From: Natrinema amylolyticum
Lineage (GTDB): Archaea; Halobacteriota; Halobacteria; Halobacteriales; Natrialbaceae
NCBI RefSeq assembly: GCF_020515625.1
Contig: NZ_JAIWPJ010000003.1
Coordinates: 372,001-436,000 of the forward strand
Direction of reading: 5' to 3'
Length of the DNA stretch: 64,000 bases
Shown here in pieces: positions 1 to 64,000 of this stretch. The notes beneath the pieces were generated by a model. That model was given only the letters and a program-made list of their open reading frames with translations, was not told where the DNA came from and did not search any database. A program made the position numbers and the translations under genes. Numbering within the stretch: position 1 is the first letter of the stretch; every line of letters starts with the position of its first letter.

Positions 1-290
1 TACCGGAGGACGGTTCCGCCGAAAAACACCGTGAGAAGCTCCGAGTAGACGAGTTCGTACGCGATCGAACAGAACGCGACGACGAACGTCGCCGCCAGCG
101 CGACCCGTCGATCGGTGAGGACCGAACCGGACCCGCCGGTCTCCGTCCCCTCGGTCGTGTCGAGTCGGCCCCCGTCGGCGCTATCGGTCGATGTCTCGTC
201 GGACATGTGAACTGAATTCTCGGACTCGAATCGTTCGGCGACGGCCTCGACTGCTCGATCCGGATCGACTCGAGCGCCGGGGACCGTCAT
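1..290 (-). CDS. Partial spermidine-synthase-like membrane protein (N-terminal part only)
   Basis: The gene runs off the left edge of the window, so only its N-terminus is visible. After a polar Ser/Thr/Gly/Asp-rich leader there is a hydrophobic segment (VALAATFVVAFCSIAYELVY) followed by SELLTVFFGGTVLR. This pattern resembles the first membrane helix of the integral-membrane polyamine aminopropyltransferase family, in which membrane helices precede a SpeE-like domain; the catalytic part lies outside the window. ATGs at 290 and 206 are in the same frame. The first leaves only 15 bases after the upstream lipoprotein stop, and neither has a clear Shine-Dalgarno. The gene is probably co-transcribed with the lipoprotein gene. 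The family assignment is inferred from a short region. Confidence 0.55.
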   Translation of the reverse strand, partial: MTVPGARVDPDRAVEAVAERFESENSVHMSDETSTDSADGGRLDTTEGTETGGSGSVLTDRRVALAATFVVAFCSIAYELVYSELLTVFFGGTVLR

Positions 291-305
291 CGGACGGATC
301 GACGG

Positions 306-1181
306 CTACAGTCGCGGTCGAACGTGCCAGGCCTCGTCGACGGTGAGTCCGCCGGTCGACGCTCGTTCGAGTTTGAAGTCGGCCGCCTGCCAGTCGAAGT
401 CGATGTCGCCGTCGGGCGACTCGAGGCGGGTGCCGACGCGGTACCAGCCCTCGTCGGCGGTCGCGGTAGCAGCGGCGCTGTCGTCGGTGTCGGTCTCGTT
501 TCCGGCGGGAGAGTCGGCTGCGGTCTCGTTCTCGGCGGGGGATTCGGTCGCTGTCTCGTTCCCGGCAGTGCCCTCCGATTCGGCAGCGGGAGCCGAATTC
601 GACGTGAGGGTCGCGAGGTCGACCTCGAGGGTCGTCCCCGGGTCGGGATCGCTCCACTCCCGGTCCCAGTCGACCGGCTCCGGCCCCGGCGACTCCGTCT
701 GGTACTGACCGTTCGAGCCCATGTAGGCGACGCCGAGGGCGGCGATGGCCGCGGTGTACATCTGGGCCTCGTCCCCGTGATCGTCGCGCCAGGTACTGTG
801 CGAATGTCCGCCGTAGATGGCCCAGCCGTGTCGGCCCGTGGGAGCCGACGAGTGGCCGCCGCTGCCGCGCCCGGTCGCACCGCCTCTCCCGGATCCCGAC
901 CCCGAGGACCGCGAGCCGGCACGCGCAGTGCCGATCGGGAGCAGCGAGCCGACGATCGCGGACCCGTCGACGTTGTCGATGGTCGATTCGACTTCCGGTT
1001 CCGAGTCGAGGGCGATCTCCATCGTTCCGTCCGCGATCGAGACGTCCTCGAACACCTCGGCCTTTCGTGGCGGTGGCTCGTCGCTCCCGTCGCTCCCGTC
1101 GCTCCCGAGGCAACCGGCTAACCCCCCGGTCGAGATCGCGAATCCTCCTCCACCGATGCGAAGGAACCGCCGTCGATTCAT
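306..1181 (-). CDS. Tat-exported lipoprotein of unknown function
   Basis: The protein starts MNRRRFLRIGGGG and has a twin-arginine motif, a hydrophobic stretch and the lipobox LAGC, so it is probably exported by Tat and lipid-anchored to the outer face of the membrane. I chose the ATG at 1181 because GGAGG lies just upstream and the Tat motif follows directly; an in-frame ATG also exists at 1202. The mature part has a Gly/Ser/Arg-rich stretch and a Thr/Glu/Asn-rich linker with repeated GNET or ENET motifs (possible N-glycosylation sequons). It ends in a compact region containing EGWYRVGTRLESPDGDIDFDW. It lies 15 to 99 bases upstream of the spermidine-synthase-like gene and is likely in its operon. 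I do not recognise a domain. Confidence 0.75.
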   Translation of the reverse strand: MNRRRFLRIGGGGFAISTGGLAGCLGSDGSDGSDEPPPRKAEVFEDVSIADGTMEIALDSEPEVESTIDNVDGSAIVGSLLPIGTARAGSRSSGSGSGRGGATGRGSGGHSSAPTGRHGWAIYGGHSHSTWRDDHGDEAQMYTAAIAALGVAYMGSNGQYQTESPGPEPVDWDREWSDPDPGTTLEVDLATLTSNSAPAAESEGTAGNETATESPAENETAADSPAGNETDTDDSAAATATADEGWYRVGTRLESPDGDIDFDWQAADFKLERASTGGLTVDEAWHVRPRL

Positions 1182-1288
1182 ACCCTCCTGTGAACGTTCC
1201 ATCACAAAGTGTTTTAGGTTTTATCGATACTCTCTTCATCCACTATTCGAACCGTTGAAGTGAACTGCCTGAGTACCTCGAGCGTGAT

Positions 1289-2254
1289 ATGACCGGGAAC
1301 GAGAACGCGGTGCGACGGGAGGTCTCGGGCGACGTTCGCATCGGTGGGGGCGAGACCGCGCCCGTCGAACTCCGCGGTGCCGAAGACGTCTACGTGAGCG
1401 CCGAGAGCGTCTCGGGGCGGCTCACGGTCCACGATCCGGAGTACGTCTTCACGGACGTTCCGACCGGTGCCGAGCCGGCCGATTCGGCCGACGCTCGGAC
1501 GGTGTTGACCGGCGATCTCGACGACGGCTACGTCGACGGCGTCGACGGCGACGTTCACGTCACCGGGGCCGAAGACGTCTTCGTCGAGCACGGGGCGGCC
1601 GAGACGCTCTCGACGATCGGTGCCGAGCAGGTCTTCCACGACGACGCGGCCGCGCCCACTCGATCGCCGGAGGACTACGAGGTCTCGGTCTCCGGCTGGC
1701 GACAGACGCGAGACGTCCGCGATCCCCGCGGCGGCGTCTCAGTCAGGGGTGCGAAGAACGAACTGACCGCGACCGACGCGCGCCACGATCTCACCCTCTA
1801 CGTCGCGGGGTGGGGAAACGAGATCCGCATCGAGGGACAGGCGATCGACGTGACAGTCTACTTCGTCGGCCGCGACAACCGCGTCAGCGTCGGCCCGTAC
1901 GTCACGGCGACTACGGGGGCCGAGAGCGGCTACGACAACGACCTCGAGTCCGATCCCCTCCCGCCGGAAGCGCTCGTCGAACAGACCGAGGCCGAAGCTT
2001 ACCAAGGAGCGTTCTTCGGCCGTCACAAGGTGACCTACCAGGAGCCGGCGTCGGGGAAAGAGTGGTGTCCCAACTGCGGCGAGAGCGCTGACGCCGTCAT
2101 CACGCGCAAGCAGCGCGACGCCTTCTTCCTGTTCGGGAAACCGATCCGCACCTACGACAGCGGCGACGGGGCCTTCGAGTGTGAACACTGCACGCCCGTC
2201 GCGATCGGCTCCGTCGAACTCTCGCCCGAGGAGCGGAAACGGATTCTCGGCTAG
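1289..2254 (+). CDS. Hypothetical beta-repeat protein with C-terminal zinc ribbon
   Basis: This 321-residue protein has no signal peptide or membrane segment. Residues about 1-210 are short Val/Gly/Asn/Asp-rich strands repeated in tandem (for example GGVSVRGAKNELTATDA, WGNEIRIEGQAIDVTVYFVG and DNRVSVG), a pattern typical of right-handed beta-helices such as DUF3060-like repeats. The C-terminal part has CPNCG and CEHC pairs about 45 residues apart, consistent with a zinc ribbon. It is transcribed away from the lipoprotein gene across a gap of about 107 bases. The beta-helix and zinc readings are inferences from pattern. No function is assigned. Confidence 0.7.
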   Translation: MTGNENAVRREVSGDVRIGGGETAPVELRGAEDVYVSAESVSGRLTVHDPEYVFTDVPTGAEPADSADARTVLTGDLDDGYVDGVDGDVHVTGAEDVFVEHGAAETLSTIGAEQVFHDDAAAPTRSPEDYEVSVSGWRQTRDVRDPRGGVSVRGAKNELTATDARHDLTLYVAGWGNEIRIEGQAIDVTVYFVGRDNRVSVGPYVTATTGAESGYDNDLESDPLPPEALVEQTEAEAYQGAFFGRHKVTYQEPASGKEWCPNCGESADAVITRKQRDAFFLFGKPIRTYDSGDGAFECEHCTPVAIGSVELSPEERKRILG

Positions 2255-2402
2255 GACGGGTCGTGTGACCTCGGATCGACGTTCGGCATTGCTCTCGATC
2301 CGTTCCCTCGATGCGACTCGAGTCCGATCGGCTTCTCCGTCACCGCTCGCCCGCACGCTGCGCGGCGTCCGCGCGGGAGGACCGTTTCGCCGCGACCGGC
2401 AA

Positions 2403-2423
2403 CTAGATAAAACCTTTAACGCC
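2403..2423 (+). promoter_or_regulatory. Likely TATA/BRE promoter of the SRP54 gene
   Basis: An A/T-rich island (TAGATAAAACCTTTAACG) stands out in GC-rich sequence and ends about 25 bases upstream of the SRP54 ATG. That is the spacing expected for a haloarchaeal TATA element with a nearly leaderless transcript. Confidence 0.45.
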
Positions 2424-2444
2424 GTCGTCCCGTAGTCCCAGCAA

Positions 2445-3839
2445 ATGGTACTCGACGATCTCGGGACGTCTCTGCGGGGGACCTTGGACAAACTCCGCGG
2501 GAAGTCGCGACTCAGCGAGGAAGACATCGAGGAGATCGTCAAGGAGATCCAGCGATCGCTGCTCTCCGCCGACGTCGACGTCTCGCTCGTGATGGAGCTG
2601 TCGGACAACATCGAGGAGCGCGCTCTGGAGGAGGAACCGCCCGCCGGCACGCCCGCGCGGGACTTCGTCCTCCGGATCGTCTACGAGGAGCTGGTCGATC
2701 TCATCGGCGACTCGACCGAACTCCCCCTCGAGGAGCAGACGATCCTGCTCGCGGGACTGCAAGGGTCGGGGAAGACCACGTCCGCCGCGAAGATGGCCTG
2801 GTGGTTCTCCACGAAGGGGCTCCGACCGGCCGTCATCCAGACGGACACCTTCCGGCCGGGCGCGTACGACCAGGCCGAGGAGATGGCCGAGCGCGCGGAG
2901 GTCGACTTCTACGGTGATCCCGACAGCGAGGATCCCGTCGAAATCGCCCGCGAGGGCCTCGAGGAGACCAGCGACGCCGACGTTCACATCGTGGACACGG
3001 CGGGTCGCCACGCCTTAGAGGACGACCTGATCGACGAGATCGAGCAGATCGAGGATGTCGCGGATCCCGACACGTCGTTGCTCGTTCTCGACGCTGCGAT
3101 CGGGCAGGGCGCGAAGGAGCAGGCCCAGCAGTTCGACGAGTCGATCGGGATCGACGGCGTCGTCATCACGAAACTCGACGGGACGGCGAAGGGTGGCGGT
3201 GCGCTGACCGCGGTCGACCAGACCGACTCCTCGATCGCCTTCCTCGGGACCGGTGAGGAGGTCCAGGACATCGAGCGCTTCGAGCCCGACGGCTTCATCT
3301 CGCGGCTGCTCGGCATGGGCGATCTCAGCCAACTCGCCGAGCGCGTCGAGCGGGCGATGCAACAGACCGACGTTGAGGAGGACGACTGGGATCCCGAGGA
3401 CATGCTGCAGGGCCAGTTCACCCTGAACGACATGCAAAAGCAGATGGAGGCGATGAACAACATGGGGCCGCTCGATCAGGTGATGGACATGATCCCCGGG
3501 CTCGGCGGCGGGATCAAGGATCAGCTCCCCGAGGACGCGATGGACGTCACCCAGGAGCGGATGCGGACCTTCACGGTCATCATGGACTCGATGACCGAGA
3601 AGGAAAAGGAGTACCCCAAAGCCATCGGCGCGAGCCAGATCGAGCGCATCGCCCGCGGGTCGGGGACCGACGAGGAACAGGTCCGGGAACTGCTCCAGCA
3701 GTATAAGATGATGGAGCGTACGATGAAGCAGTTCCAGGGCATGGGCTCCGAACAGGAGATGCAGCGCATGATGAAGCAGATGCAACAGGGCGGCGGTGGC
3801 GGTGGCGGCGGAATGGGCGGCATGGGGCCGTTCGGATAA
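2445..3839 (+). CDS. srp54: Signal recognition particle 54 kDa protein
   Basis: This is the GTPase subunit of the signal recognition particle. It binds signal peptides and 7S RNA and delivers ribosomes to the FtsY receptor at the membrane. The 464 residues show the N-domain helical bundle (about 1-90), the G-domain with P-loop GLQGSGKTT at 104-112, DTAGRH and TKLDG, and a methionine-rich M domain (about 320-450) with repeated MxxM runs. A Gly/Met-rich tail ends the protein. Length and domain order are normal for archaeal SRP54. It is a single gene with its own promoter, and no 7S RNA gene is visible beside it. Identification is secure. Confidence 0.97.
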
Positions 3840-3840
3840 C

Positions 3841-3858
3841 GCCGCGGATCGCCGCGGC
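3841..3858 (+). terminator. GC hairpin directly after the SRP54 stop
   Basis: GCCGCGG-ATCG-CCGCGGC forms a perfect 7-bp stem with a 4-base loop, starting two bases after the stop codon. It has no T-tract, so it is not a classical terminator. It might stabilise the mRNA 3' end or simply be chance in GC-rich DNA. Confidence 0.3.
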
Positions 3859-4022
3859 TGCCGGCCGTCGACCGACAATTACCGACCACGGATTGCGACC
3901 CGCTGACCGACAGCTCGGCGCACTGTCCTCGGTTTCATCGCTCGTTCCGCTCGAACTACCAGTACGGAACACATTCTCCGTGCCACTACGTTAATACACC
4001 TCTAGACGTACCCTCGAGTAGG

Positions 4023-5018
4023 ATGAACCGTCGACAGTATCTCGCTCGAGCGGGCGCGGCCGGCGCTAGTGTCGGATCTCTCACGGGACTCGCAGGCTGT
4101 CTCGACGACCTGAGCGGGTCCGACGACACGACCGACGACGAGGGGGATGCCGGCAGTCGGGCCGGCGTCCGCGCGCTCGATCGCACCGCCGGCGATCTGA
4201 ACAAGGCCGCGCTGGTACTGGACGAACTCGACGGCCTCGAGGATCCCGGAACGGTCGATTTCGATCCGTCGGAGCCGCGGGATCGACTCGTCGACGCTCG
4301 AGACCACCTCGAGACGGCCGAGGCCGAACTGGGCGACGATCGGGCGGCCGACGTCGACACGCTGCGGTCGTACGCCGACGCCCTCGAAGGACTGATCGAC
4401 GTGACCGCGACCGTCACCGATGAGGGGCTCACCGAGGACGTCGACGACGTGAGCGCGGCGCTCGAGACGGAGAGCGGGATCGAGGACGCGAGCGCGACGG
4501 TCAGCGACCGACACGCCGAGATCGCCGACGCCCACGAGCGGTGGGACGAGACGGACGAGACGATTCGGGGCATCGACGCCGACAGGCTCGACGAGTTGGC
4601 CGACGTGCCGCGGTCCGATCTCGAGGAGGGATCGACCGCCCTCGGCGAGGTCGTCACCGCCTTCGAGACACTGGCCGGGGCGTACGACGCGACGCTGGGC
4701 GACGAGGGATACGACGCGCTCGACCGCGGCCGGAGCCACTTAGACGAGGGGGAGTACGAGGCCGCACGGGACGAGTTCGAGACCGCCGAATCGACGTTCT
4801 CGGCGGCTCACCGACGGCTCGCGGACGGGACGGCGACCGCGCCCGACGGACTCGTCGGGTACTTCGAGACGGCCGAGTGCCAGACCCGACATCTGACGGA
4901 CGCGGCGGCGGCGTTCGCCGACGCGGCGACGGCCGCGGCGGAGCGGGACCCGTCTGCGACCGAACACCGGAGCGATGCCGAAGCCGCCCTCGACCGTGTC
5001 GGAGACTGTTCGGACTGA
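4023..5018 (+). CDS. Tat-exported acidic alpha-helical lipoprotein, function unknown
   Basis: The N-terminus MNRRQYLARAGAAGASVGSL has a twin-arginine motif followed by a lipobox-like LAGC, so the product should be exported and lipid-anchored. The mature 300 residues are rich in Asp, Glu, Ala and Leu in heptad-like runs (for example RLDELADVP, YEAARDEFETAESTFSAAHR), suggesting a helical bundle. Three further Cys are scattered. An A/T-rich stretch (CGTTAATACACC, about 3987-3998) lies 25-35 bases upstream and is a plausible promoter. It converges with the CBS-MaoC gene, whose stop is two bases away. No family recognised. Confidence 0.75.
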   Translation: MNRRQYLARAGAAGASVGSLTGLAGCLDDLSGSDDTTDDEGDAGSRAGVRALDRTAGDLNKAALVLDELDGLEDPGTVDFDPSEPRDRLVDARDHLETAEAELGDDRAADVDTLRSYADALEGLIDVTATVTDEGLTEDVDDVSAALETESGIEDASATVSDRHAEIADAHERWDETDETIRGIDADRLDELADVPRSDLEEGSTALGEVVTAFETLAGAYDATLGDEGYDALDRGRSHLDEGEYEAARDEFETAESTFSAAHRRLADGTATAPDGLVGYFETAECQTRHLTDAAAAFADAATAAAERDPSATEHRSDAEAALDRVGDCSD

Positions 5019-5020
5019 CC

Positions 5021-5962
5021 CTACCGGGCCGGCGTCGCGTCGCCCTCGCGGGCCGCCATCGGCGGGAGGTCGTCGACGAGCACCACCGCGTCGCCCTCGA
5101 GCACGACGGTCCCGTCACCGTCGGTCACGGTCGTCTCGATCCGGTACTTCGCGCGACCGAGGTCCTCGGCGATCTCGCAGACGGCGGTCGCGTGCTCGCC
5201 GATCGAGAGCGGTGCGCGGAAGCTACTCTCCTGTGAGAGGTAGATCGTCAGCCCTGGTAGCCGAGCGAGGGCCGCGCTGATCAGCCCGTTCGCGAGGACG
5301 CCGTGGACGATTCGCTCGCCGAAGCGGGTCTCGGCGGCGTAGGCCGCGTCGAGGTGGACGCGGTTGGTGTCGCCCGTCACTTCGGCGAAGGCCTCGACGT
5401 CGTCTTCGGAGATCGTCTTCGCGAATCGGGCGACGTCGCCCACCGAGACGGTCGTCTCGTCCTCGCCGCGATACTCGAACTCCCAGTCGTCGCGCTCGTA
5501 GAGGGTATCGGTCCGCACCTGCCTGCGAGGCGGCCGTTCGCGCGACTCCGCGGCGCGGTGAGCGAGTTGGGGCACGTAGTAAGAGAGTTCGATCGTCGTG
5601 ACGATGCCCGAGAGGTCGGCGGTGTCGTCAGTATCATCACTCGAGACGACCGGCAGGTGTTCGACGTCCGCGGAACGACAGAGTTCGACGGCGTCGACGA
5701 TCGAGGCGGTCGATTCGATCGTCGTCAGCGGTGTCGACATGAGCTCGCGCACCTCGAGACGGCCGAGGTCCGTCCGGTCACAGAGGTGTGCGACGAAGTC
5801 ACCCTCGGTGACGATACCGACCGGTTCGCCGTCCCGGACGACGACCACCGAACTGACGCGCTCGTCGCGCAGCAGTGTCGCCGCCTCGGTCGCGGTCGCG
5901 TCGGGCGAGACGGTGACAACGTCTTCGATCATGATCTCGGCGACGGGTATCGTGTCGTGCAT
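5021..5962 (-). CDS. Fusion protein: tandem CBS domains plus MaoC-type (R)-hydratase
   Basis: Residues 1-130 contain two CBS motifs (for example VSSVVVVRDGEPVGIVTEGDF and VEHLPVVSSDD with SGIVTTIELSYY), which in other proteins bind adenine nucleotides. After a charged linker, residues 165-300 form a MaoC/hot-dog domain. The hydratase signature FAEVTGDTNRVHLDAAYA supplies the catalytic Asp198 and His203 expected in (R)-specific enoyl-CoA hydratases. The likely reaction is hydration of trans-2-enoyl-CoA, perhaps controlled by an energy signal through the CBS pair; the regulation is inference. The gene is transcribed divergently from the VOC gene at 6132. Confidence 0.85.
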   Translation of the reverse strand: MHDTIPVAEIMIEDVVTVSPDATATEAATLLRDERVSSVVVVRDGEPVGIVTEGDFVAHLCDRTDLGRLEVRELMSTPLTTIESTASIVDAVELCRSADVEHLPVVSSDDTDDTADLSGIVTTIELSYYVPQLAHRAAESRERPPRRQVRTDTLYERDDWEFEYRGEDETTVSVGDVARFAKTISEDDVEAFAEVTGDTNRVHLDAAYAAETRFGERIVHGVLANGLISAALARLPGLTIYLSQESSFRAPLSIGEHATAVCEIAEDLGRAKYRIETTVTDGDGTVVLEGDAVVLVDDLPPMAAREGDATPAR

Positions 5963-6116
5963 CTGATTGCCGTTCGTTGCCGATCCCTATCAGTGGTCGG
6001 CGGACCGCTCCCCGAGGGAAAATGCGGGAAACCGGACCGGGTCCGATTCGATCGGACTCAGTTCGGGTTGGGTATGTAACAATTTCTGCCATCACTAGCG
6101 ATTTATCCGCGCCGCC

Positions 6117-6135
6117 TCATGCATTCAATGCATGA
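6117..6135. promoter_or_regulatory. 19-bp perfect palindrome over the start codon of the VOC gene
   Basis: TCATGCATT-C-AATGCATGA has 9-base arms around one central base. It covers the ATG at 6132-6134. A TATA-like GATTTATCC lies at about 6099-6107, so transcription should begin inside the palindrome. It is either an operator at the start site or a hairpin that hides the start codon. Confidence 0.55.
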
Positions 6136-6497
6136 CTGAGTTAGAATTTATTACCTTCGCTTGTACGAACCCCGACCGGGTGGCGTCGTTCTGGGAGGGA
6201 GCGCTCGACGGCGAGCGGCGATCGCTTCCGGAACCGCTCGAGGCGGAAATCGTCGATCGACCCGGCGAGGGCCCGGACCTCTTGTTCAAGAACCAGCCGT
6301 CGGGACCGAAACGGGACCTTCCGATTCACCTCGACCTGTCGACGGCGGACCGGGAGGCGACCGTCGACCGGCTCCGCGAGCTCGGGGCGTCCGTCCGCGA
6401 GACGAAGACCGAAACCTACGAGACGCACACGGCGACCTGGACGGTGCTGGAAGATCCCGAGGGTACCGGGTTCTGCGTGAGCGAGTATCGGGAATAG
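6132..6497 (+). CDS. VOC-superfamily (glyoxalase-like) protein
   Basis: This single-domain protein of 121 residues has the VOC fold pattern beta-alpha-beta-beta-beta. It starts with FITFACTNPDRVASFWEGAL, has a central IHLDLSTADREATVDRLREL, and ends with TWTVLEDPEGTGFCVSEY. This matches the glyoxalase-like 'Glyoxalase_6' type that often has no known substrate. The His in IHLDL and the Glu in FCVSE positions are candidate metal ligands, but I cannot tell whether the protein is an enzyme or a binding protein. Its promoter and start codon overlap a perfect palindrome, so it is probably autoregulated or controlled by a small-molecule-responsive repressor. Confidence 0.8.
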   Translation: MTELEFITFACTNPDRVASFWEGALDGERRSLPEPLEAEIVDRPGEGPDLLFKNQPSGPKRDLPIHLDLSTADREATVDRLRELGASVRETKTETYETHTATWTVLEDPEGTGFCVSEYRE

Positions 6498-6593
6498 CGA
6501 CGGCGAGTCGTATTCCGTCGACGCGAGAGCGGCGACTCGAGACCATCGGCCGAACGGAGAGAAGAATCGATTCGGCGTCGAACTCGCTCGGGT

Positions 6594-7007
6594 TCAGGCG
6601 TCGACCGGTCGGCCGTCTTCGGTCGGCGGCGCGATGTGATCGACGTACTCCTCGAGGCTCGGTTCCTCGACGCGGACGCGGACGCTGATCTCGCCGAGTT
6701 CGTCCGGTTTGCCCACCGAGAAGTTGACGTAGTCCTCGAAGGCCGCCTGTTTTTTGAGCGCGAACGAGAAGGTGTCGCCCTCGCGATTGGCGAAGAACTC
6801 GCCGCGGGCGGTGTCGAGGATCTCTTGGCGGTGGAGCAACTCCGAGAAGTGATCGAGCGCGTGGGCCTCGGCCCTGATCTCGCCGAACTCCTCCTCGATG
6901 TCCGCGTTGGGAAAGATGTTGGCCACGGCGTCGAGCACGCGACTCGTGACCTCGGTGTCGTAGACCGGTGCCGTGATCTCGACGTCGACGCGGTAGATCT
7001 CGCTCAT
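6594..7007 (-). CDS. UPF0201-family RNA-binding-domain protein
   Basis: The 137-residue product begins MSEIYRVDVEITAPVYDTEV and contains conserved archaeal phrases such as ANIFPNADIE, EEFGEIRAEAHALDHFSELL and FSFALKKQAAF. These match the archaeal UPF0201 family, which has an RNA-binding (DUF54-like) fold. The start overlaps the stop of the upstream UPF0200 gene by 4 bases (ATGA), so the two are translationally coupled. Cellular function is unknown; a role in RNA metabolism is inferred from the fold. Confidence 0.85.
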   Translation of the reverse strand: MSEIYRVDVEITAPVYDTEVTSRVLDAVANIFPNADIEEEFGEIRAEAHALDHFSELLHRQEILDTARGEFFANREGDTFSFALKKQAAFEDYVNFSVGKPDELGEISVRVRVEEPSLEEYVDHIAPPTEDGRPVDA

Positions 7008-7588
7008 GGTTCGGATTCCGCTTCCGCGCGTTTCCGTCCGTCGGTTCCGTCCCGGATGATCGACCGGATCTCCTCGTGGAACGCCTCGAGCGAGTCGGTG
7101 TTCTCGACGACGACGTCCGCTCGGTCCATGGCATCGTCCATCCCGAAGCCGCGTTCGCGCTCGTCGCGCGCCGCGAGCCCCTCGCCGCCGTCGGCCTCGC
7201 TCGCGTCCCGACCGCGCTCGTCGATCCGCTCGGCCCGGACCGCGAAGGGGGCCTCGATACTGACCAGCGTGAACGCGTCGCCGAACTCCTCCTCGAAGAC
7301 GTCGACCTCGACGCCGGATCGGATGCCGTCGACCAGCACCGTCTCGTGGGTCTCGAGGCGATCCTCGATCATCGGCAGCGACCGCTCGGCGATCGCCGTC
7401 GGGCCGTTCTCCTCGCGCAGCGCCTGCGCGACCGTCCCGTGATCCTTCGCGGGGTCGAGCCCGCGGTCGGCTGTCTCCTGGCGGACGACGTCGCCCATCG
7501 TCACCACCGGGATCCCGTCCTCGCGTGCGACGGTGGCGGCCTCGCCCTTGCCGCTCCCGGGGAGTCCCACCGTTCCGATGACGTGCAT
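7004..7588 (-). CDS. UPF0200-family P-loop nucleotide kinase-like protein
   Basis: The start MHVIGTVGLPGSGKGEAATV carries a P-loop (GLPGSGKG, residues 8-15) typical of adenylate-kinase or dephospho-CoA-kinase-like proteins. VLVDGIRSGVEVDVF follows as the second nucleotide or substrate region, and the C-terminus is charged and partly disordered. The archaeal UPF0200 family has this arrangement; its substrate is unknown. I chose the ATG at 7588 because an upstream extension would precede the P-loop strand without homology to the family. It is the first gene of a two-gene operon with the UPF0201 protein. Confidence 0.85.
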   Translation of the reverse strand: MHVIGTVGLPGSGKGEAATVAREDGIPVVTMGDVVRQETADRGLDPAKDHGTVAQALREENGPTAIAERSLPMIEDRLETHETVLVDGIRSGVEVDVFEEEFGDAFTLVSIEAPFAVRAERIDERGRDASEADGGEGLAARDERERGFGMDDAMDRADVVVENTDSLEAFHEEIRSIIRDGTDGRKRAEAESEP

Positions 7589-7958
7589 CGAGCACACGTA
7601 CCGGCGAGACGGGCATAAACGCTGTGTTCGCAACGCGGTCTGCACTATACTAGTGGATCCCTTCGACGGTCGACCCTCCCCGTTGTTTCCCTGCAACGGT
7701 TTTAGGACCGGTATTCCCCGCGTTGCAGTTCGGCTCGAGGGGCCCCTCGAGACCCGGTCGGCGCGATTCGGCCCCGCTCGAGTCGGGGCGGTTTATGCGT
7801 CCGGTATCGGTCTGTTCTCTCGCAGCGAAACGACGCGTTCGACGGTATTACCTCACTCAACCGTCCGAATTCTCGGCAATTCAGATAAACTCTGACTGAT
7901 CGGTAAAACGGAGATTGGGCATTATGTGGCAGTCCGTCGCGGGGACAGATGCCGTACC
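7589..7958. other. Intergenic stretch without a supported gene
   Basis: The region separates divergent genes and must hold both promoters. CATAAACGC near 7613 is in the right place to serve the kinase-like gene, and the A/T-rich GATAAACTCTGACTG at about 7885 may serve the lipoprotein gene. Open frames here have haphazard composition and no start signals. I see no RNA gene. Confidence 0.5.
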
Positions 7959-8321
7959 ATGACAGACACAATCGTCGACAGGCGTCGATTCGCTGCCGGA
8001 GTCGGCGCTGGACTGGTCGCTGCAGTCGCGGGTTGTATGGACAGCGGCGAATCCAGTGACGAGACCGTGAGCGGCGACGGAACGAGTGACGGCTCCGATG
8101 GCTCCGACGGAACGAGCGACGGATCCGACGACCTCGAATCCGATGAGAACGCGGACAACGAGTCCGAGGACGGCGAACTCGATAACGAGTCCGCGGACGA
8201 CGGACTGGGCAACGAGTCCGACAGCAACGAGTCTGGTACCGAATCCGATACCGAAACGAGCGACCCTAACGAATCGGACACCGAAAACGAGAGCGGCGAC
8301 GATTCGGAGGTCGAGTTCTAA
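7959..8321 (+). CDS. Small Tat-type lipoprotein with Ser/Asp/Glu/Asn low-complexity body
   Basis: The N-terminus MTDTIVDRRRFAAGVGAG has a twin-arginine motif and leads to the lipobox VAGC. The remaining 85 residues are almost entirely Ser, Asp, Glu, Asn, Gly and Thr (repeats such as GSDGSDGTSDGSDD and NESDSNESGTESD). Many Asn-x-Ser/Thr sequons are present, so a glycosylated, disordered surface tether is possible. I chose the ATG at 7959 so that the Tat motif is at the N-terminus. No domain is present, and the strong compositional bias makes homology searches unreliable. Confidence 0.65.
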   Translation: MTDTIVDRRRFAAGVGAGLVAAVAGCMDSGESSDETVSGDGTSDGSDGSDGTSDGSDDLESDENADNESEDGELDNESADDGLGNESDSNESGTESDTETSDPNESDTENESGDDSEVEF

Positions 8322-8502
8322 CGTCGGGCAGTAGTGTCGTCGACGGTCATGTTGTTTCAGGGATGCTTCTCCCTTTTCCGACGCCTCACCGGATAGCGTC
8401 GGATGCTGTTTTTTCGTTCGACCGTTCGATACCGAAGAGAGCGAACGACTGCGATCGGAAATCCCAACCGCTTATACCGCTCCATCGTGGATTCGGACTC
8501 GA

Positions 8503-8577
8503 GGGCGCGTAGCTCAGTCCGGAAAGAGCGTCGGACTTCTAATCCGACGGTCGTGGGTTCAAATCCCATCGCGCCCG
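8503..8577 (+). tRNA. tRNA-Arg (anticodon TCT)
   Basis: The acceptor stem GGGCGCG pairs with CGCGCCC. There are a D-arm (AGCTCAGTCCGGAAAGAGC), an anticodon stem TCGGA/TCCGA closing the loop CTTCTAA (anticodon TCT), and a T-arm GTGGG-TTCAAAT-CCCAT. The discriminator base is G and there is no intron. It decodes AGA. The 3' end is repeated downstream (see the scar entry). Confidence 0.95.
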
Positions 8578-8606
8578 TACAGCGAACGAAGTGAGCGAAC
8601 CGGCAC

Positions 8607-8785
8607 GTGGGATTCGAATCAGGGAGGAGCTTTGCTCCGACCGTGGTTCAAATCCCATCGCGCCCGCTCGCTGTCGCGAACAATTCGTGAGCGACAGCAG
8701 TACAACGAGATGGCATTTGAACGAGACGAGTCGCGCACAGCGTAGCGAGCACGTCTCGTCGTTGTTCATAATCCCATCGCGTCCG
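8607..8785 (+). repeat. Degenerate copies of the tRNA-Arg 3' end separated by hairpins
   Basis: The last 22 bases of the tRNA (GGTTCAAATCCCATCGCGCCCG, at 8556-8577) recur exactly at 8645-8666, and again at 8764-8785 with one inserted base and one substitution. A weaker T-arm-like piece (GTGGGATTCGAATC) is at 8607-8620. Between the copies lie hairpins: GGAGC-TTT-GCTCC (8626-8638), GCTGTCGC/GCGACAGC (8670-8698), and a longer pair with ACGAGACG/CGTCTCGT arms around 8730-8762. This is the appearance of an attachment site used repeatedly, but no integrase gene is present. Confidence 0.7.
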
Positions 8786-8932
8786 TGATTCTGCGACGAC
8801 CGCACGCTCGAGCAGCGCCGGGTGATCGCCGAGATGCTGTCGACCGGGGGTAAACGTCGAGGGCGATATCGAGACCGGGTGATCGCTCGAGTCACCAGCA
8901 GATTTTTGCAGAGAGGACCGTAACCGTAGACT

Positions 8933-9085
8933 ATGAGCCTGACTACCGACGACTTCGCCGAATTCATGGCCGGCGACCCGGAGGACGAGGAAACGGTTCC
9001 GCTGGGTGATGCGCTCAACGAGCTGGCCGTCGACGTTGAGGGTGACGCTGTCGAGGCGGTCCGTGACGTCCGCGAGCAGATATGA
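8933..9085 (+). CDS. Small acidic antitoxin of a VapBC-type pair
   Basis: This 50-residue ORF begins MSLTTDDFAEFMAGDPEDEE and ends EAVRDVREQI. Its last four bases overlap the start of the PIN-domain gene (ATGA), the usual order and coupling of antitoxin and toxin. The protein is very acidic and helical, with no obvious AbrB, MazE or ribbon-helix-helix DNA-binding motif, so the VapB-type role rests on context. No RBS stands out; the ATG at 8933 gives the whole helical unit. It could also be a truncated antitoxin. Confidence 0.65.
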   Translation: MSLTTDDFAEFMAGDPEDEETVPLGDALNELAVDVEGDAVEAVRDVREQI

Positions 9086-9471
9086 AGCTCTTTCTCGATA
9101 CAAATATTATAGTCGCCGCGGTCACCAAGGATACTAACCGATCCGAAATCGCCGTTCAGGCACTCAATGAGTTCGATGAGACGTATACCTCCGTACTGAA
9201 TCTCATGGAGCTTCGAACTGTTTTGACCAAAAAGAAGGCATTCGAACGGGATCGCGTCGAACAGATCGAACAGCGCATCAGCTCCCGAACCACCGTTACA
9301 TTCCCAGATGCCTCCGATATGGTCGCGGCAAATCAACTGCAGGATGACACGCTCCTCTATCCGATGGACGCCCTCGTACTCGCAGCTGCTAATGCAATCG
9401 ATGCAACTCTCGTCTCTTTCGACGCTGAGTTGCGAGAGCATGGCGCGAAGCACCCACAAGATCTCATTTAG
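9082..9471 (+). CDS. vapC: PIN-domain ribonuclease toxin of VapC type
   Basis: The 129-residue protein is a single PIN domain. It begins MKLFLDTNIIVAAVT with the first catalytic Asp (D6), followed by Glu43 in LMELRTVL, Asp96 in MDALVLAAA and Asp114 in SFDAELREHG, the four-acid metal site of PIN nucleases. VapC enzymes cleave tRNA or rRNA and are neutralised by the upstream antitoxin. Third-position A/T is more frequent here than in neighbouring genes (codons such as AAA, ATT, AAT), consistent with recent horizontal gain next to the tRNA scar. The pair stands alone, with no other mobile genes visible. Confidence 0.9.
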   Translation: MKLFLDTNIIVAAVTKDTNRSEIAVQALNEFDETYTSVLNLMELRTVLTKKKAFERDRVEQIEQRISSRTTVTFPDASDMVAANQLQDDTLLYPMDALVLAAANAIDATLVSFDAELREHGAKHPQDLI

Positions 9472-9674
9472 CTTATGTCTAATTAGCCTCTGAATCCCGA
9501 GTCGATCGCGATCTTCCTTTGCTCGGACCCGCGGTGATCGCCACCGTTGTGCCAGCCGGCAGCGGAATTTCACTCGAGCGGACCATCTTCTCCCGAGCGA
9601 TCACTATCCCGCACGCCCCGCGAGTGCCCACCGGCTACGCAACGGTTATATCCGCTGCAGCCATTCATTTCGGC

Positions 9675-10003
9675 ATGACTACCAATGAATCTGCCACGTT
9701 CGGCGGGGTATTCGGTATCGTCGCCGTACTGGCGATACTCGTCGGAGCGGCGATATTCGGCTACGGCCTCTTGCTCGTTCCGACGTCGCTCCTCGGCGGC
9801 GCTGGATCGCCGCGATCGGGCTCTCACTGGTGCTCTCGGGACTGGTCGCGACCGACTGGGCCGGTGACCGGTTCGATCTCTCGAGGACGGCCCGACGCAG
9901 ACTGTCGCTCGGGTTCGCCGTACTCGCCGTGCTCCTGCTGCTCGCGTTCGTGGGTATCAGCGGCGCGTCCTTCGAGACCGAATCGATCGAATCCAGTTCC
10001 TGA
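9675..10003 (+). pseudogene. Frameshifted small membrane protein gene
   Basis: From the ATG at 9675 the frame encodes MTTNESATFGGVFGIVAVLA and a good transmembrane helix, through GYGLLLVPTSLLGG. It then falls into low-quality Arg/Ser-rich translation. Adding one base at about 9798-9803 (a GGCGGCGC run) restores a membrane protein: WIAAIGLSLVLSGLVATDWA, then FAVLAVLLLLAFVGISGA, ending at TGA 10001-10003. The promoter-like GGTTATATCC at about 9643 is intact. So the gene is either recently broken by one deleted base or carries a sequencing error. The intact product would have three helices and about 110 residues; function unknown. Confidence 0.7.
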
Positions 10004-10451
10004 GGCCCATTGCACGCCAGTTCTCCCTCGGTCCGTGAGAGATGACCGTCTGCCCCATCCTCGAGCGTTCGACTGTCTCGTCCGTCGCCACCGCTCGCTC
10101 GAGCGCTACCGGGAATTGGGTCGCACGGGCGTCTACCCGTTCCGGAACACCTTATTATTGTGAACAGTACCGCTACACTAATGTCGATCACTGCCGGTAA
10201 ATAGGATGTCGGGAGAGCCGGCCGAGGCAGCACGGGGGATACGGGGAATGCACTGATCATCGCCGCGCGACGATCACTCCCTGCTGCCGACGCGTGTCTA
10301 CCCTTCTGATACCAGTTCCTGCCCGGTAGCGGCCGCGCTCCCTCTCGAGCGCCCCGTTCGATCGCTTGCGGAAACCGCGGTCGTCACCGCTCCGGAATCG
10401 GGCGATCCATTCAGGCCGACGATACAACCCGTTCGATCACCTTTCGCCGGT
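10004..10451. other. Intergenic stretch without a supported gene
   Basis: About 450 bases follow the broken gene. Open frames are discontinuous or shadow-like, and no tRNA, repeat or strong palindrome was seen. A/T-rich spots occur near 10148 and 10195 but do not precede an obvious start. It may be decayed remains of a larger gene region. Confidence 0.4.
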
Positions 10452-11651
10452 ATGGACGAGACGGACACCAAGCCGATCGCGTTCGCGGGCCCGGACGCGA
10501 CGACCGAACCGGACACGTTCGCCGAGCAGGCGCGCCGGCGCGCCGAAACCGAACGCGAGGCCGTCGAGTGGGCCGTCACCGAACTCGAGTCGCTGATCGC
10601 CGCGGCCGGCGTCGACCTCGAGCCGCTGCTCGAGTACGCGCGCCGCAGTCGGGAGAGCATGCCCGACCGGTACGTGCGGGCCTACGAGGCGATGGCCGAG
10701 ACCCTCGACGTCGATCCGGCCGTCTACGAGGCCTACGCCTTCGCGTACAGCGACCTCTGTGACGAACTGGCCGACGAGCCGGCCGCCGATCCCTCGCGCG
10801 GGTGTACGAACGCGCTCGTGTCGCAGCCGCGAACTACCGCAGACGGCCCGCTCGTGCTCAAGAACCGCGATATCGCGGGGCGGGGTGCCCGCCCCAAGTC
10901 GGTCGTCGAACAGCCCCAAATCGACGACTATCACGGCTTTCTGACCGTCGACACCTGCGGCACAGTGATGCTCTACAAGGGGGTCAACGATCAGGGGTTG
11001 GTCGCGGCGAACACCTACATCGACGCCAACCGGGACGATATCGAGCCCGAGGCGCAGTTCCGGAACGGCACCGTCGTCCGGCGCGTGCTCGAGGAGTGCG
11101 CGACCGTCACGGACGCCCGCGACCTGCTCGCGTCGATCCCGACGCGGCAGTTGATGGCCCAGACGCTCTTCCTGGCCGACGGGACCGACGCCGTCCTGCT
11201 CGAGGTGAACCCGCTCGAGGAGCGCATCGCGGTCGACGATGACGGAGCGGTCGCCCGAACGAACCACTTCGTACTGTCGCGTTCCGACGATACCGAGAGT
11301 TCGCGACGCCGTCGGGAGCGAGCGACCGACCTGCTCGAGTCGGGCGGCGACGATATCGACCGGGAGTATCTCTGGCGGATCGCTGCTGATCACGAACACG
11401 GGCCGGGCGACGAGTCGATCTGTCGACATCCGGAGCCGGAGACGGACGAGTACGCGTTCGGCCAGTTGACGACCGCGAGCGCGGCGGTGTTCGAGGGCGG
11501 GTCGCCGACGGTCGAGATCGCGATGGGTAACCCCTGTGAGACCGAGCCGATGCGGTGTTCGTTCGGCGACGAACTCGCGATGGACCTTCGGACGGGGGGC
11601 CGATGGCTCGAGCGCCTCCACGTGGCCTGCGACGGATCGACGGCCTCCTGA
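10452..11651 (+). CDS. C45-family (acyltransferase-like) Ntn hydrolase
   Basis: The 399-residue protein resembles the penicillin acyl-CoA:6-APA acyltransferase (AAT) family, which activates itself by cutting before a Cys that then becomes the N-terminal nucleophile. The candidate cut is in RGCTNALV, with Cys118. Family-like phrases follow: LVLKNRDI, TVMLYKGVNDQGLVAANTYI, LLEVNPLEERIAV and ARTNHFVL. The substrate in archaea is unknown, with amide or peptide hydrolysis or acyl transfer all possible. There is no signal peptide, so the protein is cytoplasmic. It is probably monocistronic, with no clear promoter in the gap upstream. Confidence 0.8.
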   Translation: MDETDTKPIAFAGPDATTEPDTFAEQARRRAETEREAVEWAVTELESLIAAAGVDLEPLLEYARRSRESMPDRYVRAYEAMAETLDVDPAVYEAYAFAYSDLCDELADEPAADPSRGCTNALVSQPRTTADGPLVLKNRDIAGRGARPKSVVEQPQIDDYHGFLTVDTCGTVMLYKGVNDQGLVAANTYIDANRDDIEPEAQFRNGTVVRRVLEECATVTDARDLLASIPTRQLMAQTLFLADGTDAVLLEVNPLEERIAVDDDGAVARTNHFVLSRSDDTESSRRRRERATDLLESGGDDIDREYLWRIAADHEHGPGDESICRHPEPETDEYAFGQLTTASAAVFEGGSPTVEIAMGNPCETEPMRCSFGDELAMDLRTGGRWLERLHVACDGSTAS

Positions 11652-11897
11652 ACGCGATCCCGTCTCGCTGCGTCGGCGTCGGTCCGCGTCGAGCCGTTCC
11701 GTTCGATGCGGTCGGGTCCGCCCGTCCGCTGCGCTCTCGACTCGACGGTGTCCGTCTCGTCCGGGCGGCGAGTTCCGACGGTCGGCTTCGGGCCCGCGTC
11801 CGTCGTCCGTCGACGAACCTTGGTCGCGAATATAGATCACATAGATCGACGTATTGCTATTACGAAGATTCACGTAACAAAGAACGTCACAGTGCGC

Positions 11898-14800
11898 ATG
11901 GTCTCGTTTCGAGCCACCGGTGAGAGCGGAATCGATCGTCGATCGTTCGTCTCGTTGCTCGGTACGACGACGGGTGCGCTTGCGCTGTCCCGATCGTCCG
12001 ACGCGGTCACGACTGCAGACTCGGCGTCCAGCGATGGGCTCGAGTCCCTCTCGTTTTACTCGACGGCGTCACAGGTGAGCACCGAATACGCGCCGCTCAC
12101 CGACGAGGAACACGTCGTCGCGTGGGCCTCTGCGGACGCGTACGTGACGAGCACGAGCGACGGAACCGACGAAGCCGACGTCGTCTCCTACGAGGACGAG
12201 CGGATTCCGCTGATCACGCAGGACGGATCCGTGATGGGGATCGGCAGCGCCGGCTTTCTCAGCGACGAGCGCGGCGGGTTCGACGCCGGCAACGAGGAGT
12301 TCGTGCTGAACGTCTGGGACGAACTGCTGGGGCCGGACGGGACGGTGCTGTGGGACGAGAGCCACGAGCAGTACTGGGACCTCTCGAGTCACGAGACCTT
12401 CCGGCGCTACGCCGAGGACAACGGCTACGAGCTGCGAGCGCTCGCGGAGTTCGCGACCGACGGGACGACCCTCCAGTTCTATTCGACGGCGAGCCAGGTG
12501 TCGCCCGACGGCGACGCGCTCACCGAGGAGCAGTTAGCCGCAGACGACGATCTCGAGGTCCTCGCGTGGGCGGAATCGACGGCGACGAACGGCGATCAGA
12601 CCGGGTCCGACGCCGTCGAGTACGGCGACGACGAGCCGATTCCGCTGATCACCCGCGACGATCGCGTTGTCGGGTTCGGTGCGCCGTTCGTCGAGGACGA
12701 CAGCGATCACGACGAGAACCGAGCCTTCGTCCGGGGCGTCTGGGACGCGGTGATCGACGGCGAGACCGTCTACTGGGACGAGAGCCACGACCAGTACTAC
12801 GATACCGGCCGGTTCGAGACGTTCATCGCCGACGCCGAGAGCGACGGATACACCGTCACCGCCGCTGACGACCTGCTGGCAGTTCTCGAGGGCGCGAGCG
12901 ACGGTGCGGACGAGAGCACCGAGACCGACGCCGATGCGGTCGTGATCACGACGCCCGCAGCGGCGTTCACCGACGACGAACTCGCGGCCCTCGAGTCGTT
13001 CGTCGCAGACGGTGGGGCCGTGTTGCTCCACGATCAGGCCGATTACGGCGGCCACGACGAGACGGAGGCCCTCGACGAGGTCGCCGAGCGGCTCGATCTC
13101 GGGTTCCGATTCAACGCGGATCAGGTCGATGACGACGCGTCGGGCTGGGACAGCCACGTGTTCACGACGACGGCCTTCGACGAGGCGTATCTCCCGGAGG
13201 AGTCGGGTTCGGTCGGGCTGGCGGACGCCGACGGACTCGTGATCACGACGCCCCAGTGGGCGTTCGACGACTCGGAGCTCACAGCCCTCGAGTCGTTCGT
13301 CGCGGACGGCGGCGCAGTCTTCCTGTTCGATCAGTCGGACTTCGGCGGGAACGATCGAACGGGGGCCCTGAACGACATCGCCGACCGACTCGATCTCGCC
13401 TTCCGCTTTAACGGCGGGCAGGTCGAAGACGAGGTCCGGAACGCCGGCCCCGTCTACGAGCCGGTCGCGACGGAGTTCTCGCCCGCGTTCGACTACTTCG
13501 ACGGCCGAGACGGGATCGGGATCGAGTTCGACCGCGACGGTGAGTACTACGGCCGGGTCACTCGCGTGTTCGACGGCGACACCGTCGAGGTCGAGTTCGA
13601 CACCGAGTACGGCTACCGCGAGACCGTCCGCAACGTCGGCGTCGACACCGCAGAGACGCCGCCGACGGAGACCAGCCCCAGGGAGTGGTTCGGCGTCCCC
13701 GACGACGCGACCGATCACCTCCACGACTGGGGCGACCGCGCGTCGGAGTTCGTCCTCGAGCGGCTGGCACCCGACGGCGCGACGGTCGACGAGGCCGACC
13801 TCGAGGGCCGCCACGTCAAGATCACCTTCGACGAGGCGGAGCCGGTACGCGGGAACTACGGGCGACTGCTCGGTTACCTCCACTACGATCCGGACGACTT
13901 CGCGGCCGACTTCGACGCCGACTCGTTCTCGGTGAACTACAACCGCCGGATCGTCGCGGACGGGTACGCCCGCGTCTACTCGTCGGGCTTCGCGGCCCAC
14001 GACGAGTTCGCCGCGCTCGAGGAGGACGCCCTCGCGGCGGGTCGGGGCGTCTGGTCGGCGTCCGACATTGATGCGCTCACCGAAATTCGCAACGAGCCCG
14101 TCGAGGACCTGTTCGTCCCGTCGGCCCGGAGCATTCGCAGCGCTCGAGGCCGGAACGGCGGTCCCGTCCGGGACGATCGAGTGGCCGTGTCGGCGGCCCC
14201 GAGCGCCGAGCAGCGCCTCGAGGGCGACGGCGTCGCGTACGACGGCGATATTCCGCTGGTCGGGATCGACGAGCGCCGCCGGGTCGCGCTCGTCGGCGGG
14301 CCGCTGATCGACGAGCGCTACGAGGAGGGCGAGGGCTTCGGCGCGGACACGAGCGGCTACGGTAACTTCCCGTTCCTGACGAACCTGATCGACCACCTCT
14401 CGGAGCCCGACGGCGACGTGATAGTCGCCGGCGGCCAGGGCCAGTTCAATGCCGCAGGCTCGCTCTCCCTCGAGGACTGCAAGTACTATCTCCGCTATCT
14501 CGAGGGGGTCGACGCGCGGCTCCGCCAGATAAACGATCTGGAACGGACGCTGCCCGACGAGTCGGAGCCGCCGCGTGCCGTCTTGCTCTCCGCGCCCGCC
14601 CGAGAACTCGAGTTCGGAGAACTCCTCGCGTTGCGCGAGTATCGGAACCGGGGCGGCGCGGTCGTCCTGCTCGGCAGCGCGGCGGCCGACGCCGATCACA
14701 CGCGGAATCTGAATCGGCTTGCCGCCCGGCTCGATACGGATCTCCGGTTCAACGAGGATCGGATCATCGACGCGGAACGGAACCTCGCGGACGATCCCGC

Positions 14801-15062
14801 GGTCCTCGAGACGACGGCGTTCGACGACTCATTCCCGCTGTTCGATGCCTACGACCCGTCGGACCGTACGGACGAGGACGACGAGGCGGACGAAGCCGAT
14901 GAGGCACCCGGAAACAGCGACCACGCGCGGGGCCACCGCGGAACCGGTCCCGGAAATAGCGGTAACGCCCCTGGTCACGGCGGTGGCTCGCCGGGTAACA
15001 GTGGCAACGCGCCGGGGCATCGCGGCGGGCCGGGCAATAGCGGAAACGCGCCCGGCCGGTAA
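11898..15062 (+). CDS. Large Tat-exported multidomain protein with staphylococcal-nuclease-like domain
   Basis: The predicted product of 1054 residues starts at ATG 11898, just before a Tat signal (GIDRRSFVSLLGTTTGALAL, RR at 14-15). Residues 52-190 and 193-335 are two copies of one unit, each beginning FYSTASQVS and containing IPLIT, WDESHxQYxD and a helical end. Residues about 345-405 and 443-505 are paired units with VITTPxxAFDDSELTALES and DGGAVxLxDQ, GATase/DUF4350-like folds; a third is near 895-960. Residues 548-720 are the nuclease domain: VFDGDTVEV, R578, D583, T584, E586 and R656 match the staphylococcal nuclease catalytic set. The tail (1003-1054) is Gly/Asn/Ser/Pro/His-rich. Function: probably an extracellular or cell-surface DNase. 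The domain combination is unusual. Confidence 0.85.
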   Translation: MVSFRATGESGIDRRSFVSLLGTTTGALALSRSSDAVTTADSASSDGLESLSFYSTASQVSTEYAPLTDEEHVVAWASADAYVTSTSDGTDEADVVSYEDERIPLITQDGSVMGIGSAGFLSDERGGFDAGNEEFVLNVWDELLGPDGTVLWDESHEQYWDLSSHETFRRYAEDNGYELRALAEFATDGTTLQFYSTASQVSPDGDALTEEQLAADDDLEVLAWAESTATNGDQTGSDAVEYGDDEPIPLITRDDRVVGFGAPFVEDDSDHDENRAFVRGVWDAVIDGETVYWDESHDQYYDTGRFETFIADAESDGYTVTAADDLLAVLEGASDGADESTETDADAVVITTPAAAFTDDELAALESFVADGGAVLLHDQADYGGHDETEALDEVAERLDLGFRFNADQVDDDASGWDSHVFTTTAFDEAYLPEESGSVGLADADGLVITTPQWAFDDSELTALESFVADGGAVFLFDQSDFGGNDRTGALNDIADRLDLAFRFNGGQVEDEVRNAGPVYEPVATEFSPAFDYFDGRDGIGIEFDRDGEYYGRVTRVFDGDTVEVEFDTEYGYRETVRNVGVDTAETPPTETSPREWFGVPDDATDHLHDWGDRASEFVLERLAPDGATVDEADLEGRHVKITFDEAEPVRGNYGRLLGYLHYDPDDFAADFDADSFSVNYNRRIVADGYARVYSSGFAAHDEFAALEEDALAAGRGVWSASDIDALTEIRNEPVEDLFVPSARSIRSARGRNGGPVRDDRVAVSAAPSAEQRLEGDGVAYDGDIPLVGIDERRRVALVGGPLIDERYEEGEGFGADTSGYGNFPFLTNLIDHLSEPDGDVIVAGGQGQFNAAGSLSLEDCKYYLRYLEGVDARLRQINDLERTLPDESEPPRAVLLSAPARELEFGELLALREYRNRGGAVVLLGSAAADADHTRNLNRLAARLDTDLRFNEDRIIDAERNLADDPAVLETTAFDDSFPLFDAYDPSDRTDEDDEADEADEAPGNSDHARGHRGTGPGNSGNAPGHGGGSPGNSGNAPGHRGGPGNSGNAPGR

Positions 15063-15068
15063 CCCGAT

Positions 15069-16181
15069 TCAGGCGCGAACGCGGCGCCGCTCGAGGTCGG
15101 CCTCGAGCCGGTCGGCGGCGCGGAGTCGCACTCGTTTCGCGCGTCGTTTGGGAAGCTGCGAGTCGGTCACGCGGTCGGCGAGCGGGTCGTACGCCGACGG
15201 GGTGAATCCGAGTCCGCGCAGGTAGCGTCGGACGGCCCGATTCTCGAGTCCGTCGCGGATTGCCCCGTCGGCGATCGACTCGACGGTGTCGAACGCGGGG
15301 AGGCGGAGCGGCTCGTCGGAAGGCGCGTTCGAATCGATGATCGCGTCGGACTCCGTCGGCCGTCCCGAGCCGTCGACCACCGTTCCGTGGGCGTCCGCGC
15401 GGCCGACGATCGATCGCACCTCGTCCGCGAGTCGGAGCACCTGACTCGGCAGGGCCGCGTCGGGCGAGCGCCACTCGACGGTCGGCATCGCTCTTCGCAG
15501 TCGGACGGGGTTCCAGGCCGCCTCGTAGGGGTCGAACTCGTCGTCGAACGCGTCGGGGTCGACGCCGCGCTCGAGCGCGCGCTCGCGAAACCCGTCGTAG
15601 GCGTCCTCAAGTCGCCGGTCCCACTCGGCGACGCTGTCGACGTAGGGCCGGAGCTGGCCCTGTTCGGGGCAGGTCTCGTAACACGAGCGCCGGTAGAGGT
15701 ACGGTCGGGCGCACTCGAGGATGCGTTCGCCGCGGTAGTGGGCCGAACTGTTGACGAGCGCGAAGGCCGGGTCAAGCGCCGTCAGGGCGTTGAGTTGGTC
15801 GACGACGTTTGACTGTTCGAAGTGAATGTGGGTGCCGGCACAGACGCGGGCGTCGTCGAAGGCGGGCCCGACGATCCGGCGCTGGAGGTCGGTGCTCTCC
15901 TTGTCACGGTAGGGAATCTCGTCGGGCGAGGCGTACAGCGGCGTCGCCAGCGGGACGAGTCGCTTGTCCTGATCGCGCGCCGCGTCCACGACGCGTTCGA
16001 TCCGACCGAGCAGCTCCTCGCGGAGTTCGGCCATCGATCCGCACGGGGTTGTCTTGATCTCGAGCATCGGCTCGACGAACTCCGGATCGACCTGATCCGA
16101 GACGTCGAGCAGTGTATCGGGTGCGACCAGATCGCCGTCGCCGTCGACGACCCAGTACTCCACCTCGAGGCTTGTGTTCAT
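15069..16181 (-). CDS. gshA: Glutamate-cysteine ligase (gamma-glutamylcysteine synthesis)
   Basis: The protein of 370 residues belongs to the carboxylate-amine ligase (GCS2) type. It has the opening LEVEYWVVD, MLEIKTTPCGS, the metal/substrate region CAGTHIHFEQSNVV, and NSSAHYRGER followed by TVEWRSPDAA. In halophilic archaea gamma-glutamylcysteine is the main thiol in place of glutathione, so this enzyme makes it from glutamate and cysteine. The reaction is ATP-dependent and cytoplasmic. It points away from the flavoprotein gene, with a palindrome-containing gap between them. The assignment to GCL rather than another GCS2 enzyme rests on similarity and biology. Confidence 0.85.
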   Translation of the reverse strand: MNTSLEVEYWVVDGDGDLVAPDTLLDVSDQVDPEFVEPMLEIKTTPCGSMAELREELLGRIERVVDAARDQDKRLVPLATPLYASPDEIPYRDKESTDLQRRIVGPAFDDARVCAGTHIHFEQSNVVDQLNALTALDPAFALVNSSAHYRGERILECARPYLYRRSCYETCPEQGQLRPYVDSVAEWDRRLEDAYDGFRERALERGVDPDAFDDEFDPYEAAWNPVRLRRAMPTVEWRSPDAALPSQVLRLADEVRSIVGRADAHGTVVDGSGRPTESDAIIDSNAPSDEPLRLPAFDTVESIADGAIRDGLENRAVRRYLRGLGFTPSAYDPLADRVTDSQLPKRRAKRVRLRAADRLEADLERRRVRA

Positions 16182-16499
16182 GGATGTGTCTGGGAGCGCG
16201 GTGAGTGGCCCTCGAGCAAGCCGTCACTGGGCCATCCGGCGGACGGCGCTCGGTGAAGGGGCCACGTCCGTGCGGACGGGCGGGCCCTTCGCGTCATCCG
16301 AGCCGTCGGCCGATCGGTCTCCCGTTGGATTCGCTGGTAGGCACGATCCACGCGAAGGCGTTGAGCCTGCGAGGGCAGGTCGTGCTATCAGGTACCGACT
16401 CCCTCGATCGGCGAGCGTGATACCGGTAACACCAGTGTTACGAGGTTGTATCAACGTATCTGCTGGATTGATATCCCTTCGGTAACATGATAGAACTAC
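16182..16499. other. Intergenic region between gshA and the flavoprotein gene
   Basis: This 318-base gap holds the promoters of both divergent genes. It contains the palindrome listed separately and an A/T-rich stretch around 16463 (ATTGATATCCC). Another half-site, GGTAACATG, is near 16481. No open frame is convincing. Confidence 0.5.
16426..16441. promoter_or_regulatory. 16-bp palindromic operator candidate
   Basis: GTAACAC-CA-GTGTTAC has perfect 7-base arms and a two-base centre, about 60 bases upstream of the flavoprotein start. It fits a dimeric repressor. A related half-site GGTAACA occurs near 16481. No regulator gene in the window is linked to it. Confidence 0.5.
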
Positions 16500-17108
16500 A
16501 TGAGCGACGAAGCGACTGCGGACGACGCGTCAGTGATCGTTGTCGGCGGCGGCCCCGCCGGACTGAGTGCGGCCCTCTTTACCGCGAAGAACGGCCTCGA
16601 GACGACGGTGTTCGACACCGACGGAACCTGGATGCACAAGGCCCACCTGTTCAACTACCTCGGCATCGGCTCGGTCGGCGGCAGCGAGTTCATGGCGACG
16701 GCCCGCCAGCAGGTCGACGACTTCGGCGTCGATCGCCGCCAGGGCGAGGAAGTGACCGCGGTCAGCGAGGCCGGCGACGGCTTCGCGGTCGAGACCGAGG
16801 AGGGGAGCTACGAGGCCGACTTCGTCGTCCTCGCGACGGGCGCGAACCGCGACCTCGCGGAGGACCTCGGCGTCGCGTTCACCGAGGAGGAGACCGTCGA
16901 CGTCGGCGTCGAGATGGAAACCAGCGTCGAGGGTGCCTACGCGACCGGCGCGATGGTCCGACCCGAGGAGTGGCAGGCCGCGATCGCCGTCGGCGACGGT
17001 GCCGCCGCGGGACTTAACATCCTGTCGAAAGTACGTGGAGAACACTACCACGACTTCGACGTTCCCGCGGACGCCGAGCGCGTCTTCGGCGAACTGATCG
17101 CGGAGTAA
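16500..17108 (+). CDS. Short FAD-dependent oxidoreductase, thioredoxin-reductase-like but without CxxC
   Basis: The 202-residue protein has the FAD-binding motif VVGGGPAGLSAALF (GGGPAG at 16-21), a region corresponding to the second FAD contact (FVVLATGANRDL), and a C-terminal GAYATGAMVRPEEWQAAIAVGDGAAA closing the FAD site. It lacks both the NAD(P)H domain and the redox CxxC of thioredoxin reductase, replaced by the GTWMHKAHLFNY region. It therefore may be a half-size flavoprotein using another electron carrier, or a reductase with an unknown thiol partner. It is the first gene of a likely operon with the VOC and hydrolase genes. Confidence 0.8.
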   Translation: MSDEATADDASVIVVGGGPAGLSAALFTAKNGLETTVFDTDGTWMHKAHLFNYLGIGSVGGSEFMATARQQVDDFGVDRRQGEEVTAVSEAGDGFAVETEEGSYEADFVVLATGANRDLAEDLGVAFTEEETVDVGVEMETSVEGAYATGAMVRPEEWQAAIAVGDGAAAGLNILSKVRGEHYHDFDVPADAERVFGELIAE

Positions 17109-17165
17109 TCCCACTATCGAACCCGCGGAGCCAGCCGACTCAACCGACTCACCGAATTCAGTACG

Positions 17166-17789
17166 ATGTCTAACGAATCACAGAACCCAGTCACGCCGGA
17201 GCTACCCGACAGCCCCGTCCACACGACGGGCACCGATCACATCACCATCTGGGGAAGCAACGAGGCCGACACGATCGAGTTCTACCAGGACCTGCTCGGC
17301 ATGCCGCTCGTGCTCCGTCAGCCGAACCTCGACGATCCCTCGCAGACGCACCTGTTCTTCGACACGGGCGACGGTCGCATCCTCACCTTCTTCGTCAGCG
17401 ACGACCGCCCGTCGAACCGGCGCGGCCAGCGCGGCGGGACGGGTGCCGTCCACCACCTCTGTTTCAGCGTCGACCCCGACGACTACGAGGACACGATGCG
17501 GGCCCTCGAGGAGGCGGGCCACCAGTACAACGTCTTCGACCGGGGCATCTTCCACTCGATCTACACCACGGACAACAACGGCCTCGTCATCGAACTTTCG
17601 ACGGACAAGTACGAGGTCCCGGACGACCGCCGCGGCGAAGTGCTCGCCAAGGCACAGGAGCTCCGCGAGGAAGACGGCGCCGAGTACGCCAAGGACGAGC
17701 ACCTCCGCGGTGCGATCGAGGCGCTCGGCCTCGAACTGATCGAACACGATCTCCCTGACGCCGACACCGGCGTCGGTGGTGTCCAATGA
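17166..17789 (+). CDS. VOC-family protein, ring-cleaving dioxygenase or glyoxalase-like
   Basis: This 207-residue VOC protein has TGTDHITIWG near the N-terminus, LFFDTGDGRIL, VHHLCFSVDPDDYEDTMRAL and an Asp/Glu-rich C-terminus. The three ligands of a ferrous or zinc site could be His24, His in VHHLCF and Glu in LVIELST. The family includes MhqO-type enzymes acting on hydroquinones and methylmalonyl-CoA epimerase-like proteins. Because it is followed by a MhqD-like hydrolase, the first is favoured. Its stop overlaps the hydrolase start by four bases (ATGA). Confidence 0.75.
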   Translation: MSNESQNPVTPELPDSPVHTTGTDHITIWGSNEADTIEFYQDLLGMPLVLRQPNLDDPSQTHLFFDTGDGRILTFFVSDDRPSNRRGQRGGTGAVHHLCFSVDPDDYEDTMRALEEAGHQYNVFDRGIFHSIYTTDNNGLVIELSTDKYEVPDDRRGEVLAKAQELREEDGAEYAKDEHLRGAIEALGLELIEHDLPDADTGVGGVQ

Positions 17790-18442
17790 GCGCGGACGAC
17801 CGCGTCGACGGTCCCCATCAGGACCAGCAGCTCGTCACCGGCGGGACCGACCTCGCGGAGGCCGAGGCGGCGCTCGTGCTCACCCACGGTCGCGGCGCGG
17901 CCGCTCGCGGGATGATCCAGATGGCGAACGAGGTCCATCGGGAGGGCGTCGCCTTCCTCGCTCCGCAGGCGGCCCGCCGGACCTGGTACCCGAACTCGTT
18001 TCTCGAGCCCGTCGAGCGCAACGAGCCCGGTCGATCATCGGGCCTGCAGGCCATCAGTGACGCGATCGGCGAGGCCGACGACGCCGGCATCCCGACCGAG
18101 CGGATCATGCTGATCGGCTTCTCGCAGGGGGCCTGTCTCGCGAGCGAGTACCTCGCCCGCAACCCGCGGCGCTACGGCGGCCTCGCCGCTCTGAGCGGTG
18201 GACTCATCGGTGAGGAACTGGACGACGAGTATCCGGGTGACCTCGAGGGGACGCCGGTCTTCCTCGGCTGTAGCGACGTCGACCCGCACATTCCCGAAGA
18301 GCGGGTCCACGACACGGCCGCCGTCTTCGAAGACATGAACGCCGACGTGACGAAGCGGCTCTACGAGGGGATGGGCCACGGCATCAACGAGGACGAGATG
18401 GAGTTCGTCTCCGAGATGGTCGCGGCTCTGGTCGACGCTTGA
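17786..18442 (+). CDS. Alpha/beta hydrolase of the phospholipase/carboxylesterase type
   Basis: Compact serine hydrolase with the nucleophile elbow GFSQGACLA (Ser113), the acid in SDVDPHIP (Asp166) and His198 in GMGHGINEDE. The HGRGAAARGMI region supplies the oxyanion hole. The size (218 residues) matches YpfH/MhqD-type carboxylesterases that remove acyl or glyceryl groups. It is translationally coupled to the VOC protein. The pair resembles the bacterial mhq systems that detoxify quinones and catechols; that role here is inference. Confidence 0.85.
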   Translation: MSADDRVDGPHQDQQLVTGGTDLAEAEAALVLTHGRGAAARGMIQMANEVHREGVAFLAPQAARRTWYPNSFLEPVERNEPGRSSGLQAISDAIGEADDAGIPTERIMLIGFSQGACLASEYLARNPRRYGGLAALSGGLIGEELDDEYPGDLEGTPVFLGCSDVDPHIPEERVHDTAAVFEDMNADVTKRLYEGMGHGINEDEMEFVSEMVAALVDA

Positions 18443-18475
18443 TCCGGCTGCACGCGGCCGTACTCGAGGTTCGAA

Positions 18476-18895
18476 TCAGCGAATAACGGTCACCGGGACG
18501 GGGGCGCGACGGACGATCGTTTCGGCGACGCTCCCGAGCAGGACGCGGGAGAGTCCGGAGCGGCCGTGGCTCCCGATGACGATGTGCTCGATCTCGTCGT
18601 GGTCCGCTGCGAACGAGACGACCTCGCGCGCGGGCTTCCCGACGGCGGTTTCGGTCCGAAACTCGCGGTCGGGATCGCTGACGATCTCCGCGATCTCTTC
18701 GGGAAACTCCTCGGAGACCTCCTCCTCTTGTTCTCGAAGCATCTCCTGGACGATCTTGAGACCGGCCTCCGTGGAGCCGTCCGCCGCTTCGATGACGCGC
18801 AGCAGGACGATCTCCTCGTCGGGATACGTGGTAAACGCGTGTTCGACCGCCTCCTGTGCGGGTTCCGAGCCGTCGTAGGCCACGAGTATCGCCAT
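18476..18895 (-). CDS. Universal stress protein (UspA domain)
   Basis: A single 139-residue USP domain starts MAILVAYDGSEPAQEAVEHA. It carries the nucleotide-binding signature GSHGRSGLSRVLLGSVAE (G-2x-G-9x-G-S pattern) and ends VTVIR, so it is likely an ATP-binding member. It probably acts as a small cytoplasmic dimer in stress adaptation. It is convergent with the hydrolase and divergent from halocyanin. The GTATATACC box at about 18921 is a probable promoter, roughly 30 bases upstream of the start. Confidence 0.9.
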   Translation of the reverse strand: MAILVAYDGSEPAQEAVEHAFTTYPDEEIVLLRVIEAADGSTEAGLKIVQEMLREQEEEVSEEFPEEIAEIVSDPDREFRTETAVGKPAREVVSFAADHDEIEHIVIGSHGRSGLSRVLLGSVAETIVRRAPVPVTVIR

Positions 18896-19005
18896 ACGTT
18901 CACTACCACTTTCGGGAGTATATACCGGACGCTGGTGGTCGAGTGTAGCGAGGCGGAAGCCGCGCGAACGTCCGCACTATTCACCCGCTATCGAGGGACA
19001 AATTG

Positions 19006-19024
19006 ATATTTCTCTTCGAAATAT
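19006..19024. promoter_or_regulatory. Inverted repeat in the halocyanin promoter region
   Basis: ATATTTC-TCTTC-GAAATAT has 7-base arms separated by five bases, 24 bases upstream of the halocyanin start. It overlaps the probable TATA region, so it could be an operator for a redox or metal regulator. Because A/T-rich repeats arise easily, confidence is low. Confidence 0.35.
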
Positions 19025-19047
19025 ACCGGCGTACTCGATCCCTTCAT

Positions 19048-19665
19048 ATGACTACCAGATCGTTTTCACGGCGTCGCGTGCTCCAACTGACCGGCGGAAC
19101 GACGATCGTGGGTCTCGCCGGCTGCTCCGGAACCAGGTCGAACGGTGACGACGAACATCCCGACGATGGACACGATCACGGCGATGACGGCCACGAGGGT
19201 GGTGGGCACGAACACGATGCAGACATCGGTGACCCGTCCGACTCCGCAACCGTGTCGATGATCACGACGGACGATGGCGATCACTTCGATCCGCACGTCG
19301 TCTGGGTAGAGTCCGGCGGCAGCGTCAGTTGGACCAACGAGAGCGGCAGTCATTCCACCACCGCCTATCACACGGCGAACGACGAACCGGGACTCGTCCC
19401 CGAGGGGGCAGCCGAGTGGGACAGCGGCGTCCTCTCGGAACAGGGAGCCGCGTTCGATCACACGTTCGAGACCGAGGGCGTCTACCACTACTTCTGCACT
19501 CCCCACGAAACGTCCGGGATGATCGGCAGCGTCATCGTCGGCCGGCCCGACCCGCACGAACAGCCCGCGCTCGCCGATCCTCCCTCCGACAAACCCGAAG
19601 CCGTTCGCGGAAAGCTGACGAAGCTGAACGAGCGGATCAGGGACGCGCTCGGCCACACTCACTAG
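19048..19665 (+). CDS. Halocyanin-like blue copper lipoprotein
   Basis: The protein starts MTTRSFSRRRVLQLTGG with a Tat motif and lipobox LAGC (Cys26). A His/Asp/Gly-rich linker (residues 36-57, HPDDGHDHGDDGHEGG region) is followed by a cupredoxin domain. Ligands are visible: His102 in SGSHSTTAY, Cys150 and His153 in YFCTPHETSGM, and Met158. It is a small periplasm-facing electron carrier attached to the membrane. The His-rich linker could bind metal. The ATG at 19048 is preferred because the Tat motif follows; a TTG at 19003 would add an unlikely extension. Confidence 0.9.
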   Translation: MTTRSFSRRRVLQLTGGTTIVGLAGCSGTRSNGDDEHPDDGHDHGDDGHEGGGHEHDADIGDPSDSATVSMITTDDGDHFDPHVVWVESGGSVSWTNESGSHSTTAYHTANDEPGLVPEGAAEWDSGVLSEQGAAFDHTFETEGVYHYFCTPHETSGMIGSVIVGRPDPHEQPALADPPSDKPEAVRGKLTKLNERIRDALGHTH

Positions 19666-19706
19666 CGGCCGCGAATATCGTGCCGTCCGTTGGTCGCTCG
19701 CGGCGA

Positions 19707-20801
19707 TTACTCTTCGAACCCGTCCTCGAATCGGAACGTCCCGTCTCGCTGCACCACTTCGCCGTCGACTTCGATGAACGAATCTTCACTCATATCGACG
19801 ATCATGTCGACGTGCACGGCGGAGTCGTTGGCCTCGTTGCCCTCGCCGACGGTGTCGTCGTAGGCGCGGCCGACGGCCATGTGGACCGTATCGCCCATCT
19901 TCTCGTCGAACAGCATGTTGTAGGTGAACTGGTCGATGTCGCGGTTCATCCCGATGCCCAGTTCGCCGAGTCGGCGCGCGCCCTCGTCCGTGTTGAGGAC
20001 CTCCGTGAGGACGTCCTCGTTTTTCGCCGCCGAGTGCTGAACCACTTCGCCGCCCTCGAACTCGAGGTAGACGTCGGTGATCTCCCGACCCTGATGGTAC
20101 AGCGGCATGTCGAACAGGACCTCGCCCTCGACGCTGTCGGGCTGGGGCGCGGTGAAGACCTCGCCGCCGGGGAGGTTATGCTCGCCGTGGTCGTTCAGCG
20201 TCGGGTTGTCTTCGATGGACATCGTCACGTCGGTCGTGTCGCCGCTCTTGATCCGGATCTCCTCGGCCGGGTCCATGATCTCGACCATGTTCGCCTGGTG
20301 CTCGCGCTGTTCGTCCCAGTCCTTGTTGACGGCGTCCCAGACGAAGTTCTCGTAGCCCTCCGTGCTCATCTCGGCGAGCTGGGCGTTGGCCGGCGCGGGG
20401 TACTGCGTGAGACACCAGCGCTTGGAGAGGCGCTCCTCGAGAATGGGGCGGTGCGCCTGCTGGTGGGCCGCGCTGACCTCGGGGTCGACGTCGCTGGTCT
20501 GAGTGACGTTGTCCGTCGCGCGGATGGCGATGTAGACGTCCGTGTTCTGGATGAGCGCGAGTTCGTGTTCCGGCGTGTCGAACTCGCCATCAGATGAGCG
20601 CAGATACGCCCGCTGCTGTCGTTTCCCGGTTCGCTGGCTCGTCGTGATCGGGTTCGCGCCCCGATCGCCGATCACTTCGTGGAGGGCGACGACCAAGTCC
20701 TCGGCGACGGGATGGGCATCGACGACGACGTTGTCGCCTTCCTCCAGGTCGACCGAGTGGTCAGCGATGATCTCGGCGTGTTCGCGGATTCGCGGGTCCA
20801 T
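19707..20801 (-). CDS. M29-family aminopeptidase
   Basis: This 364-residue protein opens MDPRIREHAEIIADHSVDLE and GDNVVVDAHP, as in the thermophilic metalloaminopeptidase family M29 (AmpS/AmpT). C-terminal metal-ligand regions are visible: LEFEGGEVVQH (Glu), FDEKMGDTVHMAVGRAY (Glu, His) and SAVHVDMIVDM (His, Asp). It cuts N-terminal residues from peptides in the cytoplasm. I chose the ATG at 20801 because it matches the family start; an upstream in-frame GTG would add a Ser-rich tail with no homology. It stands alone, convergent with halocyanin. Confidence 0.88.
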   Translation of the reverse strand: MDPRIREHAEIIADHSVDLEEGDNVVVDAHPVAEDLVVALHEVIGDRGANPITTSQRTGKRQQRAYLRSSDGEFDTPEHELALIQNTDVYIAIRATDNVTQTSDVDPEVSAAHQQAHRPILEERLSKRWCLTQYPAPANAQLAEMSTEGYENFVWDAVNKDWDEQREHQANMVEIMDPAEEIRIKSGDTTDVTMSIEDNPTLNDHGEHNLPGGEVFTAPQPDSVEGEVLFDMPLYHQGREITDVYLEFEGGEVVQHSAAKNEDVLTEVLNTDEGARRLGELGIGMNRDIDQFTYNMLFDEKMGDTVHMAVGRAYDDTVGEGNEANDSAVHVDMIVDMSEDSFIEVDGEVVQRDGTFRFEDGFEE

Positions 20802-20885
20802 GCCCCCGCATTTGTGGGAGGAGGAAAAAATGGTTCGTAATGAGGAACCCGCCGGTCCCACGCGACTGCGGCGCGCTCCCGCCGC

Positions 20886-21974
20886 TCAGTCGGTCGCGAA
20901 CCCGTACTCGTCGGTCTCGCCCCTGCCGGGTGCGTCGCTCGAGGAGCCGCCGGTCGCGCCCGGATCGGCCCCCTCGAGATGCGCTCGGAAGAACGAGACC
21001 GTCGCAGCCGTCAGGAGGACGCCGACGGGGGCCGAAACGAGCAGTGCGAGCAGGAGCCCCGCACTGCCACTGCTCACCGATACCGACAGGACCGCGGACA
21101 CGACGACCGCGGCGATCGCGTGCCAGAACGCGAAGCTGAGCACCGGTCCGCCCGCGGTCGTCAACCGAATCGACTGGCGAAACGCCTCGAGAAACGGAGC
21201 GTCGTCGACGACGAACAGGAACGGGACGGGGTAGAACACGTAGCCGAGGACGATGATCGCCGGAAACGCGAGCCAGACGAGCGGCCGTACGAGAACGAAA
21301 ACCGGGAGTACCAGCAGGAACGTGCCGAATGCGACGAGATTGTACAGGACGAACCGCGGCGCGTAGGCGACCACACACGAGCCGACGGCGAGCGGCTCAC
21401 CGCGGAGTCGCCGATCGAGTCCGCCGACGTACGCCGCCATCAGAATCCCAGATATCACCGCGTACGCGGCGAGCGCGAGGCCGAGCCACGCCATCGTCTC
21501 GGCGCTGATCGCCTCGAGCGGGACCGCGACGGTTTCGACGGGGGTCTCGATCGTCACGTCCGGCCCGCCGGATCCGGTCGATCCGACGGGGGTCGTCGGT
21601 TCGCCGGTCGGAGCGGGGTCGCCGGGCGCGTCGCCGATCGAGGGGGCGTGCGGGTCCCCGCTCGTGGTCCGCGTCGTCGCGGGTGGATCCGGCGGGTCCG
21701 CGAACCGCCACAGGTCCACGAGCGGCGTCGGCAGGAGGAACTCGAAGTTGACGGCGAACCCACGACCGGTGTGAGCGAGCGCGCGTTGCACCTTCTCGAA
21801 CTCGAGCAACGCGGTGAACAGGGGAACGAGCGCGAACGCCCAGAACTCGTCGAACCGACCGGCGACTCGAGCCGCGTGCTGTCGAAACGAACCCGAACGC
21901 CCGTCGTCCGGATCGTCGGCGGGCGTCGACGGGCCGTCGTCCGAGGGCGGTCCGGTGTGCGGAGCGGGAACCAT
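20886..21974 (-). CDS. Haloarchaeal multi-pass membrane protein, function unknown
   Basis: A 362-residue protein with a disordered Pro/Ser/Asp-rich N-terminus, an amphipathic segment (FDEFWAFALVPLFTALLEFEK), a Thr/Pro/Gly-rich loop and six or so helices in the second half, for example WLGLALAAYAVISGILMAAY, FVLYNLVAFGTFLLVLPVFV and AVVVSAVLSVSVS. The C-terminus is polar. It resembles haloarchaea-specific DUF7544-type membrane proteins by composition, but I am not certain. The gene is divergent from the threonine aldolase. Confidence 0.75.
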   Translation of the reverse strand: MVPAPHTGPPSDDGPSTPADDPDDGRSGSFRQHAARVAGRFDEFWAFALVPLFTALLEFEKVQRALAHTGRGFAVNFEFLLPTPLVDLWRFADPPDPPATTRTTSGDPHAPSIGDAPGDPAPTGEPTTPVGSTGSGGPDVTIETPVETVAVPLEAISAETMAWLGLALAAYAVISGILMAAYVGGLDRRLRGEPLAVGSCVVAYAPRFVLYNLVAFGTFLLVLPVFVLVRPLVWLAFPAIIVLGYVFYPVPFLFVVDDAPFLEAFRQSIRLTTAGGPVLSFAFWHAIAAVVVSAVLSVSVSSGSAGLLLALLVSAPVGVLLTAATVSFFRAHLEGADPGATGGSSSDAPGRGETDEYGFATD

Positions 21975-22130
21975 ACGTCGCCGTACTCGTGACGGATCAG
22001 TGAACCTTTCCCTCGACGCGAACGTCGCGCTCGAGGACGGCGATGCAGACCTCTGAGGTGAGGCGGGGAGTCCGAACCCCCTCGAGAAACGGGGGCGACA
22101 TATTTCTCCCTCGTTCCGGTATCGATACCT

Positions 22131-23147
<1,017 letters not shown>

Positions 23148-23157
23148 CGGGGGCGGG

Positions 23158-23304
23158 TTACCGTTCGCCGCGCATCCCGTCGCGGAACTCGAGGACCGTC
23201 CGTCGGAGGAGGAGATACGCGAAGAAGACCAATCCGAGCAGGATCAGGACGACCGCGATGATGACTGGGTCGTCGGGGAGGAAGCCGATGATGGAATCCA
23301 GCAT
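23158..23304 (-). CDS. 48-residue single-helix membrane miniprotein
   Basis: The ORF reads MLDSIIGFLPDDPVII and then AVVLILLGLVFFAYLLL, followed by an Arg/Glu-rich tail ending MRGER. One strong transmembrane helix sits between a short acidic head and a basic tail, so the C-terminus would face the cytoplasm. It was missed by simple length cut-offs. It converges with the aldolase gene eleven bases away. Codon use (GTC, CTC, GTG, ATC) is like real haloarchaeal genes. The function is unknown. Confidence 0.65.
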   Translation of the reverse strand: MLDSIIGFLPDDPVIIAVVLILLGLVFFAYLLLRRTVLEFRDGMRGER

Positions 23305-23692
23305 ACGCGGCGGCTACACTGTCAGCGTGGTTAACCGTTTCGACCTCGCTCGCGCCCGTGCGACCGGTTCGCTAACTAAAACCGGTCTTTCAGTTTGCGC
23401 TGCCTATAACGTCGGCCGGGCCGTCGGTCGAGGTGTGCCTCGATCGTCGGCTCTCCCCTCCCGACTCCGTTCCGAGGGCCGTTCTCGAGATCGAGGCCAC
23501 TGTCCGTCCCTCCGATCGCGTCGGCCCGCCCGCGGCTCCGCTCCCGTCTGACGGCCGTCGCGGCGGGCGGGTCGACTTCCCCTGCTCTCGGTCCCGCGTC
23601 CGATCCGCCCCGCTGACGCTGTGTCCCCTGCCGTCCCGCTCGCCGGCTCACCGGTTCTTCCACCAGTCCTCCGTACTGGCCCCGTTTCCGTG
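23305..23692. other. Intergenic stretch without a supported gene
   Basis: About 390 bases of very C-rich plus strand with only shadow-like open frames. The sequence ACTAAAACCGGTCTTTCAG at 23375 is the only A/T-rich spot and could be the promoter of the miniprotein gene. No RNA or repeat seen. Confidence 0.4.
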
Positions 23693-24238
23693 TCACCGTC
23701 CTGCGTCGACGTCCCCGTTGCTCCCCGGAATCCGGACCGTTTCGATGACCGTCCCGTCCGGTTCGCGAATCTCGCCGGCGAGGCCGCCGTCCTCGGACTC
23801 CTCGAGCACGACGAAGCCAGGTCGATTCCCGCGCGGATCGGCGTGGCTGCCGGGGTTGAGCAACTGAACGTCCTCGGTCTCGACGACCGTCGGCCGGTGG
23901 CTGTGCCCGAAGACGACGACGTCGGCCCCACGCGAGCGACCGAACATCGCGAGTCCCGTCTCACCGCCGTCGCGTCGGTGAGTGACGGCGAACCGGACGC
24001 CGCCCGCCTCGACGACGCGAGCCGTTGGCAGGCGGTCGCGTACCGCCGCGCTGTCGGCGTTGCCGTGGACCGCGAACAGGCGGTCGCTCTCTTTCCGGAA
24101 CCCCTCGAGCGCCGTCTCGCTCGTGAAATCGCCCGCGTGGACGACGGTCTCGGCCTCGCGGGCCGCAGTCAGCGCGTCGCCCTCGAGTTCGTGACCGCCG
24201 CTACTGTGCGTGTCCGAGAAGATCGCGATCATGGTCAT
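23693..24238 (-). CDS. YfcE/MJ0936-type metallophosphodiesterase
   Basis: This 181-residue phosphoesterase has the dimetal motifs in order: FSDTHS (DxH), VVHAGDFTSETAL (GDx), AVHGNAD (GNH-like), VTHR and VFGHSHRP (GHxH). This is the small archaeal phosphodiesterase family known to hydrolyse bis(p-nitrophenyl) phosphate and cyclic or nucleotide substrates in vitro; the physiological substrate is unknown. Start is ATG 24238 or the ATG at 24232; both lie on a GGATG-like upstream sequence, so the first residue is uncertain. Confidence 0.9.
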   Translation of the reverse strand: MTMIAIFSDTHSSGGHELEGDALTAAREAETVVHAGDFTSETALEGFRKESDRLFAVHGNADSAAVRDRLPTARVVEAGGVRFAVTHRRDGGETGLAMFGRSRGADVVVFGHSHRPTVVETEDVQLLNPGSHADPRGNRPGFVVLEESEDGGLAGEIREPDGTVIETVRIPGSNGDVDAGR

Positions 24239-24388
24239 CCTTCGCCCGTCACTGACAGGTTCCTTTCGGATGCGGTCGGCGGTGCCGAGTAGATCGGGGT
24301 CGGGAAGCGGTTCGTCCGGGTCCGGCCGATGACGGACCGGCTCTAGAACGGCTTACACTTTTAGGTCCACCCTCCGTAGTCGCCGGCG

Positions 24389-25333
24389 ATGGCCAGTAGC
24401 ACTTCCGTCGTGCTCGCCGCACTGTTCGCGAACGGCGCGATCGCGATTCTCAAATTCGTCGGGTTCACACTCACCGGGAGTCCCGCCATGCTGTCGGAGA
24501 CGTACCACTCGATCTCGGACACGGGGAATCAGGTCTTCCTGTTGGTCGGGATCAAGTACGGTGCACAGGAGGCCACGCGGAGCCACCCGTTCGGCCACGG
24601 CAAGGCGCAGTTCTTCTACAGCCTGCTCGTGAGCATCATGCTCTTTGGCATCGCCGGCTGGGCGAGCGCCAGACACGGCTACAGCGCGCTGCAGGAGGGC
24701 GGCGTCCATCGGGCCAGCGAGGACGTCACGCTGCTCGGCGCACAGTTCGACCCCATCTTCGTCAACTACGCCGTGTTGCTCGGCGCGATCCTCTTCGAGT
24801 CCTATGCGCTCTGGAAGGCCTACCAGGGGATCAGTCGCCAGATGGACGAGCACGACTGGACGACCCTCCGCGAGGCGTTCAAAAAGACCAGCGACGTGAC
24901 GACGCTGACCGCGCTCACCGAGGACTCCATCGCGCTCGCCGGTGCGGGAATCGCCCTCTTCGGGGTGTATCTCACCCGGACCACCGGAAACCCGATGTAC
25001 GACGCCGGTTCGGCCCTCATCATCGGGATCATGCTCATGGGCTTCGCCCTCGCGCTCGGCTGGCAGAACAAGCGACTCATTCTCGGGGAGAGCCTCGCGA
25101 AAGACGACGAGGACGAACTCCGGCGGATCGTCACCGACTGGGACGGCGTCACCGAACTCGTCGACCTCCGAACCGTCTACTTCGGAGCCGAGGAACTGCT
25201 CCTCACGGCCGACGTGGCGTTCGAACCCGGTCTCGACGCCGAGACGATCAACGAACGCATCACGCAGATCGAACTCGCGCTGATGGAGCACGACGATCAG
25301 ATCCAGAAGGTCTACATCGAACCCGAGACGTAG
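24389..25333 (+). CDS. Cation diffusion facilitator (ZnT9-like CDF) transporter
   Basis: A 314-residue CDF protein with about six helices and a C-terminal cytoplasmic domain. The first metal pair is present in SETYHSISDTGNQ (His40, Asp44), but the helix V site reads LTEDSIALAG, with Glu178-Asp179 in place of the usual His. That is seen in ZnT9/YdfM-type members. It probably exports a divalent metal ion by proton antiport, or has a different metal preference. An A/T-rich CTTACACTTTTAGG sits about 25 bases upstream as promoter. Confidence 0.88.
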   Translation: MASSTSVVLAALFANGAIAILKFVGFTLTGSPAMLSETYHSISDTGNQVFLLVGIKYGAQEATRSHPFGHGKAQFFYSLLVSIMLFGIAGWASARHGYSALQEGGVHRASEDVTLLGAQFDPIFVNYAVLLGAILFESYALWKAYQGISRQMDEHDWTTLREAFKKTSDVTTLTALTEDSIALAGAGIALFGVYLTRTTGNPMYDAGSALIIGIMLMGFALALGWQNKRLILGESLAKDDEDELRRIVTDWDGVTELVDLRTVYFGAEELLLTADVAFEPGLDAETINERITQIELALMEHDDQIQKVYIEPET

Positions 25334-25357
25334 CCGTTTCGCCCCACGCCGAACGCT

Positions 25358-25768
25358 CTATTCTTCGCGTTCCTCGTCCGTATCGTCGTACCCTGCGACC
25401 ACCGTCGATCCCGGCGGCCGATCGTTCAGTACCGCCGTCACCGTCGTCTCCTCGAGATCGACCGTCGACTCGAGGGGCTCCCACCCGTCCTCGATCTCGA
25501 CGGCGACCGCCACGTCGGTCGGACTCGCGCCGGGCGGCAGTTTCGAGGGATCGTAGACGAGCGCGATCCGGACGGCCTCGACCGCCTTCAGCTCCTCGAG
25601 GTCTACGAGATCCACGGGGTCGGCGAGGGCGTCGACCGGCGGTTCGCGCCCGCTCTTCGCGAGGTCGAACCCGTCGGGGACGACGCCCGCGACGAGTTCG
25701 ACGCGGGCTCCCACCTGCTCGAGGGTGTACTCGGCGACGTTACTGGCATCGTAGCCGGGAATAGCCAT
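25358..25768 (-). CDS. Hypothetical beta-sandwich protein, 136 residues
   Basis: The protein starts MAIPGYDASNVAEYTLEQVG and contains ALVYDPSKLPPGASPTDVAV and an ending DRPPGSTVVAGYDD. This order resembles the Ig-like fold of PGF-pre-PGF-type haloarchaeal surface domains, but there is no signal peptide or anchoring motif, so it is probably cytoplasmic. An in-frame start 24 bases upstream exists. It is convergent with the CDF gene and divergent from the helicase. No function is assigned. Confidence 0.65.
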   Translation of the reverse strand: MAIPGYDASNVAEYTLEQVGARVELVAGVVPDGFDLAKSGREPPVDALADPVDLVDLEELKAVEAVRIALVYDPSKLPPGASPTDVAVAVEIEDGWEPLESTVDLEETTVTAVLNDRPPGSTVVAGYDDTDEEREE

Positions 25769-25908
25769 ACCGGGGACAGGCACTCGAGACACATGGCCCT
25801 GTACCGCGCGTTCGCCGGCCGGTGGTGCTCGCCGTCGTCGGGCGGTCTTAAAGGGACCGGGCGAATCGAGACGAATCCTTTTATCGCAGCGCGAACCTAT
25901 CGTATCGT

Positions 25909-28080
25909 GTGTCCGAGACTGCCGGGTACATGCGCTTTTTCCCGTACGACCAGCCGTACGAGAACCAGCGCGAGGCGATGGACCGCATCCACAACTCCCT
26001 CCATCGGGGACAGGACGTCCTCTTCGAGGGAGCCTGCGGGACCGGCAAGACCCTCTCGTCGCTGGTCCCCGCCCTCGAGATCGCTCGCGAGCAGGACAAG
26101 ACGGTCGTCATCACGACCAACGTCCACCAGCAGATGCGCCAGTTCGTCGCCGAGGCCCGCGCGATCACCCGTGAGGAGTCCATCCGTGCGGTCGTCTTCA
26201 AGGGAAAGTCCTCGATGTGCCACATCGACGTGGACTACGAGGAGTGTCAGGCCCTGCGGGACAACACCCGCGCCGTCGTCGACGCCGAACGCGACCGCGA
26301 CCAACTCGAGCGGCGACAGCGCGAACTGCTCGCCGAGAGCCAGGACGGCGACGGGTCGGCGGCAGACGCCCGCAGTGCCGTCATGGACGAACTCGAGGAC
26401 ATCGAGGATCGCCTCGAGGACTTAGCAGAGCAGAACGTCTGTGACTACTACCGCAATAATCTCACGGGAGACACGGACGACTTCTTCGGCTGGCTCTTCG
26501 AGGACGTCCGCACGCCCGACGAGATCTACGACTACGCCGAACAACAGCAGTTCTGCGGCTATGAACTGCTGAAAGAGGGGCTCGAAGGCGTCGATCTGGT
26601 CGTCTGTAACTACCACCATCTGCTCGATTCGACCATTCGCGAGCAGTTCTTCCGCTGGCTGGGCCGCGATCCCGACGATATCATCGCCGTCTTCGACGAG
26701 GCGCACAACGTCGAGGACGCCGCCCGCGAGCACGCGACCCGGACCTGCTCCGAGCGGACGTTCGACTCCGCGCTGGACGAACTCGCCGACGCGGACGATC
26801 CGCGCTCGGACGACGCCGCGAACGTCCTCTCGGCCTTTCACCGCGCGCTCGTCGAGACCTACGAGGACTCCTTCGGCTTCGGCGAGCGCGAACGGATCGG
26901 CGACGGCTGGGAGGACGTCCCCATCGCCAACGACGACCGGAAAGACGACCTCACCCTCGAGTTCCTGCAGCGCTACTCCGGTCGGGGGATCGAGGACGAC
27001 TTGGAGGCCGCGATGAAACTCGGCCAGGAGTTAGACGAGCAGTACGAGGAGGCCTACCGCGAGGGCGAGACGGCCACGCGAACGGAGTGTCAGACCCTGC
27101 AGGCCGCGGCCTTCGTCAGCGCGTGGATGGCCGAGGGCTCCGCGGAGGGGCTCTACCCGGTCGTTTCCGTCACCCGCGACGCAGGTACCGACGAGATCTA
27201 CGGCCGCGCGGAGCTGTACTCCTGTCTCCCGCGGCAGGTGACCGGCCGGCTGTTCGACGAGATCTACGCGACCGTCCTGATGAGCGCGACGCTGCAGCCG
27301 TTCGACGTCACCGAGAACGTGCTCGGCCTCGAGGACGCGGTGACGATGGCCTACGGACTACAGTTCCCCGCGGAGAATCGCCGAACGTACGCCGTCGAGA
27401 GCCCGCCGCTGTTCTCCTCGGACCGCGACGACCCCGCCGTCCAGGAGGAGGTGACGGAGACGATCCGCGACGCCGTCCGGATGACGCCCGGCAACACGCT
27501 CGCCTTCTTCCCCAACTACGGCGAGGCGGGTCGGTACGCCGACCGGCTCGAGACCCGCGGCGACCGCACCGTCTACCTGGACGAACCCGGCGAGTCCGTC
27601 GAGGAACTCCGGAAACAGTTCATCGCCGACGACGACGCGGTGCTCTGTACGTCGCTGTGGGGCACCCTCGCGGAGGGCGTGAGCTTCGACGGCGACGACG
27701 CTCACACGGTGTTGGTCGTCGGCGTCCCCTATCCGCACCTCGACGACCGTGCCGAGGCGGTTCAAGAGGCCTACGACGTGGCCTTCGACGGCACCGACAC
27801 GGGCTGGCGATACGCCGTCGAGATCCCCACGGTCCGCAAGACCAGACAGGCGCTCGGGCGCGTCATCCGATCACCGGAGGACGTCGGCGTCCGCGCCCTG
27901 CTCGATCGGCGCTACTCGAGAGACGCGAAGTCGGACTTGGGTAAGTACAGCGTCAACGGCACCTTTCCGCACGAAGAGCGCGAGGAACTGATCGACATCG
28001 CGCCGGAGAAACTCAAGTTCTCGATGCTCAACTTCTACGGCGGTCACGACGCCTACGACGGCGAGCCGCCGGCACCGTGA
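25909..28080 (+). CDS. XPD/DinG-like Fe-S superfamily 2 DNA helicase
   Basis: 723 residues with Walker A GACGTGKT (41-48), DEAH box (VFDEAHN, 263-266) and motif VI-like VRKTRQALGRVIRS. Four Cys between motifs I and II (C104, C113, C178, C216) are in positions fit for a 4Fe-4S cluster, the mark of XPD/Rad3 helicases. A charged coiled segment (120-175) sits between cluster Cys. The enzyme should be a 5'-3' helicase in repair. The start is GTG at 25909, with ATG at 25930 also possible. TTTTATCGC at 25879 is a likely TATA element about 30 bases upstream. Confidence 0.92.
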   Translation: MSETAGYMRFFPYDQPYENQREAMDRIHNSLHRGQDVLFEGACGTGKTLSSLVPALEIAREQDKTVVITTNVHQQMRQFVAEARAITREESIRAVVFKGKSSMCHIDVDYEECQALRDNTRAVVDAERDRDQLERRQRELLAESQDGDGSAADARSAVMDELEDIEDRLEDLAEQNVCDYYRNNLTGDTDDFFGWLFEDVRTPDEIYDYAEQQQFCGYELLKEGLEGVDLVVCNYHHLLDSTIREQFFRWLGRDPDDIIAVFDEAHNVEDAAREHATRTCSERTFDSALDELADADDPRSDDAANVLSAFHRALVETYEDSFGFGERERIGDGWEDVPIANDDRKDDLTLEFLQRYSGRGIEDDLEAAMKLGQELDEQYEEAYREGETATRTECQTLQAAAFVSAWMAEGSAEGLYPVVSVTRDAGTDEIYGRAELYSCLPRQVTGRLFDEIYATVLMSATLQPFDVTENVLGLEDAVTMAYGLQFPAENRRTYAVESPPLFSSDRDDPAVQEEVTETIRDAVRMTPGNTLAFFPNYGEAGRYADRLETRGDRTVYLDEPGESVEELRKQFIADDDAVLCTSLWGTLAEGVSFDGDDAHTVLVVGVPYPHLDDRAEAVQEAYDVAFDGTDTGWRYAVEIPTVRKTRQALGRVIRSPEDVGVRALLDRRYSRDAKSDLGKYSVNGTFPHEEREELIDIAPEKLKFSMLNFYGGHDAYDGEPPAP

Positions 28081-28134
28081 GACTCTCGGCTATCGATTCT
28101 CGGACGACCGGACTGTCGGTCTCTCGGCGCGCGA

Positions 28135-28452
28135 TCAGTCGGCGGTCGACGGCTCGAGGGGGTCCCACGCGTCGTAGCCGCCGGCCATGCTCGCGACCCG
28201 CTCGGCGTCGCCGTACTCCTCGATGAGGCGGGCGGCCTGAATTGACGTCTGTCCGATGTAACAGTAGACGACCACGTCGTCCGCCCAGTCCCGGTCGACG
28301 ACGGTCTCCTCGAGTTCCGCGACGGTGACGTGTTCGGCCCCGGGGAGGTGGCCCTCGGCGTAGTCCTCGTCGCCGCGGATGTCGATGAGGTCGAACTCGT
28401 CGTCACGTTCGATGCGTTCGCGGACCGTCTCGGGGGCGAATTCCTCGACCAT
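28135..28452 (-). CDS. Single-domain rhodanese-like sulfurtransferase
   Basis: A 105-residue protein with the family signature DLIDIRGDEDYAEGHLPGAEHV and the catalytic Cys64 in VVYCYIGQTS. This is the GlpE-type short rhodanese that moves sulfur from donors such as thiosulfate. The active loop is C-Y-I-G-Q-T; substrate is unclear. It lies convergent with the helicase gene and has an A/T-rich upstream region (GGATTAATATATGAATTT) that may be its promoter. Confidence 0.88.
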   Translation of the reverse strand: MVEEFAPETVRERIERDDEFDLIDIRGDEDYAEGHLPGAEHVTVAELEETVVDRDWADDVVVYCYIGQTSIQAARLIEEYGDAERVASMAGGYDAWDPLEPSTAD

Positions 28453-28561
28453 TATCCGTTCTGGAGAACAGCGGTACTTGTAGCCGCCGAAGTCGGAGCG
28501 CGGATTAATATATGAATTTTGTTATTCCTTATCCGAGCAGGCTACGGCGGCGAGAGGAGAG

Positions 28562-29062
28562 CTACGACGGTAGCGAGACCCGACTCACCGGGAGCTTGTA
28601 CGTCCCGTCCCAAAACTCGAGTTCACTGACCGTCCACCGGACCGGCTCGATCTCGCGGTCGGCCAGCCGTTCCGCGGTCGCGAGGTCGCCGCCGCGCGCG
28701 AGCGTCACGTGCGGGACGTAGTCACCGCCCTCGAGTCCGTCGACGGTCTCGAAGGCCTCGGTGAGGTCGGCGTGGATCCCCTCGAGTCCGGGACTGTCGA
28801 CGGCTAAATAGACGACCGGCGCCGAGCCCAGCGGCGGGTCTTCGAAGTAGTCGATGCCCGTGATCGCGGCCTCGACGGCGGGAGCGCCCTCGAGGGCTCG
28901 GTGGGCGCGGTGTTGGAGCTGTGCGACGTGGTCGGCCTCGCCGAGTCGCTTGAGCAGGCACGAGTGGTCCTCGCGAACGGTCTCGAACCCGATCAGGTCG
29001 GGGTGGAGCCGGTTCGCGAGCTGCCGAACGCGACCGGGGACCGGAACGTTGACGCTGTACAC
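28562..29062 (-). CDS. 2'-5' RNA ligase-like 2H phosphoesterase
   Basis: A 166-residue protein of the LigT/2H family. The second catalytic motif is clear (VPHVTLARGG, His and Thr). The first is atypical: EDHSCLLKRL, so Cys stands where Thr or Ser normally follows the His at +2. The family breaks or makes 2'-5' or cyclic phosphodiester bonds in RNA; the haloarchaeal proteins are little studied. It has the N-terminal MYSVNVPVPGRVRQLANRL typical of the family. The A/T-rich region above it is shared with nothing obvious. Confidence 0.82.
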   Translation of the reverse strand: MYSVNVPVPGRVRQLANRLHPDLIGFETVREDHSCLLKRLGEADHVAQLQHRAHRALEGAPAVEAAITGIDYFEDPPLGSAPVVYLAVDSPGLEGIHADLTEAFETVDGLEGGDYVPHVTLARGGDLATAERLADREIEPVRWTVSELEFWDGTYKLPVSRVSLPS

Positions 29063-29134
29063 TTCGATCGATATTGGACCGAGACGGCTATCAGTCTGCT
29101 GGTCGCTCGCGACCGACGCCGCTCGACGGCCGGA

Positions 29135-29329
29135 TTAGAACCGATCGAGCAACCAGAGGATGATCATCACGGCGATCGCGAGCTGGATAACGAGGGTGAA
29201 CGGACCGAGCAGACTCGTGAGACTGCCGATCACCGCTCCGACGACCTCGAGCACGAGCAAGACGGCGATCAACCCGAGTATGAGTTTCAGCAGGCTTTCG
29301 ACCCCGATCTCGCCGCGCGTATCGAACAT
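29135..29329 (-). CDS. Small two-helix membrane protein
   Basis: Reading from ATG 29329, which has AAGGTGA five bases upstream as a Shine-Dalgarno, gives MFDTRGEIGVESLLKLILGL and a second helix FTLVIQLAIAVMIILWLL, 64 residues in all. The length and pattern are common in Halobacteria. The upstream in-frame start would add only a few residues before the SD. No function is known. Confidence 0.75.
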   Translation of the reverse strand: MFDTRGEIGVESLLKLILGLIAVLLVLEVVGAVIGSLTSLLGPFTLVIQLAIAVMIILWLLDRF

Positions 29330-29415
29330 ATGTTCACCTTGTGGTGACTGTTTGAAAAACACATCGTTATCACGGTCGGAAAGACCTATTTAGACGGATC
29401 CGGCATATCATAGCA

Positions 29416-30546
29416 ATGGAGGTGAGGGGGCTACGGGCCCTGTTGTGTGTGCTCGTGGTGGTTGCGTGTTCGATCGCGTTCGTCTCGGCCTCGGCCGGTG
29501 TCGCGGCAGACGTCGGGACGCAGCGAGCGGCGCTACAGGAAGCGCCCGACGGCCAAGGCGAGACGAACGAAACGCCGCGACTGGGGGAGGCCGATCAGAC
29601 CTATATCGACGTGTACATCACCGAGAACGGTTCGGCACGGGTGACGGTCGACTACCAGTTCTATCTCTCCGACGAGAACCGGTCCGCGGAGTGGGAGTCC
29701 TTACGGGCGAACATCTCGAACAATACGGACTGGTACGTCGCCGAGGAACGCCGGAGTTGGAACGAGACGCTCTCCAAGGGTGAGAACGCGACCGACCGAG
29801 AGATGTCGCTCTCGAACGTCTCGATTACCACGGAGACGACGTCCAGACCGGAGGAGATCGGCCACGCGAGAGTCTCCTTCGTGTGGTCGCACTTCGCGCG
29901 CGTCCAGGTCAACAGGATCGAAGCGGGCACTGCCCTCTCCGGGTTCACGCTCACCGACGGCACGACGTTACAGTTCCGCTGGCCCGACGAGTACGCCGTC
30001 TACGAGAGCGAGGGCGAACTGGCGGTGGAACCGTCGCCGGAGGACCCACCGGACGGATCGGTCAGTTGGGACGGCGAACAGAACTTCCCCGACGACGAGC
30101 CCAGAATCGTGCTGATACAGAACAGCGATACGGGCACGGAAGAGCCCCAGTCCGGCGAGGAGCCGTCGATGCCGTGGGCGATCGTCACGCTCGCGCTCGC
30201 GTTGCTCGCGACGGTCGGCGTCGCCGGCTGGTTGATCGGCCGCAACCGTTCGAGCGGCGAGGCGACCGCCGACGGGGACGAGACCGTCCAACGAGCCGAC
30301 GGTGCGGCCGTCTCAGAGCGAACCGTCCCCGACGGCCCCCCGCCGGAACTGCTGAGCAACGAGGAACGGGTCTTGCGACTGCTCGAGGAACGCGGCGGCC
30401 GGGTCAAACAACAGGAAGTCGTCTCGGAACTGGACTGGACCGAGGCCAAGACGAGTCAGGTCGTCGGCGACCTGCGCGAGAGCGACGAGATCGAGGTGTT
30501 CCGAATCGGTCGGGAGAACGTGCTGGCGTTACCCGAGGACGAATAG
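29416..30546 (+). CDS. Membrane-anchored protein with extracellular domain and intracellular winged helix
   Basis: A 376-residue protein with a signal-anchor-like N-terminus (LLCVLVVVACSIAFVSASAG), a large outer domain (about 35-250) with eight Asn-x-Ser/Thr sequons (N51, N71, N88, N99, N102, N116, N124, N134), one transmembrane helix (about 253-274) and a cytoplasmic part. The C-terminal residues 312-372 have helix-turn-helix shape: LSNEERVLRLLEERGGRVKQ, VVSELDWTEAKTSQVVGDLR and the wing IEVFRIGRENV. It resembles haloarchaeal DUF7345/DUF7343 proteins. It probably passes an outside signal straight to DNA. Confidence 0.82.
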   Translation: MEVRGLRALLCVLVVVACSIAFVSASAGVAADVGTQRAALQEAPDGQGETNETPRLGEADQTYIDVYITENGSARVTVDYQFYLSDENRSAEWESLRANISNNTDWYVAEERRSWNETLSKGENATDREMSLSNVSITTETTSRPEEIGHARVSFVWSHFARVQVNRIEAGTALSGFTLTDGTTLQFRWPDEYAVYESEGELAVEPSPEDPPDGSVSWDGEQNFPDDEPRIVLIQNSDTGTEEPQSGEEPSMPWAIVTLALALLATVGVAGWLIGRNRSSGEATADGDETVQRADGAAVSERTVPDGPPPELLSNEERVLRLLEERGGRVKQQEVVSELDWTEAKTSQVVGDLRESDEIEVFRIGRENVLALPEDE

Positions 30547-30990
30547 CGTCGGTATCCGGCCCGTCTATCGCGGTCTCGCTCTCTCGAGGCGAGTCCCGTC
30601 TCACTTCGATACTGATTCCAGTCGTTGGCATCGCGAGCGCGCCATCCATTGTTTCTACTACGCGCTCACTCTCTCCGAGATCGGCCGCGTCTCGCGGTCC
30701 TGACCGGCGGGAGCGCGATGTAGTAGGATTTAAGGCTGTGGATCCGCAGTGTTCTACCAATGAGCTACTCCGTCGGCACGATGCTCGCCGTTCCCGGTAC
30801 CGACGGGACCCTCGCTCGGCGGCGACCGCGACGGGGCCTTTGAGCCCACTCTTTACTTCACCCCACGTCTCCGGATTGTTACACCATTCCCGAAACTGCA
30901 GAATTTTCGGTTAGCAGCTTCTCTACCGTTTATTTTCTAAAACGAAACCAACGAGCTTAAGTCCGTCCTGTGGGTTTACTCGAGTACGAT
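30547..30990. other. Intergenic stretch upstream of argG with a tRNA-like remnant
   Basis: A gene-free stretch of 444 bases. Apart from the tRNA-like piece listed separately, TTTATTTTCTAAAAC at about 30929-30943 and GCTTAAGTCC at about 30954-30963 are A/T-rich and probably form the argG promoter. No open frame is convincing. Confidence 0.5.
30719..30777 (-). other. tRNA-like remnant
   Basis: Read on the minus strand, the DNA gives GCCGACG, then TAGCTCATTGGTAGAAC (a D-arm-like sequence with one stem mismatch), then CTGCGGATCCACAG, and CTTAAATCC in place of a T-arm. The acceptor halves do not pair and the variable region is missing, so this is not a working tRNA. It looks like a decayed tRNA gene. 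Other explanations cannot be excluded by eye. Confidence 0.4.
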
Positions 30991-32232
30991 ATGACCCGCG
31001 TGGCACTTGCGTTTTCGGGCGGCCTGGACACGACTGTCTGTGTCCCGCTGCTCGAGGAAGAATACGGATACGACGACGTGATCGGCGTCACCGTCGACGT
31101 CGGCCAGCCGGCCGAAGAGTTCGACGAAGCCGAAGAAACCGCCGAGGCGCTCGGCCTCGAACACTACGTCGTCGACGCGCGAGAGGAATTCGCTCAACTC
31201 TGTCTCGAGAGCGTTCGCGCGAACGCGACCTATCAGGGCTACCCGCTGGGAACGGCGCTCGCCCGTCCGGTGATCGCGGAAGCGATCCTGGAAGTCGCGA
31301 AGGAACAGGACTGTACCGGCATCGCCCACGGCTGTACGGGCAAGGGCAACGACCAGCTCCGATTCGAGGCCGTCTGGCGCAGCTCGGACCTCGAGGTCAT
31401 CGCCCCCGTGCGCGAACTCGGACTCACCCGCGAGTGGGAGAAAGAGTACGCCGCCGAAAAGGACCTGCCCGTCCAGGGCGGCAGCGGCGGCGACTGGTCG
31501 ATCGACACCAACATCTGGAGTCGCTCGGTCGAGGGCGATAAGCTCGAGGATCCGAACTACGTCCCGCCGACGGAGATCTACGAGTGGACCGACGATCCCT
31601 CGGACGAGACCGAGGAGATCGAGATCACTTTCGAGAACGGCTACCCCGTCGCCGTCGACGGTCAGGAGTACGAGCCGGTCGAACTCATCGAACATCTCAA
31701 CGAACTCGCCGGCGGGTACGGCGTCGGCCGCACCGACATGATGGAAGACCGCATGCTCGGGCTGAAGGTGCGCGAGAACTACGAGCACCCCGGTGCGACG
31801 ACGCTGCTGAACGCCCACGAGGCCCTCGAGGGACTCGTCCTGACCCAGGAGGAGCGTCAGTTCAAGCAACAGATCGACCAGCAGTGGTCTCAGAAGGGCT
31901 ACGAGGGCCTGATCGACGCGCCGCTCGTGAGCGCGCTCGAGAGCTTCATCGACGAGACCCAGAAGCGCGTCACCGGGACCGTTACGATCCGCTTCGAAGG
32001 CGGCCAGGCGCGTCCGGTCGCACGCGACAGCAAGTTCGCGGCCTACTCCGCCGAACACGCCTCCTTCGACACCGAGACGGTCGGAAAGATCAAGCAGGAA
32101 GACGCGACCGGCGTCGCGAAGTACCACGGCTTCCAGCGCCGCCTCGCGAACGAGGCGATCGCCGCGAACGCTGAAGACGAGGAAGTCGAACTCGCGACCG
32201 ACGGGAGCGGTAGTAGCGAGGACGAGGAATAA
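30991..32232 (+). CDS. argG: Argininosuccinate synthase
   Basis: The ATP-dependent enzyme joins citrulline and aspartate. The N-terminus is MTRVALAFSGGLDTTV, with the P-loop-like SGGLDT motif, then ARPVIAEAIL, GCTGKGNDQLRFE and IDTNIWSRSVEGDKLEDP, normal for the family. At 413 residues it ends in an acidic tail. The ATG at 30991 is preferred to an upstream GTG (30970) because SGGLDT then sits near the N-terminus. argH follows two bases later, so the two form a pair. Confidence 0.97.
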   Translation: MTRVALAFSGGLDTTVCVPLLEEEYGYDDVIGVTVDVGQPAEEFDEAEETAEALGLEHYVVDAREEFAQLCLESVRANATYQGYPLGTALARPVIAEAILEVAKEQDCTGIAHGCTGKGNDQLRFEAVWRSSDLEVIAPVRELGLTREWEKEYAAEKDLPVQGGSGGDWSIDTNIWSRSVEGDKLEDPNYVPPTEIYEWTDDPSDETEEIEITFENGYPVAVDGQEYEPVELIEHLNELAGGYGVGRTDMMEDRMLGLKVRENYEHPGATTLLNAHEALEGLVLTQEERQFKQQIDQQWSQKGYEGLIDAPLVSALESFIDETQKRVTGTVTIRFEGGQARPVARDSKFAAYSAEHASFDTETVGKIKQEDATGVAKYHGFQRRLANEAIAANAEDEEVELATDGSGSSEDEE

Positions 32233-32234
32233 CG

Positions 32235-33740
32235 ATGACCGAGGAGAGCGCTCACGACGGGTCCGAACTCGAGCCGGACGTCGCTACCGACGGCGGTTCC
32301 GACGACGAGGGGGTCGTCCGTCGGGACCGCTTCAGCGGCGGCCCCGCCCGGAGCTTCCTCTCCTCGCTCGCAGCGGACGAACGCATCTTCGAGGCCGATC
32401 TCGAGGTCGACCGCGCGCACACGGTCATGCTCGCCGAGCAGGAAATCATCGACGACGACGTGGCCGGGCAGATCCTGACCGCCCTCGACGCGATCGAGGT
32501 CGACGGCCACGGCTCGCTGCCCGACGGCGAGGACGTCCACGAGGCCATCGAGACGGCCGTGATCGAGCGCATCGGCGCGGACGGCGGCAAGATGCACACC
32601 GCCCGGTCGCGCAACGACGAGGTCGCGGCCTGCATCCGGTATCGCCTGCGCGAGGACGTCCTCGAGACGATCGAGACGACGCTCGCGCTCCGCGAGTCGC
32701 TGACCGATATCGCCGAAGCGCACACCGAGACGATCATGCCCGGCTACACGCACCTCCAGCCCGCCCAGCCGACCACCGTGGCGCACTGGGCGCTGGCCTA
32801 CGAAGGGGCCGTCCGCCGGGACACCGAACGCTTGCTCGAGGCCTATTCGCGGATCAACGAATCGCCGCTCGGCGGCGCCGCGTTCGCGGGCACGACGTTC
32901 GATATCGACCGCGAGCGCACGGCTGACCTGCTCGGCTTCGATAGCGTCGTCGAAAATTCGATGGACGCCGCCTCGAGCCGGGACTTCCTGCTCGAGACGA
33001 CGCAGGCGTTGTCGACACACGCGACGACGCTGTCGGGGCTGGCGGAGGACGTGATCATCTTCGCGAACCGCGGCTTCGTCGATCTGGCGGACGACTACTC
33101 CTCGACGTCGTCGATCATGCCCCAGAAGAAGAACCCGGACACGCTGGAACTGGTCCGCGCGGTCGCGGGCGATGCGGCCGGCGGCGTTCAGGGGCTGACG
33201 ACGACGCTCAAGGGATTGCCCCGCGCGTACAACCGCGACCTCCAGCGGGCGACCACTCACGCCTGGGAGACCGTCGACGCCGTGACGGAAGCTAGTGAGG
33301 TCGCCGCAGGTGCGGTCGCGACGGCCGACTGGAACGAGGCGACGCTGGCCGCGGAGGCCGGCGAGGGGTTCTCGACGGCGACCGGCGTTGCGGACCTGCT
33401 GGCGGCCAACGGGCTGCCGTTCCGGACGGCGCACGAACTCGTGGCGATCGCCGCTGACAACGGTGCCGATTACGACGCCCTCGAGTCCGCCGCGCAGGAA
33501 GTACTCGGCGAATCGCTCGAGGCCCACGTCGATCCCGCGGCCGTCCGAGACGCGCTCGATCCCGTCGAGAGCGTCGCGAGTCGCGACTCGCAGGGCGGCC
33601 CCGCACCCAACGCTGTCGCCCCTCAGATCGAGTCGGGCCGTGAGGCCGTCGCGACCGAGGAGGAGACGCTGGGTGAGCTGGCCGACGCGCTCGAGGCCGC
33701 ACACGAGGCGCTCCGGGCGGAGGTGAACGGCTATGTCTGA
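32235..33740 (+). CDS. argH: Argininosuccinate lyase
   Basis: It splits argininosuccinate into arginine and fumarate. The 501-residue protein shows the lyase signature STSSIMPQKKNPDTLEL, TARSRNDEVA and TIMPGYTHLQPAQPTT. There is an N-terminal acidic extension. It starts two bases after argG, so it is in the same operon. The product completes the ornithine-to-arginine part of the pathway, whose first half is encoded downstream from 33969. Confidence 0.97.
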   Translation: MTEESAHDGSELEPDVATDGGSDDEGVVRRDRFSGGPARSFLSSLAADERIFEADLEVDRAHTVMLAEQEIIDDDVAGQILTALDAIEVDGHGSLPDGEDVHEAIETAVIERIGADGGKMHTARSRNDEVAACIRYRLREDVLETIETTLALRESLTDIAEAHTETIMPGYTHLQPAQPTTVAHWALAYEGAVRRDTERLLEAYSRINESPLGGAAFAGTTFDIDRERTADLLGFDSVVENSMDAASSRDFLLETTQALSTHATTLSGLAEDVIIFANRGFVDLADDYSSTSSIMPQKKNPDTLELVRAVAGDAAGGVQGLTTTLKGLPRAYNRDLQRATTHAWETVDAVTEASEVAAGAVATADWNEATLAAEAGEGFSTATGVADLLAANGLPFRTAHELVAIAADNGADYDALESAAQEVLGESLEAHVDPAAVRDALDPVESVASRDSQGGPAPNAVAPQIESGREAVATEEETLGELADALEAAHEALRAEVNGYV

Positions 33741-33933
33741 GGTCGTCCCTCCGGTGACGCGGACGAGTCAGCGGACGGAATCGCGCGCCGTCGTTCGGCC
33801 GGGTCGGCGGCGATCCCCGCGAGGGGACGAATTACCTACTCCATGATATGTCAAAGTAGACCTGCGGTGAAGTAGCCCCAGCGGACCGTTAGAGGGGAGT
33901 GCAGATAGTATAATTTTGCTGTTAAGTTCGAAG

Positions 33934-33942
33934 GCTTTAAGG
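33934..33942 (+). promoter_or_regulatory. Likely TATA element of the lysW-argX operon
   Basis: GCTTTAAGG lies about 30 bases before the lysW ATG in a more A/T-rich island beginning at about 33906 (TATAATTTTGC). This fits the haloarchaeal promoter pattern for a nearly leaderless transcript. Confidence 0.45.
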
Positions 33943-33968
33943 GATCCCGGCTCCCACGTGCGAGTACA

Positions 33969-34133
33969 ATGACCGAATGCGTCGAGTGTGGGGCTGAGGT
34001 GTCCCTGCACGACGATCTGGAAGTGGGAGAGATCGTTGACTGTACGACCTGTGGAGCCGAGCTGGAAGTCGTCGACACGGAGCCGCCAGTCCTCGAGCGG
34101 GCCCCCGAGCTCGAAGAGGACTGGGGTGAGTGA
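33969..34133 (+). CDS. lysW: LysW-type amino-group carrier protein
   Basis: This 54-residue acidic protein has two CxxC pairs (Cys4/Cys7 in MTECVECG, Cys25/Cys28 in CTTCG), a zinc-binding fold, and the C-terminus EEDWGE. In LysW/ArgW the last Glu is the attachment point for the amino group of glutamate or aminoadipate. The position directly before an ATP-grasp ligase and argC/B/D/E genes makes the arginine role clear. Because haloarchaea make lysine by the diaminopimelate route, the set probably serves arginine only (inference). Confidence 0.93.
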   Translation: MTECVECGAEVSLHDDLEVGEIVDCTTCGAELEVVDTEPPVLERAPELEEDWGE

Positions 34134-34212
34134 CCTTGCAGACGGCCGCGATATCGCCGCACCCTTCGAAACACGTTCGCGGGGCGCGTAGCTCCGCGAC
34201 CCCTACACAGAG

Positions 34213-35097
34213 GTGGCTCGCGTGAACGTCGGCATACTCTACTCACGGATTCGCAAGGACGAGAAGCTCCTGTTGAACGAGCTTCGCGAGCGCGATCACG
34301 AGGTCACGAAGATCGACGTTCGCAAGCAGACCTTCGACATCTCGGAAGCGCCCGCGGCGTTCGAGGGCCTCGACATCGTCGTCGACCGCTGTCTCGCTAC
34401 GAGCCGGAGCCTGTACGCCACGCAGTTCTTCGAGGCCTACGGCATCCCCGTGGTCAACAGCCACGAGACCGCGGACATCTGCGCGGACAAGGTGAAAAAC
34501 AGCCTCGCGCTCGAGAAGGCGGGGGTTCCCACGCCCGCGACGAAGGTCGCGTTCACGAAGGAGACGGCCATGGAGGCCATCGAGGAGTTCGGCTATCCGT
34601 GCGTCCTCAAACCCGTCGTGGGGTCGTGGGGTCGTCTGATGGCCAAGATCGACTCCGAGTCGGCCGCCGAGGCCATCTTGGAGCACAAGGCGACGCTGGG
34701 CCACTACGAGCACAAGGTGTTCTACGTCCAGGAGTTCGTCGAGAAGCCCGGCCGGGACATTCGCGTGCTCGCGGTCGACGGCGAGCCGATCGCCGGGATG
34801 GTCCGCTCGTCGGACCACTGGATCACCAACGCCGCCAAGGGTGCGGAGACGGACGTCTTCGACCTCGACGACGAGGCGCTGGAACTCGTCCGGAAAGCCA
34901 GCGACGCCGTCGGCGGCGGCTTGCTCGGTGTCGACCTGATGGAGACCGGTGACTCGTACACCGTTCACGAGGTCAACCACACCGTCGAGTTCAAGGCGCT
35001 CGACGAGGCCGTCGAGACCGACGTCGCCGGCACCGTCGTCGACTGGCTCGAGACGAAAGCCGCGGCCGCGGATCCGGAACTCGAGGTGACCGCCTGA
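34213..35097 (+). CDS. argX: Glutamate-LysW ligase (ATP-grasp)
   Basis: An ATP-grasp ligase of 294 residues that attaches glutamate to the C-terminal Glu of LysW. Signatures include VNVGILYSRIRKDEKLLLNE, CADKVKNSLALEKAGVPTPA, KPVVGSWGRLMAKIDSE and GGLLGVDLMETGDSYTVHEV. It starts at GTG 34213 (MARVNVGILY); another GTG nine bases on could also be the start. It overlaps argC by one base, so the operon is tightly coupled. Confidence 0.93.
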   Translation: MARVNVGILYSRIRKDEKLLLNELRERDHEVTKIDVRKQTFDISEAPAAFEGLDIVVDRCLATSRSLYATQFFEAYGIPVVNSHETADICADKVKNSLALEKAGVPTPATKVAFTKETAMEAIEEFGYPCVLKPVVGSWGRLMAKIDSESAAEAILEHKATLGHYEHKVFYVQEFVEKPGRDIRVLAVDGEPIAGMVRSSDHWITNAAKGAETDVFDLDDEALELVRKASDAVGGGLLGVDLMETGDSYTVHEVNHTVEFKALDEAVETDVAGTVVDWLETKAAAADPELEVTA

Positions 35098-36173
35098 TGG
35101 CGGTCGGGACCGAGACCGGCGCGGACGAAAACGCCGAGACGATCACCGCGAGCGTCATCGGCGGGAGCGGCTTCACCGGCGGCGAACTCCTGCGACTGCT
35201 CGCCGGCCATCCCAACTTCGATATCACGGAGGTCACGAGTCGGTCGAAGGCCGGCAAGAGCGTCGGCTCCGTCCACCCGCCGCTGCGCGGGTCGGACCTG
35301 CGCTTTACCGAACCCGAGGACCTCGAGTCGGTCGACGTCCTGTTCGCGGCGACGCCACACGGCGTCTCCATGGGCCAGATCGACGACTTTTTCGACATTG
35401 CCGACACCGTCGTCGACCTCTCGGCGGACTTCCGCCTCGAGAGCGAGGATCAGTACGACGAGTGGTACGACGGCCACGACGCGCCGGAGTACTTAGAGAA
35501 GGCCGAATACGCCCTTCCCGAGATCAATCGCGAAAACCTCGAGGGTGCCGACCTCATCGCCGGTGGCGGCTGTAACGCCACCGCGACGATCCTCGGACTC
35601 TACCCGCTGTTCGAACACGACATCCTGGAGGGCGGCGAGCAGATCGTCGTCGACGTGAAAGTGGGGTCGTCGGAGGGCGGCGCCGGCGGCGGCGAGGCCT
35701 CGAGCCACCCCGAGCGCTCGGGCGTCGTGCGCCCCTACGCGCCGACCGGGCACCGTCACGAGGCCGAGATCGAGCAGTTCCTCGACACCTCTGTGGCCTT
35801 CACCTGCCACGCCGTGGACATGATCCGCGGTGCGAGCGCGACGAACCACGTCTTCCCGTCTGGCCCGGTCTCGAAGGGCGACCTCTGGCAGGCCTACCGC
35901 GGCTGCTACGAGGACGAGCCGTTCGTCCGAATGGCCGCCGGCGGTTCCGGCGTCTACCGCTACCCCGAACCGAAGGCGGTCGCCGGGACGAATCTGGCCG
36001 AGGTCGGCTTCGAACTCGACCCGTCGAACAAGCGAATCGTCGTCTTCTCGGCGATCGACAACATGATGAAGGGCTCCGCGGGGCAGGCGGTCCACGCCGC
36101 CAACGTCGCGCTGGGCCTCGAGGAGACGGCCGGACTCGAGTTTACGGGGCTCCACCCCGTGGGGGCGCCGTAA
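35097..36173 (+). CDS. argC: [LysW]-glutamyl-phosphate reductase
   Basis: It reduces the LysW-bound acyl phosphate to semialdehyde. The 358-residue protein has the NAD(P)H motif IGGSGFTGGELLRLLAGH, the catalytic Cys in IAGGGCNATATILG, and FTCHAVDMIRGASATNHV, as in archaeal ArgC/LysY. The start codon is linked to the end of argX (TGATG). The next gene begins immediately after the stop, so it is part of one transcript. Confidence 0.96.
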   Translation: MAVGTETGADENAETITASVIGGSGFTGGELLRLLAGHPNFDITEVTSRSKAGKSVGSVHPPLRGSDLRFTEPEDLESVDVLFAATPHGVSMGQIDDFFDIADTVVDLSADFRLESEDQYDEWYDGHDAPEYLEKAEYALPEINRENLEGADLIAGGGCNATATILGLYPLFEHDILEGGEQIVVDVKVGSSEGGAGGGEASSHPERSGVVRPYAPTGHRHEAEIEQFLDTSVAFTCHAVDMIRGASATNHVFPSGPVSKGDLWQAYRGCYEDEPFVRMAAGGSGVYRYPEPKAVAGTNLAEVGFELDPSNKRIVVFSAIDNMMKGSAGQAVHAANVALGLEETAGLEFTGLHPVGAP

Positions 36174-37040
36174 ATGACGGTTGTCGTCAAGATCGGCGGC
36201 GCACGCGCCGTCGATCCCGAAGGCGCACTCGCCGACGTGGCCTCGCTCGTCGAGGACGGCGAAGACGTCGTCCTCACCCACGGCGGTTCGACCGCCGTCG
36301 ACGAGACCTTAGAGGAACTCGGCGAGGAGCCCACCTACGTCGAAACGCCCGGCGGCGTCGTCGGGCGCTTCACCGACGAGCGTACCATGGACGTCTTCAA
36401 GATGGTCATGCCCGGCAAGCTCAACACCGATCTGGTGGAGAGCCTGCATAATGAAGGGGTGAACGCAGTCGGCCTCTCGGGCACGGACGGCAAACTACTC
36501 TGCGGCAAGCGCAAGTCCGCCGTCCGCGTGAAAGAGGACGGCAAGAAGAAGATCAAGCGCGGCGACCACTCGGGCAAGATCGAGTCCGTCAACGCGGACC
36601 TGCTCGAGACGACCCTCGCGGGCGGCTACACGCCGGTCGTCTCCGTTCCCATGCTCGGGAAGGAGAAATCGGGCGGCTACACGGCTGTCAACGCCGACGC
36701 CGACCGCGCCGCGGCCGCGATCGCGGGCGCGCTCGAGGCCGATCTGGTCGTGCTGACCGACGTCTCGGGGATCTACGAGGACCCCGACGACGAGTCGACG
36801 CGCATCGAGTCGGCGTCCACGCCCACCGAGTTCGAGGCCGTCAAAGAGGCCGCTGAAGGCTTCATGACGAAGAAAGTGATGGCTGCCGAGGAGGCCCTCG
36901 AGGGCGGTGCGGCGTCGGTCACCGTCGCGACCGCCAACGCCGACGAACCGATCACGAGCGCGCTCGCGGGCGAGGGGACGACCCTCGAGCCCGGCGTGCT
37001 CACGGACGAAACCGACGCGGAAACGGAGGCAGCAGAATGA
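36174..37040 (+). CDS. argB: [LysW]-glutamate kinase
   Basis: Amino-acid-kinase fold enzyme phosphorylating LysW-bound glutamate. It opens MTVVVKIGGARAVDPEGALA, has VLTHGGSTAVDETLEELG, and the nucleotide region VLTDVSGIYEDPDDESTRI. The 288-residue length is close to LysZ/ArgB. An acidic tail follows. It overlaps argD by four bases (ATGA). No allosteric N-terminal helix is visible. Confidence 0.95.
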   Translation: MTVVVKIGGARAVDPEGALADVASLVEDGEDVVLTHGGSTAVDETLEELGEEPTYVETPGGVVGRFTDERTMDVFKMVMPGKLNTDLVESLHNEGVNAVGLSGTDGKLLCGKRKSAVRVKEDGKKKIKRGDHSGKIESVNADLLETTLAGGYTPVVSVPMLGKEKSGGYTAVNADADRAAAAIAGALEADLVVLTDVSGIYEDPDDESTRIESASTPTEFEAVKEAAEGFMTKKVMAAEEALEGGAASVTVATANADEPITSALAGEGTTLEPGVLTDETDAETEAAE

Positions 37041-38185
37041 GCGACCTGGATTTCGTCTCCGGTAGCAAGCCGATCGGCATCGAGCGCGGCGAGGGGCCGT
37101 TCCTCTACACCGCAGACGGCACGGAGTACCTCGATGCGGGCGCGAGTTTCGCCTGTACGCCGCTGGGTCACAGTTATCCCGCGGTCGTCGACGCGGTGCA
37201 GGAACAGGTCGGCGATCTGACGTTCGTCGACTCATCCTACCCCGTCCAGTCGCGCGAGGACGCCTACGCCGCGTTCGTCGCGGCGGCTCCGGACGGACTC
37301 GAGTCCGCCTGGTTCTGTAACTCCGGGACCGAGGCCAACGAGGCCGCGCTGAAGTTCGCCCGGTCCGCCACGGGAGAGTCGAAGATCGTCGCCGCCACCC
37401 GCTCGTTCCACGGGCGGACGATGGGGGCGCTCGCGGCGACCTGGAAGGACAAGTACAAGGAGCCCTACGAGCCGCTGGCCGGCGACGTGGAGTTCGTCCC
37501 CTACGGCGACGGCGAGGAGCTCGCGGCCGCCGTCGACGACGAGACGGCAGCCGTCATCTTAGAGCCGATTCAGGGCGAGGGCGGGATCAACGTTCCGCCG
37601 GCGGGCTACCTCGAGACCGCACGCGAACTGACCGACGAGGCCGGCGCGGCGCTCGTCTTGGACGAGGTCCAGACCGGTATGGGCCGCACGGGCGAGATGT
37701 GGGCCTGCCAGAACGCGGGCGTCACGCCCGACGTGCTGACGACGGCAAAGGGCCTGGGCAACGGCCTGCCCGTCGGTGCGGTCGCGGTGCGGGACTGGAT
37801 CGCCGACGGCGCGGCCTCGCACAACGCCACGTTCAGCGGCGGCCCCGTCGTCGCCGCGTCGGTTCACGCGACTGTCTCGACGCTGGTCGAGGAGGAGTGG
37901 CCCACCCACGCCGCCGAAATCGGCGACTATCTCGTCACCGAACTCGAGGCGGCGCTGGGCGACGAGGTGCGCGAGGTCCGCGGTGACGGCCTGCTCGTCG
38001 GCCTCGAGTTGAAACGAGGCGCGAACCGCGTCGCCCGCGATCTGGCGATGAACCAGCAGGTGCTCGCGCTGCCCGCGGGCCGGACCGTGCTGCGACTGCT
38101 ACCGCCGCTCGTGATCGACGAGGCGGAGGCGGACCAGCTCGTAGAGGCGCTGACCGCGGTCGTCGCACCCGACACCGACTCATAA
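37037..38185 (+). CDS. argD: [LysW]-ornithine/acetylornithine aminotransferase
   Basis: PLP-dependent class III aminotransferase. The protein of 382 residues shows FCNSGTEANEAALKFAR, LILDEVQTGMGRTG-type region (LVLDEVQTGMGRTG) and the PLP lysine in TTAKGLGNGLPVGAV. It converts LysW-glutamate-semialdehyde to LysW-ornithine. It overlaps argB by four bases. The next gene starts two bases downstream. Confidence 0.96.
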   Translation: MSDLDFVSGSKPIGIERGEGPFLYTADGTEYLDAGASFACTPLGHSYPAVVDAVQEQVGDLTFVDSSYPVQSREDAYAAFVAAAPDGLESAWFCNSGTEANEAALKFARSATGESKIVAATRSFHGRTMGALAATWKDKYKEPYEPLAGDVEFVPYGDGEELAAAVDDETAAVILEPIQGEGGINVPPAGYLETARELTDEAGAALVLDEVQTGMGRTGEMWACQNAGVTPDVLTTAKGLGNGLPVGAVAVRDWIADGAASHNATFSGGPVVAASVHATVSTLVEEEWPTHAAEIGDYLVTELEAALGDEVREVRGDGLLVGLELKRGANRVARDLAMNQQVLALPAGRTVLRLLPPLVIDEAEADQLVEALTAVVAPDTDS

Positions 38186-38187
38186 TC

Positions 38188-39258
38188 ATGAACGCAAGCT
38201 CGAGCGAACCGATGAACGTGACGGCGGCGGACGCCCGAGAACTGCTGATCGATCTCGTTTCGATCCCCTCGCCGACCCGCGAGGAACGCGAGGCGGCCGA
38301 ACGCCTCGTTGACTTCTTCGAGGCCCACGACCGGGAGGTCTGGATCGACGCGGTCGGGAACGTCCGCGCACCGGCGGACGACGCCGTGTTGCTGACCTCG
38401 CACATCGACACCGTGCCGGGGGACATCCCTGTCGAGGTCGAAGAGACCGGCGACGACGAGATCCTTTGGGGTCGCGGTAGCGTCGACGCGACGGGGCCCC
38501 TCGCCGCGATGGCGGCCGCCGCCGTCCGCACCGGCGTCTCCTTCGTCGGCGTCGTCGGCGAGGAAATCGACTCGAAGGGGTCGCGCTACCTGGTCGACGA
38601 CCGAGAGGAGCCGCCGGACGCCGTCGTCAACGGCGAGCCGTCCGGCGCCGACGGGATCACGCTCGGCTATCGCGGTCTGATCGCCGGCACCTACGTCGCG
38701 ACCAGCGAGTCCGGCCACACCTCCCGTCCGGACCCGAACGCGATCCAACACGCCGTCCGCTGGTGGTCGGCCGTCGAGGAGTACTTCGAGGGCGACGAGT
38801 ACGAACCGGTCTTCGAGCAGGTGACGACCAAGCCGGTCGACATCGAAGGCGGCGTCAGCGAGGACGGCCTCTCCGTCGAGGCGACGATGGACGTCCAGTT
38901 GCGCGTGCCGCCGGCTCTCGACGTCGGAACCGTCCGCGAAGCCGCGGAAGCCGAACTCGAGGTCGGGACCGTGACCTGGAAGGACAAGGTCCCGCCGGTG
39001 ATGATGAGCTCGCGAACCGAGGTCGCACGGGCATTTCGCGTCGCCATCCGCAAGGAAGGCGGCGATCCTCGCTTGGTGCGAAAGACCGGAACGAGCGACA
39101 TGAACATCTACGCCGGGGCCTGGGACTGCCCGATGGTCACCTACGGGCCGGGCAACTCGGACCTCGATCACGCGCCCGACGAACGACTGCCGCTGTCGGA
39201 GTTCGACCAGTCGGTATCGGTCCTCGAGCGCGTCGCGCGCACACTCAGTGAGCAATAG
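38188..39258 (+). CDS. argE: [LysW]-ornithine hydrolase
   Basis: M20-family zinc peptidase that releases ornithine from LysW. Metal motifs are LTSHIDTVPG, RGSVDATGPLAAM and VGEEIDSKGSRYLV, and the dimerisation region includes GYRGLIAGTYVATSESGHTS. Length 356 residues, fitting LysK. An in-frame ATG at 38212 is an alternative start. Its position in the LysW operon gives the substrate. Confidence 0.93.
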   Translation: MNASSSEPMNVTAADARELLIDLVSIPSPTREEREAAERLVDFFEAHDREVWIDAVGNVRAPADDAVLLTSHIDTVPGDIPVEVEETGDDEILWGRGSVDATGPLAAMAAAAVRTGVSFVGVVGEEIDSKGSRYLVDDREEPPDAVVNGEPSGADGITLGYRGLIAGTYVATSESGHTSRPDPNAIQHAVRWWSAVEEYFEGDEYEPVFEQVTTKPVDIEGGVSEDGLSVEATMDVQLRVPPALDVGTVREAAEAELEVGTVTWKDKVPPVMMSSRTEVARAFRVAIRKEGGDPRLVRKTGTSDMNIYAGAWDCPMVTYGPGNSDLDHAPDERLPLSEFDQSVSVLERVARTLSEQ

Positions 39259-39282
39259 TATTTTCAGACGAGCTATCAGACC

Positions 39283-40212
39283 ATGACAACAGTGACGAAC
39301 GATACGCAGCCGAGACACTTCCTCGATGTCGACGACCTCTCCGAGGCGGAACTGTTCGCAGTTCTCGACAGGGCCGACGAGTACAAACGCGCCGTCGAAG
39401 CCGGCGAGGATCACGCCGACTTGTCCGGACAGACCCTCGGGATGCTCTTCCAGAAGGCGAGTACCCGTACCCGGGTCTCCTTCGAGACGGGCATGACCCA
39501 ACTCGGCGGGCACGCGATCTTCCTCGGGGAAGACGACATCCAACTCGGCCGGGGCGAACCGCTGAAAGACACCTCGCGTGCGCTCTCGCGGTACGTCGAC
39601 GCCGTGATGGCCCGTGTCTTCAAACACGAGAACGTCGAGGTGCTCGCGGAGTACTCCTCGGTGCCGATCGTCAACGGCCTCACCGACGACGCCCACCCCT
39701 GCCAGACGCTCGCGGACCTGCTGACCATCCGCGAACACAAGGGCGGGTTCGACGACGTCTCGGCGGTCTGGATCGGCGACGGCAACAACGTCGCCCAGTC
39801 GTTCGCGCTCGGCGCTGCGCTGACGGACATCGATCTGACGGTCGCGACGCCCGAGGGCTACGAGATCGATGACGACGTCCTCGAGCGCGCCCGCGAACTC
39901 GGCGGTGACCCGACCGTCACGACCGATCCCGTCGAGGCGGTCACCGACGCGGACGTCATCTACACGGACGTCTGGATCAGTATGGGACAGGAGGACGAAC
40001 GCGACGTCCGAATGAACGACTTCGAGGGGTTCCAGGTCTGCTCGGACTTACTCGAGCACGCCCCCGAGGCGTCGGTTATGCACTGCCTTCCGGCCCACCG
40101 CGGCGAGGAGATCACGGACGACGTCATCGAGGGCGATCGATCGATCGTCTTCGATCAGGCCGAAAACCGCCTTCACGCCCAGAAGGCGCTGTTGAGCTGG
40201 CTGCTCGAGTAG
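39283..40212 (+). CDS. argF: Ornithine carbamoyltransferase
   Basis: It makes citrulline from ornithine and carbamoyl phosphate. The 309-residue protein has the motif FQKASTRTRVSFE (STRTR), DAHPCQTLADLL (HPxQ) and MHCLPAHRGEE (HCLP). It begins 25 bases after argE and closes the operon, whose product feeds argG/argH upstream. The last 48 bases are repeated exactly 145 bases downstream (see the repeat entries). Confidence 0.96.
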   Translation: MTTVTNDTQPRHFLDVDDLSEAELFAVLDRADEYKRAVEAGEDHADLSGQTLGMLFQKASTRTRVSFETGMTQLGGHAIFLGEDDIQLGRGEPLKDTSRALSRYVDAVMARVFKHENVEVLAEYSSVPIVNGLTDDAHPCQTLADLLTIREHKGGFDDVSAVWIGDGNNVAQSFALGAALTDIDLTVATPEGYEIDDDVLERARELGGDPTVTTDPVEAVTDADVIYTDVWISMGQEDERDVRMNDFEGFQVCSDLLEHAPEASVMHCLPAHRGEEITDDVIEGDRSIVFDQAENRLHAQKALLSWLLE

Positions 40213-40213
40213 C
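40165..40213 (+). repeat. 49-bp direct repeat, copy 1 (3' end of argF)
   Basis: These 49 bases contain the argF C-terminal codons, the stop codon and one base beyond. They recur without change at 40310-40358. Only one spacer copy is present, so this is not a plain tandem array. Confidence 0.9.
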
Positions 40214-40309
40214 ACCGACCGCGAGTGAAACGAGCGGGCGGCTTTTTGGTCCAGATTTTTTCGTGAGCGGTGAGTGGAACGAACCCGAATGAAAAAAGGT
40301 GGGTTGTAG
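40214..40309 (+). repeat. 96-base spacer module between the argF 3' end and its duplicate
   Basis: The spacer has T-runs (CTTTTTGGTCCAGATTTTTT) and GC-rich pieces such as CGCGAGTGAAACGAGCGGG and GTGAGCGGTGAGTGGAACG. Such elements appear repeatedly after haloarchaeal genes and may act as terminators or as small mobile modules (recollection, not checked). The T-runs make transcription termination of the arg operon plausible. Confidence 0.5.
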
Positions 40310-40358
40310 AACCGCCTTCACGCCCAGAAGGCGCTGTTGAGCTGGCTGCTCGAGTAGC
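40310..40358 (+). repeat. 49-bp direct repeat, copy 2 (duplicated argF end)
   Basis: An exact copy of 40165-40213 with the same orientation. It carries a reading frame fragment only, with no start. DNA after it (GCGTCGGGAGCGACC) is not related to the spacer, so the module did not duplicate a second time. Confidence 0.9.
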
Positions 40359-40539
40359 GCGTCGGGAGCGACCGTCGCAGTCGCAGTTGTCGGTCCCTAC
40401 TCGACCGGTACTCTTCGTCCTCGCGAAGAAATTCCCACTTTCTCTAGTCAATTCGCTGTTGATACGATCCAGAATCTGTTCGGATAGTTGAACTATCTGT
40501 CGCCGTTATACGGGCGTTGATCGATGGCTCGACTGAACC

Positions 40540-40617
40540 ATGTTGTTCAGACTGGTACTCGCGACGGTTCTCATGTTGCTGGTTCCGGCGGCCCTGATCG
40601 CGATGATCGTGCTGTAA
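40540..40617 (+). CDS. 25-residue hydrophobic microprotein candidate
   Basis: The ORF reads MLFRLVLATVLMLLVPAALI then AMIVL. It is a single membrane helix with one Arg at the N-terminus. A TATA-like CGTTATACGG lies at about 40504-40513, which gives a typical start spacing. GC-rich codon choice (CTG, GTG, GCG) is similar to real genes, but the product is very short and could be chance. Confidence 0.4.
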   Translation: MLFRLVLATVLMLLVPAALIAMIVL

Positions 40618-40738
40618 CGGCGATGAGGGGGTGAGGTATCGACGACCGACTGCGGGGATCGGGGCGCTCCCGGTCGCCGATCCGACCGTTCACCGGCGAG
40701 GACAACCCCTTTTAGCGTCGTCCGTCTACTGAGCGGTG

Positions 40739-40987
40739 ATGTCCGACTCGCTCCGGATCGACGCCGGTGAACGCACGACTGACGAGATCATCGACGCGAT
40801 TCGGGACGGTCGACGAGTCGTCGTGCGAACGACGATGCTCGAGGACGACTACGAGGTGACGTTGCGCTACGACGGCTCGGTCTACTACTGCGATACGCCG
40901 ACGCAACTCCACCGTCACGAGAGCGAATCCGAGATGCGGACCTGTCTTCGGAAGATGGGCTACGGGACACCGCCCGAGGACGCGTGA
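40739..40987 (+). CDS. Conserved-looking small haloarchaeal protein, function unknown
   Basis: 82 residues starting at ATG 40739 (a GTG lies directly before it). The protein MSDSLRIDAGERTTDEIIDA is followed by a beta-hairpin-like ...RVVVRTTMLEDDYEVTLRYD and ends ...CLRKMGYGTPPEDA. There is no signal, membrane helix or known metal motif. It precedes the HTH regulator and may be co-transcribed with it. Confidence 0.65.
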   Translation: MSDSLRIDAGERTTDEIIDAIRDGRRVVVRTTMLEDDYEVTLRYDGSVYYCDTPTQLHRHESESEMRTCLRKMGYGTPPEDA

Positions 40988-41072
40988 TGCCAGCGGTCGC
41001 GATGTCGGCCTCGGCGAGGTCGCGACGTCCGCCCCGGCGAGTATTTTTACGCGCTGGGCCGTACGGATCGGT

Positions 41073-41453
41073 ATGGCCGACGCCCCCCAGCATCGTCTCG
41101 GGGAACTGATGGAGGAATCGGACCCGCCGTTCGAAGAGGTGATGAGTTGCGTCTTCGGTATCGAAGACCACGAGACGCGGACGTATCTCGCGCTGTGTGA
41201 CCGACCCGGCAGTACGATCGAGGAGTTGGCCGCGGCCCTCGAGCGCGACCGGAGTACCGTCAACCGCTCCCTCTCGACGCTCCGCGAGCGCGGGCTCGTT
41301 CGCCGGGATCGGCGGCTACTCGACGGCGGCGGCTACGTCTATCAGTACACCGCTATCGCGCTGCCCGAGGCCAAGGAACTGCTCCACGAAGCGCTGGACG
41401 CCTGGACGGCGACGGTTCACGACGTGATCGACGAATTCGACGGACGTCAGTGA
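41073..41453 (+). CDS. Winged-helix transcription regulator (TrmB/MarR-like)
   Basis: 126 residues with the helix-turn-helix region STIEELAAALERDRSTVNRSL and the wing LVRRDRRLLDGGGYVYQYTA, preceded by an N-terminal VFGIEDHETRTYLALCDRPG typical of TrmB-like regulators. It is likely DNA-binding, with no separate ligand domain. It lies about 55 bases upstream of threonine synthase in the same direction, so it could regulate thrC or amino-acid metabolism. TATTTTTACGCG near 41042 is a plausible TATA element. Confidence 0.82.
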   Translation: MADAPQHRLGELMEESDPPFEEVMSCVFGIEDHETRTYLALCDRPGSTIEELAAALERDRSTVNRSLSTLRERGLVRRDRRLLDGGGYVYQYTAIALPEAKELLHEALDAWTATVHDVIDEFDGRQ

Positions 41454-41509
41454 TCGGTCCCACTGCCGAATCCACTTGCTTTTTGCACGTCGCCTCCCTC
41501 TGACCGACA

Positions 41510-42769
41510 ATGAGTCTCAGTCTCTCGGCCGACCGGCCGGAACGACCCGACGACGCCGACGACGGCGTCTGGCTCGAGTGCATCGAGTGCGGCGAGACGT
41601 TCGCCCCCTTCGACGACGTCCGATACACCTGCGACGACTGTAACGGGCTGCTCGAGGTCCGCTACGCCGACCTGCCGACGTTCGACGACTTCGAGGGCGA
41701 GGGCGTCTGGCGCTACGCCGACGCGCTGCCATTCGAATCCGGCGTCTCGATTCAGGAGGGCGCGACGCCGCTGTACGAGGTGCCCCGTCTCGAGGAGGAG
41801 GTCGGCGTCGAGGCCCTGCGAATCAAACACGAGGGGATGAATCCGACGGGGTCGTTTAAGGACCGCGGGATGACCGTCGGCGTGCGAGTCGCGAAGGAAC
41901 TCGACGTCGGTCGGTTGGCCTGTGCCTCGACGGGCAACACCAGCGCCGCGCTGGCCGCCTACGGCTCCCGCGGCGGCATGCAGACGCTCGTGCTCCTCCC
42001 CGCCGGCAAGGTCGCCGCCGGGAAGATCGCACAAGCCAGCCTCCACGGCGCGCGCATCTTGGAGGTCGACGGCAACTTCGACGCCTGTCTCGACATCGTC
42101 CAGGAACTCGCGGGTCAGGGCGAGGCCTATCTGCTGAACTCGCTGAACCCGTTCCGGCTCGAGGGCCAGAAGACGATCGGCCTCGAGATCCTCGAGGGCT
42201 TCCTCGCGGACTACGACGCCGTTCCGGACCGTATCGTGCTGCCCGTCGGCAACGCGGGCAACACGTCGGCGCTGTACAAGGCCTTCCGCGAACTCGTCCA
42301 GGCGGGCGAACTCGCGGAAGACGACGTGCCGAAACTGACCGGCGTTCAGGCCGAGGGCGCTGCACCGATGGTCGAGGCGATCGAGAACGGGGCCGACGAG
42401 GTCCGTCGCTGGGAGGACGTCGAGACCCGCGCGACCGCGATCCGGATCGGGAACCCGGTCAACGCGCCGAAGGCCCTGCCCGGCATCCGCGAGACCGGCG
42501 GCACCGCCGTCGCGGTCTCCGACGAGGAGATCACCGAGGCCCAGCGCGATATCGCCGGCGAGGGGATCGGCGTCGAACCCGCCTCCGCCGCCTCGATCGC
42601 CGGCTTGCGAAAGCTCCGCGCCGAAGGGATCGTCGAGGACGACGAACGCGTCGCCTGTCTCACCACCGGCCACCTGCTCAAGGATCCCGATGCCGCGGCC
42701 GCCGCCGGCAGCGAACCCGAACCCGTGCCGGCCGACACGCAGGGAGTACTCGAGCATCTCGCGGAGTAA
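41510..42769 (+). CDS. thrC: Threonine synthase with N-terminal zinc ribbon
   Basis: PLP-dependent enzyme making threonine from O-phosphohomoserine. The 419-residue protein has a four-Cys ribbon (ECIECGETFAPFDDVRYTCD and CDDCNG) before the PLP domain, as in many archaeal ThrC. The PLP lysine is in NPTGSFKDRGMTVG, and CASTGNTSAALAAYG and LPVGNAGNTSALYKAF follow. Length and order are normal. It follows the HTH gene. Confidence 0.95.
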   Translation: MSLSLSADRPERPDDADDGVWLECIECGETFAPFDDVRYTCDDCNGLLEVRYADLPTFDDFEGEGVWRYADALPFESGVSIQEGATPLYEVPRLEEEVGVEALRIKHEGMNPTGSFKDRGMTVGVRVAKELDVGRLACASTGNTSAALAAYGSRGGMQTLVLLPAGKVAAGKIAQASLHGARILEVDGNFDACLDIVQELAGQGEAYLLNSLNPFRLEGQKTIGLEILEGFLADYDAVPDRIVLPVGNAGNTSALYKAFRELVQAGELAEDDVPKLTGVQAEGAAPMVEAIENGADEVRRWEDVETRATAIRIGNPVNAPKALPGIRETGGTAVAVSDEEITEAQRDIAGEGIGVEPASAASIAGLRKLRAEGIVEDDERVACLTTGHLLKDPDAAAAAGSEPEPVPADTQGVLEHLAE

Positions 42770-42859
42770 CGTCGTTCGGACGCACGACCCGCGTCAGACG
42801 CGTCTGACACCCGACTGACTGAGCTTTTTCCGGATCGGTACTGAACCCGAAAGTGTCCC

Positions 42860-43213
42860 ATGTCCGCCGAACAACGAGGCCCCGATTTCACGCTCCCCGC
42901 TGACCACCGGACGCGAATCGATCGCTCGAATTCGATCATCGGGCCGGATCGAGGCGACGACGGCTCGTCGCGATGGCCCTCCCTCGACTCGGACCCCCAG
43001 GAACCGCCACTCTCCTACGAGATCGAACGAACGCGACTCCACGTTCGGATCGCCGCACTCGAGGACGCGCTGGAAACGAGCGAAACCCGTCGACAGGCCG
43101 TTATCGATCAGTACGAACGCCTGTTGACCGAGCGAGACGAGCCGTCGGAGTCGTCGGTTACGCCGTCGGACTCACAGTCTCGATCTCTGCTCTCGCGGCT
43201 CGTCGGTCGCTAG
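42860..43213 (+). CDS. Small coiled-coil protein, function unknown
   Basis: 117 residues. The first half is disordered and charged, the middle (SYEIERTRLHVRIAALEDAL, then ETRRQAVIDQYERLLTER) is a likely coiled coil, and the end is Ser/Pro-rich. There are no membrane helices. It starts 90 bases after thrC and ends about 100 bases before the TFB gene. Such small coiled-coil proteins are frequent in haloarchaea; no function is known. Confidence 0.6.
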   Translation: MSAEQRGPDFTLPADHRTRIDRSNSIIGPDRGDDGSSRWPSLDSDPQEPPLSYEIERTRLHVRIAALEDALETSETRRQAVIDQYERLLTERDEPSESSVTPSDSQSRSLLSRLVGR

Positions 43214-43271
43214 TCGCCGTCCGGTCTGCTCCGTTTCCGTGTCTCCACCCATCATTCATCGCTTCCGACAA

Positions 43272-43279
43272 TTTAAATA
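43272..43279 (+). promoter_or_regulatory. TATA element of the TFB gene
   Basis: TTTAAATA lies in an A/T-rich block of about 55 bases (43266-43316) immediately before the TFB start. A second TATA-like ATATATAC occurs at about 43298-43305, close enough for either to be the working box. Confidence 0.5.
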
Positions 43280-43316
43280 CAAAGGGGAAAGAATTGAATA
43301 TATACAGTAATAACCA

Positions 43317-44216
43317 ATGGCGGACACCGATTCGGCTGCGATCTGTCCCGAGTGTGACGGCAGATTACGGAGGAGGGGTACCGAAATCGTCTGTGAGGAG
43401 TGCGGACTGATCTCCGCCGAGGACGCGATCGACCGCGGACCCGAATGGCGGTCGTTCGAGGACGACGATACCGACCGGCGCCGGACCGGCGCACCGCTCA
43501 CTCGCTCGAGACACGACCGGGGGCTCTCGACGGAGATCGGATACGGGTCCGGCTCGAACTCGGGATACAGTTCTCGACTCACCGGCCGCAAACGTCGACA
43601 GATCGCGCGACTACGCCGCGAGCACAATCGCGCACGGATCTCGTCGAAGGCGGAACGAAACCAGGTCTACGGGTTCGCCGAAATCAGGCGAATCACTGCT
43701 CTGCTCTCCCTGCCGGACTCCACGAGAGAACAGGCCTGTGCCCTCTTCGAGTCCGCGCAGTCCGAAGGGCTCTTTCAGGGCCGCTCGCTCGAGGGGTTCG
43801 CCGCCGCCGCGATCTATGCGACCTGTCGGACGCGCTCGGTCCCCCGAACGATCGACGAAATCGCCGACATCGCACGCGCCGACGGCGACGAACTCGAGGT
43901 CGCATACGACGCGCTGAACCGCGAACTCGGGCTTCCGACGGGCCCGATCGACCCCACGACGTACCTGCCGCGGTACGCCTCGAAACTCGACCTCGGATCG
44001 GCCGTCGAGCGCCGTGCCCGCGAGTACGTCGACGCCCTGCTCGAGGCGGGATTGATCGGTGGGCGCAATCCGAGCGGGGTCGCCGCGGGCTGTCTCTACA
44101 AGGCCGCCGGCGAACGCGAGGAGTGGCCGTCACTGACGCAGGCCGCGGCGGCGGAGGTCGCCGACGTCGCGGCGGTGACGATTCGTTCGACGGTCACGAA
44201 CATCGACGAACTCTGA
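43317..44216 (+). CDS. tfb: Transcription initiation factor IIB
   Basis: 299 residues with an N-terminal zinc ribbon (CPEC Cys10/13, CEEC Cys26/29), then the B-reader-like segment DTDRRRTGAPLTRSRHDRGL, and two cyclin-like repeats (about 110-200 and 205-295), marked by SLEGFAAAAIYATCRTRSVP and GRNPSGVAAGCLYKAAGERE. TFB recruits RNA polymerase to TBP-bound promoters. Haloarchaea have several paralogues; which one this is cannot be told. The A/T-rich promoter suggests independent control. Confidence 0.95.
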   Translation: MADTDSAAICPECDGRLRRRGTEIVCEECGLISAEDAIDRGPEWRSFEDDDTDRRRTGAPLTRSRHDRGLSTEIGYGSGSNSGYSSRLTGRKRRQIARLRREHNRARISSKAERNQVYGFAEIRRITALLSLPDSTREQACALFESAQSEGLFQGRSLEGFAAAAIYATCRTRSVPRTIDEIADIARADGDELEVAYDALNRELGLPTGPIDPTTYLPRYASKLDLGSAVERRAREYVDALLEAGLIGGRNPSGVAAGCLYKAAGEREEWPSLTQAAAAEVADVAAVTIRSTVTNIDEL

Positions 44217-44262
44217 CGGCTCGGTTCTCGCGACGGCGACGTCGGACTCGCCCCCTTCGACG

Positions 44263-46905
44263 TTACGTCGTCCGGAGCGTGTCCGTACTCGGCTCGTAGA
44301 CCTCGCCTTTCTGTTTGAGCTTGTCGATCTCGTGTTCGGCCTTGGACTGGTCCATCCCGATCTCGTCGGCCCGCTCCATGACGATGTCGACCGGCGCGCC
44401 GTCGTCGTACTCCTCCTCGATATCGCTAATGAGCTGTTTGAGGTTCTTGATCCGGTCGCGCTGGGACTTGGAGGTCCCGGCCTCGACGATGTCCGCGTCG
44501 AACTCGCCGGTCTCGGGGTCGACGCCGACGTCCTGGAGACACGAGCGGACGATCTCGATGACCCGCTCGGCGTCGCTCTGTTCGACCGTATCCGACAGCC
44601 GAACGCGGGCGCTGGCCTCCGACAGCCGCACCAGCGCCTCGAGCTTGCGGGCCGTGACGGGCACCGCCGCGTCCTCGTCAGTGCCCTTCGATCGGAGGTC
44701 GACGTAGAAATCCCGAATCGCGTCGCGGGCCTCCTCGGTCATCCGCGGATGGCAGTTCTGCTTGGCGTAGGCGATGTACTTCCGTAGAAGTTCGGCGTCG
44801 ATCTCCGGATCGACCTGATCGGTCATCTCGGCGATCTCGTCGGTGCTGACGTCAAGCGAGGACATCTCCTCGCGCTGGGTGGTCAACTCGCCCGCGTAGT
44901 TGGTCGTGATGATGTGTTCGGCGAGATTGCGGTCTTTCTCCTCGTCGGGCGTGTCCGTCACCGTAAAGATCAGGTCGAACCGCGAGATCAGCGCCGGCTC
45001 GAGGTCGATCTGCTCGCTGATGGGTTCGTACTGGTCGAAGCGGCCGTACTTGGGGTTCGCCGCGCCCAGCAGCGAACAGCGAGACTTGAGCGTGGCGTTG
45101 ATCCCCGCCTTCGAGACCGAGATTTTCTGTTGCTCTAAGGCCTCGTGCATGGCGCTCCTGTCTTCCGGTCGCATTTTGTCGAGTTCGTCGATCGCCGCGA
45201 TCCCCTGATCGGCGAGGACGAGCGCGCCGGCCTCGAGACTCCACTGTTGGCCGTCGCCGAAGTCGTCGCGAACGGCCGCGGCGGTGAGCCCCGCCGAGCT
45301 GCTGCCCTTTCCGGAGGTGTAGACGGCTCGCGGCGCGATGTTCTCGATGTACGCGAGCATTTGGGAGTTGTGCGAAACGACGCCGTTCGAGATGTAGTTA
45401 TGAGTTCCTTCGATCTCGAGGTCGTATACCCAGTCGTAATCGGGTTCGACCGTTTTGATCGAGATGATTCGACTGGATTCGACGGCGTCCTTCGAACGTA
45501 GGGCTCCCCCGTCAGCCACTGTGTTTTCCGTGGTCGGTTGGCTGATCGGCTCCGTTCCCGTCTCGGCTACAGTGACGTGGTCGCCAACCGATAGCTCTTC
45601 GGCGCGGACTGGCTGAAAGTCACCATCGACATTGATGAACAGCGGATGCGACGGCGTCACCTCGAGCTCCCGTCCACCAGCGGTCCGAAGCCGATACATC
45701 CGATTGGGTGCCTCTCGTTTCCAGACTTTCGTCGCACGCTGTGGGGCGATTTCTCCGTTTTCCTGTAAAGAAGGAACGTCGATATCGATCTCGTCGTACC
45801 ACCCGTCGTCGATCGGTTTCGGATCGTCGAGGTTCGATTCGACGAGTTCGCGAATCGGTACGTCTCGGCCATCTGCGAGCGTGACTTCCGTCTCACCGCG
45901 AACGCATTTACCGGTACCGGGGTCCCCGATCAGGAGCATATGTAAGTCGCCCCGAATCCGCGAGCCGTCGGGCAACTGTTTCGTCACGCCCGAGAACAGT
46001 TGGAGGATCATCGAGAGCTTCTCCTGATCGTAGCCGTAGATCGAGGGCGCGATGGAGGCGACCATCTGCTCGTAGATGTCCTCGGAACTCGAGAGGCGGA
46101 CGATCTCCTCTTTGTCCTCGCCGGTGATGTCCATGTCCTCGAACTGCTCTTCGTCGATTTCGACGGACATCCCCTCCATGTAGAAGTCGAAGACGGGGGA
46201 CTTCTCCTGTTGGTCGCCCTGTTGCTCGAGTCTGAGGACACCGATCGCGGAGACGTGGTCGCCGGGGGTGACCTCGCCGGTGATGTCGTCCTCGATGTTG
46301 ATGTCGAGGGCCTGTGGAGTCTCGCCGCCGCGGAGTCCTTCGGGGCTCTCCTGTACTCGAATCTTCTGCGAGTCCACGAACTCGGACTGGTCGAAGTTGA
46401 CGCGGAAGGGGCCCTGTCGTTCACAGCCCTGACACTCGTGGGGCTCCTGAAAGTCGCCGCTGGACTGGGGGACGCGAGTGAGGGTACCACAGAGCTGGCA
46501 CTCGAAGGCGGCCTCCTCGATTTTCGGGCGGACGTCGGTGGCCTTGCGGACGATCCCGTGGACCTGAACGAGGGAGTTCATGTCCCGGGCGCGGATTTCA
46601 CGGATCTCGGGGGACTCCGTCTCGGGGAGGTTCCGGACCCGGACGTGTGCTTGCCCGAGGCTCACGTCGATCGGGAGGTCGTACAACCGCAGCGCCTCCT
46701 CGGCGTAGCGCTGGAGCTGTTCGGGCTGGTTGATGAAGTCGTCTGCGAGGTCCGGATCGAACCGGTAGAGGTCCTGCCAGTCGATATGGAGCGACCGCTG
46801 TTCGTTCGGATACCGCTGCGCAAGCTGCTTGATCTCGCTGTCGTAGTAGTTGCGAAAGAACTGCTCGAAAGAGTCGACGAGTTCGGAATTTCCCGCTTGC
46901 GCCAT
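44263..46905 (-). CDS. mcm: MCM replicative helicase with an in-frame mini-intein
   Basis: 880-residue precursor. Extein parts: N-terminal DNA-binding domain with zinc ligands (ECQLCG, HECQGCERQG), Walker A GDPGTGK ending at residue 333, the AAA+ motor (DQGIAAIDELDKM, FDLIFTVTDTPDEEK) and a C-terminal winged helix. Residues 334-513 form an intein; the extein resumes at Ser514. The mature protein would be about 700 residues, a normal MCM. It unwinds DNA at replication forks. The upstream TATA is listed separately. A winged-helix tail ends at TLRTT. Confidence 0.97.
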   Translation of the reverse strand: MAQAGNSELVDSFEQFFRNYYDSEIKQLAQRYPNEQRSLHIDWQDLYRFDPDLADDFINQPEQLQRYAEEALRLYDLPIDVSLGQAHVRVRNLPETESPEIREIRARDMNSLVQVHGIVRKATDVRPKIEEAAFECQLCGTLTRVPQSSGDFQEPHECQGCERQGPFRVNFDQSEFVDSQKIRVQESPEGLRGGETPQALDINIEDDITGEVTPGDHVSAIGVLRLEQQGDQQEKSPVFDFYMEGMSVEIDEEQFEDMDITGEDKEEIVRLSSSEDIYEQMVASIAPSIYGYDQEKLSMILQLFSGVTKQLPDGSRIRGDLHMLLIGDPGTGKCVRGETEVTLADGRDVPIRELVESNLDDPKPIDDGWYDEIDIDVPSLQENGEIAPQRATKVWKREAPNRMYRLRTAGGRELEVTPSHPLFINVDGDFQPVRAEELSVGDHVTVAETGTEPISQPTTENTVADGGALRSKDAVESSRIISIKTVEPDYDWVYDLEIEGTHNYISNGVVSHNSQMLAYIENIAPRAVYTSGKGSSSAGLTAAAVRDDFGDGQQWSLEAGALVLADQGIAAIDELDKMRPEDRSAMHEALEQQKISVSKAGINATLKSRCSLLGAANPKYGRFDQYEPISEQIDLEPALISRFDLIFTVTDTPDEEKDRNLAEHIITTNYAGELTTQREEMSSLDVSTDEIAEMTDQVDPEIDAELLRKYIAYAKQNCHPRMTEEARDAIRDFYVDLRSKGTDEDAAVPVTARKLEALVRLSEASARVRLSDTVEQSDAERVIEIVRSCLQDVGVDPETGEFDADIVEAGTSKSQRDRIKNLKQLISDIEEEYDDGAPVDIVMERADEIGMDQSKAEHEIDKLKQKGEVYEPSTDTLRTT
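45367..45906 (-). other. Intein in MCM, at the Walker A position
   Basis: The intein begins with Cys334 (CVRGETEVTLADG), has the block B motif TPSHPLF and ends VSHN at residue 513 before Ser514. The 180-residue size leaves no room for a homing endonuclease, and none of its motifs is seen. It lies exactly in the P-loop (GDPGTGK|S), the MCM-a site. It is A/T-richer than the surrounding gene, which suits a mobile origin. Confidence 0.93.
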
Positions 46906-47272
46906 TGCACACTGCTAGGGCCGCCATCCGGTATAAATGGTCGTATACCGGGGTGAAACTGATCGGTCGACACCCGGCGATCGACATCCGCGGGTGACGG
47001 CCACTGGTTCGCCTCGAGTCACTCGCGGCATCGAACCCACTCGAAGCGTTGTCCCGTGCGTCGGGACTCGAGAAGTCGTGCGGCCGATTTCGGACCTCGT
47101 CGACCCGTCCCTGTATTCTAGCGGGTCGCGGTGGGGTCCGACACGCCGTGTCTCGTCTCCCTGTCGCGGGGCCGTGTGGCCACGGGATGACTTTCCGCTC
47201 GGTGATAATGTAGCCACGGCCAACGTCTTTTGGGAGTCAGTGACCGACCGGAACCGGAGCGTCGTCTCGGAC
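46906..47272. other. Intergenic stretch upstream of MCM
   Basis: This 367-base gap contains the MCM promoter but no convincing gene. Long frames here are shadow-like. No repeated origin-type motif was recognised, although an MCM-proximal site could be tested for replication elements. Confidence 0.4.
46931..46938 (-). promoter_or_regulatory. TATA element of the MCM gene
   Basis: CATTTATACC on the minus strand ends about 26 bases upstream of the MCM start, the usual distance for a leaderless haloarchaeal message. Confidence 0.5.
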
Positions 47273-47923
47273 TCACTCGTCACCGGTTGCCGTATCGCCG
47301 AGGCTATCGGCGGCGACGCCGAGCGTCGCGATCGACCGGAACGCTTCCTCGACGGTCAGGTCGACTTCGTGGACCTTCTCCGTGGGCATGTGCATCACGT
47401 ACCCGTTCGTGGCGGGGTTCGGTGCGAGCGGGACCATGATCGTCACCATCTCGTCCTCGCCGGCACTGGCTTCGACCACGGGCGGCGTCTCTGCGGTGAG
47501 GAAGCCGAGCATGTACGCCCCCTCGTGGGGGAATTCGACGAGTTTTACGTCCTGAAACTGGTCCGTCTCGTCGTCCAACAGGAGTTTGCTCGCCCGTCGG
47601 ACGCTCTCGTAGACGGTACTGACGCCGGGGATCGTTTCCATCGTCGCGTGGACCCGCTTGGAGAGGTACTTCCCGGGCGTATGCTCCGCGACGATCCCGA
47701 CTAGCAGGAAGAACCCGATCACGGACAGGAGCGTCGCGATCTGAATCACTGGCACCGGCGGCTCGTCGCTCCAGACGTACGTCACGCCGGTGATCACCGG
47801 TGAGAGCACGCCGAGAATGAAATCGAGCACGACGAGGACGACGAGCAGCGTCGCGACCAGCGGAATCGTAATCACGACCCCGTTGATGAGCCACCGCTGT
47901 ACTCTCGAGCCGAGACCTCCCAT
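47273..47923 (-). CDS. DUF502-family membrane protein
   Basis: 216 residues from ATG 47923. It begins MGGLGSRVQRWLINGVVITI with the first of two helices, then a second helix LLSVIGFFLLVGIVAEHTPG. The soluble part has the DUF502 phrase IPGVSTVYESVRRASKLLL and ...EFPHEGAYMLGFLTAETPP. The function of DUF502 is unknown. A GTG 87 bases upstream would add an unrelated N-terminus, so the ATG is preferred. It is on the same strand as MCM and lies upstream of it. Confidence 0.88.
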   Translation of the reverse strand: MGGLGSRVQRWLINGVVITIPLVATLLVVLVVLDFILGVLSPVITGVTYVWSDEPPVPVIQIATLLSVIGFFLLVGIVAEHTPGKYLSKRVHATMETIPGVSTVYESVRRASKLLLDDETDQFQDVKLVEFPHEGAYMLGFLTAETPPVVEASAGEDEMVTIMVPLAPNPATNGYVMHMPTEKVHEVDLTVEEAFRSIATLGVAADSLGDTATGDE

Positions 47924-48234
47924 GCGTCCTACCAATCGGGCTGACTCCGAAACCGTTGGGCTTGCGGGCGGAATGGGCGGGACCTGTCGATAGATGAGTG
48001 TGTCCAGCACCGACGTCTCTATTCGCGTATATAATCGATTTCCGAGTGATCGCGGCGAGACGCGACCGTCCCCGCGCAGTCGGCCGATCGGCCCGATCGA
48101 TCGACGGACCGGGACCGCCGCCGCTCGAGGGGGAACGACGCTGGTACGGACCGATTCAGTGAAACATTCCGTATCATCCCACCTTCACACTTTGGAGCGA
48201 TAGTGATGACCGTGTGGACTCTTCGTTGAGATCC
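47924..48234. other. Intergenic stretch between divergent genes
   Basis: The gap of 311 bases has GTATATAATC at about 48027-48036, which may be a promoter for either side. No open frame fits coding composition, and no RNA gene was seen. Confidence 0.4.
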
Positions 48235-48411
48235 ATGTCGACTCAATCCGAACGGACGCGAGCCGCGGTCCGATGCGAGAACTGCGAGGCGATCCTCGTC
48301 GCCGAGATCGATCGGGACGGCTCCGTCCGTCCGCTCGGCACGAGCGAAGACTGCGTCTGCGGTGACGGCGCCTTCACTCGCCTCGAGCAGTCCGCCGCGT
48401 CGCTCCCCTGA
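48235..48411 (+). CDS. Small CPxCG-type zinc finger protein
   Basis: 58 residues starting at ATG 48235: MSTQSERTRAAVRCENCEAI and ...SEDCVCGDGAFTRLEQ. Cys pairs CENC and CVC give a four-Cys candidate site with an irregular second pair. Such small zinc proteins are common in haloarchaea and some regulate motility or biofilm; the function here is unknown. The start with GTTGAGATCC before it has no clear SD, suggesting a leaderless message. Confidence 0.65.
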   Translation: MSTQSERTRAAVRCENCEAILVAEIDRDGSVRPLGTSEDCVCGDGAFTRLEQSAASLP

Positions 48412-48626
48412 CCGACCCCGCTGCATCTCTCGATTCATCGCCGCCCGTCGACGGTGTGATCTCCCTCGAATTGCTTGAGGATCCGGTCTCACCTGCGTTC
48501 GTCGCCGGTTCCTCGCGTCCGTCGCAGATCGGGCTCTCCACACCGTGACCGGCTCGTCCGAGCCGGGATCGGTCACAGCGTTCCGCGGACACGAGGTGAA
48601 GTGTAAGATCCCCGTCTCCCGCCGCG

Positions 48627-51600
48627 TCAGTCGTCGCTGCTTCGACCGCCGACCGCCTCGGGATCGCCGTCCTGTCCCTCGAGCTGGCCCGGCGTCGGAT
48701 GAACGTCCGCGGTCGCTTCTTCGGGATCGATCTCGAGCGGCGAGATGCGGACGCTCGTCACCTTGTACTGCGGGATGTACGACGTCGCGTCGAGTTCGTG
48801 CTCGGTGAGCGTGTTGACCGCTCCCTGCGGGAAGTGCATCGGGATGAAGACGACGCCGGGGTCGGAGGTGTCCTCGACGTTCGCCTTCACGATGATCTCC
48901 CCCCGGCGCGACTCGACGCGGACGTACTCCTGGTCTTCGACGTCTAACTGTTCGGCCATCTCGGGGTGGATGGTGACGAAGCTCTCAGGAACGTGGTTCA
49001 TCAGGGTGCCGACCCGCCGAGTCATCGTGCCCGTGTGCCAGTGGTAGAGCACCCGGCCGGTCGAGAGCGTGATCGGGTACTCCTCGTCGGGCATGTCCGG
49101 CGGCTGGGCGTAGTCGGCGGGGACGAACCGCGCCTTCCCGTCCTCGAAGTTGAACTCGTCCTCGTAGAGGTACGGCGTCCCCGGATCGTCCTCGTCGAAG
49201 CAGGGCCACTGGATGCCCTTCGTCTCCTCCTCCAAGCGCTCGTAGGTGACCCCGCCGTAGATCGGGACGAGGTCGTTGATCTCGTCCATCACGTCGGCCA
49301 CCGTCTCGTACTCCCACTCGTAGCCGAACCGCTTCGCGAGCTGGCGGAGGATCTCGAGGTCCGGCTTCGCCTTCCCCGGCGGCTCGACCGCGGGGCGGAC
49401 CCGTTGGATGCGCCGCTCCGTGTTCGTGAACGTCCCCGACTTCTCGGCGGCGGACGCGGCCGGGAGGACGACGTCGGCGTATTCGGCCGACTCGGTCAGG
49501 AAGATGTCTTGGACGGCGAGGAAGTCGAGCGTCTCCAACCCCTGCTCGGCGTTGTCGACCTCCGGTTCCGAGAGGACCGGATTCTCGCCCATGATGAACA
49601 CACCGTGGAGTTCCTCGTCGTTGATCGCGTGGAACATCTCCGGAAGCCGAAGCCCGATCTCGTTGGGCGGGCGCTCTCCCCACGCGTCGGCGAACTTGTC
49701 CAGTACCTCCTCGTCGCCGAGGTCCTGGTATCCCGGGAGCGTGTGCGGGGCCGGTCCCATGTCGCCCCCGCCGCCCTGGACGTTGTTCTGCCCGCGGAAC
49801 GCCGAGAGGCCGGCCCGGGGCTTGCCGACGTTTCCCGTCAGAAGCGCGAGATTGGCGATCGACAGCACGTTCCGCGTGCCGGTGTTGTGCTGGGTCAGCC
49901 CCATCGCCCAGCCGAAGATGCAGGTGTCTGCGGTTGCGATGGTCTCTGCAGCCTCCTTCAGTTTCTCGGCGGGGACGGCCGTCAGCTCCTCGACCTGCTC
50001 GGGCGTGAACGGCTCGACCTTCTTCTTCAACTCGTCGAAGTGTTTCGTCCGCTCCTCGATGAACTCCTCGTCGTGGAGGTCGTTCTCGATGATGTACCGC
50101 ATCATCCCGTTCATCCAGGCCACGTCCTCGCCGGGGGTCGTCCGAATGTACTGGTCGGCGTGCTCGGCCAACCCGACCTCCCGCGGATCGATGACGATGA
50201 GTTCCGCGCCGTCGCGGACGTTTTGCTTGATTCGCGTGGCCAACACCGGATGCGACTCGGTCGTGTTGGAGCCGGTGATGAGGTAGCAGTCCGTCTCCCC
50301 GATGTCCTCGTTGATGCGGTTGGTCATCGCGCCGTAGCCGACCGTCTGCTGGAGCGCCGCGACCGTCGAGGAGTGACAGAGCCGCGCGCAGTTGTCGACG
50401 TGGGGTGTCTCGAGCACCTGCCGGGCGAACTTCTGGCAGAGGAAGTTCTCCTCGTTCGTCGTCTTCGACGACGAGATAACCGAGAGGGACTCGCTCCCGT
50501 GCTCGTCTCGAACGTCCGAGAGCCCCTCGTGGACGCGGTCGAGCGCCTCTTTCCACGTCGCCTCGCGGAACCCGTCGCGGCCGACCGGCCCGTCGCCGGC
50601 GTCTTCCCTCCGGATCAGCGGCTTCTCGAGGCGGTCGTCGGCGTCGACGTAGTCGTAGCCGAACTTCCCCTTCACGCAGGTAGAGAAGTCGTTCGCCGGC
50701 GTCGCCTCGGGGTCGGCGGGCCGGACGCCGAGGATCTCGTTGTCCTTGCCGTAGAGTTCGAACCGGCAGCCGACGGCACAGTAGTTGCAGGTGGTTTCGG
50801 CCTTGGTGACCCGCGAGAGGCGCGCGTCGCCGACGGTCGTCGCGACGTCGAACAACTGGCCGGCCGACATCGTATTGAGAGCGACCCCTTCGGCGGCGTG
50901 TTCGGCCTCCTTCATCGTCCGATCGCCTACCCGCTTCGCTCGATCCCTCGCGCGGCGCTTCGCGTCTCCGGCCCGCTCTTTCGCCTTCGCCATGTAGCGG
51001 GCGACGCCCGAGAGTTCTTCTACCTCCGTCTCGCGACGGCCGCGGGGAACGTTGCGGTTCGGTGCCTCCGTCTGGTCGGCCGTCTCCGCCTTCGGGCTCT
51101 CGAGGACCTTCCCGATGGAGTTCTCCTGGGTGAATCCGGGCAGGGGCATCGTCGAGGCGTCGACCAGCCCCTGCTCGACCAGCGAGCCGGTCGGACAGAC
51201 GGTGACGCAGTGACCGCAGGAGACGCAGGTGGACTCGTCGAACGTATCCTCGCCGTTCTGGAAAGCGATCTCCGTATCGTCGCCGTTGCCCTCCATGCGG
51301 AGGACGCCCTCGACCTGCACGTCGTTGCAGGCCTCGACGCAGCGGTTACAGAGGATACACTTGTTGCGGTCGATCTGGATGGCCGGCGAGGTGTCGTCGA
51401 GCGGGTAGTACTCGTCGCGGTCCCCGAAGGTTCCCCACCGCGGCTCCTCGACCTCCTGTTCGATGGATGCGTCCTGCAGCTCGCAGCGGCCGTTCTGTCC
51501 GCACGTCGTACAGCGGAGGTTGTGGCCCGACAGCTGGAGATCGAGGTTCACGTCCCGCGCCTCGGCCGCGGCGTCCTCGTCGGTTCGGACCGTGAGGCCG

Positions 51601-52007
51601 TCCTCGGCCGGGAACGAGCAGGCCGTCACGAGCCCGTGCTCGTCCGTGTGGACGGTACAGGTCCGACACTCGCCTCGGGGACCGATGTCGTCGGCCTGCT
51701 CCGTGTCTCGGTCGTAGTAACAGAGCGCCGCGAGCTCGTCGGCCGGCTCCGTCGACTCGATCGCGTCGATGATCGTCGAGCCCGGCGGCACCGCGACGGG
51801 CGTGCCGTCGATCGTGAGGTGGGTCATCCGGTCGCCGTCCGTGCCGACGTCGGGGTCGTTGGCAGTCCCGGTCTCGAACTGTTCGGTCAGCGGCGTGCTC
51901 GGCCGCGGATCGGTCACGTCGGGGACCGACGGGACCCGCTCGACCGGCGTCGGCCGGCGCTCGGTCTCCGCGTCGTCGACGTGACTCGCGGGATCCTCAC
52001 CGCTCAT
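48627..52007 (-). CDS. fdhF: Formate dehydrogenase-like molybdopterin oxidoreductase, alpha subunit
   Basis: 1126 residues. N-terminal 2Fe-2S ferredoxin (Cys96, 114, 117, 130), a His-Cys cluster (H162, C166, C169, C175), then two 4Fe-4S groups (C217-C227 and C261-C271), as in NuoG-like proteins. A Lys/Arg/Ala-rich insert of about 50 residues (328-376) precedes the catalytic domain with its 4Fe-4S (C407, C410, C414, C444). In CARLCHSSTVAAL, Cys544 takes the place of the Mo-ligand seleno-Cys of FdhF. It oxidises formate with bis-MGD. The start overlaps the end of the beta gene (ATGA). Confidence 0.9.
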   Translation of the reverse strand: MSGEDPASHVDDAETERRPTPVERVPSVPDVTDPRPSTPLTEQFETGTANDPDVGTDGDRMTHLTIDGTPVAVPPGSTIIDAIESTEPADELAALCYYDRDTEQADDIGPRGECRTCTVHTDEHGLVTACSFPAEDGLTVRTDEDAAAEARDVNLDLQLSGHNLRCTTCGQNGRCELQDASIEQEVEEPRWGTFGDRDEYYPLDDTSPAIQIDRNKCILCNRCVEACNDVQVEGVLRMEGNGDDTEIAFQNGEDTFDESTCVSCGHCVTVCPTGSLVEQGLVDASTMPLPGFTQENSIGKVLESPKAETADQTEAPNRNVPRGRRETEVEELSGVARYMAKAKERAGDAKRRARDRAKRVGDRTMKEAEHAAEGVALNTMSAGQLFDVATTVGDARLSRVTKAETTCNYCAVGCRFELYGKDNEILGVRPADPEATPANDFSTCVKGKFGYDYVDADDRLEKPLIRREDAGDGPVGRDGFREATWKEALDRVHEGLSDVRDEHGSESLSVISSSKTTNEENFLCQKFARQVLETPHVDNCARLCHSSTVAALQQTVGYGAMTNRINEDIGETDCYLITGSNTTESHPVLATRIKQNVRDGAELIVIDPREVGLAEHADQYIRTTPGEDVAWMNGMMRYIIENDLHDEEFIEERTKHFDELKKKVEPFTPEQVEELTAVPAEKLKEAAETIATADTCIFGWAMGLTQHNTGTRNVLSIANLALLTGNVGKPRAGLSAFRGQNNVQGGGGDMGPAPHTLPGYQDLGDEEVLDKFADAWGERPPNEIGLRLPEMFHAINDEELHGVFIMGENPVLSEPEVDNAEQGLETLDFLAVQDIFLTESAEYADVVLPAASAAEKSGTFTNTERRIQRVRPAVEPPGKAKPDLEILRQLAKRFGYEWEYETVADVMDEINDLVPIYGGVTYERLEEETKGIQWPCFDEDDPGTPYLYEDEFNFEDGKARFVPADYAQPPDMPDEEYPITLSTGRVLYHWHTGTMTRRVGTLMNHVPESFVTIHPEMAEQLDVEDQEYVRVESRRGEIIVKANVEDTSDPGVVFIPMHFPQGAVNTLTEHELDATSYIPQYKVTSVRISPLEIDPEEATADVHPTPGQLEGQDGDPEAVGGRSSDD

Positions 52008-53584
52008 CCTCGCCCTCCGACTTCGCACTCGCCGCTGGGACAGCGACCCTCGGCGTGGGCGGTCACTTCCCGTTCGAACTCGCGCATCCCCGTGACGGTC
52101 GGGCGGACCGCAGAGCGACCGAAGCCGCACATGCACGTCTCGCCCATCACGCGAGTCAGTTCGCGGATCGTCGCGTCCTCGTACTCCCCGTCGTAGATGT
52201 CTCGAAGCATTTCAGTGAGCTGGATCGTTCCCTGGCGGCCAGTGACGCAGCGACCGCAGTTCTCTTCTTTCGCGAAGCGGGCCCGTCGGCCGGCCGTCGC
52301 GAGGACGCAGTGCTCCTCGTTCAGTAGTTCGATCACGCCCTCCGTCCCGAGCCCAGCGCCCACGAGAGCGGGTGCCGACGGGGAGTGGGAGAGCGACCGC
52401 GTGAGTCCGCCGAACTGGCCGCCGACACAGGCCATCTTGAACCGTCCCTCGAGATCGACCGCCTGGCGCACGTCCGCGAGAGTTCCGCCGGTCGGCAACT
52501 CCACGGTCGCCGCCGCGTCGACGTCGCCCGTCACGGTGACGAGGCGAGTGCCCGGATCGGCGTCGTCGGCGTCGAACTCCTCGGGGGCGAGCACCACACG
52601 CCGGACCTGCGCCATCGTTCGCGGCGTGTGAAGCACTGTCGGCCGTCCGTAGAGCCCGTGTTCGGCCGGCGACGGCGGGCTGAGGCGCGCCTCGAGGCGG
52701 TCGTTCCCCTCCATCGCCTCGAGCGCCATCGTCGGCTCGCCGGCGATGTACTGGTTCGGGCCGACGACGACCTCCGGGCGTCGCTCCCGGTCGAGTCGGT
52801 CGCCCAGCGTCTCCGCGACGGTTCGCGCGGCCTCGTGGACGCGCTCGCGCCCCTGATCGTCGGCCTCGTTGCAGTAGACGACGACGTCGTCGGCACCGAC
52901 CAGTTCAGCGACGGCCACGGCCCCGTCGAGCACCTCGCCCGGCGCGGCCTCGAGCAGCGTCCGGTCGGTCCCGTTGCGGTCGTCGCTGTCGTTGGCGTTG
53001 ACGACGACGACCGGCTCTCGAGCGCCGTCCTCGTCGACCGCGTCGCGGGCGAGGTCCCACTCCTCGGCGACGGGTTCGTCGGCGCTCCAGTCCCCCCGGC
53101 CGCGGCCCAGCAGGCCGATATCACGGACGCGCGACCGCGCCTCGTCCGGCCGGTCGCTCGCCAGTTCGGCCGCCGACTCGTCGGGAACCGACGCGGGCTC
53201 GATCCAGCCACAGCGGCCGAGGGCCCGTCGCCGGCCCACCGCGAGCGGGCCGTCCGCCGGCGTCGGGAGCGACGCCGGCTCCGGATCGTGTTCGACGACC
53301 GCCACGGCGTCGTCGGTCGGGAGTTCGCCCCGCTCGAACGTCTCCACGACCGACTCGAGCCGTCCCACGATCGACGCCGGGACGAACGCCGTCCGCTCGT
53401 CGCGGGTCAGCAGGACGAGCGGTTCGTGCCGTCGAACGCCCGTCGGCCCCGTCTCGAGGACGCGAGCGTCGGTCGCCGCCGAACGAACCTCGTCGAGTGC
53501 GCGTTGCTTCCGCCGTCTGCTCCGCGATCCGCCGGCGACGCGAACGACGGCATCGCCGCTAGTCGAATCCCTCGATTCGTCCAT
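52004..53584 (-). CDS. NuoF/FdhB-like flavin-iron-sulfur subunit of the formate dehydrogenase
   Basis: 526 residues from ATG 53584 (a GTG at 53620 is an alternative). A NuoF-like core is visible: PNQYIAGEPTMALEAMEGND and PSPAEHGLYGRPTVLHTPRT. The FMN motif (normally GRGGAGFPTG) is degenerate (GRGRGDWSADEP, 161-170), and the C-terminal cluster has Cys443, Cys446, Cys484 and Cys486 with the third canonical Cys replaced by Gly (ENCGRCVTGRQG). So electrons pass from formate to an unknown acceptor. It overlaps the alpha gene by four bases. Confidence 0.85.
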   Translation of the reverse strand: MDESRDSTSGDAVVRVAGGSRSRRRKQRALDEVRSAATDARVLETGPTGVRRHEPLVLLTRDERTAFVPASIVGRLESVVETFERGELPTDDAVAVVEHDPEPASLPTPADGPLAVGRRRALGRCGWIEPASVPDESAAELASDRPDEARSRVRDIGLLGRGRGDWSADEPVAEEWDLARDAVDEDGAREPVVVVNANDSDDRNGTDRTLLEAAPGEVLDGAVAVAELVGADDVVVYCNEADDQGRERVHEAARTVAETLGDRLDRERRPEVVVGPNQYIAGEPTMALEAMEGNDRLEARLSPPSPAEHGLYGRPTVLHTPRTMAQVRRVVLAPEEFDADDADPGTRLVTVTGDVDAAATVELPTGGTLADVRQAVDLEGRFKMACVGGQFGGLTRSLSHSPSAPALVGAGLGTEGVIELLNEEHCVLATAGRRARFAKEENCGRCVTGRQGTIQLTEMLRDIYDGEYEDATIRELTRVMGETCMCGFGRSAVRPTVTGMREFEREVTAHAEGRCPSGECEVGGRG

Positions 53585-53752
53585 CGGCCACCAGTCCCAC
53601 AGCGCGGTAGGAAAAGGCACGGCCTGAATCGCTACTGAGCGGTCGGGTCCCCGCGTCGGTCCGCGACGGCAGTCGACGGTCGGTTCCGACGGTCCCGTGG
53701 CGTCGACCGACCGCTCTCCGGACCGGCGGCCGATGATTCGACAGTGACCTCC

Positions 53753-54043
53753 TCAGAAGGGGGGTTCCAGCGTCGGCTCACGGCGTCGACGGCCGAGAAC
53801 TACCGCGACGAGACCGATCGCGAGCGCGACGAGCGCCAGGGGAACCGCGCGTCCGCGTCGATCGCTCTCGGGTTCGTCTCGAGGCGTTGCTGCCGGTGTT
53901 CGGTCGCCGAACATGTCCCCTCGTTCGCCGGCTCGACGGATAGTTTTTCTCACCCTCGTGGTCCCTTTCAGGCGGGAGCCGAGGTCTTCCAAGTCAACTC
54001 GCCCCGCAGAGGACCGTCGGATCGTGCCCCCGACTTCGACCAT
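53753..54043 (-). CDS. Small single-helix membrane protein candidate
   Basis: 96 residues from ATG 54043, or 53 from ATG 53914. The middle is charged, and AVPLALVALAIGLVAVVLG near the C-terminus is a good membrane helix followed by an Arg-rich end. The longer form starts MVEVGGTIRRSSAGRVDLED. It is not assigned to a family, and composition alone supports it, so it remains a candidate. Confidence 0.5.
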   Translation of the reverse strand: MVEVGGTIRRSSAGRVDLEDLGSRLKGTTRVRKTIRRAGERGDMFGDRTPAATPRDEPESDRRGRAVPLALVALAIGLVAVVLGRRRREPTLEPPF

Positions 54044-54140
54044 TTCTCGAGTGCCTCACTCGCGATCGTCCTCGGTCTGCCCCGAATCCGGGCGCTATCA
54101 GAGCGCCGCTGCTCGCGGATTTGCTCCCAGCAGTAATATA

Positions 54141-54213
54141 TGGGATCGCCCGGATTTGAACCGGGGTCACGGGCACCCAAGGCCCGAAGTATACCAAGCT
54201 AACCCACGATCCC
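54141..54213 (-). tRNA. tRNA-Pro (anticodon TGG)
   Basis: Minus-strand acceptor GGGATCG pairs with CGATCCC and the discriminator is A. The anticodon stem CGGGC/GCCCG closes CTTGGGT (anticodon TGG), and the T-arm is CCCGG-TTCAAAT-CCGGG. It reads CCA and has no intron. Confidence 0.95.
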
Positions 54214-54355
54214 GTACTACCCCCTACCGGTCGCACGTCATAAAGGGTTTCGTTATGCCGCCGGCCGTAACCGGCCGCGAAATCCGCCGCGTCGCCCGCC
54301 GATCCCCTCGGATTCACAGCCGATAGGAACGGTCCGAACGGTTTTCCCCACCGCT

Positions 54356-54625
54356 ATGGTAACGCCGGCTATGACTGGTCTCGAGATCCTGATTTTAATC
54401 CTCGTGCTCGTGCTCGTCCTCGCCGCGGCGCGGATCGTACGGGTTGCCAGCCCGTTCATCGTCAATGCGGTGGTCGGGCTGGTGGTGTTGTACGTCGCAC
54501 AGGTCGTCTTCGGCCTCGGGATCGCAGTGACGCCGATCGTCATCGCGATCGTCGCACTCGGCGGCGTCCCGGGCTCGGTGCTCGTCATCGCACTCTCGCT
54601 GTTCGGTGTCGCCTTCGTGCCCTGA
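54356..54625 (+). CDS. BofA-like membrane protein (pro-sigmaK-processing inhibitor family)
   Basis: 89 residues made of hydrophobic helices: LILILVLVLVLAAARIV, then FIVNAVVGLVVLYVAQVVFG, then GVPGSVLVIALSLFGVAFVP. The sequence ASPFIVNAVVGL and GLGIAVTPIVIAIVALGGVPG match the BofA/DUF fold. ATG 54356 or 54371 may be the start. Archaea lack sigma factors, so the job must differ from the bacterial inhibitor. Neighbours give no clue. Confidence 0.8.
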   Translation: MVTPAMTGLEILILILVLVLVLAAARIVRVASPFIVNAVVGLVVLYVAQVVFGLGIAVTPIVIAIVALGGVPGSVLVIALSLFGVAFVP

Positions 54626-54646
54626 GAACGTGATTCGAGGCTCGGC

Positions 54647-55384
54647 TCACTTCCCGAGCGTCCGTGCGATCTCCTCGTCGGTCGCTTCGGAGACCGGCTC
54701 CGGATCGGACGCGAGTTCCGTCGTCGGCTCCTCGTCCCACTCGGCCAGCAGCGATGCGACGTCTTCGTCGGTCGCTTCCCCGTTCGAATCGTCTGTATCA
54801 TCGTCGTCAGCGTCACCGTCGTCGGCGTCATCGTCGTCGGGATCGGCGACGACCGCGTCGAAGATCGACCCGAACGTGGAGACGACCCGATCCTCGTGGC
54901 GCGTCGGATCGAAGTGACAGTGGGTGTGGGCGCCGACGCTCGAGAGCCGGTTCGTGAGGACGTGTGCGAACTGGAAGACGTCGTCCGGCGAGGCGTGTCG
55001 GAGTAGCGCGTCGAGCGAGTCGAAACAGACCGTGATGTCGTCGCCCGCTTCGGCCCACTGTTTGCAGAACCGGCTGATGGCGACGCCGATCTCCGAGAGG
55101 TCGGTCGGGTCGGCCACCGAGTCGGTGGCGACCGGGTCGGTGAAGTCCGGTACAGACTCGGTGTCGTCAGTCGGACCACTACCGACGGTGAGCAGCCCGT
55201 GTTTCCCGTCGACCGTCTCCGCGTCGGGCGGGTCGGGTTCCTCGTCCGCGAACGTCACCGTCAGATGCGCCGTGCCGCCGCCGTCGCGACACAGCTCCTC
55301 GCAGGCGGCGGACGCCTCGCGCCTCGAGTGGACGAGCAGGACGTTCGCTGGCGGATCGATCGCGGCTGGCGTACTCGGTTCCAT
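54647..55384 (-). CDS. Haloarchaeal DUF7504-type RecA-like protein
   Basis: 245 residues beginning MEPSTPAAIDPPANVLLVHS, with LTVTFADEEPDPPDAE, a central DDITVCFDSLDALLRHASPD and VLTNRLSSVGAHTHCHFDPT. The fold resembles a degenerate RecA/KaiC-like domain with a Walker-B-like VCFDSLDAL but without a P-loop, as in haloarchaeal DUF7504 proteins. An acidic low-complexity region (Asp-rich, about 190-210) and a helical tail follow. It may bind a partner or act in signalling. Function unknown. Confidence 0.7.
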   Translation of the reverse strand: MEPSTPAAIDPPANVLLVHSRREASAACEELCRDGGGTAHLTVTFADEEPDPPDAETVDGKHGLLTVGSGPTDDTESVPDFTDPVATDSVADPTDLSEIGVAISRFCKQWAEAGDDITVCFDSLDALLRHASPDDVFQFAHVLTNRLSSVGAHTHCHFDPTRHEDRVVSTFGSIFDAVVADPDDDDADDGDADDDDTDDSNGEATDEDVASLLAEWDEEPTTELASDPEPVSEATDEEIARTLGK

Positions 55385-55532
55385 AGTGACAGTGTCGGGG
55401 CGGTCTCCCCGTCGTTGGCACCCGATTGTTCCCTCTCATCCTTTACCGTTCTGGCCGGTGATAGCTCTCCGAAAACGGTCGGACCTCGCGACTGACAGTT
55501 CGCGGACGACGCCGAGACGAGTCTCCGAACCG

Positions 55533-57608
55533 CTACAGTTCGGTGTCGCGAAGCTCGAGGTCCGCGACCAGCTCGTAGGGGTGGGCGTCCTTCCGAATGC
55601 CGTCGATGAGCATGAACGCCTGCTCGGGCTCTAAGAAGTGTTCGGTGACGACCTGACCGAGCGGCGTCGGTTCGAAGCCGTCGATGAAGTCGTACTCGAG
55701 GAGTTTCCCGATGGCGTGTTTCGTGGGGACCTCGCCGAGCATGCGGTCGTTGAGCGCCTTGGCGGCCTTGCCGCCGACGGTGATGTTCGCGAGCGTCTCC
55801 TCGACGGCGGCGGCCTCGTCGTAGTGGGTCATCACCGACTCCATCTCCCCCTTCAGTAACTTGAAGGCGACTTCGTCCTCGGTCATCTCCATTGAGTTGT
55901 GATAGACCGTATCGGGTTCGACGAGGACGTACACCGTCCCCTTGTCGTGGTAGTCCGGCCGGCCCGCGCGGCCGAGCATCTGGTGGAACTCTTGGACGGA
56001 GAGCCACTCGATCCCCATGGCCAGCGAGTCGAAGATGACCTGCGAGGCGGGGAAGTCGACCCCCGCTGCGAGCGCGGCGGTCGTGACGACCGCGGAGAGT
56101 TCCTGATCGCCGAACTTGCGCTCGACCTCCTTGCGGCGCTTGTAGTCGAGGCCGGCGTGGTAGGGCGCGGCCGAGTAGTCGAGCTTTCGGGAAATCTCGT
56201 GACAGCGCCGCCGGGAGTTGGTGAAGATGATCGTCTGACCGCGATACCCCTTCGAGGACTCGCTGTCGAACTCGCGTCTGACGAGCTTGTTTTCGACCCT
56301 CACTTTCTCCTGCCCGTCCGCGAAGGTGACGTGGCGCTCGATCGGTACCGGGCGCTCCTCGAACTCGATGAGCGTCGCCTCGAGCGCTTCGGTGAGCTGT
56401 TCGGGGTTGCCGACGGTCGCGGAGAGGTAGATCCACTGCGCGCCGCCGTAATCGTCGCGGCGCTTCGCCCGCTGCTCGCAGGTGTACTTGAGCCGCGAGA
56501 TGAGGCCGTCGAGACGGTGCCCGCGGTCTTCCTCCTTTAACGTGTGGACTTCGTCGATGACGACGGTCCCGATGTCGCCCATGTCCTTGCCGGTTCGCAG
56601 GGCGTGGTCGATTCCCTCGTAGGTGCCGACGATGACGTCGGCGTTGGGGTCGAACCGCTCGCCTTCGTCGGCGACGCGGCTCGCGCCCACGCGAATGGAG
56701 ACGTCGACGAGGTGGCCGTACTCGTCCTGAAAGTCCTCGTACTTCTGGTTGGCCAGCGCGACCAGGGGGACGAGAAAGAGCATCGTCCCCTTGTTGTTCA
56801 ACACGCGATTGATCCCGGCCAGTTCGCCGACGAGGGTCTTCCCGGTCGCCGTCGCGGAGACGACCAACTGGTCGTCGCCGTCGAACAGTCCGTGCTCGAC
56901 GGAGAGGCTCTGGACCGGCAGCAGGGTATCGAACCGGTCCTCGAGCAGGTTCTGCAGGCCGGGGTGGAGGGAGAGCGAGTCGGTCCGGACGGGGTCGACC
57001 TCGTCGGTCGTCGCCGAGATGGTATCGAACTTCGTCAGATCGGGATCGAGCTGGCCCTTGAGCAGGTTGACGATCCGTTCCAAGTCCTGGACCTCCATCA
57101 TGAGGTCCTCTAAGCGGTCCTTCGCGGCACCCGACACCTCGCCCCCGCCCGAAAAGGAGAGCTGGCGCTCGAGTTCCTGTCGAGCGCAGTCCCGGCAGAT
57201 CCAGTCATTGTCGTCCTTGACCGCGGTTTCGGTCGTAATCGGCGAGTACCGGCCCGCGCCGGCACAGTACCGGCAGGTCCGGACGGTCTTGACCTTGTCC
57301 TCGAGCTGGTAGCCCGAGAACATCTCTCGGAGGGCGCGACGGCTTTCGGCGGAGGTCTGTTCGGAGATGCGGAGCCGCTTCGCTCGGCGGGCGAGTTCGA
57401 CGAACTCGTCGGGCTGGCGCGGCTCTTCGCTCGAGCCCTCTTTGAGCCGGAACTTCGCGGGGCGGGGGCCGGCCGAGGTCTCCGAGAGTCCGAGTTTCGC
57501 GCGGAACAGCCGTTTGCCGTCACGTTCGACGACGACGAGATAGTCGTCACCCGTTTCGTGACAAAATATCGTTTCGACCTGCTGGACCTGCTTCGACACG
57601 ATCCCCAC
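55533..57608 (-). CDS. Ski2-like helicase with N-terminal zinc finger (ASH-Ski2/DUF5814)
   Basis: 691 residues. The N-terminus has a four-Cys zinc site (CRYC at 112/115, CRDC at 138/141). Walker A SATATGKT (251-258), the DEVH box (352-355), SATVGNP and QMLGRAGRPDYHDKGT complete the helicase core. The family is archaea-specific and resembles Hel308 and Ski2, with roles proposed in RNA decay or DNA repair. It begins at GTG 57608 (MGIVSKQV); a GTG nine bases on is an alternative. It is divergent from the chemotaxis transducer. Confidence 0.9.
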   Translation of the reverse strand: MGIVSKQVQQVETIFCHETGDDYLVVVERDGKRLFRAKLGLSETSAGPRPAKFRLKEGSSEEPRQPDEFVELARRAKRLRISEQTSAESRRALREMFSGYQLEDKVKTVRTCRYCAGAGRYSPITTETAVKDDNDWICRDCARQELERQLSFSGGGEVSGAAKDRLEDLMMEVQDLERIVNLLKGQLDPDLTKFDTISATTDEVDPVRTDSLSLHPGLQNLLEDRFDTLLPVQSLSVEHGLFDGDDQLVVSATATGKTLVGELAGINRVLNNKGTMLFLVPLVALANQKYEDFQDEYGHLVDVSIRVGASRVADEGERFDPNADVIVGTYEGIDHALRTGKDMGDIGTVVIDEVHTLKEEDRGHRLDGLISRLKYTCEQRAKRRDDYGGAQWIYLSATVGNPEQLTEALEATLIEFEERPVPIERHVTFADGQEKVRVENKLVRREFDSESSKGYRGQTIIFTNSRRRCHEISRKLDYSAAPYHAGLDYKRRKEVERKFGDQELSAVVTTAALAAGVDFPASQVIFDSLAMGIEWLSVQEFHQMLGRAGRPDYHDKGTVYVLVEPDTVYHNSMEMTEDEVAFKLLKGEMESVMTHYDEAAAVEETLANITVGGKAAKALNDRMLGEVPTKHAIGKLLEYDFIDGFEPTPLGQVVTEHFLEPEQAFMLIDGIRKDAHPYELVADLELRDTEL

Positions 57609-57723
57609 TAGGGCGGGACGGTATTTCAGCGGTTCGGACTGGACCGATTCCGCCCGACCGCTCGCGGTCGTCTCGCCGACAGCGACAATTGAGACGTTCG
57701 GTCAGGTAATTGTGATCTATAGG

Positions 57724-57731
57724 AATATATA
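57724..57731 (+). promoter_or_regulatory. TATA element of the chemotaxis transducer gene
   Basis: AATATATACC stands in an A/T-rich stretch between the divergent helicase and transducer genes, 45-50 bases before the ATG at 57778 and 35 bases before an in-frame GTG at 57766. Confidence 0.45.
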
Positions 57732-57777
57732 CCACTCTTAGCGACTTACATAGAGGGGCCGACGAGTGTCCCACCCG

Positions 57778-60135
57778 ATGGATCCGAATCCGTGGGAGGG
57801 TATTCCGGTCGTTCGTCGCAGCTACGCGTTGCGGTTTCTCGCTGCGCTCGTCGTCATCGTCCTCATCGTGGGGCTGTTCGGCGGCAGTATATATGCACAG
57901 ACCGGTTCCGAACTCCAGTCCGATGTCGAATCGCAACTCGTCACCGATGCACAGCAGGACGCGGACCGCCTCGATATCTGGTTTCGGTCGACCGAACGGT
58001 ATCTCGGATCGCTGCCCCGTTCGGTCGCCTTTCGCAGCGACGATCGGATCGCGATCACCGACTCCTTGCACCGGATGAACGACCGGACCGCGTTCGAGGG
58101 CGCGTACTACGTCGACTCCGAGACGGGCGATGTCCAGGCCAACGCCGGCACGAACGCGGTCCTCACCGACGATGGCCGTCTGAGTGAGGTGGTCAACGAT
58201 CGTCTCTCGACGGTGGTCGCGGACGACTCACAGGTCGTCTTCTCCGAGGCGTTCGAAACCGCGGACGGCCGCCCCGCGATGCTCGCCGTCAGTCAGGTCC
58301 CCGGGGAGTCGGATCACGTCGTCGTCGGACTGGTCGATCTCGAGTCGCTGTCCCGGTACATGATCGGCACCGACGAGACCGACGAGGTGATCGTCACCGA
58401 CGGGGCCGGCACGGTCGTCCTCGCCGAGGATCGCTCGCTGCTCCTCCGAGACGACGTCCTCGAGCCCGCGGCCGTCTCGAACGAAACGGGGACGACGTCG
58501 ATCGAGGGAGACGGCGACGAGACCGTCGTCGGCTACGCGGCGGTCGGCAACGAGGACTGGACGCTGACGACCCGCGTGCCCGCGTCGCAGGCCTACTCGC
58601 TCCAGTCGACGATTTCGAACTGGATCCTCGCGATGCTCGCCGTCACCTTCGGGGGGATGGTCGTACTCGGGCTGACCGTCGGCCGGAACACTGCCGGCGA
58701 GTTGCGGTCGCTCTCCGAGCGCGCTGCGGCGATCGAAGACGGCAAACTCGACGAACCGGTCGAATCGGACCGGCACGACGAGCTCGGCGACCTCCACCGA
58801 TCGATCGACCGGATGCGGCGCTCGCTTCGCGACCGCCTTCAGGAGGCGGAGACGGCCCGCGCCGAGGCCGAGCGGGCCCGCTCCGAGTCCGAGCGGTTCT
58901 CCCGGCGACTCGAGCGGACGGCCGACGAGTACGGCGAGACGATGCGCGCCTGCGCCGACGGCGATCTCACGCGGCGGCTCGAGGCGGACGCCGACAGCGA
59001 GGCCATGGAAACGGTGGCCGCGGCGTTCAACGCGATGATGGACGACATCGAAGCGACGGTGGCCGCGGCGCGAGCGTTCGCCGACGCGGTCGACGACGCG
59101 GCCGAATCGACGGCCGACGGGGTCGTCGAAGTCCGATCCGCGTCCGAACAGGTGACGACGTCCGTTCAACAGATCGCCGACGGGGCCGAGCGCCAGAGCG
59201 ACCAGCTCGCTGCGATCAGTGACGAAATCAACGAACTCTCGACGACGACCGAACAGATCGCCGCGACGTCGTCGCAGGTCGCGACCCTCGCGGAGCAGAC
59301 TGCCACCACGAGCGCGGACGCCCGCCAATCCGCCCGCCGTGCGATCGACGGCATGAACGCCATCGAGCGAGAGGCCGACAACGCCGTCGCGGAGGTGGCC
59401 CGACTCGAGGAGGAAATCGCCGCGATCGACGACCTCCTCGAGTTCATCGGCGACGTGACCAAGGAGACGAACATGCTCGCGCTCAACGCGAGTATCGAGG
59501 CCGCGCGCTCGAGTTCGGAGGACGCGGAGTTCACGGCGGTCGCCGATCAGGTCAAGTCCCTCGCCACGGAGACCCAGGAGGCCGCCACCGACATCGAGCG
59601 TCGCCTCGAGCAGGTCAGCGAGCAGACGGCGGCGGTCGCGACCGTGGTCCGCGGAACGAACGAGCGGATCGCCGACCACCGGAGTGCGGTCGAGTCGTCG
59701 GTCGCGGCCCTCGAGGAGATTTCGGCGTACGCCGAGGAGACGAACGACGGGGTACAGGAGATCTCGGCGGCGACCCAACAGCAGGCCGGCGCGACTCAGG
59801 AGGTAGTGACGATGACCGACGACGTGACGGCGATCAGCGAGGAGACCAGCGCCGAGGCGGAGACGGTCGCGGCGGCCGCCGAAGAACAGACCTCGTCGCT
59901 CGTCGAGGTCTCCCACACCGCGACGTCGCTCTCCGACCGCGCGCGGGACCTCTCCGACGCGCTCTCGTCGTTCGAGGTCGCCTCCGAGCCGACCGAGGCC
60001 GTGGCGATCGGTACGCTGGGTGAGTCCCAGCACGAACTGCCCGCGGCCGACGATTACGAGGTCGATTCGGCGGCGACCGAGAGCCCGGACGAACCGTCCG
60101 CTGACGGCGAATTCGACTGGCAGAAACCGCAGTAA
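57778..60135 (+). CDS. Methyl-accepting chemotaxis transducer (Htr)
   Basis: 785 residues from ATG 57778. TM1 is at about 20-40 (FLAALVVIVLIVGLFGGSIY), followed by an extracytoplasmic Cache-like domain, TM2 (SNWILAMLAVTFGGMVVLGL), a HAMP linker, and a long cytoplasmic coiled coil with the conserved hairpin tip KETNMLALNASIEAARS. It signals to CheA/CheW to bias the archaellum. It is 16 bases from, and convergent with, the iron ABC operon, so a link with that nutrient is possible but not shown. An in-frame GTG at 57766 is an alternative start. Confidence 0.95.
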   Translation: MDPNPWEGIPVVRRSYALRFLAALVVIVLIVGLFGGSIYAQTGSELQSDVESQLVTDAQQDADRLDIWFRSTERYLGSLPRSVAFRSDDRIAITDSLHRMNDRTAFEGAYYVDSETGDVQANAGTNAVLTDDGRLSEVVNDRLSTVVADDSQVVFSEAFETADGRPAMLAVSQVPGESDHVVVGLVDLESLSRYMIGTDETDEVIVTDGAGTVVLAEDRSLLLRDDVLEPAAVSNETGTTSIEGDGDETVVGYAAVGNEDWTLTTRVPASQAYSLQSTISNWILAMLAVTFGGMVVLGLTVGRNTAGELRSLSERAAAIEDGKLDEPVESDRHDELGDLHRSIDRMRRSLRDRLQEAETARAEAERARSESERFSRRLERTADEYGETMRACADGDLTRRLEADADSEAMETVAAAFNAMMDDIEATVAAARAFADAVDDAAESTADGVVEVRSASEQVTTSVQQIADGAERQSDQLAAISDEINELSTTTEQIAATSSQVATLAEQTATTSADARQSARRAIDGMNAIEREADNAVAEVARLEEEIAAIDDLLEFIGDVTKETNMLALNASIEAARSSSEDAEFTAVADQVKSLATETQEAATDIERRLEQVSEQTAAVATVVRGTNERIADHRSAVESSVAALEEISAYAEETNDGVQEISAATQQQAGATQEVVTMTDDVTAISEETSAEAETVAAAAEEQTSSLVEVSHTATSLSDRARDLSDALSSFEVASEPTEAVAIGTLGESQHELPAADDYEVDSAATESPDEPSADGEFDWQKPQ

Positions 60136-60151
60136 TCCAGGGAACGGCCGG

Positions 60152-61294
60152 TCAGAAGTCGCCGTTGACGATGTCGCTGACTTGCTGCGGGTCGAACAGG
60201 GCATCCTCGACGCCGTAGAGCTGCTGGGCCAGCCGCTGAGTGGCGACGAGGTTAATGATCGGGCCCTGATAGAACGGGAGCGTCTTGGAGATGTTGCCGT
60301 TCTGGACGGCCGTCAGTTCCTGGCCGACGTTGTGGTTTTCCATCGGTTCGACGAAGTTCTGCTGGAACTCCTCCTCGGTGAGGTATTGCTCGGTGCGAAG
60401 CAGGATGTACTCCGGATCGACCTCGAGGAGCGTCTCGTAGTCGATCCCGCCGCGAGTGGCGTGGAAGTCCTCGACGTCGGAGTTCGCGAGCGCGTCCTCG
60501 ACTCCGAGGTCCCGCAGGTGTTTGTAACTCGTCGACTCGTCGATGACGTAGGGGAGGAACGAGTCGTCCTCTATCTGCGGGTACAGGACTGCAGCCTCAG
60601 GTCGGTCGCTCGAGGGAACGACGTTCTCGAGTTCCGACTGGAAGTCGTCATGCAGCGTCTCGAACTCGTCGTAGCGCTCCTGTTCCTGAAAGACTTCGGC
60701 GAGTTTCTCGAAGGCCTCGTACATCGTGAGGTAGTCGTAGTTCTGATGCCACGAGTAGTCCCGAGAGGTGATACTGTTCCCGAAGAACGGCGTCCCCGTC
60801 GTTTCGATCTGTTCGATGTCGTCGTCGCTCCAGCCGGCTCGTCCCTTGAGGAATTTCGGATCCATGACGAAGAGATCTACGTCTTCGGCAAGGCTCAGGA
60901 ACTCTTCGCGCGTCAGCTCGTCGTCCCAGAGCGAATCGATCTCGTCCGGATCGACGCTCACGTCGGGAATGTCTTCGTAGTACCCCGTATGGAGCCGCCG
61001 CGTGAGATAGAGGGCCGCCGGCGGCTCCTGACCCAGTGCGATCCCCATGTCGGCCCAATCCGCGGTGCCGGCGGCCCACGTCTGGGGGACCGACTCGAAC
61101 TCGATCTCGCCGACCGGCTGCATCGAGACCGAGTACGGGCCACCGGCGTCGCCGCCGTTTCCGTTCCCATTTCCGTTCCCGTTCCCGCCGTCTCCGTTGC
61201 CGCCACCCGTACAGCCGGCCAGTACGCTACCGCCGGCGACGGCGCCACCGGTTCGAAGAACGGTCCGTCTCGTCACGCGAAGTTCATCACTCAT
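60152..61294 (-). CDS. Iron-siderophore-type ABC substrate-binding lipoprotein
   Basis: 380 residues with a Tat signal (RVTRRTVLRTGGAVAGGSVL) and lipobox LAGC (Cys28), then a Gly/Asn-rich linker. The mature part has the FhuD/FecB-type helical backbone pattern: VSVDPDEIDSLWDDELTREE, LKGRAGWSDDDIEQIETTGT and EYILLRTEQYLTEEEFQQNF. It captures a metal chelate outside the cell. It is separated from the ATPase gene by about 177 bases and carries its own operator, so it may be transcribed independently. Confidence 0.88.
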   Translation of the reverse strand: MSDELRVTRRTVLRTGGAVAGGSVLAGCTGGGNGDGGNGNGNGNGNGGDAGGPYSVSMQPVGEIEFESVPQTWAAGTADWADMGIALGQEPPAALYLTRRLHTGYYEDIPDVSVDPDEIDSLWDDELTREEFLSLAEDVDLFVMDPKFLKGRAGWSDDDIEQIETTGTPFFGNSITSRDYSWHQNYDYLTMYEAFEKLAEVFQEQERYDEFETLHDDFQSELENVVPSSDRPEAAVLYPQIEDDSFLPYVIDESTSYKHLRDLGVEDALANSDVEDFHATRGGIDYETLLEVDPEYILLRTEQYLTEEEFQQNFVEPMENHNVGQELTAVQNGNISKTLPFYQGPIINLVATQRLAQQLYGVEDALFDPQQVSDIVNGDF

Positions 61295-61300
61295 CAGTAT

Positions 61301-61316
61301 TTAGGCAGCCCTAAAC
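61301..61316. promoter_or_regulatory. DtxR/IdeR-type iron-box operator upstream of the binding protein
   Basis: TTTAGG-CAGC-CCTAAA is a perfect inverted repeat with 6-base arms and a 4-base centre. It lies seven bases upstream of the binding protein start, over the expected transcription start. The same arms occur at 63444-63459. Confidence 0.65.
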
Positions 61317-61471
61317 CAACAAAAATGTTCCGAACCGATGGGATCGGTGGCTCGGCCATGCGAGCGGCCCGTCGACGCTGCACTCGCGAGGCGACGAGCC
61401 TCCCGTGGCGATAGCCGCTACGATCCACCGATCGACTGTCCGGTAAAATCCGCTACACTCTCGTCCGGATG

Positions 61472-62329
61472 TCACCGCTCGGGGAGCGCTCGCTTCGGCA
61501 GGACCTGCAACTCGGGTTCGTACTCGACGGTGGCCTCGACACCGAAGACGTCCGCGAGCAACTGTTCGGTCACCACCTCTTCGGGCGGCCCCCAGTCGTA
61601 CAGTTCGCCGTCACACATCGCAACCAGATAGTCCGCAAAGCGGGCCGCCTGCGAGATGTCGTGGAGGATGACGGCCACGGTAACTCCTTTCTCCTCGTTC
61701 AACTGGCGGATCGTCTCGAGGACACGGAACTGGTGGTGAACGTCGAGAAACGTCGTCGGTTCGTCGAGCAACAGCACGTCCGTGTCCTGTGCGAGGACCA
61801 TGGCGATCCAGGCCAGCTGTTTCTGTCCGCCGCTCAGCTGCCCCAGCTCGGTGTGTCGGATGTGTTCGATCCCGGCGAGGTCGATCGCGCGTTCGACCGC
61901 CCGGTGGTCTTCCTCGCTGACGCTATCGAAGAATCCTCGATGTGGATAGCGACCGTGATAGACGAGGTCTTCGACCGCGATCGAGCCCAGCGAATCGTTC
62001 TCTTGGGAGAGGACGCCCATTTCGCGGGCCAGTTCCGTCTGGCTGAACGAGTCGAGATCCTCGTCGTGGATCCGAACCGTGCCGACGTCCGGCTGGAGGT
62101 GATTCGAGAGCGCTTTGAGGAGGGTACTCTTCCCGCTTCCGTTCGGGCCGACGAGGGCGGTGACCGCCCCTTCGGGGATATCGAGGCGCTCACAGTCGAC
62201 GATAGTCTCCTCGCTCGAGGGATAACTGAGCTCGAGACCGTCGCCGACCAGTGCGCTCTCGACTTCGTCTCCGTTGTCGTCGGTGATCCGGGTCTGTTCT
62301 CGGTCGGTGTCTCGCTGTGTACGTGCCAT
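61472..62329 (-). CDS. Iron-siderophore ABC transporter ATP-binding protein
   Basis: 285 residues with Walker A GPNGSGKST (61-69), signature LSGGQKQLAWIA, Walker B DVLLLDEPT and a Q-loop in MGVLSQENDSLG. This FepC/BtuD-type ATPase drives the FecCD permease. Its start overlaps the permease stop by one base (TAATG), so the two are translationally coupled. Product is cytoplasmic. Confidence 0.95.
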   Translation of the reverse strand: MARTQRDTDREQTRITDDNGDEVESALVGDGLELSYPSSEETIVDCERLDIPEGAVTALVGPNGSGKSTLLKALSNHLQPDVGTVRIHDEDLDSFSQTELAREMGVLSQENDSLGSIAVEDLVYHGRYPHRGFFDSVSEEDHRAVERAIDLAGIEHIRHTELGQLSGGQKQLAWIAMVLAQDTDVLLLDEPTTFLDVHHQFRVLETIRQLNEEKGVTVAVILHDISQAARFADYLVAMCDGELYDWGPPEEVVTEQLLADVFGVEATVEYEPELQVLPKRALPER

Positions 62330-63438
62330 TATATCTCACCCATCGACTGTTGTTTGCGCATCAGATAGAGGAAGTACGGGCCGCCGATCAGTCCGGTGAC
62401 GACGCCGACCGGTATCTGTGGTCCTCCCAGCGCGAGCCGCGCGCCGACGTCGGCCGTGACCATCAGCGCTGGCCCGGCGAAGACGCAGCCGACCATCAGT
62501 CGGCGGTAGTCGCCGCCGACCGTGTTCCGGACGATGTGGGGGACGACGAGGCCGAAGAAGCTGACGACGCCGGCGACGGCGATTGCGACGCTGGCGGCCA
62601 GAATAGCGACGCCCGAGAGGAAAAATCGGACCCGTTCGACGCGCATCCCGAGCGACCGGGCGGTGTTTTCGCCCAGCATCAGGACGTTCAGTTGCCGCGC
62701 ACCGGCGAGTGCGATTACGATCGAGATGATCGCCGGCAGGAGAGCGATCCGGACCTCCTCCCAGCCGGTCCCCGTCAGCGAGCCCGTAATCCAGGCGATC
62801 GCCGTCTGGACGACGCCCAGATCGTCCGCGAAGAAGAACAGCCCCTGCTGGAGCGACTGGAAGACCATGTTGACGATCACGCCCGCGAGCACGAGTCGAA
62901 TGGGGCTCGTTCCGCCCTTCCAAGCGATCGCGTAGACGATCCCGAACGCGATCGTCCCGCCCAGAGCGGCGATCACTGGCAGGAACGGTGCGAGGCCACT
63001 GAAGACGACGAGCGTCGCCAGAACGGCGAATCCAGCGCCGGAACTGACCCCGAGAATGAACGGGCTCGCCAGTTCGTTTCGCGTCACGGCCTGGAAAATC
63101 GCGCCAGAGACCGCGAGCGTCGCACCGGTGATGATCCCGACGAACACCCGCGGTAGCCGGAGGTTCCAGACGACGATGCTCCCGGTGCTCATCTCCGGCC
63201 GCTCGGTCCCGAAGAGGAACGCCGACCAGGCGTCGAGATTGAAGATCACTGCGGGGTTGAAGACTGCCCTCCAGGCCTCGATCAACGTCATTGAATACTC
63301 CCCGAAACTCACCTGTATGAGCCCGGCGACGACGGTAACGACCGTACTCGCTAGACAGAAGAGGACGAGCGCCCCCGTTACCCATCCCTCCCGCTCACGA
63401 GCGGACGCGCGCTCGCCGACCGACTGCGCTTCTCCCAT
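62329..63438 (-). CDS. FecCD-type permease of an iron-siderophore ABC importer
   Basis: 369 residues and about ten membrane helices. Family phrases are LRLPRVFVGIITGATLAVSG, ELASPFILGVSSGAGFAVLA and GVVSFFGLVVPHIVRNTVGG. It forms the membrane channel for the chelate presented by the binding protein encoded at 60152. The operator at 63444 lies six bases upstream of its start, so the permease-ATPase pair is probably iron-controlled with the binding protein. Confidence 0.94.
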   Translation of the reverse strand: MGEAQSVGERASAREREGWVTGALVLFCLASTVVTVVAGLIQVSFGEYSMTLIEAWRAVFNPAVIFNLDAWSAFLFGTERPEMSTGSIVVWNLRLPRVFVGIITGATLAVSGAIFQAVTRNELASPFILGVSSGAGFAVLATLVVFSGLAPFLPVIAALGGTIAFGIVYAIAWKGGTSPIRLVLAGVIVNMVFQSLQQGLFFFADDLGVVQTAIAWITGSLTGTGWEEVRIALLPAIISIVIALAGARQLNVLMLGENTARSLGMRVERVRFFLSGVAILAASVAIAVAGVVSFFGLVVPHIVRNTVGGDYRRLMVGCVFAGPALMVTADVGARLALGGPQIPVGVVTGLIGGPYFLYLMRKQQSMGEI

Positions 63439-63443
63439 TGGCG

Positions 63444-63459
63444 TTTAGGTTTGCCTAAA
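63444..63459. promoter_or_regulatory. DtxR/IdeR-type iron-box operator upstream of the permease
   Basis: TTTAGG-TTTG-CCTAAA repeats the arms of the site at 61301-61316. It sits six bases upstream of the permease start codon, where a repressor would block transcription. The arms match the general DtxR-family half-site. Confidence 0.65.
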
Positions 63460-63501
63460 ATACCTATAGAAGTTGCGGTTGCGAGACGGTGTGCTACCGA
63501 G

Positions 63502-63867
63502 TCACTCGAGCAGGTCGATCTCGTCGTCCCCGTTGGGAACCGCACAGATGAACGCGCCCGGCTCGTCGCCCTCGTTGCGGTACCAGTGAACCGTCCCGGC
63601 CGGGATCAACAGCGAGTCGCCCGACTCGACGGTGTGCTCCTCACCATCGATTCCGACCGTGTACTCGCCCTCGAGGACGTACTGTTCGTGTTCGACTTCG
63701 TTAGTGTGTTTCGGCACTTCGGCACCGGGCTCGAGGACGAACCGCCGAATCGCGAAGGTCGGCGCGCCGTGGTCATCGGCGATCAGGACGCCCTTCTCGA
63801 GGCCGTCGGCGGCGTCGACCGTCTCGTACTCGATTTCGTCGCTCCGTCGGAGCAGCGGCTCGGTCAT
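63502..63867 (-). CDS. Small cupin-fold protein
   Basis: 121 residues with the double-strand pattern VLEPGAEVPKHTNEVEHEQY and LEGEYTVGIDGEEHTVESGD, then LLIPAGTVHWYRNEGDEPGA. Two His and one Glu in the first cupin motif and a His in the second suit a metal site. The substrate is unknown. It sits upstream of the permease on the same strand, separated by about 60 bases that hold the iron box. Confidence 0.85.
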   Translation of the reverse strand: MTEPLLRRSDEIEYETVDAADGLEKGVLIADDHGAPTFAIRRFVLEPGAEVPKHTNEVEHEQYVLEGEYTVGIDGEEHTVESGDSLLIPAGTVHWYRNEGDEPGAFICAVPNGDDEIDLLE

Positions 63868-64000
63868 ACCGGAGAGTGAGCGCCGCCGCTACTAAAAGTC
63901 AGTGTCAGTACCGCGAGCGCAGTCGCTCACCGGTGTAAAATACTGCAGTCAAGTGCCGATACCGTTACGAATTCCGCCTTACAGGCGCTCGACGTTCGTC
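63868..64000. other. Right window edge, no supported gene
   Basis: The last 133 bases show only short frames. ACTTTTAGTAGC on the minus strand, upstream of the cupin gene, may be its promoter. Any further gene lies beyond the window. Confidence 0.4.

What the first reader, a model, noticed from the sequence alone, without database searches (positions are those of the whole stretch)
8503..8785. tRNA-Arg with serial 3'-end copies and hairpins downstream
The last 22 bases of tRNA-Arg(TCT) appear again, exact at 8645-8666 and degenerate at 8764-8785, each preceded by hairpins. The pattern suggests repeated integration and excision or stacked short modules at a tRNA attachment site. No integrase gene remains. 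A VapBC-type pair lies next to it.
Basis: seen in the sequence. Interest (0 to 1): 0.6.

Follow-up and report, generated by a model that had tools for sequence, protein, structure and literature searches.

The report
Hairpin repeats copied behind tRNA genes
Salt-loving archaea carry, behind many of their tRNA genes, small stacked hairpin units whose two arms copy the end of the very tRNA gene they sit behind; species gain and lose these units often, and nobody seems to have described them or knows what makes them.

Summary
Behind tRNA-Arg(TCT), two units (8578-8666, 8667-8785) each end in a copy of the tRNA's last 20-22 nt. Each also holds an INVERTED copy of its T-arm, with a variable stem-loop between the two copies. 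In this genome 18 of 46 tRNA genes carry such units (control 9 of 460). A covariance model finds units in 114 of 116 haloarchaeal genomes, and in 1 of 124 other genomes of the phylum sample, borderline. A pattern scan of 84,980 species hit only Halobacteria, 52 of 55 matches right behind a tRNA gene. Related species show empty, single and double states. Neighbouring units are not close copies of each other, and the tRNA-proximal copy is usually the most faithful (12 v 1). Integrase remnants are a poor fit: a real integrase-borne element here has a 42-nt core and displaced a pre-existing unit. Y1 transposase and Cas1 are not required. Best reading: a non-autonomous, tRNA-docked palindromic element added serially and lost by recombination; its enzyme, and any RNA role, are unknown.

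The parts
8503..8577 (+). tRNA-Arg(TCT), host gene; last 22 nt at 8556-8577
   Evidence: ARAGORN; Rfam RF00005
8578..8666 (+). unit 1 (89 nt)
   Evidence: model R1 match 8599-8666, 62.4 bits (this unit was in the training set)
8607..8618 (-). unit 1 inverted arm GTGGGATTCGAA, reverse copy of T-loop + 3' T-stem
8619..8644 (+). unit 1 inner stem-loop cassette (family TCAGGGAG...CGACCGT)
   Evidence: fold
8645..8666 (+). unit 1 direct copy of tRNA 3' end, exact 22/22
8667..8785 (+). unit 2 (119 nt)
   Evidence: model R1 match 8702-8785, 68.2 bits (in the training set)
8667..8701 (+). unit 2 left hairpin (GCTGTCGC..GCGACAGC)
8709..8722 (-). unit 2 inverted arm GATGGCATTTGAAC
8723..8763 (+). unit 2 inner stem-loop cassette (family GACGAGTCGC..ACGTCTCGTCGT)
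8764..8785 (+). unit 2 direct copy, 5 of 22 ungapped mismatches

Best explanation
[quoted passage not shown] Shown: each unit (about 67-195 nt) is a left hairpin, then an inverted T-arm copy, a short-footed stem-loop ([N]AGA ... GCGT[N]), and a direct copy of the tRNA 3' end. Both arms match the host tRNA; units differ between close species; tRNA-proximal copies are the most faithful. Inferred: units are added one at a time at the intact tRNA, duplicating its last ~20-22 nt; older units are pushed outward and decay; units are lost or fused by recombination between repeated arms; the folded single strand is what is recognised. The enzyme is unknown and would act in trans.
For: Genome-wide: copies behind 18/46, 20/44 and 17/41 tRNA genes in three genomes of one genus, against 9/460, 8/440 and 8/410 for other tRNA tails. 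Distribution: 114/116 haloarchaeal genomes; 22 of 24 Halobacteria against 1 of 124 others in a phylum sample. Location: all 55 pattern matches are in haloarchaea, 52 behind a tRNA. Clean one-unit differences between two close species at Ser(GGA), Ile(GAT) and Arg(GCG), with the 20-nt repeat at both ends. Polarity 12 v 1, 5 ties. Adjacent units 0.71/0.72 alike against 0.65/0.67 for unrelated arrays, so not mainly tandem duplication. Different inner cassettes inside the same Arg(TCT) left arm.
Against: No mobilising enzyme was found. Counts do not follow tyrosine integrases (rho -0.15) or Y1 transposases (rho 0.09), and Cas1 is absent from this genome. At Ser(GGA) a related cassette in the window's own genome suggests loss, not gain, in the empty species. 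Lys(CTT) and Met(CAT) differ by a unit whose break lies between inverted arms, as simple recombination would give. No unit was seen in viruses. An element present in nearly every genome of a class may be functional rather than parasitic.
Confidence: 0.5

Rival explanations
1. Cis-acting RNA: the units are trailers of the tRNA transcript that fold into minihelix-like hairpins and serve termination, 3' processing or protection of the tRNA; selection keeps the hairpins and the T-arm copies.
For: Present in 114/116 genomes and in tRNA-sense orientation at the matches checked. Inner stems covary (5 of 5 pairs with double changes). A short-arm unit at Arg(GCG) shows 4 of 7 inner pairs with double changes in 11 hand-picked species. 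Many units begin with a T-run.
Against: Presence at a given tRNA is erratic among close species (0/1/2 copies in 12/11/6 of 29 at Ile(GAT)). Where the direct copy has mutated, the inverted arm still matches the tRNA, not its partner (27 of 37; 5 of 37 paired), so outer pairing is not being repaired. Most tRNA genes have none. The excess of G-U over A-C expected of RNA was not decisive.
Confidence: 0.25
2. No mobile element: ancient palindromes behind tRNA genes, reshuffled by ordinary recombination, replication template switching and quasi-palindrome correction, with the tRNA gene acting as donor by gene conversion.
For: Several differences are phase-shifted fusions between repeated arms (Lys(CTT), Met(CAT)). 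The double changes in inner stems are what self-templated correction would produce. tRNA+unit tandem duplications occur at Gly(GCC) and Asp(GTC).
Against: Near-identical inner cassettes recur behind different tRNA genes, each with arms fitted to its own tRNA. The direct copy is far more faithful than the inverted one (37 against 257 differences in 1704 sites). Clean proximal one-unit differences exist.
Confidence: 0.17
3. Remnants of repeated integration and excision by tyrosine integrases.
For: tRNA 3' ends are favoured archaeal att sites, with cores as short as the acceptor end for SNJ2 (PMC8371274, passages). Tyrosine recombinases are in all 116 genomes.
Against: Shared hairpin architecture at 27 tRNA labels. 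The real integrative element here has a 42-nt core and lies upstream of an existing unit. Unit number does not follow integrase number. None in phage or viral collections.
Confidence: 0.08

Closest known systems
Casposons (family 2, tRNA-targeting; casposase = Cas1 homologue)
   Same: Insert at tRNA 3' ends and duplicate part of them. The A. boonei casposase reads TCAAATC, a T-loop word also present in the arms here, upstream of a 14-15 bp duplication (PMC6614799, passages).
   Different: No cas1 needed (not found in 68 of 116 genomes, this one included). No genes inside; the repeat here includes the T-loop; an inverted tRNA arm lies inside the unit.
Integron attC cassettes
   Same: Arrays next to a fixed site. 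Imperfect hairpins with an outer box, unpaired spacer, inner box and variable end (PMC2727003, passages).
   Different: No gene cassettes, no integron integrase known; the outer box is tRNA sequence and differs by host tRNA.
Haloarchaeal short mobile repeats (SMR-A) and PATEs of Haloquadratum
   Same: About 110 bp, non-coding, palindrome-linked, mobiliser unknown for SMR-A (PMC3119063, passages).
   Different: SMR-A target PATE/IS605 palindromes and make no target duplication; these units sit behind tRNA genes with a ~20-nt duplication.
E. coli tyrT/rtT repeats (recalled; one search gave no description)
   Same: Serial repeats each holding the last ~19 bp of a tRNA gene.
   Different: One locus, near-identical tandem repeats; here many tRNA genes and dissimilar neighbouring units.
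Bacterial REP/REPIN elements with RAYT
   Same: Small palindromes mobilised in trans (search listing only).
   Different: Not tied to tRNA genes as far as recalled; Y1-type transposase is absent from 35 of 116 genomes that still hold 4-32 units.

Membership tests
Integrase-borne element at a tRNA | integrase gene between att repeats | tested here: not met
   units are 67-195 nt and non-coding; a true case in this genome has PF00589 and a 42-nt core
Casposon / Cas1-dependent | cas1-family gene in the genome | tested here: not met
   PF01867 in 48 of 116 genomes, not in G000 (29 units); G068 has 2 and no unit at E<=0.01
Casposon / Cas1-dependent | duplication of the tRNA 3' end | tested here: met
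   about 20-22 nt direct repeat in clean occupied/empty pairs; casposon value 14-15 bp
IS200/IS605-derived (PATE, REP) | Y1 transposase available | tested here: not met
   35 of 116 genomes lack PF01797 yet hold 4-32 units
Integron attC | folded hairpin with outer and inner boxes separated by an unpaired spacer | tested here: met
   (17 pairs, 85.9% of cells paired, covariation score reached by 0 of 500 shuffles)
Integron attC | IntI integrase with cassette genes | not tested
   IntI not searched specifically; the units hold no genes
Haloquadratum SMR-A | no target duplication, insertion into PATE palindromes | tested here: not met
   behind tRNA genes with duplication
Known Rfam RNA family | match to a curated model | tested here: not met
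   only tRNA matched above gathering score (16 loci); window locus

The most novel reading that the evidence does not exclude
Halobacteria run a tRNA-templated array system: an unidentified enzyme makes each new unit on the spot from the tRNA gene, copying its 3' end both directly and inverted around an exchangeable hairpin cassette. The unit enters at the tRNA-proximal end, so each tRNA gene carries a polar record of past events, as CRISPR or integron arrays do.
Probability: 0.2. Interest if true: 0.88.

Novelty: new variant of a known kind. Interest (0 to 1): 0.7.

Why it matters
If right, nearly all haloarchaea share an undescribed repeat family that rewrites the flank of essential genes, fits itself to each tRNA, and turns over between close species. 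It would give tractable organisms (for example Haloferax volcanii) in which to look for a new recombination activity on folded DNA, or a new layer of tRNA 3'-end biology. It also warns annotators that a tRNA 3' repeat in haloarchaea is not by itself evidence of a provirus.

Tried and rejected
Integrase remnant: rejected as main reading. Y1 transposase and Cas1 as necessary movers: rejected by absence in unit-rich genomes; genomes with Y1 have slightly more units (median 20 v 14, p 0.04), no rank correlation. Carriage by viruses: no match to the window array in phages; pattern scans of viral contigs gave 0, 0 and 3 chance matches inside coding-like DNA without tRNA. Plasmids: one match, behind tRNA-Val(CAC) on a Natronorubrum bangense megaplasmid. 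Tandem duplication as the main source: adjacent units too dissimilar. DNA versus RNA by G-U counts: inconclusive (3 G-U, 1 A-C in 372 cells; tRNA acceptor stems 18 of 889; p 0.22). Stable-DNA-loop idea (RC-GNA-GY words in 74 of 93 cassettes): suggestive only; the regex also catches non-apical words and the stability claim is recalled. Novelty searches: searches found no description, in an open-access library only; one search was for attC background.

Rows dropped or chosen: R1 was built from 27 of 42 collected units, 19 of them from this genome, so own-genome hits are partly circular. Units judged spurious were left out by hand, but the tailoring test printed there still held one spurious Gly row. 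One search dropped copies that belong to a neighbouring whole tRNA gene; one G026 tRNA-Asp copy is counted for both tandem genes. One search used 142 of 154 units. The short-arm alignment used 11 hand-picked of 29 species. R1 counts per genome are capped because only the best 39 (or 30) candidates were scored.

Full report
WHAT IS IN THE WINDOW. tRNA-Arg(TCT) lies at 8503-8577. Its last 22 nt recur exactly at 8645-8666 and, with 5 of 22 ungapped mismatches, at 8764-8785; nothing else in the window comes closer than 6. Two units follow the tRNA: 8578-8666 (89 nt) and 8667-8785 (119 nt). Each unit also holds an inverted copy of the T-loop and 3' T-stem (8607-8618 GTGGGATTCGAA; 8709-8722 GATGGCATTTGAAC), so that inverted arm, inner stem-loop and direct copy form one long imperfect hairpin. 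The nearby VapC-like PIN protein (9082-9471) is real, and a small ORF overlaps its start (8933-9085, no Pfam match). No integrase showed up among the ten window proteins scanned; the rest of the window was not scanned.

IT IS GENOME-WIDE. I collected the tRNA genes of the window's own genome and searched 600 nt downstream of each for its own 20-nt tail. 18 of 46 have at least one copy (29 copies); tails of other tRNAs hit 9 times in 460 tries. Two related genomes give 20 of 44 and 17 of 41, with controls 8 of 440 and 8 of 410. The same plan recurs everywhere: a left hairpin that often starts with a T-run, an inverted T-arm, a cassette with feet [N]AG(A/G) ... (G/C)CGT[N], then GTTC and the direct copy. 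An alignment of 27 units shows 85.9% of cells paired and covariation above all 500 shuffles; slid controls are far lower. Part of the outer-helix signal follows simply from both arms copying the tRNA.

IT IS CLASS-WIDE. A covariance model from those 27 units gives 31 matches at E<=1e-3 in this genome (one match per place and strand kept); 28 lie within 600 nt downstream of a tRNA on the same strand, where 0.3% of positions lie. Of the other three, one follows tRNA-Pro(CGG), which the family search had missed, one follows a displaced tRNA-Gly(TCC) end, and one lies 1,177 nt behind tRNA-His. 19 of the 27 training units come from this genome, so the independent tests matter more. In a phylum sample 22 of 24 Halobacteria match, and 1 of 124 others, with one match at E 0.0026. 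Of 34 fetched class loci, 33 have the tRNA just upstream; the last has an uncalled tRNA-like 3' end there. An exact pattern run over 84,980 species returned 54 stretches with 55 matches, all in records titled as haloarchaea; 52 lie behind a tRNA and 3 sit too near the locus edge to tell. Rfam has no model for it: only tRNA matched.

THE ARMS ARE FITTED TO THE HOST tRNA. Over 154 distinct units at 27 tRNA labels, the inverted arm's T-stem part has 246 mismatches to its host tRNA, against 327 at best in 2,000 permutations of hosts. In 142 units scored at 12 sites each, the direct copy differs from the host at 37 of 1,704 sites, the inverted arm at 257. Where the direct copy differs, the inverted arm still equals the host in 27 of 37 cases and its partner in 5. 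So both arms derive from the tRNA and the inverted one lags behind. The outer pairing is not being repaired site by site, which speaks against a pure RNA-hairpin constraint on the arms.

TURNOVER. Two close species (G026 and G007; 39 tRNA genes paired) differ by exactly one unit at Ser(GGA) (149 nt), Ile(GAT) (140 nt) and Arg(GCG) (143 nt), with the tRNA 3' repeat at both ends. At Lys(CTT) and Met(CAT) a unit-sized difference breaks between inverted arms instead, as recombination would do. At Ile(GAT), 12, 11 and 6 of 29 congeneric genomes have 0, 1 and 2 copies. At Arg(GCG), 15 of 29 have a unit first behind the tRNA, 12 do not and 2 are unclear (my reading). At Arg(TCT), 12, 15 and 3 of 30 loci have 0, 1 and 2, and the same left arm encloses different cassettes in different species. 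In arrays of two or more, the first copy is closer to the tRNA in 12, farther in 1, equal in 5. Neighbouring units are hardly more alike than units of other arrays. Gain and loss are not polarised at most loci; at Ser(GGA) loss in one species is likely.

WHO MOVES IT. A genuine integrative element of about 13 kb with a tyrosine integrase (PF00589) sits in tRNA-Gly(TCC) of this genome. Its shared core is 42 nt, from anticodon loop to 3' end, and a unit lies just beyond its far end, so the unit was there first. Across 116 genomes unit counts do not follow tyrosine integrases (rho -0.15, p 0.11) or Y1 transposases (rho 0.09, p 0.34), and 35 genomes without Y1 hold 4-32 units. Cas1 is found in 48 of 116 and not in this genome. 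No unit was found in phage records or viral contigs (one search gave three chance matches). The mover is therefore unknown, or is a ubiquitous host activity.

MECHANISM I COMMIT TO. Serial addition at the intact tRNA 3' end with duplication of its last ~20-22 nt, decay outward, and loss or fusion by recombination between the repeated arms (0.5). Shown: anatomy, fit to the tRNA, polarity, polymorphism. Inferred: insertion as the source of new units, recognition of the folded strand, an enzyme in trans. The RNA rival (0.25) keeps its weight because the family is nearly universal in the class and inner stems covary, even among close species, although self-templated repair of palindromes could do the same.

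NEAREST KNOWN THINGS. Casposase also reads the T-loop word TCAAATC and duplicates 14-15 bp of a tRNA 3' end (PMC6614799, passages), but cas1 is not required here. Integron attC hairpins have a similar box-spacer-box-variable end (PMC2727003, passages), but carry gene cassettes and use IntI. Haloquadratum SMR-A repeats are similar in size and also lack a known mover (PMC3119063, passages), but target other sites without duplication. The E. coli tyrT repeats (recalled only) are a one-locus likeness. Nine literature searches in an open-access library gave no description; subscription papers were not searchable, so prior description cannot be excluded.

Noticed in passing
L140 (own genome C2:461400-475400): About 13-kb integrative element in tRNA-Gly(TCC) with a PF00589 integrase and 42-nt att core; it displaced a hairpin unit to its far end.
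   Followed up: partly
L337-L365, behind tRNA-Arg(GCG): A second, short-arm unit type whose arms are only the last 9-10 nt of the tRNA (GTCCTGACG..CGTCAGGAC); inner stem shows double changes in 4 of 7 pairs over 11 picked species, and its order relative to the long-arm unit varies.
   Followed up: partly
L343, L353, L355, L358, L361: Further palindromic stretches sit inside the loops of units, as if hairpins insert into hairpins (compare SMR-A into PATE palindromes).
   Followed up: no
window 8764-8785; L040; L160, L167: The T-loop variant GTTCATAATC (one base longer) recurs in decayed copies behind different tRNAs (Arg TCT, Thr CGT, Lys CTT).
   Followed up: no
G068, G071: Two near-complete haloarchaeal genomes without a unit at E<=0.01 (weak matches only at E<=1), although sister species carry several; useful for finding a missing factor.
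   Followed up: partly
window 8933-9471: VapBC-like pair: PIN-domain toxin 9082-9471 overlapping a 50-aa ORF with no Pfam match; no link to the units seen.
   Followed up: partly
L043, L181, L203: tRNA-Gly(GCC) and tRNA-Asp(GTC) are duplicated in tandem together with their units.
   Followed up: no
window 54141-54213: tRNA-Pro(TGG) in the same window has no unit at E<=1 in this genome, though a relative (G026) has one.
   Followed up: yes

Follow-up and report, generated by a model that had tools for sequence, protein, structure and literature searches.

The question raised by this locus is why the end of argF, an ornithine carbamoyltransferase gene, is present a second time directly behind the intact gene, and what the DNA between the two ends is. 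When the window (the whole 64,000-nucleotide stretch analysed) was searched for repeats, the duplication proposed by a sequence-only reading was confirmed: the two 49-nt copies of the argF end, here called G1 and G2, are 100% identical, start 145 nt apart and leave a gap of 96 bp, which is occupied by a module that we call M (Table 1). The spacer had been described as having a single T-run, which is slightly off; it holds a GC palindrome, two T-runs (T5 and T6 tracts) and one A-run, and the T6 tract is able to pair with A6. Its core, TTTTTGGTCCAGATTTTT, was expected 0 times in shuffled sequence, even with 3 mismatches allowed. As RNA, the spacer of this single copy folded only moderately better than shuffles (z −1.5), so the claim that M is structured rests on the family rather than on the lone argF copy.

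Table 1. Features of the argF locus and of the tRNA-Arg locus, in window coordinates
Feature	Position	Strand	Basis
argF, ornithine carbamoyltransferase, 309 aa, host gene	39283..40212	+	ORF; NCBIfam TIGR00658, 417.5 bits; Pfam OTCace and OTCace_N
G1, proximal argF-end copy (final 48 nt of gene and one base)	40165..40213	+	Direct repeat, 100%
M, left palindrome hp1	40215..40241	+	Predicted fold; equivalent position in relatives
M, core TTTTTGGTCCAGATTTTT	40243..40260	+	Shuffling, 0 expected; dispersed in Halobacteriales
M, hairpin hp2, closed by T6/A6	40256..40297	+	Predicted fold; compensatory changes across family
M, right end AAAAAAGGTGG	40292..40302	+	Sequence of spacer; sharp end in other copies
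Short filler separating GGTGG end from G2	40303..40309	+	Variable-sequence counterpart at other targets
G2, distal argF-end copy, reading NRLHAQKALLSWLLE and stop	40310..40358	+	Direct repeat, 100%; coding retained in most relatives
tRNA-Arg(TCT), host of module N	8503..8577	+	ARAGORN
N, core GTGGGATTCGAATCAGGGAG	8607..8626	+	Pattern match G000:C3:380607-380626; member of N family
Re-created tRNA-Arg 3′ end GGTTCAAATCCCATCGCGCCCG	8645..8666	+	Repeat copies; L344

Neither the duplication nor the spacer is unique to this locus, the spacer being one member of a dispersed family with the consensus T5-N8-T5, hairpin, A5GGTGG. The strict core followed by AAAAAGGTGG was found in 129 of 377 good Halobacteriales genomes, representing 45 of 87 genera, and the core with one mismatch allowed in 31 of 41 relatives; the reversed-pattern control gave 0 in both scans. 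In named genomes the core occurs at no fewer than 120 places, mostly in Halobacteria, and the genera among the matches listed include Haloferax, Halococcus, Halorussus, Natrinema, Halorhabdus, Haloarcula and Halosimplex. Variant cores such as CGCCCACG and GCCCCATC were also found. Across 178 distinct modules the inner hairpin varies and its pairs persist through compensatory changes: at stem pairs 2–4, 98–105 of about 136 modules have Watson–Crick pairs of several types, and just 1–4 have G-T. Covariation almost without G-T intermediates is unusual for RNA, and suggests that constraint or correction acts on the two DNA strands and not on a single RNA. Searches with M gave no match in Rfam up to E = 5 and none among the plasmids of PLSDB. 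A viral carrier was considered and dropped, the five IMG/VR matches all being of low GC and without flanking repeats, and taken as chance. Within 7 kb of the sites tested there was no integrase-bearing or larger element with the same repeats. Solo copies of M do not have terminal inverted repeats with a short target-site duplication, the duplications being 30–150 bp long.

Gene 3′ ends repeated after similar spacers, which the sequence-only reading had proposed looking for, were seen at many genes and in many genera. The layout at M sites is G1, the palindrome hp1, T5-N8-T5, the hairpin hp2, AAAAAGGTGG, a few nucleotides and G2. Among the matches listed from the named and viral scans, DNA to the left of the core recurred to its right over about 30–150 bp in 51 of 128; no recurrence of this kind was seen at the chance matches in low-GC bacterial or viral DNA. 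As a control, gene ends were predicted from codon composition in 105 named loci of up to 8 kb each, and were scored for a sense module within 200 nt and an end copy within 320 bp. The results revealed that 28 of the 46 haloarchaeal gene ends with M were repeated, compared with 0 of 464 without it (510 in total), and we therefore conclude that the repeated argF end is not a chance event. An earlier control with cruder gene calls had given 12/30 with M and 0/535 without.

More than 25 distinct genes are targets of M, a number taken from 40 C-terminus clusters, some of which are wrong-frame duplicates. Profile searches named argF, ileS, pheT, elp3, gyrA, etfA and the genes for NADP-malic enzyme, acetyl-CoA acyltransferase, an SDR dehydrogenase, a metallo-beta-lactamase-fold protein and an ArgZ-like protein, and the remaining targets were recognised by their C-termini alone. 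The intact gene lies nearly always on the T5GGTCCAG side of M. There are exceptions: the 5′ end of an opposite-strand gene is repeated at L188 and L213, and at L120 the repeated stretch is the 5′ end of purD, and the intact gene lies on the opposite side of M. The duplicated stretch is thus whatever DNA is local, gene 3′ ends predominating. M was also found between convergent genes without any repeat. Two regularities at the junctions were tried and rejected. G2 stops within 6 nt of the hp1 centre in only 12 of 72 cases; and microhomology at the M–G2 junction is clear at the thiolase gene and purD only, a seemingly long case in L119 having turned out to be an array with a variant core.

We then compared 30 argF loci across Natrinema, with one genome per species. 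Seventeen loci were filled, 13 with the junction seen in the window (type A) and 4 with a shorter G2 (type B); 3 held remnants and 10 were empty, so that alleles without the module, as the sequence-only reading had suggested comparing, do exist. The second argF end and the same module were present in 16 other species of the genus. One filled/empty pair is precise: the TAG stop is followed by CTGTTCGGTCCC in the empty locus L023, and the TAG that closes G2 by CTGTTCGATCCC in the filled locus L006. On an argF-body tree (quick method, SH-aLRT support), the distribution of filled and unfilled loci needs 7 changes, either gains or losses; type A alone needs 8, of which well-supported branches force 6. 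The sister species L004 and L015 have different junction types. In most type A species G2 keeps the reading NRLHAQKALLSWLLE and stop, and its differences from its own G1 are mainly synonymous. Over all filled loci, G1 and G2 differ at a mean of 5.5 of 45 positions, similar to G1 copies between species. L006 provides one example in which G2 is identical to its own G1 and the copies of its relatives have diverged, which fits conversion of G2 to G1. In another single example, the empty locus L023 resembles the G1 of L010 in its 5′ half and the G2 of L010 in its 3′ half, a mosaic of the kind predicted for a crossover inside the gene end.

To find which copy is the newcomer, we examined loci where the two ends differ. 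At pheT, four Natrinema loci have the order pheT, spacer, a module M2 and a convergent gene, the product of which by eye resembles eIF1A. Natrinema zhouii (CP059154) carries an extra end and a different module, M1, ahead of the native-type end, spacer and M2; M1 is about 95% identical to the module at another species' pheT. Since M1 differs from M2 and the extra unit lacks the spacer of the resident module, duplication of that resident module is excluded here. At etfA in L096, the proximal end reads EEFQ and stop and the distal one EEFEG and stop, as in the single-ended relative L066. At gyrA in L123, the proximal end reads DEE and stop and the distal end is several residues longer; the distal copy is probably the native end, judging from L123 alone. 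Where a judgement could be made, it looks as if the proximal end and the module are the newcomers. This differs from the earlier view that the module re-creates an end beyond an untouched original. The thiolase gene, with TCAG homology at its junction and a truncated second module in L261, and purD, with GGTGGCGG homology, fit local duplication or deletion via short homologies, and more than one process may act.

The sequence-only reading had likened the argF locus to a tRNA-Arg locus in the same window, and the likeness is real: 29-nt copies of the tRNA end start at 8550, 8639 and 8758 (100, 83 and 79% identical). The region 8503–8786 consists of the tRNA, a module that we call N, the re-created 3′ end and, at 8758–8786, a third copy of the end, now decayed. 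N has the layout GGGATTYGAAYCAGGGAG, hairpin, CGACCGTGG, and part of its sequence is the reverse complement of the T-arm. In a pattern scan with one mismatch allowed, 216 of the 283 good genomes, and 67 of the 78 genera, had a match. A tRNA, of eight amino-acid types in all, lies directly upstream of N at 41 of the 52 sites examined, and at 35 of these 41 its own 3′ end is re-created behind N, always starting at the T-loop GGTTC. N and M have the same GTGG right end, a similar layout, hairpins and a copy of the host's own 3′ end, which supports one architecture at both sites. That part of the proposed common mechanism stood; as to its other part, no copying step performed by the module was seen, and recombination in the repeats accounts for the observed gain, loss and spread. 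Overall the earlier interpretation is partly supported.

In one genus (G352 and relatives) M is amplified, three genomes having 55 or more matches each. There it also makes up the 76-bp inverted ends of a dispersed, repeated element of 1.4 kb that carries an ORF, and its GGTGG tip may thus be a transposon-like end. These elements (L328–L339 in G352, G318, G358 and G328, for example L330:452-1876) are often flanked by genes that converge on them. The ORF product is about 200 aa long and has a CxxC-x4-CxH motif; it had no match in Pfam or NCBIfam and nothing convincing in PHROGs or among PDB sequences. We looked for target duplications around the 1.4-kb elements and found none, which makes it less likely that insertion normally yields a long target duplication.

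The explanation that we tentatively favour is that M is a terminator-like module that is spread and lost by recombination in the flanking gene-end copies. The argF spacer would be one solo copy of a non-coding module that haloarchaea carry at gene 3′ ends, and would lie between two copies of the host-gene end. With two T-tracts and hairpins, M would probably act as a strong transcription terminator. In Haloferax volcanii, T-stretches are the intergenic termination signal, and a reporter with T5C showed 95% termination (PMC7237163), so M is well placed to end transcription; the few G-T pairs in hp2, on the other hand, may reflect a constraint that acts on DNA instead of a terminator RNA. The mobile unit would be the module with one gene end. 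Both flanks of M being homologous to the gene end, recombination could insert the unit into any strain with the gene, and recombination in the same copies could remove the unit or homogenise the copies. We infer exchange by homologous recombination rather than by a site-specific recombinase; the argF and pheT alleles look as ordinary recombination in homology arms could make them. This support comes from compared alleles alone, and neither a circle nor transfer or excision was seen. The sharp right end of M suggests a break or cut at GGTGG, and M might first reach a new gene by repair or end-joining at this tip, capturing or copying the neighbouring gene end.

Against this stands the possibility, unlikely in our judgement, that M and N are miniature integrative elements moved by a tyrosine-type recombinase encoded elsewhere, with G1 and G2 as attL and attR. 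Reconstitution of a gene end is typical of integrative elements, and direct repeats around the insert do reconstitute the gene end here. The constant T-loop start of the tRNA copies, across eight tRNA types, would also fit a site-specific recombinase, and because of this fixed start such a recombinase stays the main rival. However, a single core that serves more than 25 unrelated gene ends would call for equally many attachment sites, and argF itself has two different junctions. The searches described above gave no larger relative near the tested sites and no plasmid match, and their viral matches were taken as chance. We consider it unlikely that M is instead a transposable element making a long, variable target-site duplication of 30–150 bp. 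The occurrence of both orientations and of 5′ as well as 3′ gene ends (L120, L188, L213), the sharp right end and the inverted ends of the 1.4-kb element speak for it, but orientation is strongly biased, no transposase was found, the 1.4-kb elements lack flanking duplications, and foreign proximal ends face native distal ones at pheT and etfA.

Rather improbable, too, is a tandem duplication of the gene end and a resident terminator by hairpin slippage, with the distal module lost afterwards. Second modules, degenerate or truncated, do lie behind G2 at L004, L015, L143, L191 and L261, and the short homologies at the thiolase gene and purD and near-identical arrays such as L068 are in keeping with it; yet another module follows just 18–19 of 99 distal ends, L096 and L119 each hold two different modules, and at pheT this course is excluded. 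A lone recombination accident at argF, to which the identity of the two copies in this genome might have pointed, is refuted by the recurrence of the module and the second argF end in the genus and of the pattern at many genes and genera, and we give it practically no weight. Recombination in the gene-end copies remains our preferred, if provisional, explanation.

M resembles known haloarchaeal terminators in having T5 tracts and hairpins shortly past stop codons and in often lying between convergent genes, and differs from them in being one recognisable family with a sharp right end, patchy distribution and a linked gene-end duplication (Berkemer et al. 2020, PMC7237163). As in integrative elements and their remnants (attL/attR, cis-mobilisable), the gene is whole and its end is present twice around the insert, but the modules are 70–200 bp long, have no integrase and share a single core across many unrelated targets, every one of which has a copy of its own gene end. 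REP, ERIC and haloarchaeal MITEs are likewise short, structured, dispersed, intergenic and non-coding; unlike M, they make no gene-end copy, and solo M lacks the terminal inverted repeats and short target duplication of MITEs. The literature searched, with subscription journals mostly outside it, contained no description of the M and N cores or of such a pattern, which is widespread in haloarchaea and apparently undescribed within that literature. We know of no system in which a dispersed non-coding core is accompanied by a copy of whichever gene end it occupies. It is possible, although we lean towards doubt, that Halobacteriales harbour enzyme-less non-coding mobile elements, M at protein genes and N at tRNA genes, whose unit is the module with the end of the occupied gene, which would serve as its own homology arm and keep the host gene working.

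If this is true, short non-coding DNA can spread in a microbial lineage by using the end of a host gene as a targeting arm, with no transposase of its own. It would account for repeated gene and tRNA ends across haloarchaea and offer a natural model of how DNA can enter gene ends precisely and without harm. It would also warn that a duplicated tRNA end need not always mark an integrated virus or plasmid. The idea can be tested in culturable species, thanks to the argF polymorphism and the amplified genus. Tandem arrays of module and gene end with near-identical modules (G198:C1:2265331-2265690, G110:C1:663713-663882, L068 and L100) were probably amplified by unequal crossing over. In the amplified genus, DNA to the left of M is repeated after M as well at L297, L311, L323 and L326 (all in G352), and in three of these (L297, L323 and L326) what is repeated is the end of the ORF that the 1.4-kb element itself carries.
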